From: Methylogaea oryzae | Lineage (GTDB): Bacteria; Pseudomonadota; Gammaproteobacteria; Methylococcales; Methylococcaceae | DNA length: 64,000 bases | Direction: 5' to 3' | Assembly (NCBI RefSeq): GCF_019669985.1 | Contig: NZ_AP019782.1 | Span: 3,342,001-3,406,000, forward strand | Shown: piece by piece, positions 1 through 64,000 of the stretch | Layout: each line of letters opens with the position of its first letter | Position numbering within the stretch: position 1 is the first letter of the stretch | Translations under genes and position numbers: made by a program | Notes under the pieces: generated by a model | What the model was told of the DNA's origin: nothing | The model's database searches: none | What the model saw: only the letters and a program-made list of their open reading frames with translations

Positions 1-2
1 TG

Positions 3-443
3 CTGGATTACTGGCATTACGCCGCCAAACTGGAAGGCAAGGGCTATCGGCCGCTGCTCAACGGCCAGGATTTGATGCATCAGCTGGGCATCAAAGCCGT
101 TCTCCCCAGCCTCGGGTACGTGTTTCGGGAAACTCTCGGCACGCAGCGCCCAGCTGCCCTGAAAGGGTTTTTGGCCGCCACGCAGGAAGCCAAACGCCTG
201 CTGTGCGAATCGGACCCCGCCTGGGAAAAAGTAAAGTCCCTGACCCAGGAGGAAGACCCTGCGGCGTTGGCCAGCTTGCGGCGCAACTATTGCGCCGGAC
301 AGGTGCGGCACTGGGGCGCGGACGAGCAAAAAGCGGCCGAAACGCTCTACCGGCTGCTCAAGCAAGCCGGCGGCGCGGAAGCCGCCGGCCAATCGGAAAC
401 GCTCGCCCCCGGTACGTTCTGGCCCCACGCCGCCGACCGGTGA
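3..443 (+). CDS. ABC transporter substrate-binding protein, C-terminal part
   Basis: The frame is open from the window edge, so only the last 146 residues are visible and the true start lies outside. The text (LDYWHYAAKLEGKGY, then a helix-rich tail ending HAADR) resembles the C-terminal lobe of NitT/TauT/SsuA-type periplasmic binding proteins. The permease and ATPase genes that follow in the same direction support this: the stop lies 26 bp before the permease start. The expected role is capture of a small anion or organic sulfur/nitrogen compound in the periplasm. The substrate cannot be read from this fragment. The family call is moderately secure. Confidence 0.7.
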   Translation: MDYWHYAAKLEGKGYRPLLNGQDLMHQLGIKAVLPSLGYVFRETLGTQRPAALKGFLAATQEAKRLLCESDPAWEKVKSLTQEEDPAALASLRRNYCAGQVRHWGADEQKAAETLYRLLKQAGGAEAAGQSETLAPGTFWPHAADR

Positions 444-469
444 AGCCCGCCCAGCCAAGCCGCTAAGCA

Positions 470-1228
470 ATGCCTGACTTACGCCCCAGGCTCATCGCCG
501 CCTTGCCGCTGCTGTCGCTGCTCGCCCTGCTGGCGCTCTGGCAAACCGCCGCGCAACTGGCCGGCAGCCAGGCGCTGCCTACGCCCGCCGCCGTCGCGCA
601 GGTGCTGGCGCGGGAACTGGCCTCCGGACGCTTGCCGCATCACCTGGGCATCACCCTGGCGCGGCTGGGAGCCAGTTTCGCCGTGGCCATGACGTTGGGC
701 GCCGCGCTGGGCATACTGCTGGGCCGACGGCCGCTGCTCGACCGCTTTTTCGACCATTGGCTGGTGGTGTTTCTCAACATCCCCGCCCTCGTCACCATCA
801 TCCTCTGCTACGTTTGGTTCGGGCTGACCGAAAGCGCCGCCATGGCCGCCGTGGTGGTCAACAAACTGCCCAACGTGGCGGTGACGCTGCGGGAGGGCGC
901 GCGCAGCTTGGATCGGGACTTGTTGGAAATGGCGCAAAGTTATCGCTTCGGCCGCTGGAAGACCCTGCGTCACGTCGTCTGGCCGCAGTTGGCGCCTTTC
1001 CTGCTGGCGGCGTCCCGCAGCGGGCTGGCGCTGACCTGGAAAATCATTCTGGTGGTGGAACTGCTGGGGCGCAGCGACGGCATGGGCTACCAGCTGCAGC
1101 TGTTTTTCCAGATGTTCGACGTGGCCGGCATCCTAGCCTACACATTGGCCTTCGTCGTCGTGATCCAAGCGGTGGAAGCGGGCCTGTTGCGTCCCCTGGA
1201 CCGCCTTGCCGGACAATGGCGACGATGA
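470..1228 (+). CDS. ABC transporter permease, SsuC/TauC/NrtB type
   Basis: A 252-residue integral membrane protein with an N-terminal signal-anchor segment (about residues 10-30) and several further hydrophobic stretches. Residues 152-174 (EMAQSYRFGRWKTL followed by WPQLAPF) match the EAA loop by which binding-protein-dependent permeases dock onto the ATPase. Length is normal for the SsuC/TauC family (250-270). The gene follows the binding-protein gene and overlaps the ATPase gene by 13 bp, so the three form one operon. It forms the inner-membrane channel. Whether it imports sulfonate, nitrate, taurine or a pyrimidine precursor cannot be decided from sequence alone. Confidence 0.85.
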   Translation: MPDLRPRLIAALPLLSLLALLALWQTAAQLAGSQALPTPAAVAQVLARELASGRLPHHLGITLARLGASFAVAMTLGAALGILLGRRPLLDRFFDHWLVVFLNIPALVTIILCYVWFGLTESAAMAAVVVNKLPNVAVTLREGARSLDRDLLEMAQSYRFGRWKTLRHVVWPQLAPFLLAASRSGLALTWKIILVVELLGRSDGMGYQLQLFFQMFDVAGILAYTLAFVVVIQAVEAGLLRPLDRLAGQWRR

Positions 1229-1953
1229 CCCAGGTCGACATCCATATTCAGCGCAAAGCCTATAAGCCCGGCGCTCCGGCGGCCATCGAGGACTTGCACC
1301 TGTCGTTGGCTCCTGGGGAGTTCGTCTGCCTGGTGGGCCCCTCCGGTTGCGGCAAGACCACTCTGCTCAACTTGGTGGCGGGGCTGGATCGCGACTATCA
1401 GGGCGCCATCGACATCGGCCACCGGCAAGGCGCTGCGCCGGTCATCGGCTATGTCTTCCAAAATCCGCGCCTGTTGCCCTGGCGCACGGTCAGGGAGAAC
1501 ATCGACTTGGCCCTGCCCGGCGACGGCGGAGCCGACGTGGACGAGCTGTTGCGCATCCTGGGGCTGGAAGCGGCCCAGCACGTTTATCCGCAACGCTTGT
1601 CCCTGGGCATGAGCCGGCGCGCGGCCATTGCCCGCGCCTTCGCCGTCGAGCCCGACTTGTTGCTGATGGACGAACCGTTCGTCTCCCTCGACCCGCCCAC
1701 GGCGCGCCGGGTACGTCAGTTGCTGCTGGAAGTCTGGGGGGTACGCCCCCATACGGTGCTGTTCGTCACCCACGACCTGCGGGAAGCCATTAGCCTGGCG
1801 GATCGCTTGATATTCCTCACCCCCTCGCCCACCCGGGTCGTCGCCGAGGTGGCGGTGGACATTCCGCGCGCCGCGCGGGACCAAGAAAAAGCGGTGGAGG
1901 CGTTCCGTCAACGCCTGACGACGGAGCGGCCGGAAATCGGCCATTTGCTTTAA
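1216..1953 (+). CDS. ABC transporter ATPase, SsuB/TauB/NrtD type
   Basis: A 245-residue ATPase. The chosen ATG at 1216 overlaps the permease stop; a second ATG at 1225 is equally possible. Walker A is GPSGCGKT at residues 41-48 and Walker B is LLLMDEPFVSLD. The Q-loop region reads YVFQNPRLLPWRTV, typical of SsuB/TauB-like importers. The signature motif is LSLGMSRR instead of LSGGQ, a deviation also known in relatives of this importer family. The protein would energise the permease encoded just upstream. Nothing indicates the specific substrate. Confidence 0.85.
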   Translation: MATMTQVDIHIQRKAYKPGAPAAIEDLHLSLAPGEFVCLVGPSGCGKTTLLNLVAGLDRDYQGAIDIGHRQGAAPVIGYVFQNPRLLPWRTVRENIDLALPGDGGADVDELLRILGLEAAQHVYPQRLSLGMSRRAAIARAFAVEPDLLLMDEPFVSLDPPTARRVRQLLLEVWGVRPHTVLFVTHDLREAISLADRLIFLTPSPTRVVAEVAVDIPRAARDQEKAVEAFRQRLTTERPEIGHLL

Positions 1954-2209
1954 AACGAGCTGTGTCGCTTGCCGCAACGGTGCGGCATTTGCCCCAGGAA
2001 ATCGGGCGCCCGGCGCCCCGTCGACGGCAAGAAACCGCGTCCCACCTGCTGTAGCCGGAATGGCACAGCACTTGCCTTATATATCGCGCATAACCTCTTC
2101 GGAGCCTCTTGAGCACCGGCGCGGAACCTCGCCGCGGCCCCATCCTCACCTCACAGGAAGGGCCCGCGACCAGGCCTGCCCTCCCGTCGCCGGTCTTTTT
2201 TCCCCAGGA

Positions 2210-3097
2210 TTACAGCGCGATCTCCAGCCCCTCGCGCGCCAGGAAATATTCTGGATCTCCCGGCTTGCGGGGATAACGGGCCACGGCGTCGGCGAACACG
2301 CTCTCCAAGTCGTCGTCGCTACGCGTCGGCTCGTGGTGGGTGCAGTACAACCGCTTGGCTCGCACAGCCTGGGCTATCTGGATGGAAGAATCGAACGTGC
2401 CGTGGCCCCAGCCCTTTTTCGCGGGATACTCTTCCACGGTATAGGAAGAATCGGTAATCAGCACGTCCACCCCGGCGATGGCGGCGTATATGGCATCGCG
2501 TTGCTCGTCGATGAGCGCCTGGTATTCGGCGTAGCCGTCTTCGTCGGGCTCGTACAGGTTGTAGTGCGGCTCATGGTCCCCGGTAAAGAAAACCGACTTG
2601 CCGTCGCAATCGACCCGATAGCCCAAATTGATCACCGGGTGGTTGAGCAACACCGGCGTGACCACCGCGCTGCCCACCGTCACGCTTTCGCCGAACGCCA
2701 AGGTGACGTATTCCAAATCGGCTTTCAACTCGACTTCGCGCACGGGGAAATAGCTGTACTGCAACTGCACCCGCATCACCTGTTCCACGCCCTGGCCGGT
2801 CACGGGATCGAACGCGCCGTGCAGCCGCACGCGGTTGCCGGGAATGAAGATGGGGGTGAAAAACGGCAGTCCCTGGATATGGTCCCAGTGGCTGTGGGTC
2901 AGGAATATGTGGGCGGTCACCGGCATTTGGCTCATCAGGGATTGCGCCAAAGCGAAAATGCCGGTTCCGCCGTCCAGGATAATCAAGTCACCGGCGCCGG
3001 TGCGCACCTCGATGCAGGTGGTGTTGCCGCCGTATTTGGCCGTGCGCGGACCGGGCGAAGGGATGGAACCGCGCACACCCCAGAATCTGACCTTCAT
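2210..3097 (-). CDS. MBL-fold metallo-hydrolase
   Basis: A 295-residue protein starting MKVRFWGVRGSIPSPGP, the N-terminus typical of a bacterial metallo-beta-lactamase-fold group that includes 3',5'-cyclic-nucleotide phosphodiesterase-like and RNase Z-like hydrolases. The metal motif HSHWDH is at residues 68-73, and further candidate ligands are visible at TGDHEPH and CTHHEPT near the C-terminus. The start codon at 3097 overlaps the stop of the HDOD gene (ATGA), so the two genes are probably translationally coupled. The in-frame extension upstream lies inside the HDOD gene and is discarded. The substrate is unknown; a role in nucleotide signalling is an inference from the neighbour. Confidence 0.8.
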   Translation of the reverse strand: MKVRFWGVRGSIPSPGPRTAKYGGNTTCIEVRTGAGDLIILDGGTGIFALAQSLMSQMPVTAHIFLTHSHWDHIQGLPFFTPIFIPGNRVRLHGAFDPVTGQGVEQVMRVQLQYSYFPVREVELKADLEYVTLAFGESVTVGSAVVTPVLLNHPVINLGYRVDCDGKSVFFTGDHEPHYNLYEPDEDGYAEYQALIDEQRDAIYAAIAGVDVLITDSSYTVEEYPAKKGWGHGTFDSSIQIAQAVRAKRLYCTHHEPTRSDDDLESVFADAVARYPRKPGDPEYFLAREGLEIAL

Positions 3098-3972
3098 CAG
3101 GCGTTCTCCAGTTGGGCGAAAGTTTTCGCCTCCAGCAGCACTTTCTCCATCTCGCTCTCGCTGGGAATCACCTCCTCCAGCGACGTGGCGCCGAAATAGC
3201 GCAGTTGCTCGGCGGACGGCGTTTCGATGCAGGCATTGCCGCTGTCGCCGTAGCGCATTTGCTTGCTGATCTGGTTGGCCAGGAACAAGCAGGCGTGCAT
3301 CACGCCGGTATCGACGTTGGTGGAATGGTGATGCCGAATGCACTGCACCAGGGGCTGGGCGAACTGCCAGTGCTCGGCCAGCATGGAGCCCACCACGGTG
3401 TGGTCGGCGCCGATCATGCGCTGCTCGGCCAAATGCAGGGGAATATTCTCCTGCCGGCTGAGCGCCAAGGCCGCGCTGAACTCTTCCGGCATGAACTGGG
3501 CGAACACAACCTTACCGAAATCGTGCAGCAAGCCGGCGATATAGCAATCCATGGGCTCCAGGCCCGCATGCCCCACCCGGCCGCATAACAGCTTGGCCAA
3601 ACTGGCGGTGGACAAAGAATGCAGCAGGTATTGCTCGACATCGAAATCGGCGCCGTTATGCTTGGGCAAAATACCGATGGCGGCGATGCCCAGGGCAAGA
3701 TTTTTGACCGTATTGAATCCCAAATACACCACGCACTGGCTAACGGACGTGATTTTTTTGGGGAAGCTGTAATAGGACGAATTGATGACCTTCAATACCT
3801 TGATCGTCATCACCGGATCCGTTTCGATAACCTGCACCAACTCCTTGGGCGAGCAAGCCAAATCGCGGGTCAACTCCAGGATACGCTGCACGCTGCGCGG
3901 GAAAGCCGGCATTTGCTCCACGGCCGCCAGCAGCTTCTTGTCCAATTCCGCCGTAATCTGCCCCATATCCAC
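3097..3972 (-). CDS. HDOD domain protein
   Basis: A 291-residue protein with one HDOD domain over about residues 20-220. Typical features include FPRSVQRILEL near the N-terminus, an LLHDFGKVVF motif where HD phosphohydrolases carry HD, and IRHHHS later. HDOD proteins usually lack a complete catalytic metal site and act as regulatory or scaffold modules in signal transduction. It is co-transcribed and overlaps by 4 bp with the MBL-fold hydrolase. A second, distinct HDOD gene occurs at 28451-29296. The specific signalling partner is unknown. Confidence 0.85.
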   Translation of the reverse strand: MDMGQITAELDKKLLAAVEQMPAFPRSVQRILELTRDLACSPKELVQVIETDPVMTIKVLKVINSSYYSFPKKITSVSQCVVYLGFNTVKNLALGIAAIGILPKHNGADFDVEQYLLHSLSTASLAKLLCGRVGHAGLEPMDCYIAGLLHDFGKVVFAQFMPEEFSAALALSRQENIPLHLAEQRMIGADHTVVGSMLAEHWQFAQPLVQCIRHHHSTNVDTGVMHACLFLANQISKQMRYGDSGNACIETPSAEQLRYFGATSLEEVIPSESEMEKVLLEAKTFAQLENA

Positions 3973-4041
3973 ACGCCAGTTTTTTATTGATTTGGGCGAC
4001 CGAGCGCCATTGTTGCATTCTACCCGCTGACGCAGGATGGG

Positions 4042-4317
4042 TCAGTAACGTATGGCGAAATGATCGTATTCGCCGAACGGCACTTCTTCCTCCGTCAAGC
4101 TAACCTCCTGCACGCTCGCCAGCCCCGGCCCTTGATGGCACCACGCCACAAACGCGTCCACCGCCGCGGCCTCGCCCTCCGCCAAGACCTCCACCTCGCC
4201 GCCGGGCAAGTTCTTCGCGTAACCGCCGACGCCGAGGGATTGGGCGTGGGCGCGGGCAGCGGCGCGAAAGCTGACGCCCTGCACTCGGCCCTTAATATAC
4301 ATATGCGCTCGTTTCAC
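4042..4317 (-). CDS. acyP: Acylphosphatase
   Basis: A 91-residue protein, the normal length for acylphosphatase, which hydrolyses carboxyl-phosphate bonds of small acyl phosphates. The phosphate-binding loop GRVQGVSFR (residues 10-18) holds the catalytic Arg18, and the second active-site residue Asn36 lies in KNLPGGEVEV. Both positions match those of bacterial acylphosphatases. It is transcribed in the same direction as rlmKL, whose stop lies further left, with no overlap. Identification is secure. Confidence 0.95.
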   Translation of the reverse strand: MKRAHMYIKGRVQGVSFRAAARAHAQSLGVGGYAKNLPGGEVEVLAEGEAAAVDAFVAWCHQGPGLASVQEVSLTEEEVPFGEYDHFAIRY

Positions 4318-4362
4318 ACTCTCGTCTCCCGCGGCGGCTCGCCGCTATGGTAACCCAAACCC

Positions 4363-6564
4363 TCAGCGGCGGATTTTCCAGCACACATGTATGCGCGGAT
4401 TGCGCTGGAAATCCATGGGAATGGTTTGGCGGGTGATGTCCTCCACGCGGTATTGGTCCGACAAGCGCTCATCCAACAGGAACTTGCGCCGATTGGTGGA
4501 AAACACCAATAGCCCCCCCGGCGTCAGCAAGCGCATGGCGCCGTCGATGAGCACCCCATGGTCGCGCTGCACGTCGAATACGCCTTCCATCCGCTTGGAA
4601 TTGGAGAAGGTCGGCGGGTCGACGAAAATCAAGTCGTAGCCGGCGCCGCCGGCGCGAGCCGCCTGATCCAGCCAGGCCAAGCAATCCGCCTGCACCAGTT
4701 CGTGCTGATAACCGACCAGACCGTTCAACGCCAGATTGCGGCCGGCCCAATCCAGATAAGTGCGCGACATGTCCACCGAAGTGGTATGAATGGCGCCGCC
4801 CAGCGCCGCATGCACCGTGGCGCTGCCGGTGTAGCAGAACAAATTCAGAAAGCGCTTGCCGCCGGCCAACTCGCCCAGCATGTGGCGGGTGATGCGATGA
4901 TCCAGGAACAGGCCGGTATCCAGATAGTCCTCGAAGTTCACCCACAGACGGCAAGGGCCTTCCCGCACCTCGTGGAAACGCCCGCTGTCGGCCAGCTTAT
5001 CGTATTGCTCGGCGCCTTTCTGCTTTTGCCTCACCTTGAGATAAAGCCGGTCCGCCGGTATTTCCAACACCTCGGACACGGCCGCCAGGGCGTCGCCCAA
5101 ACGCTCGTCCGCCTTGGCCGGGTCGATGTCCTTGGGCGCGGCGTATTCCTGCACGTGCGCCCAGCGGGTATCCTCGCCCTGGTACAAATCGACGGCGACG
5201 GCATATTCGGGCAAATCGGCGTCGTATACGCGGTAGCACAGGATGTCGGACTGGCGTGCCCAACGCCCCAGATGTTTGAGGTTCTTGCGCAAGCGGTTGG
5301 CGAAACCCTCCGCCGCCGTGGAGCCGCTCTCACGGCGCTGACGCGCCCGGCGCAAGGCGTCGGCCACGGCCCGCCGCGCCGGCGTATCCGAGGCGGCGTC
5401 GCGCGGCGTGAAATAACGCTCGGGCGCGATGGCGAAAGTCAGCAAGCGGCATTCGATGGGCCCGTTGAATAAGGTGCGGGGCTTCTCGGAACGAATCCCC
5501 AGCCGGAACCCCAGCTCGGCATCGCCGGTCATGACCGCGCCGCGCCACCCCTCGAACTGGCCCCGCATCACCGCGCCCAATTGCTCGTACAGCGCCGCCA
5601 GGTCGTCCTCGGCGCCCAAGCGTTCGCCGTAAGGCGGATTCAATGCGACCAAGCCGTAATCGCCCTGGCGACGGGAATCGGCCATGGCTCGCCGCTCGAT
5701 ATGCACGTATTTCGCCACACCCGCCCGCTGGACGTTGGCGCTGGCGGCGGCGACCGCCCGCCGCTCCTGGTCGTAGCCGTAAATGCCGGGCATGCGCTCC
5801 AAGCCTGCGCGCCGGCGCTCTTCCGCCTCGGTGCGCAGGCGAGCCCACAACGCGACATCGTGCCGGCGCCATCCAAGCAAACCGAAATAGTCGCGCAGCA
5901 AGCCGGGCGCAATGTCGGCGGCCATCAGCGCCGCTTCGATCACCAAGGTGCCGGAGCCGCACATGGGATCGACGAACGCACCGCCATCCGCCGCCACCTG
6001 CGGCCAACCGGCCCACATCAGCACGGCTGCCGCGACGTTTTCCTTGAGCGGCGCGGCGCCGCCGTCTTCGCGGTAGCCGCGCCGGTGCAGACCGGCGCCG
6101 GCCAGGTCGATGCCCAGCCAGGCCCGGCCTTTATGCAAATGGGCGGACACCATGACGTCCGGCCGTTCGGTATCCACGCTGGGCCGCAGGCCGCCCTGGC
6201 GGCGAAACCGGTCGGCGATGGCGTCCTTCACCCGCAACGCGGCGAAGCGGCTGTGATTCAAGCCCGCGCTGGAGCCGCTCAGATCCACGGCGAAAGTGCC
6301 CGCCACATCCATGTGCTGCTCCCAAGCGGTATCCAGCACCCCGTTATAGAGTTCCGCTTCGTTCTGCGCCGGGATGTCGGCGATGAGCACCACCACGCGG
6401 CTGGCCAAACGCGACCACAGGCAAGCCCGATACGCCACTTCCTGCCCGCCCTTGAACCAGACGCCGCGATGGTCGACGCGGCATTCCGACGCGCCGAACG
6501 AGCGGAGCTCCTTCTCCAGCAGTCCTTCCAAAGCGGACGGGCAGGACGCGTAACACTCAAGCAT
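4363..6564 (-). CDS. rlmL: Bifunctional 23S rRNA methyltransferase RlmKL
   Basis: A 733-residue fused enzyme that modifies 23S rRNA: the N-terminal half (RlmL) makes m2G2445 and the C-terminal half (RlmK) makes m7G2069, in E. coli numbering. An N-terminal THUMP-like region is followed by the first SAM-binding domain (DPMCGSGTLVIEAALMA, then NPPYGERLG). The second Rossmann methyltransferase has FLNLFCYTGSATVHAA and DPPTFSNSKRM. Length is slightly above E. coli RlmKL (702). The start gives MLECYASCPSALEGLL, the usual family N-terminus. It appears monocistronic. Confidence 0.95.
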   Translation of the reverse strand: MLECYASCPSALEGLLEKELRSFGASECRVDHRGVWFKGGQEVAYRACLWSRLASRVVVLIADIPAQNEAELYNGVLDTAWEQHMDVAGTFAVDLSGSSAGLNHSRFAALRVKDAIADRFRRQGGLRPSVDTERPDVMVSAHLHKGRAWLGIDLAGAGLHRRGYREDGGAAPLKENVAAAVLMWAGWPQVAADGGAFVDPMCGSGTLVIEAALMAADIAPGLLRDYFGLLGWRRHDVALWARLRTEAEERRRAGLERMPGIYGYDQERRAVAAASANVQRAGVAKYVHIERRAMADSRRQGDYGLVALNPPYGERLGAEDDLAALYEQLGAVMRGQFEGWRGAVMTGDAELGFRLGIRSEKPRTLFNGPIECRLLTFAIAPERYFTPRDAASDTPARRAVADALRRARQRRESGSTAAEGFANRLRKNLKHLGRWARQSDILCYRVYDADLPEYAVAVDLYQGEDTRWAHVQEYAAPKDIDPAKADERLGDALAAVSEVLEIPADRLYLKVRQKQKGAEQYDKLADSGRFHEVREGPCRLWVNFEDYLDTGLFLDHRITRHMLGELAGGKRFLNLFCYTGSATVHAALGGAIHTTSVDMSRTYLDWAGRNLALNGLVGYQHELVQADCLAWLDQAARAGGAGYDLIFVDPPTFSNSKRMEGVFDVQRDHGVLIDGAMRLLTPGGLLVFSTNRRKFLLDERLSDQYRVEDITRQTIPMDFQRNPRIHVCWKIRR

Positions 6565-6727
6565 GGCTGATACCTTCTAAATCGAGCAAAAAGCGGAAGC
6601 GTCCGCCGTTCCCCAGGACCGCCCTCGCCGCTTGGGCTAAGGGCAGCCGTCAAAATTCGTCAAGGCCGGCGCGGCGCGCGGAAAACCGCGGCCTGCCCCT
6701 CGAAATCTGCGCGCCTCCCTGGCGCAC

Positions 6728-6760
6728 AAAAGCGAAAGCGCCCACGAGGGGCGCTTTCGC
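6728..6760 (-). terminator. Rho-independent terminator downstream of fae
   Basis: A perfect 12-bp inverted repeat (6732-6743 with 6749-6760, loop of 5 bases) is followed on the minus strand by a run of T (the A run at 6728-6731). It lies 47 bp past the fae stop, as expected for a highly expressed gene at the end of a transcript. Confidence 0.85.
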
Positions 6761-6806
6761 GATAAACCGCACGCCGCCCCGACCCGCGGGGCGGCGATGA
6801 AGCAGC

Positions 6807-7319
6807 TTACTTGTGGGCGGCGAACGGATGTTCTACCGAACCCTTCTGAGCCACTACGTCGGCTGCCTTCGGCTCGCCGGCTACGGCGCGCTTGATGGCC
6901 AGCTTGGTGGCTTCGTAGTTGTAGTCCTGGATCTTAGCGTCGTCTTCGGCCAACCAGTGGATGAACACGCCCACGCAGATGAACAAATCGTCGGCTTCGT
7001 CGGCCGGGATGGTGCCGTCTTCCACGCAATCCATCACTGCCATAGCCACGCCGCGCTGCGCCGGTCCGAACATCTGGACGGCTTGCTTGCCGTTCTTGAT
7101 GGTCACTTTGTTGAACATCACGGTGTTCGGCTTGCACATCAGGTTCGGAGCTACCACGGCCAGCAGGGACGAGAAGCCGTCCTTATTGTTGGTGACGCAG
7201 TTGGCGAAGGCGCTTTCAGCGGCGCTGCCGCGCGGCCCCAGGATCAGGTCGATGTGGGCGATTTCGTTGCCGCCGCCGCACAGTGCTTCACCGACCAACA
7301 GTTTGTTCACTTTACCCAT
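6807..7319 (-). CDS. fae: Formaldehyde-activating enzyme Fae
   Basis: A 170-residue enzyme that catalyses condensation of formaldehyde with tetrahydromethanopterin to methylene-H4MPT in the cytoplasm, the entry step of H4MPT-linked formaldehyde oxidation. The N-terminus [20 protein letters not shown] matches bacterial Fae, and the conserved active-site His22 is present. I chose the ATG at 7319 because GAGGAG stands 5-6 bases before it; the in-frame ATG at 7376 would add an AT-rich leader-derived tail. The gene ends in a strong terminator and has its own -10 candidate at 7441-7446. It is the last gene of the cluster with mch. Confidence 0.97.
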
Positions 7320-7440
7320 TGCTATCTCCTCTGGTGTAAAAAACGAAAAAAATTTTTGAATCAACGACATTGCCATGATCTCCCTAACATCGGATCGGGG
7401 CCAACCAGCGCCCCGCTCAATGCCACTGCTCAGGCTGGTA

Positions 7441-7446
7441 ATTATA
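7441..7446 (-). promoter_or_regulatory. Candidate -10 element for fae
   Basis: On the minus strand a perfect TATAAT lies about 120 bp before the fae start, in the short gap after the CitG-like gene. No good TTGACA partner is seen at 16-18 bp, so the promoter call rests on the -10 hexamer and the long A+T-rich leader. It would let fae be expressed above the rest of the cluster. Confidence 0.35.
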
Positions 7447-7459
7447 CCCGCGTGGCATT

Positions 7460-8320
7460 TTAATTATAGTTATCGAACAGCGCGCATAAGCGCACGGCCA
7501 ATAGGCCCGCTACCGTTAAATCGGCCGTTGTGCCCGGATTCACCCCCACGGCCTTGAATTCGGCATCCACTTCCCGCAGTAGCTCCAAACAACGGTCAGG
7601 CCCGTCTTTGGACAAACTCTCTTCGACAAGAGCCATCCGCTCCGCCACCATCCTGGAATAACGATCACCATACTTGCGCTCGATATGGCTGTCGGGAATC
7701 CGCCGTAACAATCCGGCGAAGATATCCACGGCAAGCCATGCCTCGTCCTTGCCTGGCCGCCGCGAAGTATGATACCTGGGTATGGCAAAGTCAAAAATAT
7801 CTGGGTAGCCGTTGACGTACTGATAGGCGATGCGGTCCCGCTGCGCCGCCAGGGCCATGGCCTCCAGCAAGGTCACTTGCGGCGCGTCGCGCACATCCTG
7901 CTGGGGGGCTTCGCCCAAGCCGCCCGGCGAGGCTAAACGGATGGCCTCGTATACCGCCTCGGCGTCTTCCCGCGTGGTGTTTTGCAACACCACGGACAGG
8001 GACTGGCGCAGGTCGGCGCCACGCGGCTGCTGGACCGCTTGGATCAAGGGGGCGCATAGCAGCAAGATGCCCAGGTTCGTGTTGCAATCCACCACCGCCC
8101 AAGTGGCTCGAGTGGCCTCCCGTATTTTCTCCCCCAGGGACAGCGAAGGATCTGCGAGGGGAGCAGCACTGGCGGCGGCGCTGCGGCGGAAATGCTCCAC
8201 CGTCATGCCGTGGCCTTCGGAATACACGCTCACGTTGCCCGGCTTGAAGGCCTGCAGCTCCAGCTCGCAGGCTTCGAGATAGGCCTGCTGCACCGCCTGG
8301 CGCAAATCCCGCCGGCTCAC
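7460..8320 (-). CDS. CitG-like triphosphoribosyl-dephospho-CoA synthase family protein of the H4MPT cluster
   Basis: A 286-residue protein of the CitG family, with KPGNVS near the N-terminus and NTNLG in the middle, two conserved CitG-type motifs. Members of this branch are found in methylotrophs next to H4MPT genes rather than citrate-lyase genes, and their reaction is not established. They are presumed to act in C1-carrier (methanopterin or methanofuran) biosynthesis. The GTG at 8320 overlaps the stop of the preceding ATP-grasp gene (GTGA), implying coupling; the longer ORF upstream lies inside that gene. Family is fairly sure; function is inference from context. Confidence 0.8.
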
Positions 8321-9231
8321 GACGCGGCCTCGTCGAGCACCGGCAAATCGCAGCGAACCAGGAAATCCTCCGCCAGCGCTTCGGCCACGTTGATCTCGCA
8401 CACGCTCTGCAAGCCTTTCCAGGCCGGCACGCTGTTGACTTCGATGACGCTGAAGCCGCCGTTGGCGTCGCGGATCACGTCCACCCCGGCATAATCCATG
8501 TCCAGCGCCGCCACCGCCGCCTCGGCCAGGTCGCGCAACCGGCCGTCCAACGCCGCCGCCTCGCAGCGCCCCCCCTGGGCCACGTTGTTGAGCCAGGTTT
8601 GGCCGTAACGGCGCATGGCAGCCACCGCGCGGCCGCGTATGACGAAGACGCGCCAGTCGTGATAGGCCTCGTCGCCGCAGTCGACGAAGCGTTGCAGGTA
8701 ATAAACGCCGTTGCTGGCCGCCAGATTGAACAAATCGTCGAGGCTTTCCAGGCGTTGCAAGCCTTCGCCCTGGGAACCGAACAAGGGTTTGGTCACCAAC
8801 TGGTTACCGGCGCGCAGCTCCTTTTCCACCACCGCCAGCGCGTGTTCGCGGTCGCGCAGCACCCAGGTGGGCGGGGTCGGCACACCGGCGCGGCGCAGCA
8901 GGAAACTGGTCATGCCCTTGTCCACCGTGCGCTCCACCGCGCGGGCGTCGTTGTAGACCTTGACGCCCAGTTCGCGCAGCCCGTGCAATACGTTGAGGTA
9001 AAAGATGACCTCTTCCAGCGTGCCGCCGGGCACGCCGCGCACGAACACGCCGTCCGGCAAGCGTCCCTCGAAACCGGAAACGACGACCGGCAAACAATGC
9101 TCGCTTTCCAGATTCAGGCGGCAGGCGGTGAGGGAAACGAACTCCCCGACATGGCCCCGGCCGGCCAAAGCGCGCTTCAGTTGCGCGCCGTGCCAACCGG
9201 GATCGTCGGTGACGATGGCGAAGCGGGCCAT
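8317..9231 (-). CDS. RimK-like ATP-grasp ligase of the H4MPT cluster
   Basis: A 304-residue ATP-grasp protein of the RimK/MptN (alpha-L-glutamate ligase) type. An ATP-binding lysine and glycine loop is visible in VTKPLFGSQGEGLQRL, and the metal-binding end in GFSVIEVNSVPAWKGL. Archaeal MptN adds glutamate to tetrahydromethanopterin. Bacterial homologues beside mch are presumed to modify the tail of methanopterin or methylofuran, whose polyglutamate chain needs such ligases. The start directly abuts the mch stop (9231/9232), so it is in the mch operon. The substrate assignment is inference. Confidence 0.8.
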   Translation of the reverse strand: MARFAIVTDDPGWHGAQLKRALAGRGHVGEFVSLTACRLNLESEHCLPVVVSGFEGRLPDGVFVRGVPGGTLEEVIFYLNVLHGLRELGVKVYNDARAVERTVDKGMTSFLLRRAGVPTPPTWVLRDREHALAVVEKELRAGNQLVTKPLFGSQGEGLQRLESLDDLFNLAASNGVYYLQRFVDCGDEAYHDWRVFVIRGRAVAAMRRYGQTWLNNVAQGGRCEAAALDGRLRDLAEAAVAALDMDYAGVDVIRDANGGFSVIEVNSVPAWKGLQSVCEINVAEALAEDFLVRCDLPVLDEAAS

Positions 9232-10230
9232 TTACTCCCCGAAGGACCGCTCCAGCAACGTTTCGTCCAACTGGCCGGCGTGGAAGCTCAGACCGCTGTC
9301 CACCGCCGTCACGGTGACCCGCGCCGGGCTGAACAGCATGGCGTCCACTTTGAAGAAGTCGTAGTTGTACTCTTTGAACACTTCGGCGAAAGGCTTGCCG
9401 TAGTCGCGGGAAGTGGAGCTGGGCAGTTCGTTGGCCAGCATCTTGGCCTGCTCGGAGCTGCCCTTGACGAACAAATGCACCTGGCCGGCGAACAGGATGG
9501 CGTCGTTGGTGCGGCCCATGGCCTTGACGAAATTGGGATGAGGCGGCGGCACCGGCGCGCTGCCGCAGCCGTCGATGATGTTTTCCAGCGGGAAATGCAG
9601 GCTGTGGGCCTTGTGCAACGCGACCTCCAGCACCCGCGACACCACCTGCACGCCGCCGGCCAGGCTGCTGGTGGGCGTCAAGATCACCGTCACCTTGGAC
9701 GGGTCCAGCTGGCAAGCCTTGGCCACCTTGTCCACCAGTTCCACCGGCGGCATCCGGTCCACTTCCAGCACGATGGCCGTTTCGTCGCATCGGTCGCGGT
9801 AGTCCAACTCCTTGTAGAGCTCTTCCACCGAGGTTTCCACGCCGTCCTTCACTTTGACGGCCATGGCGCGGGCGGGGCCGGAACCCAGGGCGTAGAACGC
9901 GCCCTTGCCTTCGCCGTGGGACAGGCTCCAGCCGGCGTATTGGGAGCCCAGGCAGCTGATGACCGGGTTGGTGCTGTGCACGTTCACCTGATAAGGCCAG
10001 CGGGCGGAGTTGGTGCCGAAAGACAGGCTGACCGTGCCCAGGCCGCCCATGCAGATTTCGCCGATGATGCGGCCGGCCTCCAGGCCGCCCGGCGCCTCGA
10101 TGCCGGCGTCCACCACGGTGGCGCCGTTGGGCAACTTGCCCACCTTGACGCGCAGCTTGTCCGCCTGCTCCACCAAAGTACGCACCAAAGGCCGCACGGC
10201 GGCGTTCACACTGATCTTATGCTGACTCAT
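9232..10230 (-). CDS. mch: Methenyltetrahydromethanopterin cyclohydrolase
   Basis: A 332-residue enzyme that hydrolyses 5,10-methenyl-H4MPT to 5-formyl-H4MPT in the cytoplasm, between the methylene dehydrogenase and formyltransferase steps. The start [16 protein letters not shown] and the conserved stretch [12 protein letters not shown] are characteristic of bacterial Mch, and length fits the family (about 320-330). It sits between two ATP-grasp genes and upstream of the CitG-like gene and fae. The methylene-H4MPT dehydrogenase gene (mtdB) is not in this window. Confidence 0.96.
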
Positions 10231-10280
10231 CGGTTTCCCCAACTCACTCTTTAAATAGTTATCCGCATCAATCCACGCCG

Positions 10281-11384
10281 TCACAGAGGCCGGCACAGTT
10301 CCAAGGCCATCCGTTCCCGCTCCCGCGACAAACGCGGCAAATCCTGTACGCCGCCTTCCACGGCGACGCTGCATAGCGGCTCTCCCGCCGCAATCTCGCT
10401 TTCCGCCGCCGGCAAATCGGCGCACCAGGACGGCCACACCACGCCGGCCGGTACCTTCAAGCGGCGCGGCGCATAGACGATGCGCATGGCGCGCGCCATC
10501 GACAGCGGCACGCTCTCCGGCAACGCACCGCCGCAGGCGCGCACATGGGCGGCCAGCAAACCGTCGGGAAAATCCGCGTCGTACAAGGCCAGCGTCGCGC
10601 TAGGCCGGGGATTGACCTCCAGCGCCCAACACCGATCGCCGTCGTAGACGAAATCCAGGCTGCCCAACCCCTTGAGCCCCACGCGACGCGCCAGCCGCCC
10701 CGTCCAATCCGCCACCCGGCCGCGCCAGACCGGCGGCAAATCCGGCCGGTTGCTCGCCCCGGCAAAACCGAACGGCTGGCCGGCTGCGCCCGTGGTCCAC
10801 AACGCGTTGAAACCGACCAACCGAACATGGTTTCCGTCGGCCAAAAATAAAGCCGACATGGGCGTGCCGGCAATATGGCGCTGATAATACGCCCCATCCT
10901 GTACAGCCGAGGCGGCGCAAAAGGCTACACCCTTGCCGCCCTCCCCGCAACCGGGCTTGAGCAGCCAGCCGTCCGGGCAATCCGGCGGCTGAAAACAGCT
11001 TTCCGGGTAGGGAATGCCCAACTCGTCCAGCAGGGCGAAAAATCGCGGCGGCGACTTGAGCCAACGCAACACATCGGGGCTGTTGCCCCACACCGGCAGC
11101 AGACCGGCGATTTCGTCCAACCAATCCGGCGCGCACTCCAAGCCGCTGCCGTAGACCAGGCCCCGAGCACCCTCCGCCGCCGCCCGCCGCAGCTCGTCCA
11201 GCACTCGCCCATGGTCGAAACCGCCCCCGTCGTCCACCAGGGCGCAGCGCTCGCTGCAAGCGCGGGTGTCCTCGTCGCCGTATAAATCCAGCACCCGGGT
11301 CCGCCAACCGGCCCGCGCCGCCGACTGGGCCAGCATACGGCCGGATTGGGCGAGAATAACGACCGAGGCGCCGTGCTCAGGCAT
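10281..11384 (-). CDS. ATP-grasp domain protein of the H4MPT cluster
   Basis: A 367-residue protein with an N-terminal Rossmann-like segment ([18 protein letters not shown]), a central ATP-grasp fold with [15 protein letters not shown] as the nucleotide loop, and the [15 protein letters not shown] motif (metal-binding Glu/Asn). It belongs to a group of predicted ATP-utilising enzymes that co-occurs with H4MPT genes in methylotrophs and methanogens. It lies 50 bp upstream of mch in the same direction. It probably forms an amide or carboxyl-phosphate during C1-carrier biosynthesis. The exact step is unknown. Confidence 0.75.
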
Positions 11385-11408
11385 CCGTCGCCGTGTCGAA
11401 CCAGCGGC

Positions 11409-11966
11409 TCACCCCCACAGCGCCCCCAAGCCAAACCCCAGCGCCTCGAACGGCGGCGCGCGGACTTCGTCGTCTTTCTGGTGAACGCATTCCAACCGCC
11501 AGCGCCCGTCGACCAGGGCAAACACTTCCAGGGTTTGCGCATCCGGGTCGATGAGCCAGGCGTGGCCGACACCATGGGCGGCATAGATGGGCAGTTTGTC
11601 GGCGCGATCCATGCGGGCAGTGGAGGGGGAAAGCACCTCACACACCCAATCGGGCGCCAGGTCGAAATAAGACGTGTCCGGCAAGGCCGGCAGCCGTTCC
11701 CGCCGCCAGCCGGCCAGGTCGGGCACCAGGACGTGCAAGCCCAGGTGCAGTTCAGGTTCGTCCAGTATCCACCAGCCGCCGGGGCCGCCACGACCTTCGT
11801 CGTATGCGGGCACCAGTTTGCCGCCGACCATGGACGAAGCCCGCGCGTGTTTGGGAGCTGGCCTGGGCAGGGTAATCAACTGGCCGTGGATGATCTGCGC
11901 CAGCAGATGATCCGGCACCTGGCATAAGTCTTCGTAAGTGGCGGTGCGCTCGGCGGGGCGGGACAT
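11409..11966 (-). CDS. Uma2 family (DUF820) putative endonuclease
   Basis: A 185-residue protein with the Uma2/DUF820 pattern: ATYEDLCQVPD at the N-terminus, then VPDLAGW, PDWVCEVLSPST and AWLIDPDAQTLEVF, which carry the Asp/Glu residues of a PD-(D/E)XK-like fold. The ATG at 11966 is preceded by GGAGGT, which settles the start against a longer ORF. Uma2 proteins are abundant in cyanobacteria and sporadic elsewhere; their cellular role is unresolved. It separates the H4MPT cluster from the SulP gene and looks like an accessory insertion. Start and family are well supported. Confidence 0.8.
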   Translation of the reverse strand: MSRPAERTATYEDLCQVPDHLLAQIIHGQLITLPRPAPKHARASSMVGGKLVPAYDEGRGGPGGWWILDEPELHLGLHVLVPDLAGWRRERLPALPDTSYFDLAPDWVCEVLSPSTARMDRADKLPIYAAHGVGHAWLIDPDAQTLEVFALVDGRWRLECVHQKDDEVRAPPFEALGFGLGALWG

Positions 11967-12037
11967 GGTTCTACCTCCATGGCGGCAATCGCCCGATTCT
12001 AACGGGAAACGGCGGCGGGCGCGAAGGCCGCCCCCGC

Positions 12038-14239
12038 TCAAGACTCCAGCACGCGCAATTCCGCGTTGGTGTAGCGCAAGCGGCTGGACAACACGCTGGC
12101 GAGGCCTTCCATCAACGCCAGCGCGGCGCGCTTATGGCCGTCGGCGAACGCGTCGAACGTTTGGCGCGACAGCACGTAACACTCCACGTCGCTGAATGCG
12201 ACGGCATCGGCGGAACGCGGGTCCCCGTCGAGAAAAGCCATTTCGCCGAAAAACGCGCCGCGGCCGAAGGTCCCCAAATGATGGCTTTGCTTGTCGTCGA
12301 TGGGCAGCAGAATGCGTACCGCGCCGCGCCGGATCAGGTATATTTCGTCGCCGGCGTCGCCCCGCGCGAACACCCGCTCGCCGGCCTTGTATGAACGCTG
12401 CGCCATGCAGCGCTCCAAGTCGGCCAAGGTTTCCTCCTTGCGCCCCTGAAACAACTCGATGTCCCGCAACGACAGGGGCGTCTCTTCCGATAAATTCAAA
12501 GCCGCCTCGGCGATGATACGGTCTTCCACCCACTCCAGCGCCTCGTCCAGCTCCCCGAACACGCGCACCGAGCTTTCCGGACGCACCAAGCCGACCTGGT
12601 CGAAATATTGCTGGATGTCCTTGCCGCTGGGCAGATGACTGGGAATTTGGCTGAAAATCAGGTACCCGCCTCGCTCGGCCAACATGTCTTCCACTTGTTC
12701 CAGCATATGGGCGGCGGTGACGTCCACGGTTTGCACGCGGCGCATGTCCAAAATGACGTAGGCGCGGCTTTTGAGCTCCGGCTCCAGGGCGACGTAGAGC
12801 TGGTTGGCCGTGCCGAAAAACAGGCTGCCCTGCAACTCCAGGATGGCCGCCTGGTCGCCGCGCTCGGTGAGGATTTGCATCTCCTCCTGGGTGCGCACGC
12901 GCTTGGAAAACATCTGGTGGCCGAAAGTCTTGCGCCGCACCACGGCGCCGCCGATCTGCTCGCGGATGAACAACAGCACCGCCAACACAATGCCGACGCC
13001 GGACGCGGCGATCAAGCTCACCGTCAACGCGGTGCCCACCACGGCGGCGATGACGGCGAAATCCAGCACCGTGGAACGCTGTTTAAGGAAGTGGAAGCTG
13101 TGCTTGTCGATCATGCGCACGCCGATGACCATCAAAATCGCCGCCAGCGCCGCCACCGGCACCCAAGCGATCAACGACCCCAGCGCCAAGAAGGCCAGCA
13201 GCGCCAACACGCCTTCGACCACGCCGGACAGGCGACTGGCCGCCCCGCTGGAAATATTGACCAGGGTCGCCCCCATGGTGCCGGAACCGGGAATGCCGCC
13301 GATCAGCGCCGAAGCGATGTTGCCCAGGCCTTGGCCGATCAGTTCGCGGTTGGAGTTGTGGCGCGAGCGGGTCAGGGCGTCCAGCACCACGCAGGTTTTC
13401 AGCGTGTCGATGGACAACAGCACGGCCAAGGTAAGGGCCGGCACCGCGATTTGCTTGAGCGGCTCCAGCCCCAACCCGCCCATAGCCTGCCACCGGCCGG
13501 CGATGGCCTCGGTAAAGCCGCCGCCGCTGCCGCCGCTCAAAGGCCCCACCACCAGGGCGTTGCCGGCCAGAGACAGCAGCGCCGGATCGGCCTGGGCCAA
13601 GCCGAAATACGTGATCACCCCCGCCAGCAGCCCTAAAATGGCGGCCGGAACGCGCTTGGTCAGGCGCGGCGCGCCGAGCATCACGACGATAGTGGCGGCG
13701 CCCACGGCCATGCCCTGCCACTGCCAAGCCGCCGGCGTGGCGAGCGCCTGCCAGAAATGCATGTCTTTCGGCACGCCGAGAAACTTGGGTACCTGGCCTC
13801 CGATGATGTAGAGGCCCACCCCGGACAAATAGCCGCTCACCACCGGATAAGGCATGTATTCGATCAAGCGTCCCAAACGCACCAGACCGAACGCAATCTG
13901 CAACAGACCGGCCAACAGCCCCAGCATCGACAGCAGAAGCAGCGCCGGCTCCAAGCCGCCGCCGCCGTTCAAGAACTCCAGGATAAACGCCGACAACACC
14001 GCGGCCGCCGGCGCGCAGGGGGCACTTATGAGCCGGTTGGTGCCGCCCAGGGCCGGCGCCACCAAGCCCAAAGCCATCACGCCAAGGATGCCGCCCAATG
14101 CGCCTTGGGCGGCGTGGGACGCACCCAAGGGGGTATAGATGGTCACGCCGAAAGCCACGGCCGAAGGCAGCGCCACCAGCATCGCGGCCAGTCCGCCCCA
14201 GAAATCGCCGGCGGGATTGTCGAGTTTGGGCAAAGGCAT
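12038..14239 (-). CDS. SulP-family transporter with STAS and cyclic-nucleotide-binding domains
   Basis: A 733-residue inner-membrane anion transporter. About residues 10-420 form the SulP transmembrane core, with NRLISAPCAPAAAV and GGIPGSGTMGATLVN. Residues from about 455 form a STAS domain (AILELQGSLFFGTAN, ILDMRRVQTVDVTAAH). The last 130 or so residues form a cNMP-binding domain with a phosphate-binding-cassette-like motif (FFGEMAFLDGDPRSADA). The ATG at 14239 has GGGAG upstream; an in-frame GTG eight codons earlier is less likely. The transported anion (sulfate, bicarbonate or a dicarboxylate) cannot be told. The C-terminal cNMP domain suggests control of transport by a nucleotide. Confidence 0.85.
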   Translation of the reverse strand: MPLPKLDNPAGDFWGGLAAMLVALPSAVAFGVTIYTPLGASHAAQGALGGILGVMALGLVAPALGGTNRLISAPCAPAAAVLSAFILEFLNGGGGLEPALLLLSMLGLLAGLLQIAFGLVRLGRLIEYMPYPVVSGYLSGVGLYIIGGQVPKFLGVPKDMHFWQALATPAAWQWQGMAVGAATIVVMLGAPRLTKRVPAAILGLLAGVITYFGLAQADPALLSLAGNALVVGPLSGGSGGGFTEAIAGRWQAMGGLGLEPLKQIAVPALTLAVLLSIDTLKTCVVLDALTRSRHNSNRELIGQGLGNIASALIGGIPGSGTMGATLVNISSGAASRLSGVVEGVLALLAFLALGSLIAWVPVAALAAILMVIGVRMIDKHSFHFLKQRSTVLDFAVIAAVVGTALTVSLIAASGVGIVLAVLLFIREQIGGAVVRRKTFGHQMFSKRVRTQEEMQILTERGDQAAILELQGSLFFGTANQLYVALEPELKSRAYVILDMRRVQTVDVTAAHMLEQVEDMLAERGGYLIFSQIPSHLPSGKDIQQYFDQVGLVRPESSVRVFGELDEALEWVEDRIIAEAALNLSEETPLSLRDIELFQGRKEETLADLERCMAQRSYKAGERVFARGDAGDEIYLIRRGAVRILLPIDDKQSHHLGTFGRGAFFGEMAFLDGDPRSADAVAFSDVECYVLSRQTFDAFADGHKRAALALMEGLASVLSSRLRYTNAELRVLES

Positions 14240-14575
14240 GACGGAAATCTCCCGGACGTTCACGACGCCGCGAATTCATCGCGGCGGTCACGGCACACGG
14301 CGGCGCCTCTATGCAAGCGGTCGAAAAGGCCGTCCCGGGCGCTTTTTCAACCCGGAATCGGAGAAGACGGCCGCCGCCCTCTCCGCCATCGACGGCTTAG
14401 GGCCGGCGGCCCAGGCCGCGCCTCCACGCACGGCGCGCGCGGGCTTGGGAAAACGGCGTTTTCCACGCCCGCCATAGTAATGAGGGTAGCCAATCCCGCG
14501 GCTATCGGGAAAAAGGAAACGGCAAAATCCGACCGGATCGGCAAATTCGCCGCAGTGAGCGCAATCGCGCCCGAC
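14240..14575. other. Intergenic region without recognised gene
   Basis: This stretch separates the sulP-like start from the mptG stop. I see no coding frame with family resemblance and no strong hairpin. It should hold the promoter of the SulP gene and the end of the mptG transcript, but I cannot place either. Confidence 0.4.
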
Positions 14576-15592
14576 TCAAACCGCCAGCGCGTCGGTCCCA
14601 ACGCAGCGGTCGACCACCACCTCCGCTCCGCGATTGCGGCAGGAGGCCAGCATCAGCCGCAGCCCGGGCCGGCCGGCAAAACGCTGTTGCGCCCCTTCCA
14701 GCAGGGCGCGCGCCGGACCGGGACCATCCGCCAAGCAGAAACCGGTCGGCCCCCAGGAGCTCTGTCCCATGCCCACGGCGCCTTGGGACTCCAGCCAGGC
14801 CATGACCTCGGCCACCGCCGGGCTGGTGTAGCGTCCGCCCTGGGCCGGCGCGAAATGGTCGCCGACGGTGCGCTGCAACTCGGCGATGACCGAACCGAAG
14901 GCCGTTATATCGTTTTCCACCAGGGCGGGCAGACCGCGCATCATCAACAAATGGCACAAATGCGCCGAGGCGGTCGAGGGAAAGGGAGGCAGCGCTTTGA
15001 AAGCCGCTTTCTCGGAAGCGCCGTGCAAGCCCACGCCGCTTTCGTCGAAAGCCAAAATAAAACGCCAGTCGGCCGGCATGGGCAACCGCGCGATCACCGG
15101 CGGAATCAGCGTGTCCGCCCCGCGCCCGCCGTCGACAATGAAGCCGCCCTGCTGGAAAGCCGCGATGCCGATGCCGGAACGGGCGCCGCGGCCGGTGAGG
15201 CGCACCATGTCGGCCACGCTCAACCCCAGGCCGTACAAGCCGTCCACCGCCGCGGCCACCGCCAGCGCCAACTGCGTGCCCGAACCCAGCCCGGCGTGGC
15301 CGGGAACCGCCTGCTCCACGACGAGGCGAAAGCGGCTGGGAACCCGCAAAGCGGCGCAGAGCTGCTCCGCATACAGCGCGGCCCGCTCGCAATCCGGCCC
15401 TTGCGCCTGCAAGGACTCCGCCGGCTGGACCGCCACCACCGTGGCGATTTCGTTCAACGGCGCGCCGACGCTGCCGAAACGCCGGCCGAGCGAGCCGTCC
15501 AGGTCGATAAACCCCATGTGCAGCCGCGCCGGCGCGGTGACGACCACGCGTCGTGGGAGATCGCTGTGACGGAGTGAAATATCGCTGGCCAT
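14576..15592 (-). CDS. mptG: Beta-ribofuranosylaminobenzene 5'-phosphate synthase (GHMP-kinase fold)
   Basis: A 338-residue homologue of beta-RFAP synthase, which joins p-hydroxybenzoate or p-aminobenzoate to PRPP with decarboxylation in the first committed step of the methanopterin arm. Typical features are VTAPARLHMGFIDLDG at the N-terminus and the GHMP-like glycine loop PGHAGLGSGTQLALA. The C-terminal SSWGPTGF segment is also characteristic. The ATG at 15592 begins the family-typical N-terminus; the upstream extension is dropped. It is divergent from fhcB, so the two transcripts share the 15593-15803 gap, which must hold both promoters. Confidence 0.93.
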   Translation of the reverse strand: MASDISLRHSDLPRRVVVTAPARLHMGFIDLDGSLGRRFGSVGAPLNEIATVVAVQPAESLQAQGPDCERAALYAEQLCAALRVPSRFRLVVEQAVPGHAGLGSGTQLALAVAAAVDGLYGLGLSVADMVRLTGRGARSGIGIAAFQQGGFIVDGGRGADTLIPPVIARLPMPADWRFILAFDESGVGLHGASEKAAFKALPPFPSTASAHLCHLLMMRGLPALVENDITAFGSVIAELQRTVGDHFAPAQGGRYTSPAVAEVMAWLESQGAVGMGQSSWGPTGFCLADGPGPARALLEGAQQRFAGRPGLRLMLASCRNRGAEVVVDRCVGTDALAV

Positions 15593-15803
15593 GGCTTCCC
15601 GGCAAATAAAAAATCCGCCCGGCGGCGGCAACGGCGGGCATTGTAGCCCCATTGGCCCGCCCATCCAACGCAACCGCCCCGTCCGCCGCGACATTCAAGG
15701 TTTCAAGCCCGGGCGGATTGGCCTTACAATTGGCTGATTGGCGCCGCAGCGGCTGGTCCGCCGGCCAAGACACATCCCCCCAGCAAGCGTTCCGAGGACT
15801 GGC

Positions 15804-17072
15804 ATGAGCGACAGCGCGAACAAGGTTTACGAAAACGTACCGAGCCCGTTTTGCGGCATCGCCTCGGACGATTTGAAAATTGAGGTGCAAGGCGACCGTT
15901 TAAAGGTGCTGGAAAACGGCGACGCCGTCACCATCTCCGGCTTCGAGGCCGCCGTCACCGACAAGTCCCCTCGCATCGGCGGCCAGCCCGCCAGCCTGGA
16001 GGACGCGGTCGCCAAGGCGGCGGCGCTGCTGAAGGACGCCAAACTGCCCTTGTTCAGCGGTTTCGGCACCGACGTCAACGGCACCCGCGCGGCCATGTCC
16101 TTGATCGACAAATCGCGCGGCGTGTTCGACCAGATGCGCGCCGAAGGCGGCATGCGCAACCTGGCCGTGCTGCAGGATTCCGGCTGGCTGGCCACCACTC
16201 TGGGCGAGCTGAAAAACCGCGTGGAAGTGCTGGTGTGCTTCGGCAGCGACATCGAGGCCAACTTCCCGCGTTTCTTCGAGCGCTTCATCTGGACGCCGGA
16301 AACCCTGTTCGGCCAGGACACGAAAAAACGGGAAATCGTCTTCATCGGCCCGGCTCCAGCCGGCAAGGCGGCGGTTTCGCCCGACGGCCGCGAACCGAAA
16401 GTCATCCCCTGCCCGCCCGAGGCCCTGCCCGACGTGGCCGCCGCCCTGGCCGCCCTGGCCCGCGGCAACCGCCTGCAGGCCGAAACCGTCGGCGGCATAC
16501 CGGTGGCGGAGTTGCAAGCCCTGGTGGAACGCATGCGGCAAGCCTCCTACAGCGTGGTCACCTGGGCCGCTGGCCAGTTGAACTTTCCCCACGCGGAACT
16601 GGCTATCCAGCAGGTCTGCCAATTCGTCGTCACCCTGAATAAAACCGTGCGCGCCGCCGCCCTGCCGGTGGGCGGCCAGGACGGCGACCGCACCGCCGGC
16701 CAGGTGGCCAGCTGGATTTCCGGCTATCCCACCCGCGTCGGCTATTTGCGCGGCTACCCGGAACACGACGCCTACCATTACTCCAGCGCGCAGCTGTTGG
16801 GCAACGGCGAAGCGGACCTGCTGGTGTGGGTCAACAGCATCGCCCTCACGCCGCCGCCGGCTTCCGCCATCCCCACCGTGGCGATCGGCCGCAGCGGCAT
16901 GCAATTCGGCAAAGAGCCGGACGTGTTCATCCCGGTGGGCTGCCCCGGCATTGACCATGGCGGCCATATGTACCGCTGCGACAACGTGGTGGCCATGCCC
17001 CTGTACAAACTGCGCGACGCCGGCCTGCCCAGCGCCAGCGATGTTCTGAAAGCCATCGAAGCGGCTTTATAA
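15804..17072 (+). CDS. fhcB: Formyltransferase/hydrolase complex subunit FhcB
   Basis: A 422-residue homologue of formylmethanofuran dehydrogenase subunit B (FwdB/FmdB). In methylotrophic bacteria the Fhc complex transfers the formyl group from formyl-H4MPT to methanofuran and hydrolyses it to formate. The N-terminal segment where archaeal FwdB has an iron-sulfur Cys cluster keeps only one cysteine (VPSPFCGIASDD, Cys17), consistent with a non-redox subunit. The ATG at 15804 is preceded by CGAGGA. It is first in the fhcBADC operon, 15 bp before fhcA. Confidence 0.93.
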   Translation: MSDSANKVYENVPSPFCGIASDDLKIEVQGDRLKVLENGDAVTISGFEAAVTDKSPRIGGQPASLEDAVAKAAALLKDAKLPLFSGFGTDVNGTRAAMSLIDKSRGVFDQMRAEGGMRNLAVLQDSGWLATTLGELKNRVEVLVCFGSDIEANFPRFFERFIWTPETLFGQDTKKREIVFIGPAPAGKAAVSPDGREPKVIPCPPEALPDVAAALAALARGNRLQAETVGGIPVAELQALVERMRQASYSVVTWAAGQLNFPHAELAIQQVCQFVVTLNKTVRAAALPVGGQDGDRTAGQVASWISGYPTRVGYLRGYPEHDAYHYSSAQLLGNGEADLLVWVNSIALTPPPASAIPTVAIGRSGMQFGKEPDVFIPVGCPGIDHGGHMYRCDNVVAMPLYKLRDAGLPSASDVLKAIEAAL

Positions 17073-17087
17073 GAGAGAGATTGAGAC

Positions 17088-18755
17088 ATGCTGATCAAAC
17101 TCACCGGCGGCACCGTCTACGACCCGGCCCACGGCGTCAACGGCCAGGTACGCAACATCTTCATCCGCGACGGCCGCATCGTGCCGCCCAGCAGCGACAA
17201 GCCCGACCAGGAATACGACCTGACCGGCAAAGTGGTCATGGCCGGCGCCATCGACATGCACACCCACATCGGCGGCGGCAAAGTGACCATCGCCCGCAAC
17301 CTCTTGCCGGAAGACCACCGCAAGGACCCCGCCCCGCGGGAAGGCCTGATGCACGGCGGCTGCGGCCATGCCGTGCCGTCGACGCTGACCACCGGCTACC
17401 GCTATGCGGAAATGGGCTACACGGCCGGCTTCGAGCCGGCGGTGCTGCCCATCAACGCCCGCCAAGCCCACCACGAAATGGCCGACGTGCCGCTGCTGGA
17501 CGTGGGCGGCTACGCCATGCTGGGCTCGGACGACTTCCTGCTGCGCATGATGCGCGACGGCAAATCCCAGGCGGAAATCAACAACTACGTGGCCTGGACC
17601 ATCCACTCGGCGCAGGCCATCGGCATCAAGGTGGTGAATCCGGGCGGCATCAGCGCCTTCAAGTTCAACCAGCGCAACCTGGACCTGGACGAGCAGAACA
17701 GCCACTACGGCGTCACCCCGCGGCAAATCCTGCAAACCCTGGCCCGCGCGGTGCACGAACTGGGCGTGCCGCACCCCTTACACGTGCACGGCTGCAACCT
17801 GGGCGTGCCGGGCAATATGGACACCACGCTGAACACTATCAGCGGCATCGAGGGGCTACCCATGCACCTCACCCACATCCAGTTCCACAGCTACGGCACG
17901 GAAGGCGACCGCAAGTTCTCCTCCGGCGCGGCGCAGATCGCCGAAGCCATCAACAAGAACAAGAACATCACCGTGGACGTGGGCCAGGTGCTGTTCGGCC
18001 AGACTGTCACGGCGTCGGGCGACAGCATGGCCCAGCACCGCAACAGCGGCATGGCCCATCCCAACAAATGGGTGTGCATGGACATCGAGTGCGACGCCGG
18101 CTGCGGCGTGGTGCCGTTCAAATACAAGGACCAGAACTTCGTCAACGCCCTGCAATGGGCGATTGGTTTGGAAACGTTCCTGCTGGTGGAAGATCCCTGG
18201 CGCATCTTCCTCACCACCGACCACCCCAACGGCGCGCCGTTCTATGCCTACCCGCACCTCATCAAGCTGTTGATGAACAAGTCGTTCCGCAACGACATGC
18301 TGGCGCAGATCAATCCGGACGCCGCCAAGCTGAGCACCCTGGGCTGCATCGACCGGGAATACTCCCTGTACGAAATCGCCATCATGACCCGCGCCGGCGC
18401 CGCCCAGTTGCTGGGCTTGAAGGATCGCGGCCACCTGGGCATGGACGCGGCGGCGGACATCACCGTCTACACGGAACAGGAAGACAAGGAAAAAATGTTC
18501 GAAAAGCCCGACTACGTGTTCAAGGACGGCGAACTGGTGGTGAAAAACGGCGAAATCGTCAAAGTCGTATGGGGCAATCTGCACACGGTGAAGCCGGAAT
18601 TCGACCGAGCCAAGATCGAAAGCGAGCTGAAACCCTATTTCGACCGCTACCACACCATGAAGCTGGACAACTTCATCATCCGCGACAACGAAATTGAGGA
18701 CGACGGCCGCAGCAAGATCCTCGTCCATCCGTGCCAGAAAGGGGACCGCGCATGA
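17088..18755 (+). CDS. fhcA: Formyltransferase/hydrolase complex subunit FhcA
   Basis: A 555-residue amidohydrolase-fold protein homologous to formylmethanofuran dehydrogenase subunit A, the hydrolytic subunit that splits formyl-methanofuran to formate. The zinc motif AIDMHTHIGGG gives His58 and His60, and further candidate ligands lie in HPLHVHGCNLG and FLTTDHPNG. The start has GAGAGATTGAG just upstream. The stop overlaps the fhcD start (ATGA), showing tight coupling within the operon. Confidence 0.95.
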   Translation: MLIKLTGGTVYDPAHGVNGQVRNIFIRDGRIVPPSSDKPDQEYDLTGKVVMAGAIDMHTHIGGGKVTIARNLLPEDHRKDPAPREGLMHGGCGHAVPSTLTTGYRYAEMGYTAGFEPAVLPINARQAHHEMADVPLLDVGGYAMLGSDDFLLRMMRDGKSQAEINNYVAWTIHSAQAIGIKVVNPGGISAFKFNQRNLDLDEQNSHYGVTPRQILQTLARAVHELGVPHPLHVHGCNLGVPGNMDTTLNTISGIEGLPMHLTHIQFHSYGTEGDRKFSSGAAQIAEAINKNKNITVDVGQVLFGQTVTASGDSMAQHRNSGMAHPNKWVCMDIECDAGCGVVPFKYKDQNFVNALQWAIGLETFLLVEDPWRIFLTTDHPNGAPFYAYPHLIKLLMNKSFRNDMLAQINPDAAKLSTLGCIDREYSLYEIAIMTRAGAAQLLGLKDRGHLGMDAAADITVYTEQEDKEKMFEKPDYVFKDGELVVKNGEIVKVVWGNLHTVKPEFDRAKIESELKPYFDRYHTMKLDNFIIRDNEIEDDGRSKILVHPCQKGDRA

Positions 18756-19648
18756 TCATCAACGGCGTGACTATCGACGCGACCTTCGCCGAAGCCTTCC
18801 CCATGAAGGCGACGCGGGTCATCATTACCGCGCAGAACCATAAGTGGGCGCACATTTCGGCCCAGGCCATGACCGGCTTCGCCACCTCGGTGATCGCCTG
18901 CGGCTGCGAGGCCGGCATCGAGCGGGAGCTGGACCCGTCGGAAACCCCGGACGGCCGTCCCGGCGTCTCCGCCATGATTTTCGCCATGGGCGGCAAGGGC
19001 TTGGCCAAGCAGCTGGAAACCCGCGCCGGCCAGTGCGTGCTCACCTCGCCCACCTCGGCCCTGTTCGCCGGCATCGAGGAAGGCGACCAGATTCCCCTGG
19101 GCAAGAACCTGCGCTTTTTCGGCGACGGCTTCCAGATCGCCAAGCGTATCAACGGCAAGCGTTATTGGCGCGTGCCGGTAATGGACGGCGAATTCCTCAC
19201 CGAAGCCACCACCGGCATGGTGCCGGCCGTGGGCGGCGGCAATTTCCTGATCCTGGCCGAATCCCAACCCCAGGCCCTGGCGGCCTGCGAAGTGGCCATC
19301 GAGGCCATGAGGAAAGTGCCCAACGTCATCATGCCCTTCCCCGGCGGCGTGGTGCGTTCCGGCTCCAAGGTAGGCTCCAAATACAAAGCGCTGTCGGCCT
19401 CCACCAACGACGCGTTCTGCCCGACGCTGAAAGGCCAAACGAAGTCCGAGCTGTCGCCGGAAATCGAGTCGGTGATGGAAATCGTCATTGACGGCCTCAC
19501 CAAGGAGGACATCGACAAAGCCATGCGCGTCGGCATCGAAGCGGCCTGCAGCCTGGGCGCCGCCAACGGCATTCGCCGCATCAGCGCCGGCAACTACGGC
19601 GGCAAGCTGGGGCCGTTCCTCTTTCATTTGCAGGAGATCATGGCATGA
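18752..19648 (+). CDS. fhcD: Formylmethanofuran:H4MPT formyltransferase FhcD
   Basis: A 298-residue Ftr homologue that moves the formyl group between 5-formyl-H4MPT and methanofuran. The N-terminus MIINGVTIDATFAEAFPMKA is characteristic, and length matches the family (about 297-300). The start at 18752 overlaps the fhcA stop by 4 bp, and its own stop overlaps the fhcC start by 4 bp. The in-frame extension before 18752 lies inside fhcA. Confidence 0.96.
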   Translation: MIINGVTIDATFAEAFPMKATRVIITAQNHKWAHISAQAMTGFATSVIACGCEAGIERELDPSETPDGRPGVSAMIFAMGGKGLAKQLETRAGQCVLTSPTSALFAGIEEGDQIPLGKNLRFFGDGFQIAKRINGKRYWRVPVMDGEFLTEATTGMVPAVGGGNFLILAESQPQALAACEVAIEAMRKVPNVIMPFPGGVVRSGSKVGSKYKALSASTNDAFCPTLKGQTKSELSPEIESVMEIVIDGLTKEDIDKAMRVGIEAACSLGAANGIRRISAGNYGGKLGPFLFHLQEIMA

Positions 19649-20463
19649 GCGCCCTGACTTTCACCCTCAAGATCGCACCGCAGCAGCGCGTGGACGTGGC
19701 GCCGCTGACGCCGGACAATCTGGCGGGAAAATCCGCCGCCGATATCGCGGCCTTGGCGCTGCAGTGCGGCAACCGCACGCTGCGCGCCGATGAAGTCTTC
19801 GCCATCGAAGGCGACGACGCCGGCCAAGTCCGCTTCGCCAAGTCCTGCGCCAAGCTGGACTACATCGGCAAAGGCATGACTTCCGGCAGCATCAAAGTGG
19901 ACGGCGATGCCGGCGCCTATCTGGGCTTGCAGTTGAAGGGCGGCAATATCGAAGTGTCCGGCAACGTCGGCGCCTACGCCGCCTGCGAAATGAAGAAAGG
20001 CGAAATTCTCATCCGCGGCAACGCCGGCGACTTCCTCGGCGCGGCCCTGCCCGGCAACAAGAAAGGCATGGCCGGCGGCATCGTGGTGGTGAAAGGCAAC
20101 GCCGCCGACCGGGTCGGCGACCACATGCGGCGCGGCGCCATCCTCATCGAGGGCAACAGCGGCGCCTACCTGGGATCGCGCATGACCGCCGGCACCATCG
20201 CCGTGGCGGGAGCCGTGGGCGACCACCTGGGCTACGCCATGAACCGCGGCACCCTGCTGCTGCTGAAGGCGCCGGCGACCCTGCCGCCCACGTTCAACGA
20301 CTGCGGCAGCCATACCCTGGGCTTTTTGCCGCTGCTGCTGAAAAGCTTCCAAGGAACCGACAGCTGCTTCGGCGGCCTGGCCGGCAGCCTCAAGCGGGTG
20401 CGCCGTTATGCCGGCGATATGGCGGCCATGGGCAAGGGAGAAGTGCTGGTGGCATTGGGCTAA
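19645..20463 (+). CDS. fhcC: Formyltransferase/hydrolase complex subunit FhcC
   Basis: A 272-residue homologue of formylmethanofuran dehydrogenase subunit C. Residues from about 60 to 215 are a glycine-rich beta-helix of repeated units such as GNVGAYAACEMKKG, GNAGDFLG, GNAADRVGDHM and GNSGAYLGSRM, the fold also found in the glutamate synthase alpha subunit. It has a structural role in the Fhc complex. It is the last gene of fhcBADC, coupled to fhcD by an ATGA overlap. Confidence 0.95.
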   Translation: MSALTFTLKIAPQQRVDVAPLTPDNLAGKSAADIAALALQCGNRTLRADEVFAIEGDDAGQVRFAKSCAKLDYIGKGMTSGSIKVDGDAGAYLGLQLKGGNIEVSGNVGAYAACEMKKGEILIRGNAGDFLGAALPGNKKGMAGGIVVVKGNAADRVGDHMRRGAILIEGNSGAYLGSRMTAGTIAVAGAVGDHLGYAMNRGTLLLLKAPATLPPTFNDCGSHTLGFLPLLLKSFQGTDSCFGGLAGSLKRVRRYAGDMAAMGKGEVLVALG

Positions 20464-20553
20464 CAAGTTCTCAAAGCCGCCGCGGCATTGCTGCTAGAAT
20501 CGCCCCGAACCGATGCGGCCGACCTCCGCCTTAATACTGGACACTCACGCACC

Positions 20554-21075
20554 ATGAACACCGCCTATCACCTCCTGAGTTCGGCCCAACCGCTAGGCAC
20601 CAGCATCAACGAACGCGCCGCGATGCTGGACAAGACCCGCTGGGCCAGCGTGTTCAGCTTTCGGGAGCTGCAGAACCTCGCCTCCTACTTAGCCGCCTAC
20701 AAAATTTCCGAAGGGACGGTGATTCTCCAGGAGGGAGCGCGGGAGCTGTACCTTTGCCTGCTCATCGAGGGCAAGGTCAACGTTCTGAAGAAGGACTCGG
20801 CCCAGAGGGACCAGCTCATCGCCCACGTCAGCGCCGGCATGACGCTGGGAGAAATGGCCCTCATCGACGGCCAACCCCGCTCGGCCACCGCCGTGGCCGC
20901 GACGGACGCGGTGCTGCTGATCATGTCCAAAGACGAATTCCAGCGCCTGGTGAACGACACGCCTCGCCTGGCCCTCAAGCTATACGGCCACATGGCCAGC
21001 CTGCTCAGCCAGCGCCTCAGACAGGTAAGCGCCAAACTGGCCGACTACCTGCACGACGACGGTTATCTCGGTTAG
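20554..21075 (+). CDS. Cyclic nucleotide-binding domain protein
   Basis: A 173-residue, probably cytosolic protein consisting almost entirely of a cNMP-binding domain. EGTVILQEGARELYLCLLIEG marks the early beta strands, and the MTLGEMALIDGQPRSATA stretch is the phosphate-binding cassette with its Glu and Arg. No helix-turn-helix follows, so it is not a CRP-type regulator. The start at 20554 (MNTAYHLL) is preferred to an upstream frame-open ATG because the intervening text looks non-coding; no strong ribosome site is seen. It lies 90 bp past fhcC on the same strand. Its partner is unknown. Confidence 0.75.
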   Translation: MNTAYHLLSSAQPLGTSINERAAMLDKTRWASVFSFRELQNLASYLAAYKISEGTVILQEGARELYLCLLIEGKVNVLKKDSAQRDQLIAHVSAGMTLGEMALIDGQPRSATAVAATDAVLLIMSKDEFQRLVNDTPRLALKLYGHMASLLSQRLRQVSAKLADYLHDDGYLG

Positions 21076-21112
21076 CACGGCGGGTCCGATTGGCGGAACC
21101 GGAAAAGCTACC

Positions 21113-22771
21113 GTGCCCATCCCTCCGAAACCTAGCGGCAACCTAGCCGGCCTCTTGGCGCGCCACGCCTACCTCGCGATCGCGCTGATCGCCTTGTGGG
21201 TGGCCGCCGCCGGCACCTCGCAACTTCCGCTCAACGGCCACGAAGTGTACGTGGCGGAAACCGCCAGGGAGATGCAGGAGCGGGGGGATTGGCTGATCCC
21301 CCATTTCAACGGCCAGTTGCGGTTGAACAAGCCGCCGCTCAACTACTGGCTGACCGGCGCCATGGCTTGGCTGGCCGGCCAACAGCCGATCGAGGATTGG
21401 CACGCCCGCGCCGTGTCGGTCCTTGCCGCCACCGGCCTGGCCGTGTTGACGCTCGCCCTCGGCCGGCGCTTGTACAGCGACCGGCGGGTGAGCCTGCTGG
21501 GCGCGTTGCTGTTGGTTTCCAGCCTGGGCTTTTTCAGTTACAGCCACGACGCCCGGCCGGAAATGCTGTATGCGTTGTGCTGCATGGCGGGTTACACCGC
21601 CCTGGCCGAGGCCAGGCATCGCCAACAACGAAACCAAAACAGCGCAGCTGCCGCCTATGCCATGTGGCTGGCCTTCGCCCTGGCCACGCTGGCCAAGGGC
21701 CCACACGTGCCGGCCATGCTGCTGGCCGGCAGCGTCGGTTTCCTGCATTGGCGCGAACGCCAATCCTGGCGAGCCATCGGCCGGCTGCTGCGGCCTCTGA
21801 CCGGCATCCTGTTGGCCGCCGCCATCGCCGCCCCCTGGTGGTGGTGGTTGCGCCGGCACATCGGCGCCGACACCCTGTCCCATAGCCAACTGGGCGGCGC
21901 CTTGCTTAAGCTGGATTGGCGCCAGATACTCAACCCTTATCATTTCATCCGCATCCTGCAATTGCTGCTGCCCTGGTCGCTGCTGTTGCCCCTCGCCTTG
22001 GGGCTGGCCTGGCGGCAACGGCTGCTGAGCCGCGAAAGCCTGTGGCTACTGACGCTGATCGCGGTATCCGCCGTGATATTAGGCTTCGGATCGCAGCGCC
22101 GCTGGTTTTATATGCTGCCCCTGCTGCCGGCCTTATGCCTCCCCTTGGCCGAAGCGCTGGTGAAACTGGCCGACGACGCCGGCCGGCGCCGCTGGTTGGC
22201 GAATGCCGTTACCGGCTTGTGGCTGTTGGTAGCCGCAACCAGCGTGTTCCTGTTCTTCCGCCCCGGCTGCTGCGATGAAGGAAACTGGCCGGCGCTGCTT
22301 GCCGCGCTAGCGGTGGCAGTTGCCTGGCTGGCGGCGTTGATCGTGCGCCTGCGTCGGCCGGAAAACGGGTGGAGTGGATTGGCGGGGTCTTCCCTGGCCC
22401 TGGCCGCCATGCTGGCCTTGCTCGGCGACTCGCCCGCGCTGTGGGGGCCGGAACGGTTCGATGTCAGACAGGCCCTCACCGCTGTCGCCCCTCACCTGGA
22501 TGCCGACACGCAAATCGTAAGCCTGGGGGATAGCCCCATGGCCTGCATTTTTTACCTACAGCGCCAGGTGACGAGGGTAGACAGCCTGGAAGAGCTGAGC
22601 GAAACTCTGGCCCGCGCCCGCCGGCCAACGCTGGTCATCGTCGACAACGGCCGAGTCGCGGAACTCCCGGCGGCCTGGCGGCAGGAACGGTTGGCGGCCA
22701 TGCCGGACGGCACGGAAGAACCCAAAACCTTTTTACTGTTACAACCCCCACGTCCAACCGACTCACCTTGA
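21113..22771 (+). CDS. ArnT/PMT-family membrane glycosyltransferase
   Basis: A 552-residue polytopic protein starting at GTG 21113. Early text LPLNGHEVYVAETAREM has the acidic residue typical of GT-C enzymes after the first membrane helix (DE or HE pair), and LRLNKPPLNYWLTGA resembles the ArnT/PMT KPPL region. About ten hydrophobic segments follow, and a soluble C-terminal part begins near residue 450. ArnT-type enzymes move a polyprenyl-linked sugar to lipid A or another periplasmic acceptor. It ends 12 bp before a QseB-like regulator, so it may be controlled with, or by, that two-component system. The acceptor is unknown. Confidence 0.8.
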   Translation: MPIPPKPSGNLAGLLARHAYLAIALIALWVAAAGTSQLPLNGHEVYVAETAREMQERGDWLIPHFNGQLRLNKPPLNYWLTGAMAWLAGQQPIEDWHARAVSVLAATGLAVLTLALGRRLYSDRRVSLLGALLLVSSLGFFSYSHDARPEMLYALCCMAGYTALAEARHRQQRNQNSAAAAYAMWLAFALATLAKGPHVPAMLLAGSVGFLHWRERQSWRAIGRLLRPLTGILLAAAIAAPWWWWLRRHIGADTLSHSQLGGALLKLDWRQILNPYHFIRILQLLLPWSLLLPLALGLAWRQRLLSRESLWLLTLIAVSAVILGFGSQRRWFYMLPLLPALCLPLAEALVKLADDAGRRRWLANAVTGLWLLVAATSVFLFFRPGCCDEGNWPALLAALAVAVAWLAALIVRLRRPENGWSGLAGSSLALAAMLALLGDSPALWGPERFDVRQALTAVAPHLDADTQIVSLGDSPMACIFYLQRQVTRVDSLEELSETLARARRPTLVIVDNGRVAELPAAWRQERLAAMPDGTEEPKTFLLLQPPRPTDSP

Positions 22772-22783
22772 GGTAAGACATCC

Positions 22784-23455
22784 ATGCGCCTTTTATTGGT
22801 GGAAGACGATCAATTGCTGGGAGACGGGCTGAAAACCGCCCTCAGCCAAGAAGGCTACGCCGTGGATTGGGTCAGCGACGGCCCCGCCGCGAGCCTGGCC
22901 TTGCAGACTCATACCTATGAACTGGCGGTGTTGGACCTCAACTTGCCCGGCAAATCGGGCCTGGATGTGTTGCGCGACATGCGGCGCTCCCAAATAGCCA
23001 CGCCGGTATTGATCCTCACCGCCCGAGACACCGTAACCGACCGCGTCGAGGGACTGGACAGCGGCGCCGACGACTACCTGCAAAAGCCGTTCGAGCTGGA
23101 CGAGCTCTGCGCCCGCCTGCGCGCCCTGCTGCGCCGGGGCCAGGGCCGCAGCACCCCGACCGTGATCCACGGCGACGTGGAACTGGACCCCGCGGCCCAC
23201 AAAGTCTTCAACAAAGGCCGCGAAGTGGAACTGTCCTTGCGGGAATACGAGCTGCTCAAGTTCCTGCTGGACAATCGCGGCCGCGCCGTCTCCCGCGCCC
23301 GCATCGAGGAAGCGCTCTACCCGTGGAACGCGGAGATCGAAAGCAACGCCATCGAAGTGCACGTGCATCACCTGCGCAAAAAACTGGACACCAACCTGAT
23401 CCGCACCTTGCGCGGCGTCGGCTACATCATCGACACGCCGCAAGAACAGCCGTGA
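22784..23455 (+). CDS. OmpR-family response regulator, QseB/PmrA-like
   Basis: A 223-residue regulator with an N-terminal receiver domain (acidic pocket LLVEDD, phosphoacceptor Asp51 in AVLDLNLPGKSG, Lys in YLQKPF) and a C-terminal winged-helix DNA-binding domain (LSLREYELLKFL, then EVHVHHLRKKLD and RTLRGVGYII). Length and both domains are complete. Its stop overlaps the GTG start of the histidine kinase gene, so it and the kinase form a classic two-component pair. A link to envelope modification through the upstream ArnT-like gene is inference. Confidence 0.92.
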   Translation: MRLLLVEDDQLLGDGLKTALSQEGYAVDWVSDGPAASLALQTHTYELAVLDLNLPGKSGLDVLRDMRRSQIATPVLILTARDTVTDRVEGLDSGADDYLQKPFELDELCARLRALLRRGQGRSTPTVIHGDVELDPAAHKVFNKGREVELSLREYELLKFLLDNRGRAVSRARIEEALYPWNAEIESNAIEVHVHHLRKKLDTNLIRTLRGVGYIIDTPQEQP

Positions 23456-24840
23456 ACTACTCCCTGCGCCGCGTCCTGCTGGCCACCCTGCTGCCCACCG
23501 CCACGCTGATCTGGGCGGTGACGGGGGCCATCAGCTACCGCGACGCGCGCAATGAACTCGCCGAACTGTTCGACGCGGAAATGGCCCAATCCGCGCACTT
23601 TCTGCTGGCCTTGGCCAACGGCGGACTCAACCCCGACACGCTGGACTCGGCCGAAGCCGAACACATCGTGCTGAGCGCCGAGGCGGTCGAACTCGAACAT
23701 AAATACGAAAAAAAACTGGCACGCCAATTGTGGCAGGGCCACCAGCGGCTGCTGCTGCGCACCGCCGACGCACCCCTGGAACCGCTTGCCGACACCAGCA
23801 GCGGCTACAGCCTGGCCCAAGTCAACGGCCAAACCTGGCACGTCTACACGCTGAGCGACGAAGCCGGCCGTTTCACCGTGCACATCGGCCAAAGCGCCGA
23901 CATGCGCGAAAAAATCACCGACGACATCACCCGCGACCAGTTTTGGCAGTTCCTGGTGGGCATTCCGCTGCTGGCGATGCTCATCTGGCTGGTGATCGGC
24001 CGCGTGCTACGCCCCTTGGCGGACTTGGTGGACGAGGTGGAACGGCGGGAAGACAACCTGCTCACGCCGCTGCACGTCGATCACGTGCCGCACGAGGTGA
24101 AACCCCTGGCCGACGCCTTCAATAGCCTGCTGGAACGCCTGGCTCTGGTGTTCGACCACGAGCGCCGCTTTACCGCCGACGCCGCGCACGAACTCCGCAC
24201 GCCCCTGGCCGGCATCAAAACCCAAGCCGACGTGGCCATACGGGCCACGGACGACGAAGTGCGCAACAAAGCGCTGCATCAAATCAAGCACGGCGTCCAT
24301 CGCATGGACCATTTGGTGGGCCAGTTGCTCACCCTGGCCCGCCTAGACCCGGAAACGGGACGGCTCACGCCGCAGCCTGTGGATATCAACGATGCGGCGG
24401 CGTTCACCGTGGCCCAGCTCGAAAACGCCGCGTTAGATAAAAATATTCGGCTCGACAACCGACTGCAAAGCCGATGCCGCATCAAAGGCCACCAGCAAAT
24501 GCTCGAGGTGCTGGTCCGCAATCTGCTGGACAACGCCATTCGCTACACGCCGAAAGGCGGGCGGGTATCAATCGCAACGGAAGACGCGCCGCAACGGGTG
24601 CGGCTGACGGTGGAAGACAGCGGACCGGGCATCCCGGAACAAGCGCGGGAACAGGTGTTCCAGCGTTTCTACCGCCACCTGGAGACCGCCCATCAGCAGC
24701 CCGGCAGCGGCCTGGGCCTATCCATCGTGGAGCGCATCACAAGGCTCCACGGCGCCGACATCGATCTGCAAACGTCGGAATGGGGCGGATTGAAAGTTGT
24801 CGTGGAGTTTCCTTCCCTCGCCTCGAGGGACGGCGCATAG
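23452..24840 (+). CDS. Sensor histidine kinase, QseC/PmrB-like
   Basis: A 462-residue membrane kinase. The GTG at 23452 overlaps the regulator stop (GTGA); the long in-frame extension before it lies inside the regulator gene. There is one membrane helix near residues 8-27, a periplasmic domain of about 130 residues, a second helix (QFLVGIPLLAMLIWLVIG), a HAMP-like linker, the phosphoacceptor motif DAAHELRTPLAGI, the N-box LLDNAIRYTPKGG and the G-boxes DSGPGIPE and GSGLGLSIV. All catalytic motifs are intact. It presumably phosphorylates the adjacent QseB-like regulator. Confidence 0.92.
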   Translation: MNYSLRRVLLATLLPTATLIWAVTGAISYRDARNELAELFDAEMAQSAHFLLALANGGLNPDTLDSAEAEHIVLSAEAVELEHKYEKKLARQLWQGHQRLLLRTADAPLEPLADTSSGYSLAQVNGQTWHVYTLSDEAGRFTVHIGQSADMREKITDDITRDQFWQFLVGIPLLAMLIWLVIGRVLRPLADLVDEVERREDNLLTPLHVDHVPHEVKPLADAFNSLLERLALVFDHERRFTADAAHELRTPLAGIKTQADVAIRATDDEVRNKALHQIKHGVHRMDHLVGQLLTLARLDPETGRLTPQPVDINDAAAFTVAQLENAALDKNIRLDNRLQSRCRIKGHQQMLEVLVRNLLDNAIRYTPKGGRVSIATEDAPQRVRLTVEDSGPGIPEQAREQVFQRFYRHLETAHQQPGSGLGLSIVERITRLHGADIDLQTSEWGGLKVVVEFPSLASRDGA

Positions 24841-24856
24841 CGCCCGGGCCGAATCC

Positions 24857-25060
24857 CTAAGCCGCCGGAAGGCAAGCGTCGAGCAGCGCCGTTTCTTTCA
24901 GCGCCTCCTGGATGATCTTGCCGGCCTCGCGGGAGCAAAGCCCGCAGTCGCTGCAAGCGCCGCACTCCTGCCGCAAGTGCCGCAAATGGGACACCCTGCC
25001 GTCTAGGACCGCGTGACGAATCTGGCTATCGGTAACTTTCTTGCAGATACAAACGTACAT
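24857..25060 (-). CDS. bfd: Bacterioferritin-associated ferredoxin Bfd
   Basis: A 67-residue [2Fe-2S] protein that reduces the iron core of bacterioferritin to release Fe2+. It starts MYVCICKKVTDSQ, giving the CxC pair (Cys4, Cys6), and the second pair lies within CGACSDCGLC. The ATG at 25060 gives the universal Bfd N-terminus; the longer open frame is rejected. It is downstream of bfr on the same strand, with a Fur-box-like sequence in the spacer, which fits the known iron-starvation induction of bfd. Confidence 0.93.
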   Translation of the reverse strand: MYVCICKKVTDSQIRHAVLDGRVSHLRHLRQECGACSDCGLCSREAGKIIQEALKETALLDACLPAA

Positions 25061-25097
25061 GGATGCCTGCCTCGGGGGACACGCATCCATGTTACGA

Positions 25098-25116
25098 TAT
25101 AATGCAAACCATTATC
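25098..25116 (-). promoter_or_regulatory. Fur-box-like operator before bfd
   Basis: A 19-bp stretch reading TATAATGCAAACCATTATC matches 15 of 19 positions of the Fur consensus (GATAATGATAATCATTATC). It lies 38 bp upstream of the bfd start and 19 bases past the bfr stop. This suggests bfd has its own iron-repressed promoter. Pattern match only. Confidence 0.55.
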
Positions 25117-25134
25117 AATAAGAAGCGAGAGAAC

Positions 25135-25602
25135 TTACATCTGCGATTGCAAATAGTTGGGCAAACCGATCTTCTCGATCAAGCCCAGCTGAATCTCCAG
25201 CCAGCGGGTGTGGTCTTCCTCGGTGTCTTTCAGCAGCACTTGCAGGATATCGCGGGTTTCGTAGTCGCGCGCCGACTCGCAATAAGCCATCACTTCCTTC
25301 AAATCGTCGATGACCCGGTATTCCACCGCCAAATCGTTGCGCAGCATTTGCTCCACGTCCCGGCCCACGTTGACCGGCGCACGGGTCACCACGTCCGGCG
25401 TGCCTTCCAGGAACAGAATGCGCTGAATCAGGCTACTGGCGTGAGTCTGTTCTTCCTGCATTTCGTGTTCCACATGCGCGTGGAGCTTGCTGAAGCCCCA
25501 TTCCTGGTACATGCGGGAATGGATGAAATACTGGTCGATGGCGGCCAACTCGCCTGCCAACAACCGGTTGAGATGCTGGATCACTTTGCCGTCGCCTTTC
25601 AT
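25135..25602 (-). CDS. bfr: Bacterioferritin, ferroxidase type without Met52
   Basis: A 155-residue four-helix iron-storage subunit. Ferroxidase ligands are all present: Glu18, Glu51, His54, Glu94, and the ExxH pair Glu128/His131. At position 52, where haem-binding bacterioferritins use Met, this protein has Gln (EEQTHAS). It therefore resembles the ferroxidase-competent, haem-poor subunit that some proteobacteria pair with a second Bfr. It is followed by bfd on the same strand, its electron-donor partner. Confidence 0.93.
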   Translation of the reverse strand: MKGDGKVIQHLNRLLAGELAAIDQYFIHSRMYQEWGFSKLHAHVEHEMQEEQTHASSLIQRILFLEGTPDVVTRAPVNVGRDVEQMLRNDLAVEYRVIDDLKEVMAYCESARDYETRDILQVLLKDTEEDHTRWLEIQLGLIEKIGLPNYLQSQM

Positions 25603-25740
25603 GCTGCCGCCCCCTGTGCGATGCCCGGCCGGAAAGGCCGGAATTGCGTATACTATGCCGCTTGACGCTGCAACTCACCGCCAAGCGACGCCTTGCGGCA
25701 GATTACCATAACAACAATGACGGTGACACGGTAACCCACC

Positions 25741-26265
25741 ATGACTGAAATCCAATACGAAGTGCGCGAACAGGACCTGTTCGCCTTCAACGAGCACTTG
25801 CTGCAAGAATCCAAACCCATGCAGAAAGCCATGCGCCGCCACCAGGTGACGATACCCGGCCTGCTGTCCATCGCGGTGCTGGTACTGTGGTTCTACTACC
25901 AAGAATCCTCCACGGCCATCATATTCATGGCCTTGGCCGTCGCCTGGGCGGCGTTGGCGCCCCGCTACTTCCGCTGGAGCACGCGGCGCCAGTTGAACCG
26001 CTTGTACACGGAAGAGGAAAAAGTCAGCGTCATGGGCCGCTACACCCTGCGCATCGAGCCCTCCCATCTGGTGGAAGTGGGCCCCAACGGCAACGCCTCC
26101 AACGTAGCCTGGAGCGAGCTGTTGCGAGTGGAGCTCACCGCCAAATACGCCTTCATCTTCCTCTCCCTCAACACCGCGCTGGTCGTTCCCCGCGACACCG
26201 TCAGCCAGGGCGACTTGCACGAGTTCGTGCGCTTAGCGGACGAGCGCATCTCCGCCGCCGAATAA
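25741..26265 (+). CDS. YcxB-like membrane protein
   Basis: A 174-residue protein. The N-terminal 45 residues (MTEIQYEVREQDLFAFNEHL) are followed by two closely spaced membrane helices (about 48-85) and a soluble C-terminal domain (LRIEPSHLVEVGPNGNASNVAWSELLRVE, ending FVRLADERI). This arrangement matches the YcxB-like family, small membrane proteins with a PH-like cytosolic domain and unknown function. It is divergent from bfr and stands alone. Confidence in the family is moderate. Confidence 0.65.
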   Translation: MTEIQYEVREQDLFAFNEHLLQESKPMQKAMRRHQVTIPGLLSIAVLVLWFYYQESSTAIIFMALAVAWAALAPRYFRWSTRRQLNRLYTEEEKVSVMGRYTLRIEPSHLVEVGPNGNASNVAWSELLRVELTAKYAFIFLSLNTALVVPRDTVSQGDLHEFVRLADERISAAE

Positions 26266-26327
26266 CCCCCAGCGCACATGGCGCAAACGCTTCCGTAAAC
26301 ATGCTAAGCGCCCGCGCCATGAGCGCT

Positions 26328-26428
26328 TCCCTCACCCCAACCCAACCATACCGGACCATCCTGTCCGGTACCCTGCGGGCTAGTGCAAATTCGCTCCAGG
26401 CGAATTTGTCCCACTGGGAGAGGGCGAG
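26328..26428. repeat. Interrupted copy of the CCCTCTCCC palindromic repeat (repeat A)
   Basis: The two ends, CCCTCACCCCAACCC and CCCACTGGGAGAGGGCGAG, correspond to the halves of the repeat seen at 54801, 59513 and 62156. Here they are separated by about 65 bp that itself holds two hairpins (TACCGGAC with GTCCGGTA, and CAAATTCGC with GCGAATTTG). It lies between the YcxB-like gene and yheS and is probably an intergenic mobile or RNA-processing element. Confidence 0.6.
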
Positions 26429-26461
26429 CAAGGATGCTGCGATTTTTATAATGCACGCGCC

Positions 26462-28363
<1,902 letters not shown>

Positions 28364-28450
28364 AACCGCCCGCCCCACCCTGGCGGCGCAGTCCCGCCAC
28401 ACGCCATCCCCCACAAGAGCTATATTTCAAGGGAAGCCAAGGAGTCTCCC

Positions 28451-29296
28451 ATGAAGCAGCTAGCCAGTGAGCTGGTATCCGATGTAGGCGGATTGATCAC
28501 CCTGCCGGACATTTACCTGAAGATCGATCGTTTGGTCAACGACCCCAAGTCGTCCACCGCCGACATCGCCAAGGTGGTCAGCCAAGACGCCTCCTTTACC
28601 GCCCGGCTGCTGCAAGTCGCCAACAGCGCGCTGTACAGTGCCCCGTCCTCGGTGGACAGCGTCCCCAAAGCCATATCGATCATCGGCATTGCGCAAATAC
28701 GCAACCTGGCGCTATCCATATCCGTCGCCAAAAGCTTCGGCGGCCTGCTCAACGAGCTGGTCTCCATGGAGAACTTCTGGCGCCACAGCCAATTCTGCGC
28801 TCTGGCCGCCCGGCAACTGGCCAAGGAAGCCCGCCGCTGCGACCCGGACACGCTGTTCACCGCCGGCCTGCTGCACGATATCGGCGAGTTGATCATCTTC
28901 AACCGCTTGCCGGAACAAGCCAAGGAGACGCTGCTGCTGGTGCTGGACAGCCAGGACGAAATGCCCATCCATGAAGCGGAAAAGCAGGTGCTCGGCCTGG
29001 ACCACACCGACGTGGGCGGCGAGCTGGCCAAGCTATGGCATTTGCCCAGCGTACTGATCGAATGCATCGCCTGCCACCACAATCTCGCGGCCTGCAACAG
29101 CCATCCCCGGGAAACCGCGCTGGTGCACATCGCCAACGTCGCCGCCCTGATGGCGGAGCTGGACACGCTCGAACCGGACGACGTGCCGCCCATCGATCCC
29201 TACGCCTGGGAAGTCACCGGACTCACGCCGGCGTCCCTGGAACCGGTAGTCCGCTTCATCCAGGCGGAAATCGTCGAAATCGCAAAACTGTTCTGA
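28451..29296 (+). CDS. HDOD domain protein
   Basis: A 281-residue protein with a single HDOD domain: LITLPDIYLKIDRL at the start, SFTARLLQVANSALYSAP, and LLHDIGELIIFNRLP in place of the HD catalytic site, then IACHHN. HDOD proteins are regulatory modules in motility, biofilm and stress signalling. A cheD gene follows 18 bp later on the same strand, suggesting a joint role in chemotaxis or receptor adaptation. A ribosome site (AGGAG) lies before the ATG. Confidence 0.85.
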   Translation: MKQLASELVSDVGGLITLPDIYLKIDRLVNDPKSSTADIAKVVSQDASFTARLLQVANSALYSAPSSVDSVPKAISIIGIAQIRNLALSISVAKSFGGLLNELVSMENFWRHSQFCALAARQLAKEARRCDPDTLFTAGLLHDIGELIIFNRLPEQAKETLLLVLDSQDEMPIHEAEKQVLGLDHTDVGGELAKLWHLPSVLIECIACHHNLAACNSHPRETALVHIANVAALMAELDTLEPDDVPPIDPYAWEVTGLTPASLEPVVRFIQAEIVEIAKLF

Positions 29297-29314
29297 TCGC
29301 GGGCATCCATTCCA

Positions 29315-29962
29315 ATGCAGGCAACCATGTCGTTAACCACGCCGCCGCCACCGCCGCCCAAAACGCTGCCCGGCTTCGAACACATCAAGCGTTCCTGGAA
29401 CGCGAAATACGCCGCCTATGCCGCGCGCATCCTGCCCGGCGAGTTCTACGTCACCCGCAGCCAGGAAGGCGTCTACACCACGCTGGGCTCGTGCATTTCC
29501 GCCTGCATCCGCGATCCCTTGCTGGGCATCGGCGGCATGAACCACTTCATGCTGCCCTTCAGCCAGGAAATGGCGGAAGGCCACGCCTGGGGCTCGGCCG
29601 CCACGCGTTACGGCAACTTCGCCATGGAGCACCTGATCAACGTCATTCTGGCCAACGGCGGCGCCCGCGAACGGCTCGAAGTCAAAATTTTCGGCGGCGG
29701 GCGCATACTGGAAAACATGTCCGACGTAGGCCTGAAAAACATCACCTTCGTGCGCGACTACCTCAAAACCGAAGGCCTGAGAATCGTCTCCGAAGACGTG
29801 GGCAACAGCTTCCCCCGCATCGTGGTCTATTTCCCAGCCACCGGCCTGGTGCGAGTCAAGCGGCTGCGCTCCCTCCACAACAACACCATCGTTCAGCAGG
29901 AAACCCAGTACATCGAGACCATCAAGGCCAAACCGGTTTCCGGGGATGTGGAGCTGTTCTAG
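29315..29962 (+). CDS. cheD: Chemoreceptor glutamine deamidase CheD
   Basis: A 215-residue enzyme that deamidates specific glutamines in methyl-accepting chemotaxis proteins. The catalytic Cys60 lies in TTLGSCISAC and His77 in GGMNHFMLP, with the same 17-residue spacing as in characterised CheD. A proline run near residues 10-15 and an N-terminal extension precede the domain. It is an orphan here: no cheA, cheW, cheY or cheR is nearby, although a PAS-type chemoreceptor gene lies at 47327. It is probably co-transcribed with the HDOD gene. Confidence 0.92.
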   Translation: MQATMSLTTPPPPPPKTLPGFEHIKRSWNAKYAAYAARILPGEFYVTRSQEGVYTTLGSCISACIRDPLLGIGGMNHFMLPFSQEMAEGHAWGSAATRYGNFAMEHLINVILANGGARERLEVKIFGGGRILENMSDVGLKNITFVRDYLKTEGLRIVSEDVGNSFPRIVVYFPATGLVRVKRLRSLHNNTIVQQETQYIETIKAKPVSGDVELF

Positions 29963-30051
29963 CGCCCGCCCCGCGTCCCGCTGTCATCAAACCGTCAAAT
30001 TAGCCCGTTAGCATCGTCGGTTGTTTTCGACCACCGTCACGAGGAACGCCC

Positions 30052-30603
30052 ATGGATTCTTTTCGCCGTAGCTTCGCCGCGCTGGCTCTGTCGGTCGGCG
30101 TCATCGCATCCCTGCCCATCCAGGCGGAGGAAGCCGCGCCCGCCTACAACGTCAACGACTATTACGAAGTCCACCAGGACAAGCGTATTTACGTGTTCGA
30201 CGACGCTTCGACCTTCAAGGAATTCTTGTCCAGCGGAGAAACGCCCTTCCGCCTGACCCGCATCGGCGCCGGCCCCAACAAGGAAACCGTCGTGTTCGGC
30301 CTGCGTGCCATGGACAAGGAGCGCAAAGAAGCGGAACTCGGCGGCGTGGGCCTGTACGACGGCAAGGCGGACGGCATCGAGGAAGCTTTCTACGCCGAGG
30401 TGAACGACGGCAAGCGCATTTACGTGTTCGACGACGCCAAGAACTTCAAGGCCTTCCGCACCGGTGTCGAAACCCCGTTCCGCTATACGGAAATCGGCGG
30501 TGGCCCCCACGGCGAAACCATGGTGTACGTGCTGACCAAAAAAGCCGCGGACAAGAAGCCGGAAGCCATGATCGAGCAGTTCAAGGCATTACGCGCGCCC
30601 TAA
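30052..30603 (+). CDS. Exported protein with two internal repeats, unknown function
   Basis: A 183-residue protein with a clear signal peptide (about residues 1-25, ending PIQAEE). The mature part contains two related units of about 48 residues, at 38-84 and 113-161. Both carry DKRIYVFDD or GKRIYVFDD, then ETPFR, then IGxGP and ETxV, so the protein arose by internal duplication. Cysteine is absent, and I recognise no catalytic motif. It is followed by a strong terminator and stands alone. I do not recognise the family; periplasmic localisation is well supported. Confidence 0.8.
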   Translation: MDSFRRSFAALALSVGVIASLPIQAEEAAPAYNVNDYYEVHQDKRIYVFDDASTFKEFLSSGETPFRLTRIGAGPNKETVVFGLRAMDKERKEAELGGVGLYDGKADGIEEAFYAEVNDGKRIYVFDDAKNFKAFRTGVETPFRYTEIGGGPHGETMVYVLTKKAADKKPEAMIEQFKALRAP

Positions 30604-30617
30604 GCCGAGCTTCCGGA

Positions 30618-30653
30618 AAAAGGCCATGGCGTCGAGCGGCGCCATGGCCTTTT
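30618..30653 (+). terminator. Rho-independent terminator
   Basis: A 14-bp perfect stem (30618-30631 with 30640-30653, loop of 8) whose right arm ends in a T run follows the duplicated exported-protein gene by 14 bp. The left arm begins with an A run, so it could also act in the opposite direction. Confidence 0.8.
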
Positions 30654-30875
30654 CGCGTCAGGGGACGGGCTTGTCCAGCGGGCCGCAGCGGTGGGACAAC
30701 GGGCAAAGGCCGGTCCGGCGGCTAGGGTATGGGCCGAACGGCCGCGACAGGGAACGGCGAGGAGGGAAAGCGGATACGCTTGCGGCCGATACGCGTCGCG
30801 GCCGCAAGCGGGCGGGCGTCATCCTTGTTTTGGGGGGTGCGTTGGCGATGTTTCATGGGCGGCTACCGGAACCGC

Positions 30876-31007
30876 TTAGTGAGACAAGGGTTCCGTGCCG
30901 TTTTCGTTGTCCGACAACTTGCGGTGGTGGCCCATGCAAAAGCCCACGGAAAATGCCGCCGTCATGGCAAAGGTCGTCAACAGCGCGACTTCGACGATGG
31001 TCAACAT
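30876..31007 (-). CDS. Small single-pass membrane protein (43 residues)
   Basis: The frame from ATG 31007 to TAA 30876 encodes MLTIVEVALLTTFAMTAAFS followed by VGFCMGHHRKLSDNENG and a short tail. Residues 2-22 form a hydrophobic helix; the rest is short and polar with a Cys and a His pair. AAGGAG stands 7 bases before the ATG, a good ribosome site for so short a gene and the reason I prefer this start to the 80-residue longer frame. I know no family for it. It is the only candidate gene in this gap. Confidence 0.5.
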   Translation of the reverse strand: MLTIVEVALLTTFAMTAAFSVGFCMGHHRKLSDNENGTEPLSH

Positions 31008-31233
31008 GGCTTTCTCCTTCGATTGGACGGGAAAAAACGCGGCGGCAGGTTTCTCTATCCGCCGTCGACACCCAATATAATGACTCGCCGGTCCAGCACA
31101 ATCCCCTGCACGATTCACTGATTGTTTCCCAAAAACAAACCACCCCCCGAATCCGCGGCGATGGGCTTAGCCGATTGCCTTGTCGCCGACCCTTAGCCTA
31201 TGCTTTGGCGGATCATCTCTACCGGAACTCCCC

Positions 31234-32343
31234 ATGACGGATTCGCAAAAATGGTTGGTGCTGGCCGGCGTCACCGGCGCCGGCTGGCTGGTCTATCTGC
31301 TGGCGCCCATTCTGATGCCTTTCGCCCTGGCGGCGCTGCTGGCCTATCTGGGAGATCCCTTGGTCGATCGCCTGGAGGCGCGCGGCCATAGCCGAGCCAA
31401 CGCAGTGGTGGGCGTGTTCGGCGCCATGATCATCGCCATTGCCTTGCTGGTGCTGCTGGTGGTGCCCTTGCTGGAAAGCCAGATCGAGGGGCTGATCGAC
31501 CACTTGCCCAACTACGCCAGCTGGTTCAACCAAAAACTGGTGCCCTGGCTGCGCCAGCACTTCGGCATCCAGCGCCGCATGCTGGACCTCAACCAACTCA
31601 CCACCATGCTCAGCCAGCACTGGCAACAAGCCGGCGGCGTGGCAACCGCGGTACTGCAATCCCTGTCGCAATCGGGTATGGCGGTCATTCACTGGCTGAT
31701 GAATCTGCTGCTGGTGCCGGTGGTGTCGTTTTACTTGCTGCGCGACTGGGACCAGTTGGTGCGCCACGTGCACGAGTTGCTGCCGCGCCGCGTCGCTGAA
31801 ACGGCGGAAAGTTTGGCCGAGGAGGCGGACGAGGTGCTGGGCGCCTTCCTGCGCGGCCAGCTCCTGGTGATGCTGGCGATGAGCTCCTACTACAGCATCG
31901 CGCTGTGGATCGTCGGGCTGGACGTGGCCCTGTTGGTGGGCATGATGGCGGGGCTGGTGGGCTTCATCCCTTACATGGGCGCCATCGTCGGCATCGGCTC
32001 CGGCTGCCTGGCGGCCTTGGTGCAGTTCCAGGATGCAAGCCATTTGATGCCGGTGCTGATCGTATTCGGCATCGGCCACGTGCTGGAAGGCACGGTGCTG
32101 ACGCCGCGCCTGGTGGGCAACAAGATCGGCCTGCATCCGGTGGCGGTAATCTTCTCCGCCCTGGCCGGCGGCCAGTTGTTCGGCTTCCTCGGCGTGCTAT
32201 TGGCCTTGCCGGCGGCATCCGTGGTGATGGTGCTGCTGCGCCACGCCCACGAGCTGTACCTGGGCAGCGCCTGGTATGCGGAAATCCGCCGAGAAGCGCG
32301 TCCGCCGAAGGAGCTGCGCGAGGAAGACGACGGGCCGACCTGA
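31234..32343 (+). CDS. AI-2E family (PerM-like) transporter
   Basis: A 369-residue polytopic membrane protein. It shows the usual N-terminal helix pair (LVYLLAPILMPFALAALLAYL), a soluble insertion of about 90 residues, and the conserved C-terminal helices with FIPYMGAIVGIGSG and LTPRLVGNKIGLHPVAVI. Members export or exchange small solutes; the family name comes from TqsA, but most members have unknown substrates. The ATG at 31234 gives the first hydrophobic segment at the right place. The short charged tail ends at a convergent junction with the MCE-associated lipoprotein gene. Confidence 0.88.
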   Translation: MTDSQKWLVLAGVTGAGWLVYLLAPILMPFALAALLAYLGDPLVDRLEARGHSRANAVVGVFGAMIIAIALLVLLVVPLLESQIEGLIDHLPNYASWFNQKLVPWLRQHFGIQRRMLDLNQLTTMLSQHWQQAGGVATAVLQSLSQSGMAVIHWLMNLLLVPVVSFYLLRDWDQLVRHVHELLPRRVAETAESLAEEADEVLGAFLRGQLLVMLAMSSYYSIALWIVGLDVALLVGMMAGLVGFIPYMGAIVGIGSGCLAALVQFQDASHLMPVLIVFGIGHVLEGTVLTPRLVGNKIGLHPVAVIFSALAGGQLFGFLGVLLALPAASVVMVLLRHAHELYLGSAWYAEIRREARPPKELREEDDGPT

Positions 32344-32354
32344 TCCCGCCGGCT

Positions 32355-32930
32355 TTAGCGCGCGGCGGGCAGAGCGGCGGCGATTTCCCGGCTCATGGCG
32401 GCCAGCGCCTCGCTTTGGCGAGTCGCGATGACGCGATAGTCGCCGGACGCGCCGGGCAAACGAATGTCGGAACGCCCGGCGCGCAGCAGAACATCGCCAC
32501 GGTACAAACTCCAGCGCGCCTGCAAAACCACCGTGCCGTCCGCCTCGGCGTGGAACTGGCCGATGTCCACTTCCACTTGCACGTCCACCGGCCGCGTGTG
32601 GGGCCAAGGATAGGCCAATACCTGGCTCGCGCCGGCCAGACGGCCCAGGTTGTCCGCCAATACCTGAGCGACGTTGTCCTGCAACGGCTCGGCCCAATGC
32701 TCGAAATCCGCCAACAACAACTCGCCGCCGCCGGCGCCGGTAACGATGGCGTCCCGATTCAAATAACGCCGCAAAGTCACCGGCCCGACCCCCAACACCG
32801 GCACGCTCGCCACAACGGCATCCCTGGCCGCCAGCGCTTGCAGCAAATAGTAATGCGTGGGCGGATTGCGGCCGGCGCAGCCGGCGAGAACGGCGGCGAT
32901 GGCCAAAGTCATCAAGCTTGCGTGTCGCAT
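32355..32930 (-). CDS. PqiC-like ABC transport auxiliary lipoprotein
   Basis: A 191-residue protein with a lipoprotein signal (lipobox LAGC, then AGRNPPTHYYLL). The PqiC/YmbA-type pattern is VGPVTLRRYLNRDAIV early and WAEPLQDNVAQVLADNL after. Such lipoproteins sit in the outer membrane and bind the MCE protein that spans the periplasm. The ATG at 32930 overlaps the MCE gene stop (ATGA); a TTG one codon earlier is also possible. It is the last gene of the MCE system on this strand. Confidence 0.85.
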   Translation of the reverse strand: MRHASLMTLAIAAVLAGCAGRNPPTHYYLLQALAARDAVVASVPVLGVGPVTLRRYLNRDAIVTGAGGGELLLADFEHWAEPLQDNVAQVLADNLGRLAGASQVLAYPWPHTRPVDVQVEVDIGQFHAEADGTVVLQARWSLYRGDVLLRAGRSDIRLPGASGDYRVIATRQSEALAAMSREIAAALPAAR

Positions 32931-33907
32931 CAACGGGCTCCCGAACGTAAATCCTTGCCGTACAGCAGCGCATTGGGATTGCGCTCCAGGTATTCCGCCA
33001 GGCCGCGCAAGGAACGGGCGGCGGCGGACAATTCCGTCAGGCTGTTTTCCAGAGGCGCATTGCGGCCGGATAGGTGCTCCAGGGACGCCATGCTGTGCTG
33101 CGCCGAAGCCAGGGTTTGCTCCAGGCTCTGCAGGATGCCCGGCAAGCGCTCGCTCAGTTGCTTGGCGACGACACGGGTATCGGCCATCGTCTCCTGCGCA
33201 TGGTCCGACAGCGGCCCCAAGCGGGCATCCACGTGATTCACCAGCCGCTGGGTATCCTGCAACGTGCCGTTCAAGGACTGCAAAGTGGTGGTCAGTTCCG
33301 ACGAGGAAGTGAGGCGCTGTAGCTGCTGGGTTGTCAACAACAGGGCGTTGAACAAATCGGCGATAGGCAGCTTGCGCACCTCGCGCACCGCCTCTTCGAT
33401 GGTCTGCTGGATTTCTTCCTGGCTGGAGCGGATGGCGGGAATTTCCGGCAAGCCGTCTTCCGCGTGACCCACCAGGCTGGCGGTGGTGTTGGGGTAGAAA
33501 TTCACATCGACATACAGCTGGCCGGTGACGAAGCTGCCCATCTGCAACTGGGCGCGCAAACCGCGCTGGATGAGGGACTGCACATCGGACACCTCGCGAT
33601 GGCGGCCGGAGCGCCCCACGTCCGTGACCCTATCCAGGTCCACTTCCATCACTACCGGCGTCAACACTTTGTTGTTGGCCTTGTCGTATTCCACCAGCAC
33701 GTCGCTCACCTTGCCGATGGTCACGCCCTTGAGCTTTACCGGCGCGCCGATGCTGAGGCCGTTCACCGAGCTGTCGAAATAGACAATGACGCGATTGCGG
33801 GGAGCGAACCACTGCTGGCCGCCGAACACCAAAACGCCGAGCACCAGCACGGCTACCGCGCCCAATACGAATGCTCCGATCAAAACCGGACTGACTTGCT
33901 TGCTCAT
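32930..33907 (-). CDS. MCE-domain (MlaD-like) lipid-transport protein
   Basis: A 325-residue protein with one N-terminal membrane helix (about residues 9-28) and an MCE domain from about 35 to 135, marked by GLSIGAPVKLKGVTIGKV and MGSFVTGQLYVDVNF. A long helical region to the C-terminus resembles the PqiB/LetB-like needle helices. MCE proteins carry phospholipids between the inner and outer membranes with a permease and an ATPase. Here those two partners lie 4.6 kb away (38541-40505) on the same strand. The start is clear from the helix position. Confidence 0.9.
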   Translation of the reverse strand: MSKQVSPVLIGAFVLGAVAVLVLGVLVFGGQQWFAPRNRVIVYFDSSVNGLSIGAPVKLKGVTIGKVSDVLVEYDKANNKVLTPVVMEVDLDRVTDVGRSGRHREVSDVQSLIQRGLRAQLQMGSFVTGQLYVDVNFYPNTTASLVGHAEDGLPEIPAIRSSQEEIQQTIEEAVREVRKLPIADLFNALLLTTQQLQRLTSSSELTTTLQSLNGTLQDTQRLVNHVDARLGPLSDHAQETMADTRVVAKQLSERLPGILQSLEQTLASAQHSMASLEHLSGRNAPLENSLTELSAAARSLRGLAEYLERNPNALLYGKDLRSGAR

Positions 33908-34039
33908 GGCAACAACATGGCTTGATTAAATCCCATGACAATCCAAAAGGTTATACGGTAAATTATAAGAACATGATACGCCCAGCCACCCAAGCGATGC
34001 ATATAGGAAACCACCGGAAAGTCACGGAAGAGGTGTTTC

Positions 34040-35116
34040 GTGCGGCTGCCTAGCTTGCGCTTTGCCGCGTGGTCGCTGCCGATCGCCGCGGCAGCCGTGG
34101 CGTTCGCCTCGCCCAGCCTTGCCGGCGACTACCACTTGGGCGAGGGCTATAACGTCGGCTCCCTTAATATTTCCGGCTATTCCAATTTGGTAGCGGAGTT
34201 TCCCAACAAGGGTACGTCGGCCCTCACGCTGGACGATCTCAGCGTATTCCTTTCGGGACGCTTCAACCGCTGGCTCAACCCTTTCGTCGAATTCGAGCTG
34301 GCTTCAGCGCCCCTGTTCACGGAAAACGGCGGCTTTTTTGAAAAGGGTACGCCCCGCGTCGTGCTGGAACGCGCTTACAACGACTTCCTGATATCGCCGG
34401 AATGGACGTTCCGCGCCGGTAAAATGCTTTCCCCGGTAGGCGAATGGAACCAAATCCACGCCGCTCCGCTGGTTTGGACCACCACCCGTCCGTTAACCAC
34501 CTATTACAACTTCGCCGAATTCGCGTCCGGCGTGTCGCTGCTGTACAACGATCCCGAGGGCAACCTCCCCGACGTGCAGGTGTACTATCAACCGGGCGAC
34601 GATTTTATGCGCGAGCCCCGCAGGGTTAACCAAGTTCAATATCAAAACGTGGGCGGCATCAACGTCGCTTTCACCAGCGATCTGCAGAAACGCCTGGGGC
34701 TGTCCATGCAGCACGCGGAAGACAGCGACACCACCGAACAGCAATGGCTGGCCAGCGTGGATGGGCGCGTATCCTTCGGGGCACTGACGCTCGAGACCCA
34801 ATGGACCCATAACTGGGTAGGCCAGCCGGACGCGTCCCGCGCGTCCGTGCTTAAACCGAATCAACAGCACCCCCAACGCAACGAATGGGGCGGTTACGTG
34901 CAAGCCATTTACGGTTTGGACGAACATTGGAACCTGGTTGCGCGCGGCGAGGCCTTTCAGTCGCGCTATCAGCAAAAACCCAGCGACAACTGGCTGGTGG
35001 GCGTCGTCTACCGCCCCGTGCCGGCGGTGTCGTGGAAGGTGGAATATTTGGAAACCAGCGGCGCCCAGCTGGACTTGAGCCGAGGCCTTTATGCGTCCAT
35101 GGCAGTCCTTTTTTAG
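34040..35116 (+). CDS. Outer-membrane porin-like beta-barrel protein
   Basis: A 358-residue exported protein starting at GTG 34040, with a signal peptide (about residues 1-28, ending ASPSLAGD) and a sequence of alternating hydrophobic strands ending in a C-terminal phenylalanine (MAVLF), the assembly signal of outer-membrane barrels. Conserved stretches include WLNPFVEFELA and EWTFRAGKMLSPVGEWNQIH. It overlaps the next gene by 26 bp in a different frame. It begins a rightward four-gene module with a binding-protein-like product, a kinase and an HD-GYP protein. The ligand is unknown; an anion or phosphate-like solute is a guess from the neighbour. Confidence 0.8.
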   Translation: MRLPSLRFAAWSLPIAAAAVAFASPSLAGDYHLGEGYNVGSLNISGYSNLVAEFPNKGTSALTLDDLSVFLSGRFNRWLNPFVEFELASAPLFTENGGFFEKGTPRVVLERAYNDFLISPEWTFRAGKMLSPVGEWNQIHAAPLVWTTTRPLTTYYNFAEFASGVSLLYNDPEGNLPDVQVYYQPGDDFMREPRRVNQVQYQNVGGINVAFTSDLQKRLGLSMQHAEDSDTTEQQWLASVDGRVSFGALTLETQWTHNWVGQPDASRASVLKPNQQHPQRNEWGGYVQAIYGLDEHWNLVARGEAFQSRYQQKPSDNWLVGVVYRPVPAVSWKVEYLETSGAQLDLSRGLYASMAVLF

Positions 35117-35546
35117 ACGCGCGCTGCTCAGCGCCTCAATCGGGTTGGCTGCCCTGCTGGGCGGATCGGCCGCGGCCGACGACACCCATGTGCTCATCGT
35201 CGCCCATCCGTCCCTGGCGGTGTCCAACCTGTCGACCGAAGACCTGACGCGCATTTATCTGTTGCGGCAAAGCCTATGGCCTGACGGCGCCATGGTCGTC
35301 CCGGTCAACCGCGAAGCCAGCAGTCCCGTGCGCAGCCTGTTCACCACGGCGGTCCTGCAGCAAACGGCCAACGCCCTGGCCAACCATTGGCAGCAGATGC
35401 ACTTCAAGGGCAAAAACCCGCCCCTGGTGCAGGAGTCCGACCAAGCGGTGCTGGCTTTCGTGCAGAAGGTGCCGGGCGCCGTCGGCTATGTCAGCGCGGA
35501 CACCCCCGTAGGCGACGGCGTCAAAGTGCTGGGTAAACTGCCGTGA
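35091..35546 (+). CDS. Short PstS-like periplasmic binding protein
   Basis: A 151-residue protein with a signal peptide (about 1-28, ending GGSAAADD), then HVLIVAHPSLAVSNLSTEDL and IYLLRQSLWPDGAMV. These stretches, and VPGAVGYVSADTPVGDGV near the end, are typical of the small phosphate-binding-protein-like domain found next to sensor genes. It is about half the length of a full PstS, so it is probably a sensing subunit rather than an importer. It overlaps the porin gene by 26 bp and the kinase gene by 4 bp (GTGA). Confidence 0.78.
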   Translation: MRPWQSFFRRALLSASIGLAALLGGSAAADDTHVLIVAHPSLAVSNLSTEDLTRIYLLRQSLWPDGAMVVPVNREASSPVRSLFTTAVLQQTANALANHWQQMHFKGKNPPLVQESDQAVLAFVQKVPGAVGYVSADTPVGDGVKVLGKLP

Positions 35547-37516
35547 CAAACGAAGCCGCCGGATTGCCGCCGGTGCGGCATTCGCTGGGGCGACGATTTC
35601 TTTTGGTGCTGGCCGGCATCTTCCTGCTCACCTTCCTCAGCGTCGCCGGCACCGTGTTCGGCAGCATACGCAACCATTTAGCCAGCGCCATCCAGGCCAA
35701 CCTGGGCCAAACCGCCAACGACCGCCTGGAAAAGTTGCAGGCGGAGTTCGCTCGCCAACTCATCGACGTACAAGCCTGGGCCTCGCTGGAAGTGATGAAC
35801 GACATCATCACCGGCGATATCGACGGACGCATCCGCCGCACGTTGGCGGAGCTGAAAAAGCAGTATGGCCTGCCGGGCCATATCTACGCTTTCGACGACA
35901 AGGGAAAACTGGTGGCCTCCAGCCGTCAGGAAGAAGAGCCCGAGGCGGCGGATATGCCTCCGGCATGGCAGGTGGACAGCCCGGAGGCGTTTTTCGTCGA
36001 CAAGCACGATAACCCGTTGACCAAAGGCTCCGGCGTGGCTTTCGGCCGCGTCATCCACGCCAGCTTCAACCCAGCGTTGCGCCTGGGAACGCTGGTCATC
36101 GCCTACCCCTGGAGCGCCATCGAGCAAGAGCTGGAAAACCGCTCAACGCTGCTGCTGTTGCTCTCCCCGCAAACGAGCCAGGCGCTATTCGTAGCCCGCG
36201 AGTTGCCGCCGCTGGACGGCGCGACCATTCCCACACTGTTCGGCGCCCAGGAAGAAATCAGCCTGGGCGGACAGACGTTCCTTGCCGGCGCCGCCGACAG
36301 CGCCGGCAAGCGAGCGGTGGCCGGCCTTAACTGGACATTGCTGGCCCTCACGGAAAAGCAGCAGGCCCTGGAACCCATACGGGAAGCCGCTGTGCAAATG
36401 CTGCTGTTAGGGCTAGCCATCGCCGTTCCCATTACGCTGTTGATACTGTGGCTAACCCGGCGCCTGGTGCGCCCAATCACCTCCCTGACCAGCGCGGTGG
36501 CCCACATCACCGCCTCCTCCGACTTATCGCAACGGGTAAAGGTGGACAGCGACGATGAACTGGGGGTCTTGAGCGAGGCGTTCAACGCCATGACCGCCAA
36601 GCTGCAGGCCAGCCTACAAGCGCTGGCGCAACTCAATCGCACGCTGGAGCAGAAAGTCGCCGACCGCACGGAGAAACTACAAGCCACCAATGACGAATTG
36701 CAATCCACCATTGAGCAGCTGAAGTCGGCGCAAACCCAACTGGTGCAACAGGAAAAGATGGCCTCCCTCGGCCAGCTGGTCGCCGGTGTCGCCCACGAGC
36801 TGAACAACCCGATCGGCTCCATTTACGCCAATTTACCCATCTTGGACGAATATGTGCGCGACCTGATCGCCCTGGTGGAGCACATCCAGCAACTGCCGCT
36901 ATCCGAGGAGCATAAACGCGCGCTGCAAGACAAACTGGACGAAATCGACTTCGATTTCGTCCGAAAAGACGCCGGCAACTTGGTAGCCAGCGGCAAAAAC
37001 GCCGCGAACCGGGTTAAGGAAATCGTCGGTTCACTACGCAATTTCTCCCGCCTGGACGAGGCGGAACTGAAAGATGTTTTGTTGGAGGACGGCCTGGACA
37101 GCACCCTGGCCCTACTGCACCACCAAACCAAGAACCGCATCGAAATCGTCCGCCATTACAGCTTGAACCGGCCGGTCAGCTGTTATGCCGGGCAGATCAA
37201 TCAAGTATTCATGAACCTGCTGGGCAATGCCATTCAGGCCATCGAAGGCGCGGGAACGATTACGCTGGACACGGCGCTCGAGGGCGAAAACGCGGTTGTG
37301 AAAGTCCGCGACAGCGGCTCGGGCATTTCGCAGGAAAACCTGAACAAAATTTTCGACCCTTTCTTCACTACGAAAAAAATCGGCGAAGGCACGGGTTTAG
37401 GGCTATCCATCACCTATGGCATCATCGAAAAACACCACGGCGCCATAGCCGTGGACAGCGCCGTCGGCCAAGGCACCTGTTTCACCATTACCCTACCCCT
37501 AACCCAAAGGGCGTAA
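35543..37516 (+). CDS. Membrane sensor histidine kinase
   Basis: A 657-residue kinase starting at GTG 35543. It has an N-terminal membrane helix (RFLLVLAGIFLLTFLSVAG), a large periplasmic domain (about 50-275), a second helix (MLLLGLAIAVPITLLIL), a HAMP domain (RPITSLTSAVAHI), a coiled coil (TLEQKVADRTEKLQ) and an intact core with phosphoacceptor VAHELNNPIGSI, N-box NLLGNAIQAIE, DSGSGIS and GLGLSITYGI. The coupled binding-protein-like gene suggests a periplasmic ligand sensor. The HD-GYP response regulator gene follows after 11 bp and is the likely target. Confidence 0.92.
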   Translation: MTNEAAGLPPVRHSLGRRFLLVLAGIFLLTFLSVAGTVFGSIRNHLASAIQANLGQTANDRLEKLQAEFARQLIDVQAWASLEVMNDIITGDIDGRIRRTLAELKKQYGLPGHIYAFDDKGKLVASSRQEEEPEAADMPPAWQVDSPEAFFVDKHDNPLTKGSGVAFGRVIHASFNPALRLGTLVIAYPWSAIEQELENRSTLLLLLSPQTSQALFVARELPPLDGATIPTLFGAQEEISLGGQTFLAGAADSAGKRAVAGLNWTLLALTEKQQALEPIREAAVQMLLLGLAIAVPITLLILWLTRRLVRPITSLTSAVAHITASSDLSQRVKVDSDDELGVLSEAFNAMTAKLQASLQALAQLNRTLEQKVADRTEKLQATNDELQSTIEQLKSAQTQLVQQEKMASLGQLVAGVAHELNNPIGSIYANLPILDEYVRDLIALVEHIQQLPLSEEHKRALQDKLDEIDFDFVRKDAGNLVASGKNAANRVKEIVGSLRNFSRLDEAELKDVLLEDGLDSTLALLHHQTKNRIEIVRHYSLNRPVSCYAGQINQVFMNLLGNAIQAIEGAGTITLDTALEGENAVVKVRDSGSGISQENLNKIFDPFFTTKKIGEGTGLGLSITYGIIEKHHGAIAVDSAVGQGTCFTITLPLTQRA

Positions 37517-37527
37517 GAGCACCCATC

Positions 37528-38544
37528 ATGTATACGCTGCTTTTTGTAGACGACGAACGGGACATCCTCGACAGCATGCAACGGACGTTTCGGCGCGGCT
37601 ATAAAACCCTGGTCGCCAACTCCGGCACAGAAGCGCTGGAGCTAATCAACAGCACGCCGGTCGACCTCATCATATCCGATCAACGTATGCCTGACCTGGG
37701 CGGCGACGTCGTGCTCCAGCACGCCCTCGCCAACCAGCCCGAAGCCATCCGCATCCTGCTCACCGGGTACGCGGACATGGAATCCCTGGTACGTTGCGTC
37801 AACGACGCGCAGATCTACAAGTACATCGCCAAACCGTGGGAACCGGAAGACCTGCGCCTCACCGTGGTCCGCGCGCTGGAGAGCTTGGAACTGACGCGCA
37901 AGCTGGCTCACGCCAACGAGTCCTTAAAAAAGGCCTACCTCAACGCCATAACGATGCTGTCGGTGGCCTGCGAAGGCAAGGACGAAGATACCGGCTTCCA
38001 CGTGCAAAGGGTGCAACACTACACTGAAGCCCTGGCGCTGGAACTGGGGGTCGCCCCCGAAGAGGCGGAGCACATGGGCATCATGAGCATCCTGCACGAT
38101 ATAGGTAAGCTTTACATACCCGACGCCATCCTTAAAAAACCCGCCAAGCTGGACGACTCCGAGTGGTCCGTCATGCGTGAACACGCGCTGCACGGCGTGA
38201 AAATTCTCGGCGACGATCCGTTTTTCGAAGTAGCCCGGGTCATCGCGATCTCGCACCACGAGAATTTCGACGGCAGCGGATACCCGGAAGGCTTGGTTGG
38301 CGAGGCCATTCCGCTGGCGGCCCGCATCGCAAAGTTAGCGGACGTGTTCGACGCGCTCACTTCGAAACGGCCCTACAAAACCCCATGGCCGCTGGAACAG
38401 GTGCTCGAACATATTCAAAGCCAAGCCGGCACCCACTTCGACCCCAAGGCCGTCGCCGCCCTCATGCGTTTAATGGAAAACGGCACCATCAGCGACATCA
38501 TGCAGCGCTTCCATGGTCCCCAAGCGGGCGTCGAGCCCAGCTAG
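37528..38544 (+). CDS. Response regulator with HD-GYP domain (c-di-GMP phosphodiesterase)
   Basis: A 338-residue protein with a receiver domain (LLFVDDERDI, phosphoacceptor Asp51 in IISDQRMPD, KPWEPEDL) and an HD-GYP output domain. The HD-GYP signature is complete: SILHDIGKLYIPDA, ISHHENFDGSGYPEG and IAKLADVFDALTSKRPYK. The predicted activity is hydrolysis of cyclic-di-GMP to GMP, triggered by phosphorylation from the adjacent kinase. Its stop codon overlaps the stop of the opposing ATPase gene, the two sharing a CTAG. Confidence 0.93.
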   Translation: MYTLLFVDDERDILDSMQRTFRRGYKTLVANSGTEALELINSTPVDLIISDQRMPDLGGDVVLQHALANQPEAIRILLTGYADMESLVRCVNDAQIYKYIAKPWEPEDLRLTVVRALESLELTRKLAHANESLKKAYLNAITMLSVACEGKDEDTGFHVQRVQHYTEALALELGVAPEEAEHMGIMSILHDIGKLYIPDAILKKPAKLDDSEWSVMREHALHGVKILGDDPFFEVARVIAISHHENFDGSGYPEGLVGEAIPLAARIAKLADVFDALTSKRPYKTPWPLEQVLEHIQSQAGTHFDPKAVAALMRLMENGTISDIMQRFHGPQAGVEPS

Positions 38545-39314
38545 CGGACGCTACGCTCGTCGGCCGGCAATCGCCGCATCAAAAAGGCGCGAACTTTCGG
38601 ATCGGTGCATTGCTCTTTCAAGGTTTTCGGCGCCCCCATGGCGATGGCCGTCTGCGTCTCCCCGTCGAGGAATATGCCGTTATCGCCAATGGCGAATATG
38701 GACTCCAACTCGTGGGTAACCACGATAAAGCTGGCACCCAGGCTATCGCGCAAACGCAATATCAATTCGTCCAACAAGCGCGCGTTGACCGGATCCAATC
38801 CCGCCGAGGGTTCGTCGAAAAACAGTATGTCGGGGTCGAGCGCCATAGCCCGTGCCAATGCCGCCCGTTTTTTCATCCCTCCGCTCAGTTGCGCTGGGTA
38901 ATGGTCTTCATAACCCGACAGCCCCACCAACGCCAACTTGTAGGCGACCACGTCTTGGATATCGGCCTTGCTGAGGGGCGTGTATTGCTCCAACGGCAAC
39001 GCCACATTCTCCCCCACCGTCATGGCGCTCCATAACGCGCCCTGTTGATACAGCACGCCGAAAGTGCGCTTCAACGCGTTGCGCCGCGGCTCACCGGCGC
39101 GCCAATAACTTTCGTCGCCGTAATAAACATCGCCGGCCAGCGGCTCCATGAGACCGATCATGTGCCTCAACAGGGTGCTTTTACCGCACCCGCTGCCGCC
39201 CATGATGAGAAAAATCTCGCCGCTTTCGACCTTAAACGTCAGGTCGCGCTGGACGACGCGATCTCCGTAACCGATACACAGGTCTTTGACATGAACCGGC
39301 GGCGCCTTTCTCAT
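38541..39314 (-). CDS. mlaF: MlaF-like ABC ATPase of the MCE system
   Basis: A 257-residue ATPase with Walker A GGSGCGKST, signature LSGGMKKRAALARAM and Walker B ILFFDEPSAGLDPV. The Met/Lys-rich signature (SGGMKKRAALARA) is characteristic of MlaF-type lipid transport ATPases. It follows the permease gene by 3 bp, so the two are one unit. The MCE-domain gene and lipoprotein gene expected next are found at 32355-33907, beyond four oppositely oriented genes. Confidence 0.92.
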   Translation of the reverse strand: MRKAPPVHVKDLCIGYGDRVVQRDLTFKVESGEIFLIMGGSGCGKSTLLRHMIGLMEPLAGDVYYGDESYWRAGEPRRNALKRTFGVLYQQGALWSAMTVGENVALPLEQYTPLSKADIQDVVAYKLALVGLSGYEDHYPAQLSGGMKKRAALARAMALDPDILFFDEPSAGLDPVNARLLDELILRLRDSLGASFIVVTHELESIFAIGDNGIFLDGETQTAIAMGAPKTLKEQCTDPKVRAFLMRRLPADERSVR

Positions 39315-39317
39315 GGC

Positions 39318-40505
39318 TCAGATATTCAGCGTCGTGATGAGCAAGGTCAAAATCGCATCCGCCACAACGACCCAGACGATGCTAGTGACCACCGCGCTTG
39401 TCGCGGCATACCCCACGTCGCTGGAACTCGTGCCACAGCGCAGGCCGCGCATGCACCCGGCCGCGCCCACCAATACGGCGAACACCACCGACTTGCCGAT
39501 TCCCACGTTGAAATCCGACATATGCAGCCAAACACGGCTTTCGTTGAAATATTCCAACATGGAAATATCGAACAACGCGGCCGTTACGACCGCCCCTCCG
39601 ACAATCCCCATGAAATCCGCGTAAATGCACAAGACCGGCATCGCCAACACCAGCGCCAATATTCGGGGAATCACCAAAAACTCCATGGGATCGATGCCCA
39701 AGGTATGCAAGGCGTCCGTTTCTTCATTGACCCGCATCGAGCCGAGTTCAGCCGCATAAGCGGCGCCGGTTCTGCCCGCCATAATAACGGCGGTCATCAT
39801 GGCGCCCATTTCCTTCGCCATGCCCAGTCCGACCAAATCGGCGATGTATAGCTGCGCGCCGAACTGCCGCAATTGCACCGCGCCGATAAAGGCCAAAATC
39901 ATCCCCACCAGAAAGCTGATCAAGGTGATGATCGGAACCGCATTCGGTCCGCATTGTTGCAACAAGCGCGCTAACGAGCCGGGACGCCCGCGCGCCTTGC
40001 CTCGAACAAAGGCGCCCAAGGCGCAGGCCAGCATACCGACAAACGCCAACTGGGCTTTAAACTCGGCGATCCTATCCAAGGCCGCGCTGCCTATGCGGGC
40101 GACCAGCGGGACAGGAAGCTCGATTTTGCCTTCACCGATATCGCTCCCCCGCCCTTCCGCAAGATTCAACAACGCGCTGGCCGACTCGGGCAATTCTGCG
40201 CCCTCAATCACCAGCGCCCGTTGCCGGCAAACCGCCGTTATCCGGCGAACCACCAGGAGCAACGTGCTGTCCCACCGGCCGAGACGCGTTGCGTCCAAAA
40301 CCACGTGCGCCGCCCCGTCCAATGACGCCAAAGCCGATAGCAATTCGCCACAAGGCGGCACCCCCGCGAATAGGCTCCACTCTCCCGCCAAATACACCCT
40401 CAAGGAGCACCGACCCTCGGCGCACCAAGACAACCGGGGCAAGCCCATGACATCGTCGCTACTCAAGCGACGCGGCGCAGCGGATTTCGACAGGTCAGTA
40501 TTCAT
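39318..40505 (-). CDS. mlaE: MlaE-like permease with N-terminal STAS-like extension
   Basis: A 395-residue inner-membrane protein. The C-terminal 240 residues form the MlaE permease, with IITLISFLVGMILAFIGAVQL and GLGMAKEMGAMMTAVIMAGR, the latter containing the conserved acidic MlaE loop. The first 150 residues are soluble and STAS-like (HVVLDATRLGRWDSTLLLVV), an extension absent from E. coli MlaE (260 residues) but present in a fused subset of the family. With the adjacent ATPase it should form the inner-membrane lipid transporter. Confidence 0.92.
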   Translation of the reverse strand: MNTDLSKSAAPRRLSSDDVMGLPRLSWCAEGRCSLRVYLAGEWSLFAGVPPCGELLSALASLDGAAHVVLDATRLGRWDSTLLLVVRRITAVCRQRALVIEGAELPESASALLNLAEGRGSDIGEGKIELPVPLVARIGSAALDRIAEFKAQLAFVGMLACALGAFVRGKARGRPGSLARLLQQCGPNAVPIITLISFLVGMILAFIGAVQLRQFGAQLYIADLVGLGMAKEMGAMMTAVIMAGRTGAAYAAELGSMRVNEETDALHTLGIDPMEFLVIPRILALVLAMPVLCIYADFMGIVGGAVVTAALFDISMLEYFNESRVWLHMSDFNVGIGKSVVFAVLVGAAGCMRGLRCGTSSSDVGYAATSAVVTSIVWVVVADAILTLLITTLNI

Positions 40506-40611
40506 CTAATAGGGAAGGACAGCTTAGAAGTCACGATACGATATCTCGCCGACCCGCGATCGACCAGGCATCGAATTATATGGCAGGGTATATCCAAGCG
40601 AGAAACCCCAG

Positions 40612-40686
40612 AAATAAAAAGGCCCCGGCGGCGTGAGCCGACGGGGCCTCGTTTGCTGACCCCTGCGTAGCCGAGGCTACGCAGGG
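40612..40686 (-). terminator. pmoB terminator, copy 1 (two stacked hairpins)
   Basis: Directly after pmoB the minus strand carries a 12-bp perfect inverted repeat (40661-40672 with 40675-40686) and then a second, 12-bp G+C-rich stem with one mismatch (40621-40632 with 40637-40648) followed by T-rich sequence. The second hairpin is a rho-independent terminator; the first may protect the mRNA 3' end. Confidence 0.85.
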
Positions 40687-40695
40687 CCGGCCTTC

Positions 40696-41925
40696 TTACA
40701 TGAAGGTCGGGATCAGCGGTGCGTCAATGGTGGTCTGCGTACGAGTGCCAGACGCATCATAGAAGAACAGGATGCCGGCGAAACGGCTATCCGGATCGTA
40801 GATGATGTCGGACAAACGATACACTTCCCAAGCGGCGTCGGAAGCCTGTACCTTCACGGTACGGGTTTCACCCGGAGCCAGCGGGCTGTTGTCGCTTACG
40901 CTCAGACCGTCTTCAGCCAGCAAGTCTTCCGGATAACCGGTTTCGTCTTTGGACACGGAAGCGTTCATGAAACGTACGGACGCGGTGTAGAACTCACCCA
41001 GCTGCACAGGGCTGCTGCCGGTGTTGGTCATGGTCAGGGTCATGTTCATGGAACGACCCGGTACGCGGTATACAGCGTCTTCAACCTTAACCTTAACCAC
41101 AGCCTTCGGCATGTCGATCGCCTTGATGCCACGAACCGTACCAGCCTGCAACGGAATCGTTACCGGGTACTGGTTGTTCGCGCTGCTCATAGCGAATACA
41201 ACGATCAGGATCGTTGCTGCACCAAAGCCCATGGATACCTTCTTGTCGCCTGCGGTAACCAGCTCGTCGGTGCGACCAGCCTTAACCATCAGGAAACGCG
41301 GCAGCCATACCGGGCGACGGCACCAGTACAACATCCAAGCCACACCAAAGGCATACCAGAAGGCGTGCCAGAAGTAGGTGTTGCCCAGGTTGTAGTTTTC
41401 CAGGTCAACCGTCTGGCCGGTCAGGGTCGTCACCGGGTTGGTGAAGCTGCCCATGGAGCCATTGATGGTGATCCACTTGCCGGGGCCGATGATCGGACCA
41501 CCGCCTTCAACGTTCAACATGGTGTGAACGTGCCAGTCGCCAGGACGACGAGCCTTCAGAACCACGCGGAAGTCGTAGGTGGAACCCACTTCCAAACGTA
41601 CGGAACGCGGCACCAGCTGACCGCCGATGTAGGATTCCTTACGGATGAATACCGGGCCGGGGATACCGATGTTCAGGAACGCGTCGTCCGGATCCGCTAC
41701 GGTTTCCGGCCAACCTTCGAATACGTGGAACTTACCAGTAATTTCCACTTCTTCGTTAACGTTCACTGCTTCTTTCGACCACTTCAGGTCGTACCAGTGA
41801 ATCGTACGCATACGCATGAATGCTGCCTGCGACTTTTCACCGTGGGCCGATGCCGTCGGAGCATAAACGCTTGCCGCCAGCGCGATCAGCAGCCCTACTG
41901 CGGACCACTTCGTTATTGTTTTCAT
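40696..41925 (-). CDS. pmoB: Particulate methane monooxygenase subunit B, copy 1
   Basis: A 409-residue subunit with a cleaved signal peptide (about residues 1-27, ending PTASA), so the mature protein starts at His28. With His132 and His134 in GDWHVHTM it forms the copper site described for PmoB. Two cupredoxin-like soluble domains flank two membrane helices (FWYAFGVAWMLYW and GAATILIVVFAMS). The start ATG at 41925 is preceded by AGGAAGAAG. It is the last gene of pmoCAB copy 1 and reads the same as copy 2. Pmo oxidises methane to methanol in intracytoplasmic membranes. Confidence 0.98.
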   Translation of the reverse strand: MKTITKWSAVGLLIALAASVYAPTASAHGEKSQAAFMRMRTIHWYDLKWSKEAVNVNEEVEITGKFHVFEGWPETVADPDDAFLNIGIPGPVFIRKESYIGGQLVPRSVRLEVGSTYDFRVVLKARRPGDWHVHTMLNVEGGGPIIGPGKWITINGSMGSFTNPVTTLTGQTVDLENYNLGNTYFWHAFWYAFGVAWMLYWCRRPVWLPRFLMVKAGRTDELVTAGDKKVSMGFGAATILIVVFAMSSANNQYPVTIPLQAGTVRGIKAIDMPKAVVKVKVEDAVYRVPGRSMNMTLTMTNTGSSPVQLGEFYTASVRFMNASVSKDETGYPEDLLAEDGLSVSDNSPLAPGETRTVKVQASDAAWEVYRLSDIIYDPDSRFAGILFFYDASGTRTQTTIDAPLIPTFM

Positions 41926-42079
41926 ATTACTTCTTCCTCTTGGTAGGAATATTTCAGTCGTTCTAGAAGCGCCTGCCTCAGCTATACGCCGTACAGACAC
42001 CACTCGTCACACCCAGAACACCACGCTTTTGACCACTTGGCGCTCCAGGCGCACGCCTTTCGTTTTCCCGTCGACTTAA

Positions 42080-42823
42080 TTAGGTCTGTTGCAGGAAACG
42101 GGTGCTAGCAAACCAACGACCCACGAAATGCCACATGAAGTAAATCAAGATGGACATAAAGGCCGAGAAGAATGCAGACACAGGCGCCACGTCCTTACCA
42201 AAGGTTCTCAGAGTACCTTTTTCCACCATGCGGATGTACTCAGGCGTACCGGTACGTACGTAGTTGTAACCCTGGATGTCGGCAATCGACATCAGCATGC
42301 CGTTGTATTCCACCGGCACGTGCAGCGGTGCAATGATCGGCCAGTTGCCCGGGTAGAAAATCAAACCCCAGCCCATGGCGCCAATGATCGCCGTAAACAG
42401 GTAGCTGCCGCTCATGCACAGCACTACGTCCAACAGAATCGCGCCAGGCGTCAGAATTGCCGGGAACACGAAGTTTACCGGGAAGTAGGTCCAACCCCAG
42501 AAGTTGAAGTAGCGGTTGATCCACTCACCCAACACCAGAGCCAGTACGCAAACCGTCGCGCCCCAGGGCAGACGGAAGTTTTCCCACAACCAAACCTGAA
42601 CAGCAGCCGGGAACGTGACCAGCACGATCGGGGTTACCGTTACCCACAGACGACGGTCTTTCCAGTCAGCCCAGAAGTCCCAGTCACCCATGGTCAACAT
42701 GGCGTGAATGTGATAGGAACCTACCACTACGAAGAAAACGATGAACAATATCAAATAGTCAATCGTTCTCGAAACCTGCACCGCTTCGGCATGCGACCGA
42801 ACTGCAGATTGAAGTGTGCTCAT
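42080..42823 (-). CDS. pmoA: Particulate methane monooxygenase subunit A, copy 1
   Basis: A 247-residue membrane subunit of Pmo, the length usual for type I methanotrophs. Recognisable stretches are LTMGDWDFWADWKDRR, WINRYFNFWGWTYFPVN and GPMGWG-like IGAMGWGLIFYPGNWP, all characteristic of PmoA and distinct from ammonia monooxygenase AmoA. It is separated from pmoC by 30 bp and from pmoB by 154 bp. The protein is the same as that of copy 2. Confidence 0.98.
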   Translation of the reverse strand: MSTLQSAVRSHAEAVQVSRTIDYLILFIVFFVVVGSYHIHAMLTMGDWDFWADWKDRRLWVTVTPIVLVTFPAAVQVWLWENFRLPWGATVCVLALVLGEWINRYFNFWGWTYFPVNFVFPAILTPGAILLDVVLCMSGSYLFTAIIGAMGWGLIFYPGNWPIIAPLHVPVEYNGMLMSIADIQGYNYVRTGTPEYIRMVEKGTLRTFGKDVAPVSAFFSAFMSILIYFMWHFVGRWFASTRFLQQT

Positions 42824-42853
42824 GAGTTACCTCCAATTATCTTATTGTCGTTC

Positions 42854-43612
42854 TTACAGGTCAGGGCACAGATCACGGCCCATCAGCGGAGTCAGGCTGT
42901 CCATGATCTGCAGCACAACGCCCATCACAGCCAGAGCCAGCCAGCCGAAGATCACGAAGCCGTAGTGCAGCGGAGCTACGAACAGCTCTTCCATGAACCA
43001 GAAGGTGTGACCCCATTCGTTCAGACCTACGTTCGGCAGAATCATGAACGGACCTACCACGGTGATCAGGTACGGCAGGGACATGCCCTTGTTCCAGTGC
43101 GGAAGACGGGTCTTCGCGTACAGGAAGGAAGCAAAACCCGTGATGATGTAGATCGGGTAGGTCAGGTAGAACTCAATGATGTGCGACGGCGTGAAGTCGG
43201 TGTCGCGCACCACGGTCTGGTGCCAGGTGCCGTCCTGTTCGGTGAAGTAGGAAGCACCCCAGTAGATGGCCCATGCGTAGGCGAACAGCCATACCAGGTG
43301 GGTCATGTTGCGGCGCAGCTCTTCACGCGGGGTGATAGCAGCCAGGTTACGGTCGCGGCTCTTCCACAGGTAGCCCCACAGGATGGAAGCCGTGGTGATT
43401 TCCAGCACGATTTCGATGTACAGGAAGTTCATCCAGTACGTTTCGAATTCCGGTGCGAATGCGTCCAGGCCAGCGGACCAGCCGTAAACACCTTCGTACC
43501 AGCGAACCCAAAAGTAGAACACCGTGTACAGCATAAATGCGAACGTCAGCCAGCCCTTGTCCAACAGGGGCTTGTCCTGAGCGCCAGCAACCGAAAGAGA
43601 CGTTGCAGCCAT
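42854..43612 (-). CDS. pmoC: Particulate methane monooxygenase subunit C, copy 1
   Basis: A 252-residue membrane subunit. Residues Asp127, His131 and His144 (in TEQDGTWHQ and FTPSHIIEFY) occupy the spacing of the copper ligands Asp156, His160 and His173 of the Methylococcus capsulatus enzyme, so the metal site is intact. The ATG at 43612 has AGGAGG nearby. The C-terminus ends DSLTPLMGRDLCPDL, unlike copy 2, which ends differently and is 7 residues longer. The two genes read the same over residues up to that point. Confidence 0.98.
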   Translation of the reverse strand: MAATSLSVAGAQDKPLLDKGWLTFAFMLYTVFYFWVRWYEGVYGWSAGLDAFAPEFETYWMNFLYIEIVLEITTASILWGYLWKSRDRNLAAITPREELRRNMTHLVWLFAYAWAIYWGASYFTEQDGTWHQTVVRDTDFTPSHIIEFYLTYPIYIITGFASFLYAKTRLPHWNKGMSLPYLITVVGPFMILPNVGLNEWGHTFWFMEELFVAPLHYGFVIFGWLALAVMGVVLQIMDSLTPLMGRDLCPDL

Positions 43613-43623
43613 GTTATTACCTC
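42892..43623. repeat. Direct repeat, pmoC block, first copy
   Basis: A 732-bp block covering nearly all of pmoC and its ribosome site. It appears identical to 46276-47007 at an offset of 3384, different from the offset of the pmoB-pmoA block because the intervening spacer differs in length. Both ends are abrupt. Confidence 0.88.
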
Positions 43624-43754
43624 CTAATGACAACTTTTTTGAGCTTTTTAAACGCCGCGAACGGCGTTTATCGGCTCTTTTTTTCCTTTTCCAACCCTGC
43701 CCGTATACGCCATGTATGCCGAGTGCAGGGACCCTGCTCCTAAGGTGAGGCGAC

Positions 43755-43782
43755 AGCATAACAGCTCGCCCCTGCTTGTCAA
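43755..43782 (-). promoter_or_regulatory. Sigma-70-type promoter of pmoCAB copy 1
   Basis: On the minus strand TTGACA (43777-43782) and TATGCT (43755-43760) are separated by 16 bp. The -35 is perfect and the -10 keeps the leading TAT and final T. A leader of about 140 bases precedes pmoC and holds a small hairpin (AAACGCCG with CGGCGTTT). Copy 2 has the same arrangement in unrelated flanking sequence, which strengthens the call. Confidence 0.75.
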
Positions 43783-43815
43783 CACACCTTCAAACTGTGA
43801 AATACGCCTCAGACA

Positions 43816-43890
43816 AAATAAAAAGGCCCCGCCGGCATGAGCCGACGGGGCCTCGTTTGCTGACCCCTGCGTAGCCGAGGCTACGCAGGG
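43816..43890 (-). terminator. pmoB terminator, copy 2 (two stacked hairpins)
   Basis: This has the same two-hairpin layout as at 40612-40686, with the inner repeat at 43865-43890 unchanged. In the terminator stem two bases differ (43832 and 43837). One of these turns the T/C mismatch of copy 1 into a T/G wobble, so pairing is kept or improved. It isolates the second operon from the promoter of the first. Confidence 0.85.
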
Positions 43891-43899
43891 CCGGCCTTC

Positions 43900-45129
43900 T
43901 TACATGAAGGTCGGGATCAGCGGTGCGTCAATGGTGGTCTGCGTACGAGTGCCAGACGCATCATAGAAGAACAGGATGCCGGCGAAACGGCTATCCGGAT
44001 CGTAGATGATGTCGGACAAACGATACACTTCCCAAGCGGCGTCGGAAGCCTGTACCTTCACGGTACGGGTTTCACCCGGAGCCAGCGGGCTGTTGTCGCT
44101 TACGCTCAGACCGTCTTCAGCCAGCAAGTCTTCCGGATAACCGGTTTCGTCTTTGGACACGGAAGCGTTCATGAAACGTACGGACGCGGTGTAGAACTCA
44201 CCCAGCTGCACAGGGCTGCTGCCGGTGTTGGTCATGGTCAGGGTCATGTTCATGGAACGACCCGGTACGCGGTATACAGCGTCTTCAACCTTAACCTTAA
44301 CCACAGCCTTCGGCATGTCGATCGCCTTGATGCCACGAACCGTACCAGCCTGCAACGGAATCGTTACCGGGTACTGGTTGTTCGCGCTGCTCATAGCGAA
44401 TACAACGATCAGGATCGTTGCTGCACCAAAGCCCATGGATACCTTCTTGTCGCCTGCGGTAACCAGCTCGTCGGTGCGACCAGCCTTAACCATCAGGAAA
44501 CGCGGCAGCCATACCGGGCGACGGCACCAGTACAACATCCAAGCCACACCAAAGGCATACCAGAAGGCGTGCCAGAAGTAGGTGTTGCCCAGGTTGTAGT
44601 TTTCCAGGTCAACCGTCTGGCCGGTCAGGGTCGTCACCGGGTTGGTGAAGCTGCCCATGGAGCCATTGATGGTGATCCACTTGCCGGGGCCGATGATCGG
44701 ACCACCGCCTTCAACGTTCAACATGGTGTGAACGTGCCAGTCGCCAGGACGACGAGCCTTCAGAACCACGCGGAAGTCGTAGGTGGAACCCACTTCCAAA
44801 CGTACGGAACGCGGCACCAGCTGACCGCCGATGTAGGATTCCTTACGGATGAATACCGGGCCGGGGATACCGATGTTCAGGAACGCGTCGTCCGGATCCG
44901 CTACGGTTTCCGGCCAACCTTCGAATACGTGGAACTTACCAGTAATTTCCACTTCTTCGTTAACGTTCACTGCTTCTTTCGACCACTTCAGGTCGTACCA
45001 GTGAATCGTACGCATACGCATGAATGCTGCCTGCGACTTTTCACCGTGGGCCGATGCCGTCGGAGCATAAACGCTTGCCGCCAGCGCGATCAGCAGCCCT
45101 ACTGCGGACCACTTCGTTATTGTTTTCAT
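43900..45129 (-). CDS. pmoB: Particulate methane monooxygenase subunit B, copy 2
   Basis: A 409-residue subunit with the same translation as copy 1: signal peptide to residue 27, mature N-terminal His28, copper-ligand pair His132/His134, two cupredoxin domains and two membrane helices. It ends operon copy 2, whose stop codon is followed by its own terminator. Because upstream operon 2 is transcribed first (right to left), read-through could also reach operon 1. Confidence 0.98.
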   Translation of the reverse strand: MKTITKWSAVGLLIALAASVYAPTASAHGEKSQAAFMRMRTIHWYDLKWSKEAVNVNEEVEITGKFHVFEGWPETVADPDDAFLNIGIPGPVFIRKESYIGGQLVPRSVRLEVGSTYDFRVVLKARRPGDWHVHTMLNVEGGGPIIGPGKWITINGSMGSFTNPVTTLTGQTVDLENYNLGNTYFWHAFWYAFGVAWMLYWCRRPVWLPRFLMVKAGRTDELVTAGDKKVSMGFGAATILIVVFAMSSANNQYPVTIPLQAGTVRGIKAIDMPKAVVKVKVEDAVYRVPGRSMNMTLTMTNTGSSPVQLGEFYTASVRFMNASVSKDETGYPEDLLAEDGLSVSDNSPLAPGETRTVKVQASDAAWEVYRLSDIIYDPDSRFAGILFFYDASGTRTQTTIDAPLIPTFM

Positions 45130-45283
45130 ATTACTTCTTCCTCTTGGTAGGAATATTTCAGTCGTTCTAGAAGCGCCTGCCTCAGCTATACGCCGTACAG
45201 ACACCACTCGTCACACCCAGAACACCACGCTTTTGACCACTTGGCGCTCCAGGCGCACGCCTTTCGTTTTCCCGTCGACTTAA

Positions 45284-46027
45284 TTAGGTCTGTTGCAGGA
45301 AACGGGTGCTAGCAAACCAACGACCCACGAAATGCCACATGAAGTAAATCAAGATGGACATAAAGGCCGAGAAGAATGCAGACACAGGCGCCACGTCCTT
45401 ACCAAAGGTTCTCAGAGTACCTTTTTCCACCATGCGGATGTACTCAGGCGTACCGGTACGTACGTAGTTGTAACCCTGGATGTCGGCAATCGACATCAGC
45501 ATGCCGTTGTATTCCACCGGCACGTGCAGCGGTGCAATGATCGGCCAGTTGCCCGGGTAGAAAATCAAACCCCAGCCCATGGCGCCAATGATCGCCGTAA
45601 ACAGGTAGCTGCCGCTCATGCACAGCACTACGTCCAACAGAATCGCGCCAGGCGTCAGAATTGCCGGGAACACGAAGTTTACCGGGAAGTAGGTCCAACC
45701 CCAGAAGTTGAAGTAGCGGTTGATCCACTCACCCAACACCAGAGCCAGTACGCAAACCGTCGCGCCCCAGGGCAGACGGAAGTTTTCCCACAACCAAACC
45801 TGAACAGCAGCCGGGAACGTGACCAGCACGATCGGGGTTACCGTTACCCACAGACGACGGTCTTTCCAGTCAGCCCAGAAGTCCCAGTCACCCATGGTCA
45901 ACATGGCGTGAATGTGATAGGAACCTACCACTACGAAGAAAACGATGAACAATATCAAATAGTCAATCGTTCTCGAAACCTGCACCGCTTCGGCATGCGA
46001 CCGAACTGCAGATTGAAGTGTGCTCAT
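45284..46027 (-). CDS. pmoA: Particulate methane monooxygenase subunit A, copy 2
   Basis: A 247-residue membrane subunit with the same translation as copy 1. It differs from copy 1 only in context: the gap to pmoC is 189 bp instead of 30 and contains a perfect palindrome. Upstream AGGTAACTC is shared with copy 1, so translation initiation should be alike. Confidence 0.98.
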   Translation of the reverse strand: MSTLQSAVRSHAEAVQVSRTIDYLILFIVFFVVVGSYHIHAMLTMGDWDFWADWKDRRLWVTVTPIVLVTFPAAVQVWLWENFRLPWGATVCVLALVLGEWINRYFNFWGWTYFPVNFVFPAILTPGAILLDVVLCMSGSYLFTAIIGAMGWGLIFYPGNWPIIAPLHVPVEYNGMLMSIADIQGYNYVRTGTPEYIRMVEKGTLRTFGKDVAPVSAFFSAFMSILIYFMWHFVGRWFASTRFLQQT

Positions 46028-46118
46028 GAGTTACCTCCAATTATCTTATTGTCTTTGTCCACGACCATCTTCGCGAGGGCCGCTTCATATCTCTAACCCA
46101 TGGTGGTTTTCTTCGGGA

Positions 46119-46142
46119 GTGGCGGGAGCTAGCTCCCGCCAC
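46119..46142. promoter_or_regulatory. 24-bp perfect palindrome in the pmoC-pmoA spacer of operon 2
   Basis: The 24 bases are fully self-complementary around the central GAGCTAGCTC. No T run follows on the minus strand, so it is not a simple terminator. As RNA it would form a strong hairpin between pmoC and pmoA and could halt 3' exonucleases to stabilise pmoC mRNA. Operon 1 has nothing similar. Confidence 0.6.
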
Positions 46143-46216
46143 ACTCTAAGTCGTCACCAAAGTCGCCTTTTTCTCGATAAAAACCGAGGAGGCCAGGTCA
46201 GAGAAGGAGTCCGCTA

Positions 46217-46996
46217 TTAGACCTTGCAAGCGCCGGAATCGATAGCGGAGCAAACTTCGCGGCCGATCAGCGGGTTCAGGCTGTCCATGATCTGCAGCAC
46301 AACGCCCATCACAGCCAGAGCCAGCCAGCCGAAGATCACGAAGCCGTAGTGCAGCGGAGCTACGAACAGCTCTTCCATGAACCAGAAGGTGTGACCCCAT
46401 TCGTTCAGACCTACGTTCGGCAGAATCATGAACGGACCTACCACGGTGATCAGGTACGGCAGGGACATGCCCTTGTTCCAGTGCGGAAGACGGGTCTTCG
46501 CGTACAGGAAGGAAGCAAAACCCGTGATGATGTAGATCGGGTAGGTCAGGTAGAACTCAATGATGTGCGACGGCGTGAAGTCGGTGTCGCGCACCACGGT
46601 CTGGTGCCAGGTGCCGTCCTGTTCGGTGAAGTAGGAAGCACCCCAGTAGATGGCCCATGCGTAGGCGAACAGCCATACCAGGTGGGTCATGTTGCGGCGC
46701 AGCTCTTCACGCGGGGTGATAGCAGCCAGGTTACGGTCGCGGCTCTTCCACAGGTAGCCCCACAGGATGGAAGCCGTGGTGATTTCCAGCACGATTTCGA
46801 TGTACAGGAAGTTCATCCAGTACGTTTCGAATTCCGGTGCGAATGCGTCCAGGCCAGCGGACCAGCCGTAAACACCTTCGTACCAGCGAACCCAAAAGTA
46901 GAACACCGTGTACAGCATAAATGCGAACGTCAGCCAGCCCTTGTCCAACAGGGGCTTGTCCTGAGCGCCAGCAACCGAAAGAGACGTTGCAGCCAT
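46217..46996 (-). CDS. pmoC: Particulate methane monooxygenase subunit C, copy 2
   Basis: A 259-residue subunit, close to the 260 of Methylococcus capsulatus. The copper-ligand residues Asp127, His131 and His144 are intact. It matches copy 1 up to MDSL, then continues NPLIGREVCSAIDSGACKV, so the C-terminal tail differs in sequence and is 7 residues longer. It is the first gene of operon 2, with its own promoter at 47144-47171. Confidence 0.98.
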   Translation of the reverse strand: MAATSLSVAGAQDKPLLDKGWLTFAFMLYTVFYFWVRWYEGVYGWSAGLDAFAPEFETYWMNFLYIEIVLEITTASILWGYLWKSRDRNLAAITPREELRRNMTHLVWLFAYAWAIYWGASYFTEQDGTWHQTVVRDTDFTPSHIIEFYLTYPIYIITGFASFLYAKTRLPHWNKGMSLPYLITVVGPFMILPNVGLNEWGHTFWFMEELFVAPLHYGFVIFGWLALAVMGVVLQIMDSLNPLIGREVCSAIDSGACKV

Positions 46997-47007
46997 GTTA
47001 TTACCTC
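46276..47007. repeat. Direct repeat, pmoC block, second copy
   Basis: Second copy of the 732-bp block described at 42892-43623. The flanking sequences on both sides are unrelated to those of copy 1. Confidence 0.88.
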
Positions 47008-47143
47008 TTTAGATGACGACTTTATCGAGACTTAGACCCCCGAAATCGGGAGCCTCCATCTCACTTTTTCTTCCCTTTTCCCACTCCTGCTTTGCCCGCA
47101 ACGCGCACACAGCAAGGAGACCCGTCCTTTATGGTAGGGCCGC

Positions 47144-47171
47144 AGTCTATCACTTCGCCTCCCCTTGTCAA
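47144..47171 (-). promoter_or_regulatory. Sigma-70-type promoter of pmoCAB copy 2
   Basis: On the minus strand TTGACA (47166-47171) and TAGACT (47144-47149) stand 16 bp apart, the same spacing as at copy 1. The leader to pmoC is about 148 bases. The rest of the 46997-47326 gap holds no gene that I can see. Confidence 0.7.
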
Positions 47172-47326
47172 TAGCGCTTTAGTGGGTCGAAAAAGCGGCG
47201 CGGCCCGGCTTGGCGGTCTTGCCCCGTACGCTTGTATTTCCGATGGTTCTTCACCACACTAGGGGCCATTGGCCCCGTTTGGCCGAGAGCAAAGACAACA
47301 ATAAAAACTCACAGAGATTCAGGCAG

Positions 47327-48901
47327 ATGAAGATCAATCTCCCAGTAACAGACCGCGAAATCAGACTGAGTGACGACACACAGATTATTTCGACCACCGA
47401 TCTTAAGGGGATCATCACCTACGCCGATGAAGACTTCGTGAGAATCGCGCAGTTCAGCAAAGAGGAGCTGCTCGGGAAAAATCACAACATCGTCCGCCAT
47501 CCCGACATGCCCGAAGCGGCGTTCGCCGACCTGTGGGCAACCATAAAAAGCAACCACGCCTGGATGGGCATCGTCAAAAACCGCGCGAAAAACGGCGATT
47601 ATTATTGGGTCGACGCATTCGTCACCCCCATGATCGAAGACGATAAGGTCGTCGGCTACGAATCGGTGCGGGTGAAGCCGAACAAGGAATACGTCGACCG
47701 GGCCGCCCCCCTATACAAAGCCATACTCGATAAGAAGATCACCAAGCTGCCGGCCTACGGGAGCACCGCGCTTCACTATTACAAAGCGATCGTAGCCTTG
47801 CTGCTACCGACGCTGGGCGCCATAGGATGGGTTGGCGACTTGTTCGCTAACGCCGCTTTTCTCGGCGTCGGCGCAGCCTCCATGGTTCTCGCTTGGGCGC
47901 TGGCATGGCAACTTAGCCGGCCGCTCGCCCAAGCGGCGCAGCGATCCAAGCAAATCATCGACAACACGGTCACCCGGCTGGTTTATACCGGCCGCAACGA
48001 CGATGTCGGGCAGCTCGAAACGGCCACGCTGGCGTTACAAGCACGACTCCGCACCGTGATGCGGCGCTTCGACGAAACGGCGCAACAACTGGCCAATATG
48101 GCGCAAAACACGGCGGACATCGCCGCTGTCACCAGCCACGACCTCGACCACCAGCAAGCGTCCGTCGACATGATGGCGGCAGCCATAGACGAAATGACGC
48201 TGGCTGTGCAGAGCGTCGCGCAAAACGCCGCCGACGCGGCTTCCGCCGCGGAGACCTCCACCAACATGGCCAATAATGGCCGGGACGCGGTCACCAACAC
48301 CACCGGCGCCATAGGCCATCTTGCCCAGGCCGTCGCCAACGCCGCCACTGCCATCCACCAGCTGGAGCAGGAAAGCAAAAACATCGACGTGGTGGTCAGC
48401 GTTATCCGCGATATCGCCGATCAAACCAATCTATTGGCACTCAACGCCGCCATCGAAGCAGCCCGCGCCGGCGAACAGGGTCGCGGATTCGCCGTGGTGG
48501 CGGACGAGGTGCGCAAACTGGCGTCCAGCACGCAAAACTCCACCCACGAAATCCAAAAAATCGTGGAGGTTTTGCAAATCGGCGCGCGCCAAGCGGCGGC
48601 CGCTATGGAAAAAGGGCGCGAGCAAGCCAATCACAGCGTACAGCAAGCGGGCCTGGCAGACAGCACCTTGTCGGAGATATCCCAGGCGGTGAACAGGATC
48701 AAGGATATGAGCATTCAGGTCGCCAGCGCCGTCGAGGAGCAAACCTGCGTCACCGAAGAAATCAAGCGCAATATCAGCAATATCAGCGGAGCCAGCCACC
48801 GCGTCTCAGAGGAAGCGGAGCGCACCACGCGCACCAGCCAAGAACTTCTAAGCTTGGCCATCAACTTGAAGAACATGGTAAAGCGCTTTGCGCTGAAATA
48901 A
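47327..48901 (+). CDS. Methyl-accepting chemotaxis protein with PAS domain (Aer-like)
   Basis: A 524-residue receptor. The N-terminal PAS domain (about residues 25-120) reads [21 protein letters not shown], then IVRHPDMP and [13 protein letters not shown], typical of Aer-like redox or oxygen sensors. A membrane hairpin follows (about 145-190), then a cytoplasmic helical domain. The signalling tip [20 protein letters not shown] is canonical. The ATG at 47327 gives the full PAS domain. It stands next to the pmo operons, so steering toward oxygen or methane is an attractive but unproven idea. It could be a substrate of the CheD at 29315. Confidence 0.92.
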
Positions 48902-48947
48902 CGCATCCCAAGGCGACCAGCTCAACACCAACGAAATCGAGACACAC

Positions 48948-49745
48948 TTGCGCACCCAACCCTTCGGCGCTTCACTGCGCCCTCTCCTTCCAAGCTGGCT
49001 GAAGGCCGCCGGTATTTGTTGCTTGGCGTTATTGCTCAGCGGCTGCGTCTGGCTGCGCCTGCTGGAAACCAAAAACCAAATCGCCGAATTCGACCAAAAC
49101 TTCCATGTCGATTCCGGCGAACATTTCATCCTGCACTTTCACCGCCCCACCCTGCTCAGCGAGGACTTCACCTATTTGTCCGGGATCGAACCCACCGCCC
49201 GGCAGCCTTTGCCCAACGGCAAGCGCAACAACTATGTGTTCCAGAAGCTGAACGGCACCGGCGACGTCACCCGCGCGCCGGCCGGCGACCTAGTGTTCGA
49301 GTTGAGCTTCGACAACCAGGACCGCCTGGTCAGCTGGGATTTCTCGCCGGTATTCCTCGCCATAGCGCCGCCCGCCTTCCTGGAAGCCTCACTGCGCTCC
49401 CTGGGCAGCGCCAACATCGACCAGGCCAATCAAAAAGTGAGCGCCGACCCGGCCCATTTGGAAAAAATCGCCGACAAGCTCCCCCCGCGCAGCAAGGTCG
49501 TCGCAGCCTTGGGCGAACCTTTGGAGATCGTCGAGAAAGGCGGCAGCTTACGTTACACGTACAAATTCCGCTTAGACGGCCGCGCCGTCGACGAAGACCA
49601 CGAAAAAAACCGCATCGCCGTTGCCAAGCTCTATTTCGATAAACAGACGGATCGCTTGAGCAAGATGTCCGGGCGCTTCGCCGGTTTGAAACTCACCATC
49701 AATTACCGTCGTTTCACCAAGGACGAACACGAAGCGGGCACCTAA
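48948..49745 (+). CDS. Putative lipoprotein, unknown function
   Basis: A 265-residue protein with a lipoprotein-type signal (hydrophobic CCLALLLSGC, Cys being residue 33). No ATG lies in frame at the N-terminus, so the likely start is TTG 48948 and the exact start is uncertain. The mature part is soluble with no recognised motif; stretches such as FHVDSGEHFILHFHRPTLL are moderately hydrophobic. It lies between the chemoreceptor and lptM on the same strand. I do not recognise the family. Confidence 0.7.
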   Translation: MRTQPFGASLRPLLPSWLKAAGICCLALLLSGCVWLRLLETKNQIAEFDQNFHVDSGEHFILHFHRPTLLSEDFTYLSGIEPTARQPLPNGKRNNYVFQKLNGTGDVTRAPAGDLVFELSFDNQDRLVSWDFSPVFLAIAPPAFLEASLRSLGSANIDQANQKVSADPAHLEKIADKLPPRSKVVAALGEPLEIVEKGGSLRYTYKFRLDGRAVDEDHEKNRIAVAKLYFDKQTDRLSKMSGRFAGLKLTINYRRFTKDEHEAGT

Positions 49746-49824
49746 CGGAGTCCCTCCGCTGCTTGGGCCGCTTGCCGCCTTGCATTACAATTGGCCGGCA
49801 ACCTGCCCCAGCAACGGAACTCCC

Positions 49825-50001
49825 ATGAAATACAGCTTGATACTCGCCCTCTTGGCGCTGCTAAGCGCCGGCTGCGGTCAAAAAGGTCCGCTCTATCTGC
49901 CGCCCCCCGAGGCCGCCGGCGATTCGCAAAACGGAGCGGACGCAGAACAAGGCAACAAGGCCGCGAAGCAGCAAAGCCAATCCCAAAAGGGCGCGCGCTA
50001 A
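49825..50001 (+). CDS. lptM: LPS translocon maturation lipoprotein LptM (YifL-like)
   Basis: A 58-residue lipoprotein: signal MKYSLILALLALLSAGC, then GQKGPLYLPPP, the conserved LptM motif. LptM is a small outer-membrane lipoprotein that helps assemble the LptDE translocon. It stands directly before lysA, as in many gammaproteobacteria. The start is ATG 49825; an upstream in-frame methionine lies before the signal and is not used. Confidence 0.93.
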   Translation: MKYSLILALLALLSAGCGQKGPLYLPPPEAAGDSQNGADAEQGNKAAKQQSQSQKGAR

Positions 50002-51252
50002 ATGAAGGTTTTCCACTATCAGGGCGCGCTGTTCCAAGCGGAGAACCAGCCCTTGAACGCCGTCGCGGCGCGCTACGGCACCCCTTGCTACGTCTATTCC
50101 CGCGCCGCCTTGGAAAACCACTGGCGCGCCTACGACGACGCTTTCGCCGACCGTCCCCATCTGATTTGCTACGCAGTCAAGGCCAACTCCAACTTGGCGC
50201 TGCTTAACCTGTTGGCGCGACTGGGCTCCGGCTTCGACATCGTTTCCGTGGGCGAATTGGAAAGGGTTTTGGCCGCTGGCGGCGACCCCGGCAAAGTGGT
50301 GTTTTCCGGCGTCGGCAAGCGCGAAGAAGAACTGCGCCGCGCCCTGGAAGTCGGCATCCGCTGCTTCAACGTGGAAACGCCGGACGAGTTGAACCGGCTG
50401 GATCGCATCGCCGGCGAACTGGGCCGCAAGGCGCCCATATCGCTGCGCGTCAATCCCGACGTGGACGCACAGACCCATCCTTATATCTCCACCGGCCTCC
50501 GGGAAAACAAATTCGGCATCGCCATCGACGACGCGCTGGACTTCTACCAAAAAGCAGCCGCCTTGCCCAATCTGGCCGTCACCGGCATCGATTGCCACAT
50601 CGGCTCGCAAATCACCAACACCGCCCCCTTCCAGGACGCACTGCAGCGGGTGCTGAACCTGGCGCAACGCCTGGAGCAAGCCGGCATCGCCATCAAGCAC
50701 TTGGACCTGGGCGGCGGCCTGGGCATACGCTACCGCGACGAAACGCCGCCCACGCCGGCCGAATACGCCGCGGCGCTACGGGAAAAGCTGGGCGATACCC
50801 CCTACGAAATCCTGTTGGAACCGGGCCGCGCCATCGTCGGCAACGCCGGGCTGCTGTTGACCCGGGTGGAATATATCAAGGATACGCCGGCCAAACGCTT
50901 CGCCATCGTCGACGCCGCCATGAACGATTTGCTGCGGCCAGCACTCTACAACGCCTGGCAAGACATCGTCGCCGTACAACAGGACGACGCCACGCCGGAA
51001 GCGGTGTACGACGTGGTCGGTCCGGTCTGCGAAACCGGCGACTTCCTCGGCAAAGAACGCAAACTCCGCATCAAGCCGGGGGATTTGCTGGCGGTGTGCT
51101 CGGCCGGCGCCTATGGCTTCAGCATGAGCTCCAACTACAATTCGCGGCCGCGCCCGGCGGAGGTGCTGGTGGACGGCGATAAAACCCACCTGATCCGCGA
51201 GCGCGAAACCCTGGCCCAACTGTGGCAGGGCGAGCACTTGGTGCTGGGCTAA
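50002..51252 (+). CDS. lysA: Diaminopimelate decarboxylase
   Basis: A 416-residue PLP enzyme that converts meso-diaminopimelate to L-lysine. It has the PLP lysine in YAVKANSNLALL, the GSGFDIVSVGEL segment, the HIGSQI motif and CETGDFLGKERKL near the C-terminus with the substrate Cys. The ATG immediately follows the lptM stop. It is followed after 3 bp by dapF, so lysine and peptidoglycan precursor genes are clustered. Confidence 0.97.
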   Translation: MKVFHYQGALFQAENQPLNAVAARYGTPCYVYSRAALENHWRAYDDAFADRPHLICYAVKANSNLALLNLLARLGSGFDIVSVGELERVLAAGGDPGKVVFSGVGKREEELRRALEVGIRCFNVETPDELNRLDRIAGELGRKAPISLRVNPDVDAQTHPYISTGLRENKFGIAIDDALDFYQKAAALPNLAVTGIDCHIGSQITNTAPFQDALQRVLNLAQRLEQAGIAIKHLDLGGGLGIRYRDETPPTPAEYAAALREKLGDTPYEILLEPGRAIVGNAGLLLTRVEYIKDTPAKRFAIVDAAMNDLLRPALYNAWQDIVAVQQDDATPEAVYDVVGPVCETGDFLGKERKLRIKPGDLLAVCSAGAYGFSMSSNYNSRPRPAEVLVDGDKTHLIRERETLAQLWQGEHLVLG

Positions 51253-51255
51253 GCC

Positions 51256-52083
51256 ATGCTGCGTTTCACCAAAATGCATGGCCTCGGCAACGACTTCGTC
51301 GTTTTCGACGCCGTCAACCAAACGGTAGCGCTGACGCCGGATCAGCTGCGCCAACTGGCCGACCGGCACTTCGGCATCGGCTGCGACCAAATCCTGCTGG
51401 TGCAAGCGCCAATCCAACCCGACGCCCACTTTCACTACCGCATTTTCAACGCCGACGGCAGCGAAGTCTCCCAGTGCGGCAACGGCGCCCGCTGCTTCGC
51501 CCGCTTCGTGCGGGAAAAGGGCCTGTGCCTGGAAGACGAAATCCGCGTCGACACCCGCGCAGGACGCCTGCTGCTGCGCCACCGGCCGGACGGGCAAATC
51601 ACGGTGGACATGGGCGTGCCGCGCTTCGCGCCCGCCGATATCCCTTTAAAAGCGGAGCAAGAAAGCGTCCATTACACGGCCGCGGCGGGAAGCGCCATAC
51701 ACCGCTTCGGCGCCGTATCCATGGGCAACCCCCACGCCGTCCTGCCGACGGACGACGTCGACACCGCCCCGGTGGATACCGTGGGGCCGCTGCTGGAAAG
51801 CCACGCATCGTTTCCCGAGCGGGCCAATATCGGCTTCATGCAGAAAATCGACGCCCACCACATTCGCCTGCGCGTCTACGAACGGGGCTCGGGCGAAACC
51901 CTGGCCTGCGGCAGCGGCGCCTGCGCGGCAGCGGTGGTCGGTATAGAGCAAGGTTTGCTGCAAACGCCGGTGCGGGTCGACCTGCCCGGCGGCAGCCTGT
52001 ACATCGAATGGCAAGGGCGAGGCGCGCCGGTACTGATGAGCGGCCCGGCCACCACGGTTTTCGAAGGAACCCTCGAACTATGA
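51256..52083 (+). CDS. dapF: Diaminopimelate epimerase
   Basis: A 275-residue enzyme that interconverts LL- and meso-diaminopimelate using two cysteines. The first is in [10 protein letters not shown] and the second in [16 protein letters not shown], both intact. The N-terminus [18 protein letters not shown] is diagnostic. It overlaps the DUF484 gene by 4 bp (ATGA). Length is the family norm (about 274). Confidence 0.98.
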
Positions 52084-52772
52084 ACGACAGCACCGGCGCC
52101 GCCGACTCGAACGACAACGAAGCGGTGATCATCGCCCACCTGCAAGCGCATCCGGACTTTTTCACCGCCCACCCGGAACTGCTGGAAAAGCTCTACATCC
52201 CCCACGCCCGCGGCGCGGCCGTATCCCTGGTGGAAAAGCAATTGGACCTGTTGCGCGACAAAAATCGCCGCTTGCAGCACCAGTTGGACGAGCTGCTGGA
52301 CATCGCCCGGGACAACGACAAGCTGTTCCAGCGCCTGCACCAGCTTACCCTGGCCATGCTGGACGCGGACGATCTGGAAACCGCGCTGGCCTCCCTCGCC
52401 GACACCTTGTACCAGTGTTTCGACGCGGACTTCGTCGCCGTGCGCATTTTCCTGGATCGCCCGGACGCGCCGCTGTCCGACGTGTTTCTCGCCCCCCTGG
52501 GCATCAATCCTTTCGGCGCCATGTTGGCGCAGCAAAAACCCCTGTTCGGCCGGCTCAACATCGAGCAAGGCAAATTATTGTTCGGCGCCGACGCCGACCA
52601 AGTCGCCTCCAGCGCCGTGGTGCCTTTGCTGCGCGGCGATTGGCAGGGCCTGCTGGGCATCGGCAGCCGCGACGAGCAGCGCTTCCACCCGGCCATGGGC
52701 GGCTTGGTGCTGGGCCGCATGGGCGACATCGTCGCGGCGCGGCTCGCGCCGCTGCTGCCGGCGGCCGGCTGA
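52080..52772 (+). CDS. DUF484 family protein
   Basis: A 230-residue cytosolic protein of the DUF484 family, found between dapF and xerC in many gammaproteobacteria. It has [15 protein letters not shown] near the N-terminus, a coiled-coil stretch ([16 protein letters not shown]), and a GAF-like C-terminal half. Function is unknown; the conserved position suggests a link with cell division or with XerC. The ATG overlaps the dapF stop. Confidence 0.9.
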
Positions 52773-52777
52773 CCGCC

Positions 52778-53683
52778 TTGGAAGAGGAAGCGAGCCGGCA
52801 GCTGGCCGAGTTTCTCGACCATCTGCGCTACGAAAAACGCGCCTCGCCACACACCGTCGACAATTACGCGCGCGACCTGGAGCAGTTCCGCCGGTTCTGC
52901 GCCGCTGAGCACATCGCCCGCTGGGCCGAGGCCGAACCCTACCAAATCCGCCAGCATATGGCCGACCGCCATCGGCTGGAACTCAGCGGACGCACCTTGG
53001 CGCGGGAACTCTCCGCCTTGCGCAGCTTCTACGACTTTCTGCTGCGCCGCCAAGCGGTCGAGCGGAACCCGGCCAAAGGCATCCGCGCGCCGAAAACCGG
53101 CCGATCGCTGCCCCACACCCTGGACGTGGACGAGTTGGCCAGCCTGCTGGACACGCCCGCCGCCAACACGCTGGAAGTCCGCGACTTGGCCATGTGGGAA
53201 CTGTTTTATTCCTCCGGCCTGCGCCTGAGCGAACTGGTGGCGCTGGACCTGGAAGACATCGATTGGAGCGCCCAATCGGTACGCATCCGCCACGGCAAAG
53301 GCGACAAAGCAAGGGTGGTGCCGGTCGGACGCCACGCCCGTAGCGCCCTGGAGCGCTGGCTGGAAGCGCGCGCCGCCCTGCCCGTCGCGGCGGAAGCCGC
53401 GCTGTTCGTCGGCGACAAAGGCCAACGCCTGTCGCCCCGCACCGTGCAGGCCCGACTGGAGCGTTGGCGCAAGCGCTGCGGCTTCGACAAGCACTTGCAC
53501 CCCCACATGCTGCGCCACTCTTTCGCCAGCCACTTGCTGGAATCCAGCGGCGACCTGCGCGCCGTGCAGGAGCTACTGGGCCACAGCGACATCAGCACCA
53601 CCCAGATTTACACCCACGTGGACTTCCAGCGCCTGGCGGCGGTCTACGACCAAGCCCATCCCCGCGCCAAGAAGCGCCCGTAG
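52778..53683 (+). CDS. xerC: Tyrosine recombinase XerC
   Basis: A 301-residue site-specific recombinase that resolves chromosome dimers at dif with XerD. The N-terminal core-binding domain (HLRYEKRASPHTVDNYARDL) and catalytic domain are present, with GLRLSELVALD (Arg), HPHMLRHSFASHLLE (His/Arg), LGHSDISTTQIYTH (His/Tyr region). No ATG fits the N-terminus; TTG 52778 gives the normal length (E. coli XerC is 298), while CTG 52769 would overlap the DUF484 stop. Start is therefore uncertain by a few residues. Confidence 0.93.
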   Translation: MEEEASRQLAEFLDHLRYEKRASPHTVDNYARDLEQFRRFCAAEHIARWAEAEPYQIRQHMADRHRLELSGRTLARELSALRSFYDFLLRRQAVERNPAKGIRAPKTGRSLPHTLDVDELASLLDTPAANTLEVRDLAMWELFYSSGLRLSELVALDLEDIDWSAQSVRIRHGKGDKARVVPVGRHARSALERWLEARAALPVAAEAALFVGDKGQRLSPRTVQARLERWRKRCGFDKHLHPHMLRHSFASHLLESSGDLRAVQELLGHSDISTTQIYTHVDFQRLAAVYDQAHPRAKKRP

Positions 53684-53754
53684 GGCCGCTTTTTCCAAGA
53701 CCGGCCCAATCTGATAAGCTATGCGGACCCCGAGTCAGCCCCAAGGAAACGATC

Positions 53755-54780
53755 ATGTCACTGCCCAACCCCAAGCGTTCAAATGAAAACGCGTCGCTGA
53801 GCAGCGCCCTGAATCCATCGTCCAACGACCGGGGCATCTATTGGACCATCGGCGTATTCTTCGCCATCGTCATCGGCGCCATCACCATACTGGGCCAGTA
53901 CTGGAGCATCGAACCCACCCCCTTCGACGTGGTGGAATCGGCCATGAAAAAGGCCAACGTCACCGACAAATCCCAGCTGCCGGTGGGATATACCTACACC
54001 GCCACCGCCATCAGCATCGCCGAAACCCTGATGTACAAGCGGGGCGGCTATTTGTCCAACGACGTCACCGTGCCCAGCGTGCTGCTGGACAACATGCCCA
54101 ACTGGGAATTCGGCGCCCTGGTGGCCCTGCGCGACGCCGTCACCGCCCTGCGCAACCACTTCGCCCGCGCCCAGTCCCAGTCCAAGGAAGACCCGGACCT
54201 GGCGGCCGGCGAGCCGCAGCTTTACTACGACCACATGTCCTGGGGCCTGCCATCCTCCGAATCGGAATACCAGAAGGGCATCGAGTCGCTCTACAAATAC
54301 CTGGAACGGGTCGGCAGGGGCGGCGGCGACGCCGTGTTCCACGCCCGCGCCGACAACCTGCGCCAATACCTGGAAGTGCTCGACAAGCGCCTCGGCAGCT
54401 TGTCCCTGCGCCTCAGCGCCAGCACCGACGTGCACGAATTCACCCTGGAACAGCAGGGCGTCACCACCCTGCCGAAAACCCCCTGGCTGGCGGTGGACGA
54501 CATTTTCTACGAAGCGCGCGGCCACACCTGGGCTCTGCTGCACATCCTGCGGGCGGCGGAAGTGGACTTCAAGGAAACCCTGGAAGGCAAGAACGCCTAT
54601 TCCACCTTCCTGCAGATCATCCACGAGCTGGAATACGCCCAAACCCCCACCCTCAGCCCGGTGGTGCTGAACGGCAGCGGTTTCGGCCTGTTCTCCAACT
54701 ACTCGGTGACCCTGGCCAACTACGTGGCCCGCGCCGGCGCCGCCATCCTCGACTTGCGCGACGTGTTGCTGCGCGGCTAA
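53755..54780 (+). CDS. DUF2333 family membrane protein
   Basis: A 341-residue protein with one membrane helix (about residues 29-48, IYWTIGVFFAIVIGAITILG) and a soluble, probably periplasmic, domain rich in Tyr and Leu. Phrases such as GGYLSNDVTVPSVLLDNMPN, WEFGALVALRDAVTALRNHF and TPWLAVDDIFYEARG match the DUF2333 family of proteobacteria. No function is established. The ATG at 53755 has AAGGAA upstream. It ends with a strong terminator at 54841. Confidence 0.88.
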   Translation: MSLPNPKRSNENASLSSALNPSSNDRGIYWTIGVFFAIVIGAITILGQYWSIEPTPFDVVESAMKKANVTDKSQLPVGYTYTATAISIAETLMYKRGGYLSNDVTVPSVLLDNMPNWEFGALVALRDAVTALRNHFARAQSQSKEDPDLAAGEPQLYYDHMSWGLPSSESEYQKGIESLYKYLERVGRGGGDAVFHARADNLRQYLEVLDKRLGSLSLRLSASTDVHEFTLEQQGVTTLPKTPWLAVDDIFYEARGHTWALLHILRAAEVDFKETLEGKNAYSTFLQIIHELEYAQTPTLSPVVLNGSGFGLFSNYSVTLANYVARAGAAILDLRDVLLRG

Positions 54781-54800
54781 AAACAATCGCAACGACCTTG

Positions 54801-54840
54801 CCCCCCTCGCCCCTTTGGGGAGAGGGCTGGGGTGAGGGGA
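54801..54840 (+). repeat. CCCTCTCCC-type palindromic repeat (repeat A)
   Basis: CCCCTCGCCCC, a short TTT loop, then GGGGAGAGGGCTGGGGTGAG gives the same hairpin plus tail as the copies at 59513 and 62156. It lies between the DUF2333 gene and its terminator. Confidence 0.75.
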
Positions 54841-54873
54841 AGCCCGCCACCGGCAAGGTTGGCGGGCTTTTTT
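54841..54873 (+). terminator. Rho-independent terminator
   Basis: A 9-bp stem (54841-54849 with 54860-54868) is followed by six T. It closes the DUF2333 transcript just before the class II ribonucleotide reductase gene. Confidence 0.8.
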
Positions 54874-54896
54874 GTGCCCGGTGTTATGCTTGAGCC

Positions 54897-56702
54897 ATGC
54901 AACCGGCACACCACACCGAAGACATCGCCCGCCTGATCTGGGACAGCAAATACCGTTACCGCACCGGCGACGATGTCCACGATCCGACTCCCGCCGACAC
55001 CTGGCGACGGGTGGCGCGCGCCGTCGCCGCGGCGGAACCGGCCGAACGGCCGGCGTGGGAGCAACGCTACTTCGACATGCTGGAGCAAGGCCGTTTCCTC
55101 CCGGGCGGCCGCATCCTGGCGGGCGCCGGCACCGGCCGCCAGGTGACGCTGTTCAACTGCTTCGCCATGGGGCTCGTCGAAGACTCCCTGGAAGGCATCC
55201 TCGACGCCCTCCGGGAAGGCGCGCTGACCATGCGGGAAGGCGGCGGGATCGGCTACGACTTCTCCACCCTGCGCCCGGCCGGCAGCCCCGCCCGGCGCGC
55301 GGGCGGCATCGCATCCGGGCCGGTGTCCTTCATGGAGCTCTGGGACAGCCTGTGCGCCACCCTGCTGTCCACCGGCTCCCGCCGCGGCGCCATGATGGCG
55401 ACCCTGCGCATCGACCACCCGGACATCGAAACCTTCATCGGCGCCAAACGCCAAGCCGGCAAGCTGCGCAACTTCAACCTGTCGGTACTGGTGAGCGACG
55501 CCTTCATGGCGGCGCTGGAAAGGGACGACGACTGGCCCCTGCTGTTTCCGGCCCTTCGCGACGAGGCCGGCGAGACGCTGCCGCGCGATTGGCCCGGCCA
55601 AGCCGCCCCCGTCCCCTGCCGCGTCCATCGCCGCGTGCCGGCCCGGACGCTGTGGCAACGCCTGATGCGGGCCACCTACGACACGGCCGAACCCGGCGTA
55701 CTGTTCATCGACCGCATCAACCGCGACAACAACCTCCGCTACCGGGAAACCATCCACACCACCAACCCCTGCGGCGAAATCCCCCTGCCGCCTTATGGCG
55801 CCTGCGACCTCGGCTCCATCAACCTGACCGCCTTCGTACGGGAGCCCTACACCCCGGACGCGCGCTGGGACCGGGACGGCATCGCCGCCACCGCCGCCCT
55901 GGCCGTGCGCCTGCTGGACGGCGTGGTGGACATTTCCCATTACCCGCTGGAACGGCAACGCCGCCAATCGCTGAACTGCCGCCGGCTGGGACTGGGCATC
56001 ACCGGCCTGGCCGACGCCTTGGTGATGCTGGGACTGCCTTACGGCGAGGAGGCCGCGCGCCAAGCCGCGGCGCAGGCCATGGAAACCATCAAGCTGGCGG
56101 CTTACAGAACCTCCATCGAACTGGCAGGGGAAAAAGGCTCGTTTCCGGCGCTGGAACGGGAGCCGTACCTGGCATCGCCTTTCGTCCGATCGCTGCCGGA
56201 TTCGCTGCGTCAAGCCATCGCCGCGCAGGGCATCCGCAACAGCCACCTGCTGGCCATCGCCCCCACCGGATCCATCAGCCTGCTGGCCGGCAACGTCTCC
56301 AACGGCCTGGAACCGGTTTTCGCCACGCGCTACCGGCGCCGCCTCCTCACCGCCACCGGCTGCCGGGATTACCCGCTGACGCCCTACAGCCTGCGGCTCT
56401 GGCAAAGCCTAGGCCGCACCGGCTCGCCGCCGGCGCTGGTCACCGCCGACGACATCGCTCCACCGGAGCATATGGCCATGCAGGCCGCCCTGCAGCGGCA
56501 CGTCGACAACGCCATTTCCAAAACCATCAACGTGCCGGCGGAGTACCCCTACGCGGACTTCGAGGACTTGTACCGGCAGGCCTACCGGCTGGGATTGAAA
56601 GGCTGCACCACTTATCGCCCCAACGCCCTGCGGGGCGCGATACTCAGCGCGGACGGCGACGCCACGGCGGGGTGCTGCGGACTGGAGCGGGAAGGCGATT
56701 GA
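54897..56702 (+). CDS. nrdJ: Adenosylcobalamin-dependent (class II) ribonucleotide reductase
   Basis: A 601-residue single-chain ribonucleotide reductase that uses vitamin B12 coenzyme instead of a di-iron beta subunit. Motifs are FNCFAMGLVEDSL (one cysteine of the reducing pair), TTNPCGEIPLPPYG (thiyl-radical cysteine and catalytic Asn/Glu), LGLGITGLADALV and APTGSISLLAGN. The C-terminus ends in a CC pair (TAGCCGLEREGD), the likely thioredoxin-coupled shuttle. A class I system (nrdB, nrdA) lies right beside it, so the organism can make deoxynucleotides with or without oxygen. No cobalamin riboswitch fits in the short upstream gap. Confidence 0.93.
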   Translation: MQPAHHTEDIARLIWDSKYRYRTGDDVHDPTPADTWRRVARAVAAAEPAERPAWEQRYFDMLEQGRFLPGGRILAGAGTGRQVTLFNCFAMGLVEDSLEGILDALREGALTMREGGGIGYDFSTLRPAGSPARRAGGIASGPVSFMELWDSLCATLLSTGSRRGAMMATLRIDHPDIETFIGAKRQAGKLRNFNLSVLVSDAFMAALERDDDWPLLFPALRDEAGETLPRDWPGQAAPVPCRVHRRVPARTLWQRLMRATYDTAEPGVLFIDRINRDNNLRYRETIHTTNPCGEIPLPPYGACDLGSINLTAFVREPYTPDARWDRDGIAATAALAVRLLDGVVDISHYPLERQRRQSLNCRRLGLGITGLADALVMLGLPYGEEAARQAAAQAMETIKLAAYRTSIELAGEKGSFPALEREPYLASPFVRSLPDSLRQAIAAQGIRNSHLLAIAPTGSISLLAGNVSNGLEPVFATRYRRRLLTATGCRDYPLTPYSLRLWQSLGRTGSPPALVTADDIAPPEHMAMQAALQRHVDNAISKTINVPAEYPYADFEDLYRQAYRLGLKGCTTYRPNALRGAILSADGDATAGCCGLEREGD

Positions 56703-56729
56703 CGCGGCGACCTTGGCAAACGCCACAGG

Positions 56730-57550
56730 TCAGCGCTTGGCGGCCTTGGGGGGAATCTTCGGCGCGGGTTTGGCGGGCGGTTTGGGAAGGGGGATTTTGG
56801 GCTTGGCCGCTTGCTTCGGCGGCGGTTTCGGCAGGGCAGTGGGCTTGATCTTGGCAACCACCGCCGCCTTCTTGGCTGGCGGCGACTTGGCCGGCACCAC
56901 CACGGTCACGAGCTTGTCGCGATGGGCCGGAGGCGCCGCCGGCGGAGCCGAAGGCGGCGCCTCGCTGCGCGGCGCGGCGGCCGGCTCGCCGCTTTCGCCG
57001 CCGCGCACGCGCAAAGCCTCCAAAGCGCGCTTGGCCTCCAGGTCGCCTTGCTTGGCGGCGAGCCGGTACCACTTCTCCGCCGCGGACAAATTGGCGGCGA
57101 CGCCATGGCCCTCCGCGTACATCAGCCCCAGGCTGTACTGGGCCTTGGCCAAGCCCTGCTTGGCGGCCAGCTTCAGCCACTTCAAAGCTTCGCCGTCGTT
57201 CGCCGCCACGCCTTCGCCGTTGGCGTACATGACGCCTAGGTTGTACTGGGCCTTGGCGTTGCCCGCCGTGGCCGACGCCTGGAACCACTTGACGGCCTTG
57301 GCCAAATCCTGGCCGCCGCCGTCGCCGCGCGAATACATCACCCCCAGGTTGTACTGGGCCTCGGCGTCGCCCTGGCCGGCCAAGGTCGACCAGATGGAGC
57401 GGGCGGCGGCGTAATCGCCCTTGGCGATGGCGGCATAAGCCGCGCCATTACCGGACTCCGCCGCCTGTGCGCCCCCCGGCCCAGCCAACGCCAGCCAAGC
57501 CAGCAACAAACCCGCCGGCCATAACATCCCACCCATGGGATGCACGCCCA

Positions 57551-57551
<1 letters not shown>
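56730..57551 (-). CDS. Sel1-repeat protein with basic proline-rich tail
   Basis: A 273-residue exported protein. The signal region is MLWPAGLLLAWLALAGPGGA, followed by three full Sel1-like repeats (for example AQYNLGVMYSRGDGGGQDLA and AQYSLGLMYAEGHGVAANLS) and a partial fourth. From about residue 190 the tail is rich in Ala, Pro and Lys (KPPPKQAAKPKIPLPKPPA). The ATG at 57551 overlaps the nrdB stop (ATGA); ATG 57536 is an alternative start with an equally good signal. Sel1 proteins scaffold protein interactions. Its link to nrdB may be transcriptional only. Confidence 0.8.
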
Positions 57552-58783
<1,232 letters not shown>

Positions 58784-58852
58784 GATGGCGGTCTCCTGAA
58801 AGTTTCGTTTAAGGTCAATTGCGAATGGATTTTGTCGAACGGCGTGTCGCCC

Positions 58853-59143
58853 TCAACTGGCCAAATCCCAGGGCCAAAATTCGTTCTTGATGCGGCTGCT
58901 GCGCCATTGCAGAGCCTGCAAGTTGCTCAATTCGTCGCCGCCGCCCCGTGCCGACGGCACGATGCGGTCGATTTCCCAACCGAACGGCGAGTTGGCGTTG
59001 CCATGGTCGCCGAAGCGGATCGTATTGCCGTGGCAATCCTTACGATATTCCTTGGGGTCGCGCCCCGCCACTACGGTGGCGCGATTCCAAACCGCCAGAA
59101 CGGTTTGCGGACTGTATGTTTGCGCCGGTTTGCCGGTCTGCAT
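58853..59143 (-). CDS. HNH endonuclease domain protein
   Basis: A 96-residue single-domain protein. The pattern GWEIDRIVPSARGGGDELSN followed by LQALQWRSSRIK is the HNH beta-beta-alpha metal motif, with Arg where many members have His (EIDHI), so activity may be altered. The ATG at 59143 is preceded by GAGGAGG, a strong ribosome site that settles the start. It sits between nrdB and rubredoxin on the same strand. Small HNH proteins of this type are often annotated beside nrd genes and have no established role. Confidence 0.75.
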   Translation of the reverse strand: MQTGKPAQTYSPQTVLAVWNRATVVAGRDPKEYRKDCHGNTIRFGDHGNANSPFGWEIDRIVPSARGGGDELSNLQALQWRSSRIKNEFWPWDLAS

Positions 59144-59247
59144 GACGGCCTCCTCGTTTGCCGCGTTTTTCCTAGCCCAATCCCGGGGCCGCCCTACCCA
59201 GCCGGCGCCGCCGTTGTCCTGCCCGCCGGTTGCCGTATCGCTACGGT

Positions 59248-59421
59248 TTACCAGTCCACCGGCTTGAAAAAGCTCTTCGGCGCGCCGCATACCGGGCAAA
59301 CCCAATCGTCGGGGATATCCGCCCAGCGGGTGCCGGGAGCGATGCCGCTATCGGGGTCGCCTTTCTCTTCGTCGTAGAGGTGTTCGCATTCTTGGCAGTG
59401 GTATTTTTTGTAGTCCGACAT
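59248..59421 (-). CDS. Rubredoxin
   Basis: A 57-residue iron protein. Translated from ATG 59421 to TAA 59248, it begins [20 protein letters not shown] and contains the two CxxC pairs that bind one iron: Cys9/Cys12 and Cys42/Cys45 ([13 protein letters not shown]). GGAG lies 8 bases before the start. Rubredoxins carry electrons to hydroxylases, oxygen-detoxifying enzymes or other diiron proteins. It lies in the gap between the HNH gene and the repeat-flanked deaminase gene. Confidence 0.95.
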
Positions 59422-59512
59422 GGTTTGTTCTCCGTTGCTGGCGATTGCACATTACGACCGCGACGGGCCGCGCCCACACCGTTTTGCTACCCCGACACGA
59501 GCACCGGCCAAG

Positions 59513-59549
59513 CGCCCTCTCCCCACGGGAGAGGGTTGGGGGGAGGGCG
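59513..59549 (+). repeat. CCCTCTCCC-type palindromic repeat, left outer (repeat A)
   Basis: CGCCCTCTCCCCACGGGAG followed by AGGGTTGGGGGGAGGG is a 9-bp hairpin with a G-rich tail. It is in inverted orientation relative to the copy at 62156, so the two face each other across the deaminase gene. Confidence 0.8.
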
Positions 59550-59592
59550 ATCAAATGGCCCGCGCGTTACCCTCACACCCGTGCCATTTTGT

Positions 59593-59839
59593 GCGCCTAC
59601 GGCGCGGGTTTTTTATGTGGGTTCTCGCACCCACGGGCGAGGTACTTTTCTTTGCTTGCCCAAAGAAAAGTACCCAAAAGAAAGTGCACCCCGGCGTCGC
59701 GCCGCTTCGCGGTGCCCTGCGCTCCTCGCTTGGGCCGGGAGTCGGCCGACAGGCCATCCCTGGCCTGACGCCCGACCCGCCGCATTCATGCGGCGGCCCT
59801 ACGGGTTATTCCCGCCCCAAGCTGCGGTGCTCGGCGCGT
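59593..59839 (+). repeat. Left arm of the 250-bp inverted repeat around the deaminase gene (repeat B)
   Basis: A G+C-rich repeat beginning GCGCCTACGGCGCGG and ending GCTGCGGTGCTCGGCGCG. It includes a 14-bp perfect hairpin (59641-59654 with 59661-59674, loop CTTGCC) and the shared stretch GAGTCGGCCGACAGGCCATC. The right arm at 61770-62086 is the inverted homologue. Short open frames in the repeat are not credible genes. Confidence 0.85.
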
Positions 59840-59869
59840 CGCAGGGGATTAACCGCTGCGCCGTTCCTT

Positions 59870-59910
59870 GTAGGTTGGGCTGACGACAGGAAGCCCAACA
59901 AACGACCTAC
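59870..59910 (+). repeat. Short GTAGGTTGGGC palindromic repeat (repeat C), left
   Basis: GTAGGTTGGGCT, about 10 bases, then AAGCCCAACA and CGACCTAC form an imperfect hairpin. A related element (GGTGGGTTA with TAACCCACC) lies at 62262-62296 beyond the right arm. It sits between the left arm of repeat B and the deaminase stop codon. Confidence 0.55.
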
Positions 59911-59933
59911 GCGACTCGTTGGGGTTCGCCGAC

Positions 59934-61724
59934 TTACCCCAACCCGCGCCCTCCTTTTTTCTCGCAGTCTCCAGGAGCTGATAGTAGCAACTCCAACTCA
60001 TCCTTATAAGGCAAGGTCATTTCATATAGTTGGTGAAAACCGCGTCCCACTGCCCCACGAAACTGAATTAGCTTTGGAGCGGTCTCTCCAACATCCAAAA
60101 CATGTGTATTCGCAATACCAGGGTATGGATCAATATAAATAATTTCCGCAATACCGAGCTGATATGCCTTTTTTGAACACAGCTCACAAGGACTTGCTGT
60201 TGTATATAATCGACCGCCCCGAATACTCTGTCCGCCATATTTTGCCAACTGCAAGAATGCATTTTCTTCCGCATGAATGGAGCGAGTATGAACCTGATTT
60301 TCCTCTTTGTTTATTGAGTTCTTTACATCTTTAAAGCAATAAGACAAATTCCTTCCACCCAATGCTTCGCAACCCAACACCCCCTTATAGCCTCGCCCTA
60401 ACGCCACCCGAAATTGCTCATTAGTACGCTCATAGGAGCTATAGACTTTCGCATCAAAATCAAATAATGCACCTTCAACACTTCGAAAAACACAAGGCAC
60501 CTGACCTTTAGGCACATCATTCCATCCGATGGCCTTTACTGAATTCTCCGTATCTGTAATAACAGCACCTACCTGACGGGAGATACAGCCTGAACTTCGT
60601 TTTACGCTATACGCAAATTCCATAGTCCTTTCCATGGAGGTTGGCGACACAAGCCCTGGATGATGCATTAACGCAAAATACCACGCCAACTGCGCCGACA
60701 AAATATTATTGTTCCCAATTTCTCTACGCGGATTATACATATGTATATCCGACATCTCGATACACTTCTTCACATTGGGAGAAATAAAGTGCCCCGCAGG
60801 ATCATCGTCTTTCCCTGACTCTTTTCTATCAATAACCGCAAGCTGGTCAACATTAAACTTATGAACCTGCTGAAGGTACTCCTTCCTATCATCATCAGGC
60901 GCATTAACAGAAACCAGATAAAAGGCCGCATACCTTTCTTTAAAAAACCTGGCCTCGTAGGGATTCTTTATTGCATCAATAACAACGTAGGCGTTATCCC
61001 TAGTCCTCCGAAAAACCTTAATTATGCGATTAATAGTCTCTGGCAAATGAAAAAGCTGGATCGTATCAAATACACTTTCCCTATAATTAATATCAACCTT
61101 ACCAAGCTTTCTAATTGAGCTCCCTGCAGCCTGATAAACCGCAACATACAGCCCTTTGTCTAGCTCTTGAAGCTGACGCTTAAAATTCTTCGTGAACTTT
61201 CTTATTCGTCGTAAAAACCGCACAAAGGCAGCATCATCTGCCTTATCAAGATCAACAGAGGCGGTGTGATCAAAAAGCAAGTCACCAAAACGACGCAGCT
61301 CTTTTTGCACAATAGCATTAGAGAAAGCAGTGCCCCTGATTGCGCTCTCAATCGAAGCCTTCGGCGCCTTTATACCCTCACCCTTAGCACTATACACAAA
61401 CTCAACCAAATCCTTCTGAGACAACCGCAACAAATAAGCCGATATTACATCGCTAACTTTTATCGAGAAAAAATGCTCCCAATTATTTTCTGCATAGTTT
61501 TTCAGGATACCGTACCTATTCGCGTCAAGCCCTTTAAAAAAGGGCGTCCCATCCTTATCAACCAACTTCTCAAACTCAGGAAACACAGGGCTTTTCTTCT
61601 CTAAGATATCAGAAGCAGTTGTGCACCCAGAACCTGTTCTCCCTGTCAGACCAATGAGAACAAAACGGCTACGCTCATCGAAGAGTTTCGATAGAGCCGT
61701 TGAGTTAGTCGCACTTGGAACCAT
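59934..61724 (-). CDS. AvcD-like antiphage deoxycytidylate deaminase (P-loop plus deaminase)
   Basis: A 596-residue protein. The N-terminus (residues 20-40, VLIGLTGRTGSGCTTASDIL) is P-loop-kinase-like, but the lysine of a normal Walker A is replaced by Cys34. The C-terminal zinc deaminase has His484 and catalytic Glu486 in HAEENAFLQL and Cys513/Cys516 in SPCELC, all intact. This two-domain layout is that of the dCTP/dCMP deaminases AvcD and related enzymes, which deplete deoxycytidine nucleotides during phage infection. The gene is visibly A+T-rich compared with its neighbours, and its last residues (GGRGLG) come from G+C-rich flank. AAGGAG lies 10 bases before ATG 61724. It is bracketed by inverted repeats. 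Confidence 0.85.
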   Translation of the reverse strand: MVPSATNSTALSKLFDERSRFVLIGLTGRTGSGCTTASDILEKKSPVFPEFEKLVDKDGTPFFKGLDANRYGILKNYAENNWEHFFSIKVSDVISAYLLRLSQKDLVEFVYSAKGEGIKAPKASIESAIRGTAFSNAIVQKELRRFGDLLFDHTASVDLDKADDAAFVRFLRRIRKFTKNFKRQLQELDKGLYVAVYQAAGSSIRKLGKVDINYRESVFDTIQLFHLPETINRIIKVFRRTRDNAYVVIDAIKNPYEARFFKERYAAFYLVSVNAPDDDRKEYLQQVHKFNVDQLAVIDRKESGKDDDPAGHFISPNVKKCIEMSDIHMYNPRREIGNNNILSAQLAWYFALMHHPGLVSPTSMERTMEFAYSVKRSSGCISRQVGAVITDTENSVKAIGWNDVPKGQVPCVFRSVEGALFDFDAKVYSSYERTNEQFRVALGRGYKGVLGCEALGGRNLSYCFKDVKNSINKEENQVHTRSIHAEENAFLQLAKYGGQSIRGGRLYTTASPCELCSKKAYQLGIAEIIYIDPYPGIANTHVLDVGETAPKLIQFRGAVGRGFHQLYEMTLPYKDELELLLSAPGDCEKKGGRGLG

Positions 61725-61769
61725 CAGATTGCAACTCCTTGTTATCCTTTAACTAAAAGCCCCGTCTGC

Positions 61770-62086
61770 CGCGCCGAGCACCGCAGCTTGGCCGGGAATA
61801 ACCCAAAGGACCGCCGCATGGAGGCGGCGGGTCGGGCGTCAGGCCAGGGATGGCCTGTCGGCCGACTCCCAGTCCAAGCGACAAATCGGCAGGAAAGCCG
61901 ATTTGCACGCGCAGCGCCCGCAGGGCTCGGCACATGGATGTGCCGAGTGAAAAGCGCAGGGCACCGCGTAGCGGCGCGGCAGTCGGGTGTCCTTTCTTTT
62001 GGATTCTTTTCTTTGGACAAGCAAAGAAAAGAATCTCGTCCGCGGGGACGAGACCCCGCATTCAAAAACACCGCGCCGTCAGGCGC
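61770..62086 (-). repeat. Right arm of the inverted repeat around the deaminase gene (repeat B)
   Basis: Inverted homologue of 59593-59839. It shares GAGTCGGCCGACAGGCCATC, the end GCTGCGGTGCTCGGCGCG and the 14-bp hairpin (62002-62015 with 62022-62035). It carries about 70 extra bases in the middle, including a GCACATCCATGTGC palindrome-like segment. It lies upstream of the deaminase start. Frames inside it look spurious. Confidence 0.85.
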
Positions 62087-62155
62087 ACCTTAAACATCCA
62101 CTCCCTCAGCACCACTCCAGCCCTAGCCAAGAACCGGTTTTGCCACGGCTATCAA

Positions 62156-62195
62156 CCTCCCTCACCCCAACCCTCTCCCGAAGGGAGAGGGAGCC
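62156..62195 (-). repeat. CCCTCTCCC-type palindromic repeat, right outer (repeat A)
   Basis: CCTCACCCCAACCCTCTCCC, loop GAA, then GGGAGAGGGAGCC is the inverted counterpart of the element at 59513-59549. It lies beyond the right arm of repeat B and before nrdA. Confidence 0.8.
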
Positions 62196-62261
62196 GGAAG
62201 CCGCGCCCATCCCAACGTTCTGGGCCAGTTCCGAAGCGCGACCGATTCGTCGCCGCCCTCC

Positions 62262-62296
62262 GGTGGGTTACGGCCTACCGGCCTAACCCACCCTAC
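62262..62296 (-). repeat. Short GGTGGGTTA palindromic repeat (repeat C), right
   Basis: GGTGGGTTA and TAACCCACC form a 9-bp stem around a CGGCCTACCGG-type centre. It lies just before the nrdA stop and resembles the left repeat C. The remainder of the 61725-62317 gap is repeat sequence with no gene. Confidence 0.55.
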
Positions 62297-62317
62297 CTAC
62301 TGGCGCGAGTTAAAGCC

Positions 62318-64000
62318 TTACTGGCACGCTTCGCATTCCGGATCCAGGATCGAGCAAACCTTCACCGACTCCATATCCTCGGCGATGGGTCCCGCCATCT
62401 TCACGGCGTTGAGCTTGCCGTCCGCCAGGGTGCTCTTTTCCACGTGGGTGGCGCCCATGGAGCGCAGGTAGTAGGTGGTCTTCAAGCCGCGCACCCAGGC
62501 CAGCTTGTACAAAGCGTCCAGCTTCTTGCCGTTGGGTTCCGACATGTACAGGTTCAAGGACTGCGCCTGGTCCAGCCATTTCTGCCGGCGCGAGGCGGCT
62601 TCCACCAGCCAGCGGGCGTCCAGCTCGAAAGCGGTGGCGTACAGCGCTTTCAGGTCGGCGGGGATGCGTTCGATGGGCAGCACGCTGCCGTCGTAGTACT
62701 TGAGGTCGTTGATCATCACCGAGTCCCACAGGCCGCGGCTCTTCAGGTCGCGCACCAGGTAGGGGTTGACCACGGTGAATTCGCCCGACAGGTTCGATTT
62801 GACGAACAGGTTCTGGTACGTCGGTTCGATGGACTGGGACACGCCGCAGATGTTGGAGATGGTGGCCGTGGGGGCGATCGCCATGGTGTTGCTGTTGCGC
62901 ATGCCGACGCTCATCACCCGCTGGCGCAGGCTGTCCCAATCCAGGGTGGCCGAGCCGTCCACCTGCAGATAGCCGCCGCGGTTCTGTTCCAGCAGGGCCA
63001 TGGAGTCTAGCGGCAATATCCCCTTGCTCCACAGCGAGCCGTCGAAGCTGGAATAGCGGCCGCGCTCTTCGGCCAGGTCGGTGCTGGCCTTGATGGCGTA
63101 GTAGCTGACCTGCTCCATGCTCTGGTCGGCGAAAGCCACTGCCGCATCGGAGGTGTAGGGAATGCGCAGCTTATAAAGCGCGTCCTGGAAGCCCATGATG
63201 CCCAGCCCCACCGGGCGGTGGCGCAGGTTGGAGCGGCGCGCCTGGGGCACGCTGTAGTAGTTGATGTCGATGACGTTGTCCAGCATGCGCATGGCGGTGG
63301 AGACGGTTTTCTCCAGCTTTTGCGCGTCCAGCACGCCGTCGTCGCTGACGTGGTTGACCAAGTTCACCGAACCCAGGTTGCACACGGCGATTTCGCTTTC
63401 GTTGGTGTGCAGGGTGATTTCCGTGCACAGGTTGGAGCTGTGCACCGTGCCGGCGTGCTGGTTGGTGTAGCGCACGTTGCACGGGTCCTTGAAGGCGATC
63501 CAGGGGTGGCCGGTTTCGAACAGCATGGACAGCATCTTGCGCCACAGCTGGCTGGCGGGCATGCGCTTGAACAGGGTCAGTTCGCCCCGGTCCACCTTGG
63601 CTTCGTATTCCTGGTAGCGCGCGTCGAAAGCGGCGCCGGTGAGGTCGTGCAAATCCGGCACGTCGTTGGGGGAGAACAGCGTCCACTGGCCTTCCTCGGC
63701 GACGCGCTTCATGAACAGGTCCGGCACCCAGTTGGCGGTGTTCATGTCGTGGGTGCGGCGGCGGTCGTCGCCGGTGTTCTTGCGCAGGTCGAGGAACTCC
63801 TCGATGTCGATGTGCCAGCTTTCCAAATAGGCGCACACCGCGCCCTTGCGCTTGCCGCCCTGGTTCACCGCCACGGCGGTGTCGTTGGCCACTTTCAGGA
63901 ACGGCACCACGCCCTGGCTCTTGCCGTTGGTGCCTTTGATGTGGGCGCCCATGCCGCGCACCGGGGTCCAGTCGTTACCCAGGCCGCCGGCGTATTTGGA
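62318..64000 (-). CDS. nrdA: Class I ribonucleotide reductase alpha subunit, partial
   Basis: The frame stays open to the window edge ([13 protein letters not shown] before position 63961), so the start lies beyond 64000 and 560 residues of the C-terminal part are visible. It contains the thiyl-radical cysteine in [24 protein letters not shown], and the C-terminal CxxC pair in DPECEACQ that is re-reduced by thioredoxin or glutaredoxin. It is the catalytic partner of nrdB (57551-58783) and converts ribonucleotides to deoxyribonucleotides aerobically. The deaminase cassette lies between them. Confidence 0.96.

Follow-up and report, generated by a model that had tools for sequence, protein, structure and literature searches.

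Introduction

In the AvcID system of Vibrio and Escherichia coli, an enzyme of the AvcD type is held by an RNA, AvcI (PMC10511110). With AvcID and with the anti-phage dCTP deaminases gathered in the NCBIfam model NF041025 and the PADLOC family dCTPase, the protein described here shares a P-loop-fold domain joined to a C-terminal zinc deaminase, the HAE...PCxxC motifs and a sporadic, mobile distribution. It differs from AvcD by an N-terminal domain whose helical insert is longer, by a GRTGSGC[TS] motif and by its sequence, which is 25% identical to that of the ETEC homologue and scores slightly below the NF041025 cut-off. Moreover, in contrast to AvcID, the short spacer between arm and start codon at its locus leaves no room for an AvcI gene. 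Regarding genomic location, defence genes that vary between genomes are known from two chromosomal sites of Pseudomonas aeruginosa, cDHS1 and cDHS2, which lie at the merR/DUF4011 and ssrA loci and hold up to >100 kb (PMC10250203). The site 3' of nrdB considered below is comparable in this respect, but takes mainly one or two genes.

The window, that is the whole stretch of DNA analyzed, covers 64,000 nucleotides of Methylogaea oryzae. The methanotrophic nature of the host, proposed in the initial annotation, agrees with the presence of two pmoA genes of equal full score in the same window (~42089-42802 and ~45293-46006, on one strand and 3.2 kb apart). We consider it probable that the gene of interest, hereafter avcD, encodes an imported anti-phage deoxycytidine-nucleotide deaminase, of predicted activity, belonging to a sister clade of AvcD and inserted as a single gene between inverted repeats at a recurrent site 3' of nrdA.

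A two-domain deaminase related to AvcD

The 596-residue open reading frame was confirmed, on the minus strand (Table 1), and exists as one copy in the M. oryzae genome. Over nearly its whole length the protein matches the PADLOC dCTPase family (472 bits, E 9e-142), so that its matches are not confined to ordinary dCMP deaminases or to ComE-type proteins lacking the N-terminal domain. With NF041025, an equivalog model for anti-phage dCTP deaminases, it obtains 398.8 bits, 1.2 short of the cut-off of 400; the same model gives 470 for the AvcD homologue of an ETEC plasmid, 433 (432.6) for the Pantoea homologue and 400.3 for the one of Geminocystis. Pfam finds the deaminase domain alone (PF00383, residues 364-530, E 4e-16).

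Table 1. Features of the avcD locus in the window
Feature	Position	Strand	Basis
nrdB (RNR beta)	57551..58783	minus	Pfam/NCBIfam
96-aa ORF, HNH-like by eye, no family match	58853..59143	minus	
Rubredoxin gene, 57 aa	59248..59421	minus	sequence
Structured inverted arm, nrdB side; inner end 86 nt past avcD stop codon	59591..59847	plus	
avcD-like gene, predicted anti-phage deaminase, 596 aa, 43% GC	59934..61724	minus	ORF call, PADLOC, NCBIfam
dCMP/dCTP deaminase domain, residues ~360-570	60015..60647	minus	Pfam + fold
PCELC zinc motif, residues 512-516	60177..60191	minus	
HAE zinc/catalytic motif, residues 484-486	60267..60275	minus	
P-loop-kinase-fold domain, residues ~21-354, beginning at motif GLTGRTGSGCTT		minus	predicted fold
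P-loop-like motif GLTGRTGSGCTT, residues 25-36; Cys in place of the Walker Lys	61617..61652	minus	
AAGGAG ribosome-binding site, within the 35 nt that separate arm and ATG	61735..61740	minus	sequence
Structured inverted arm, nrdA side; inner end (CGGGG) 35 nt before avcD start codon	61760..62088	minus	
nrdA (RNR alpha), C-terminal portion, truncated at the end of the window	62318..64000	minus	Pfam/NCBIfam

An AlphaFold model built with a 33-row alignment (pLDDT 84.3, pTM 0.86) predicts an N-terminal P-loop-kinase fold and a C-terminal dCMP-deaminase fold. Residues 21-354 of the model match the adenylate-kinase-related protein 3lw7 (Z 15.8, rmsd 2.0), residues 360-555 the dCMP deaminase of S-TIM5 (4p9e, Z 16.8) and residues 363-555 the dCMP/dCTP deaminase of PBCV-1 (7fh4, Z 15.5). 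The P-loop-like region and the HAE and PCxxC motifs announced by the initial annotation could all be located. In the deaminase domain the zinc ligands of both motifs are intact; in the P-loop-like region the Walker lysine is absent, position 34 being a cysteine. Indeed, G25 and T27-C34 (TGRTGSGC) are invariant among the 33 aligned clade members, and the Walker lysine is therefore a cysteine in all of them.

The clade of the nearest proteins, with 38-60% identity among the aligned rows, extends over Pseudomonadota, Cyanobacteriota, Bacteroidota and Bacillota, with 252 relatives in genome contigs and 24 in viral contigs. Clade-1 homologues come from a Pantoea agglomerans plasmid, from Pseudomonas, from Hyella and from prophage contigs; they share the motifs of the M. 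oryzae protein, and the closest are 57-60% identical to it. Some are encoded on plasmids or in prophage-like contigs: the closest plasmid homologue, from P. agglomerans (57% identity), is annotated in its record as "anti-phage dCTP deaminase" and its gene adjoins an integrase gene. On a Geminocystis plasmid (L117:3350-6872), a dGTP triphosphohydrolase (dGTPase) gene adjoins the anti-phage dCTP deaminase gene. Family models, fold and the defence or mobile context of the homologues thus support the proposal of an AvcD-like anti-phage deaminase. By homology, the reading of this protein as a defence protein related to anti-phage dCTP/dCMP deaminases is well supported, and its clade is taken to be sister to AvcD. 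A known defence family would gain a methanotroph member.

A foreign gene between structured inverted repeats

As stated in the initial annotation, avcD lies between nrdB and nrdA. All three genes are on the minus strand, and the rubredoxin gene and the 96-aa ORF also intervene, between avcD and nrdB. Near nrdB, on the plus strand, the window holds a second ribonucleotide reductase (RNR) large chain of 601 aa (54897-56702). The avcD gene is a horizontally acquired import, since its GC content is 43% in surroundings of 62% (the value of the window) and it is found in only 1 of 38 genomes of the family, the 37 others having none. Its third codon positions have 41% GC, against 90% in nrdB.

The gene is enclosed exactly by two inverted, strongly structured repeats of ~250-330 nt, hereafter called arms. 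This arrangement distinguishes M. oryzae from the clade-1 homologues, some of which sit 3' of nrdB: among 80 other genome loci checked, an arm occurs within 4 kb at three and arms flank avcD at none, and the arms were hence rejected as a general border of avcD. Around the M. oryzae gene, promoter-like sites do not exceed chance, and terminator-like stems number nine for 4.0 expected, mostly inside the arms; transcription of avcD may therefore start within an arm or result from read-through. Membership of avcD in an nrdAB operon was rejected for M. oryzae, as arms, other genes and terminator-like stems intervene and there is no promoter excess.

A probable landing site 3' of RNR genes

The proximity of avcD to RNR genes, described as unusual by the initial annotation, is real and recurrent. 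Among the best 80 avcD loci, nrdB adjoins avcD in eight, all from Pseudomonas, which represent 8 of the 17 Pseudomonas loci examined. In two of them (L189 and L240), avcD directly follows nrdA and nrdB on the same strand; in the six others, which belong to one clade (L217, L238, L218, L221, L223 and L225), avcD and nrdB lie tail to tail. According to the tree, avcD was placed by RNR genes at least four times independently, once in the methanotroph and at least three times in Pseudomonas (L189, L240 and the one clade).

Such recurrence might reflect a functional coupling, whereby avcD would be expressed together with RNR, or would respond to what RNR makes, so as to tune the defence or limit self-harm. 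The initial annotation had likewise suggested a possible tie to deoxynucleotide supply. Along this line, phages escape the defence systems Clover and DRT9 through mutations of their own RNR (PMC12265719, PMC12483538), and L189 and L240 have the same-strand arrangement. Against it, the six tail-to-tail genes run opposite to nrdB, and in M. oryzae a terminator-rich arm separates nrdA from avcD. Moreover, the same site receives other genes: in another genus of the family (G006), the corresponding position 3' of nrdA holds an unrelated low-GC ATPase gene, again flanked by the arm repeat in inverted orientation. Across the methanotroph family, 5 of 14 nrdA-nrdB gaps contain a low-GC stretch and nine contain none. 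In a genome of the genus of M. oryzae (G016), a further low-GC stretch, with a short ORF that is DUF4062-like by eye, is present 3' of nrdA and reaches the contig end (L080:1-1417); it is perhaps another insert at this site.

Hotspot and function were weighed by examining the nrdB 3' side across one pseudomonad genus, represented by 40 genomes (L311-L350). The first suitable ORF 3' of nrdB is low in GC in 31 of them and, in favour of coupling, 28 of these 31 ORFs are co-directional with nrdB; nearly all belong to different families. Half of the inserts scanned (14 of 28) match PADLOC families at E<=1e-10, namely DRT8, AbiU (twice), an AriA/NsnB-like ATPase, dGTPase, a retron XII RT-TIR, a ThsA-like SIR2, MzaB (partial), NsnA, an Aga-like SIR2, PDC-S59 (twice), HEC-01A and PDC-S31, and the unmatched ones are therefore good candidates for new systems. 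Two nrdB inserts of higher GC, initially taken as controls, proved to be a DRT RT-nitrilase and an E1-E2/JAB gene. In other families, none of eight nrdB neighbours of normal GC has a PADLOC match, and a small control of eight non-hotspot genes in the pseudomonad genus gave two weak Mrr-like hits. Clade-1 avcD is itself absent from the nrdB hotspot of the surveyed genus. In two further gammaproteobacterial families (L357 and L366), nrdB is followed on its 3' side by a low-GC gene that matches AbiLi or PDC-S31; as these are the only two low-GC defence inserts among 37 families, the hotspot was rejected as a class-wide feature.

The nrdB 3' side is thus a defence hotspot in the surveyed pseudomonad genus and an occasional one elsewhere. 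Different imported genes occupy one RNR 3' site across genomes, both on the nrdA side in methanotrophs and on the nrdB side in pseudomonads. Because unrelated genes (AbiU, SIR2, DRT, retron and ATPases among them) occupy the same position, a tie to dNTP supply most likely explains the place of avcD less well than insertion at a hotspot does, and the coupling explanation appears unlikely. At the M. oryzae site the hotspot reading rests on few genomes, since 5 of 14 gaps in the family are low in GC and the feature is not class-wide. As the adjacency is real and recurrent, and as several defence systems are responsive to the products of RNR (PMC12265719, PMC12483538), this place may nevertheless bring a selective or functional benefit. 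The 3' side of RNR genes is worth following as a site of exchange of single defence genes; our literature search, in which few subscription journals were covered, found no description of an nrdB hotspot.

Near the RNR inserts, transposase genes judged RAYT-like (Y1) by eye are found repeatedly, in 12 of the 40 genomes. Such genes were seen at L240:7179-7742 and L315:3807-4499, in one protein cluster of the nrdB survey and in the nrdA-nrdB gap of G004 (L065).

Proposed restraint and release of the deaminase

We propose that, at rest, the C-terminal zinc deaminase would be restrained by the N-terminal P-loop-fold domain, which is probably a ligand sensor because the Walker lysine is missing. Phage infection would release the deaminase which, by homology, would convert dCTP/dCMP into dUTP/dUMP, and the loss of deoxycytidine nucleotides would starve phage DNA synthesis. 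The gene would stand beside those of RNR through a hotspot taking many single defence genes, with no dedicated circuit.

A variant of this explanation differs in how the enzyme is restrained: avcD would form a type III toxin-antitoxin pair with an adjacent RNA antitoxin gene, as in Vibrio and E. coli, where AvcI restrains AvcD homologues. We regard it as rather improbable, since the spacer between arm and ATG has only 35 nt and contains no Rfam family, and since upstream regions are conserved between close homologues only and are unlike those of ETEC and Pantoea. It is possible that the nrdA-side arm itself is the RNA restraining the avcD product. With no obvious RNA antitoxin and a conserved lysine-less P-loop, this large sister clade of AvcD makes the trigger a testable question. 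Finally, that the protein would be a housekeeping dCMP deaminase serving dTTP synthesis and not defence is very improbable: its C-terminal domain is similar to dCMP deaminases, but the whole-length match goes to the anti-phage models, ComEB reaching 40.5 of 219 bits over residues 480-534 only, the protein has an additional 350-residue domain, and its distribution is sporadic, low-GC and mobile.

A widespread pair of structured inverted repeats

The setting of avcD directs attention to a structured inverted-repeat pair that surrounds imported genes well beyond this locus. Covariance-model matches to the arm number 15 in the M. oryzae genome, and the repeat is found in 18 of 38 family genomes and, with a model of the outer 76 nt, in 45 of 185 gammaproteobacterial genomes. 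The consensus structure of 20 aligned arms comprises 72 pairs, 39 of which show compensatory changes. Once two pseudoknots of the outer part are included, 95.6% of the cells tested are paired and covariation is 0.377, against 0.130 after shuffling; slid controls drop to 42-53% paired, a comparison that is somewhat favourable because the structure was derived from the same sequences.

Inverted pairs with their inner ends facing are widespread in Gammaproteobacteria (loci L120-L133 and L155-L172 among them). In the family, 18 convergent pairs lie less than 6 kb apart (19 were counted, one being a hit inside another copy), and the two divergent neighbours, 2.1 and 2.6 kb apart, are members of separate pairs; class-wide, arm neighbours within 3 kb are convergent in 20 cases, divergent in none and tandem in five, these numbers being copies and not independent events, with the pairs of G000 entering both counts. 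Many pairs enclose just 80-280 nt. In the 14 filled pairs examined, the core is always lower in GC than both flanks, and the cargo is mostly one or two ORFs of unrelated kinds. An enrichment of defence genes between arms was not supported: for five cargo proteins, PADLOC matches were generic or partial at best, Pfam being checked as well. The idea that arms carry the genes inserted at the pseudomonad nrdB hotspot was also rejected: in the cases examined there, they follow the insert, some as empty pairs.

Tentatively, the arms could mark the borders of a gene-cassette platform, so far undescribed, in Gammaproteobacteria which, together with the RNR 3' sites, would offer single defence genes a route to fixed chromosomal places; we hold this to be less likely than not. 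Paired arms of ~250-330 nt, each with a fold comprising two pseudoknots and a branched stem preserved through compensatory changes, would face each other by their inner ends and enclose one or two imported low-GC genes starting beside the conserved inner end. Inspection by eye of the outer ends of the arms showed no target-site duplication. Searches of the literature for such an element (inverted-repeat cassettes, RAYT/REP cassettes), covering few subscription journals, returned no account of it, and the letters of the arm sequence returned unrelated matches only. Rfam gave no match at threshold for the arm copies in the window. The inner half of some arms from other genomes resembles, on the reverse strand, TwoAYGGAY (RF01731), with a best score of 40.6 for a gathering score of 43; this sub-threshold likeness covers two hairpins, whereas the arm adds further stems, two pseudoknots and inverted pairing. 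Like integron gene cassettes, the filled pairs carry single low-GC genes of unrelated functions bounded by structured sites, but the arm sites are inverted and isolated, whereas those of integrons are direct and arrayed.
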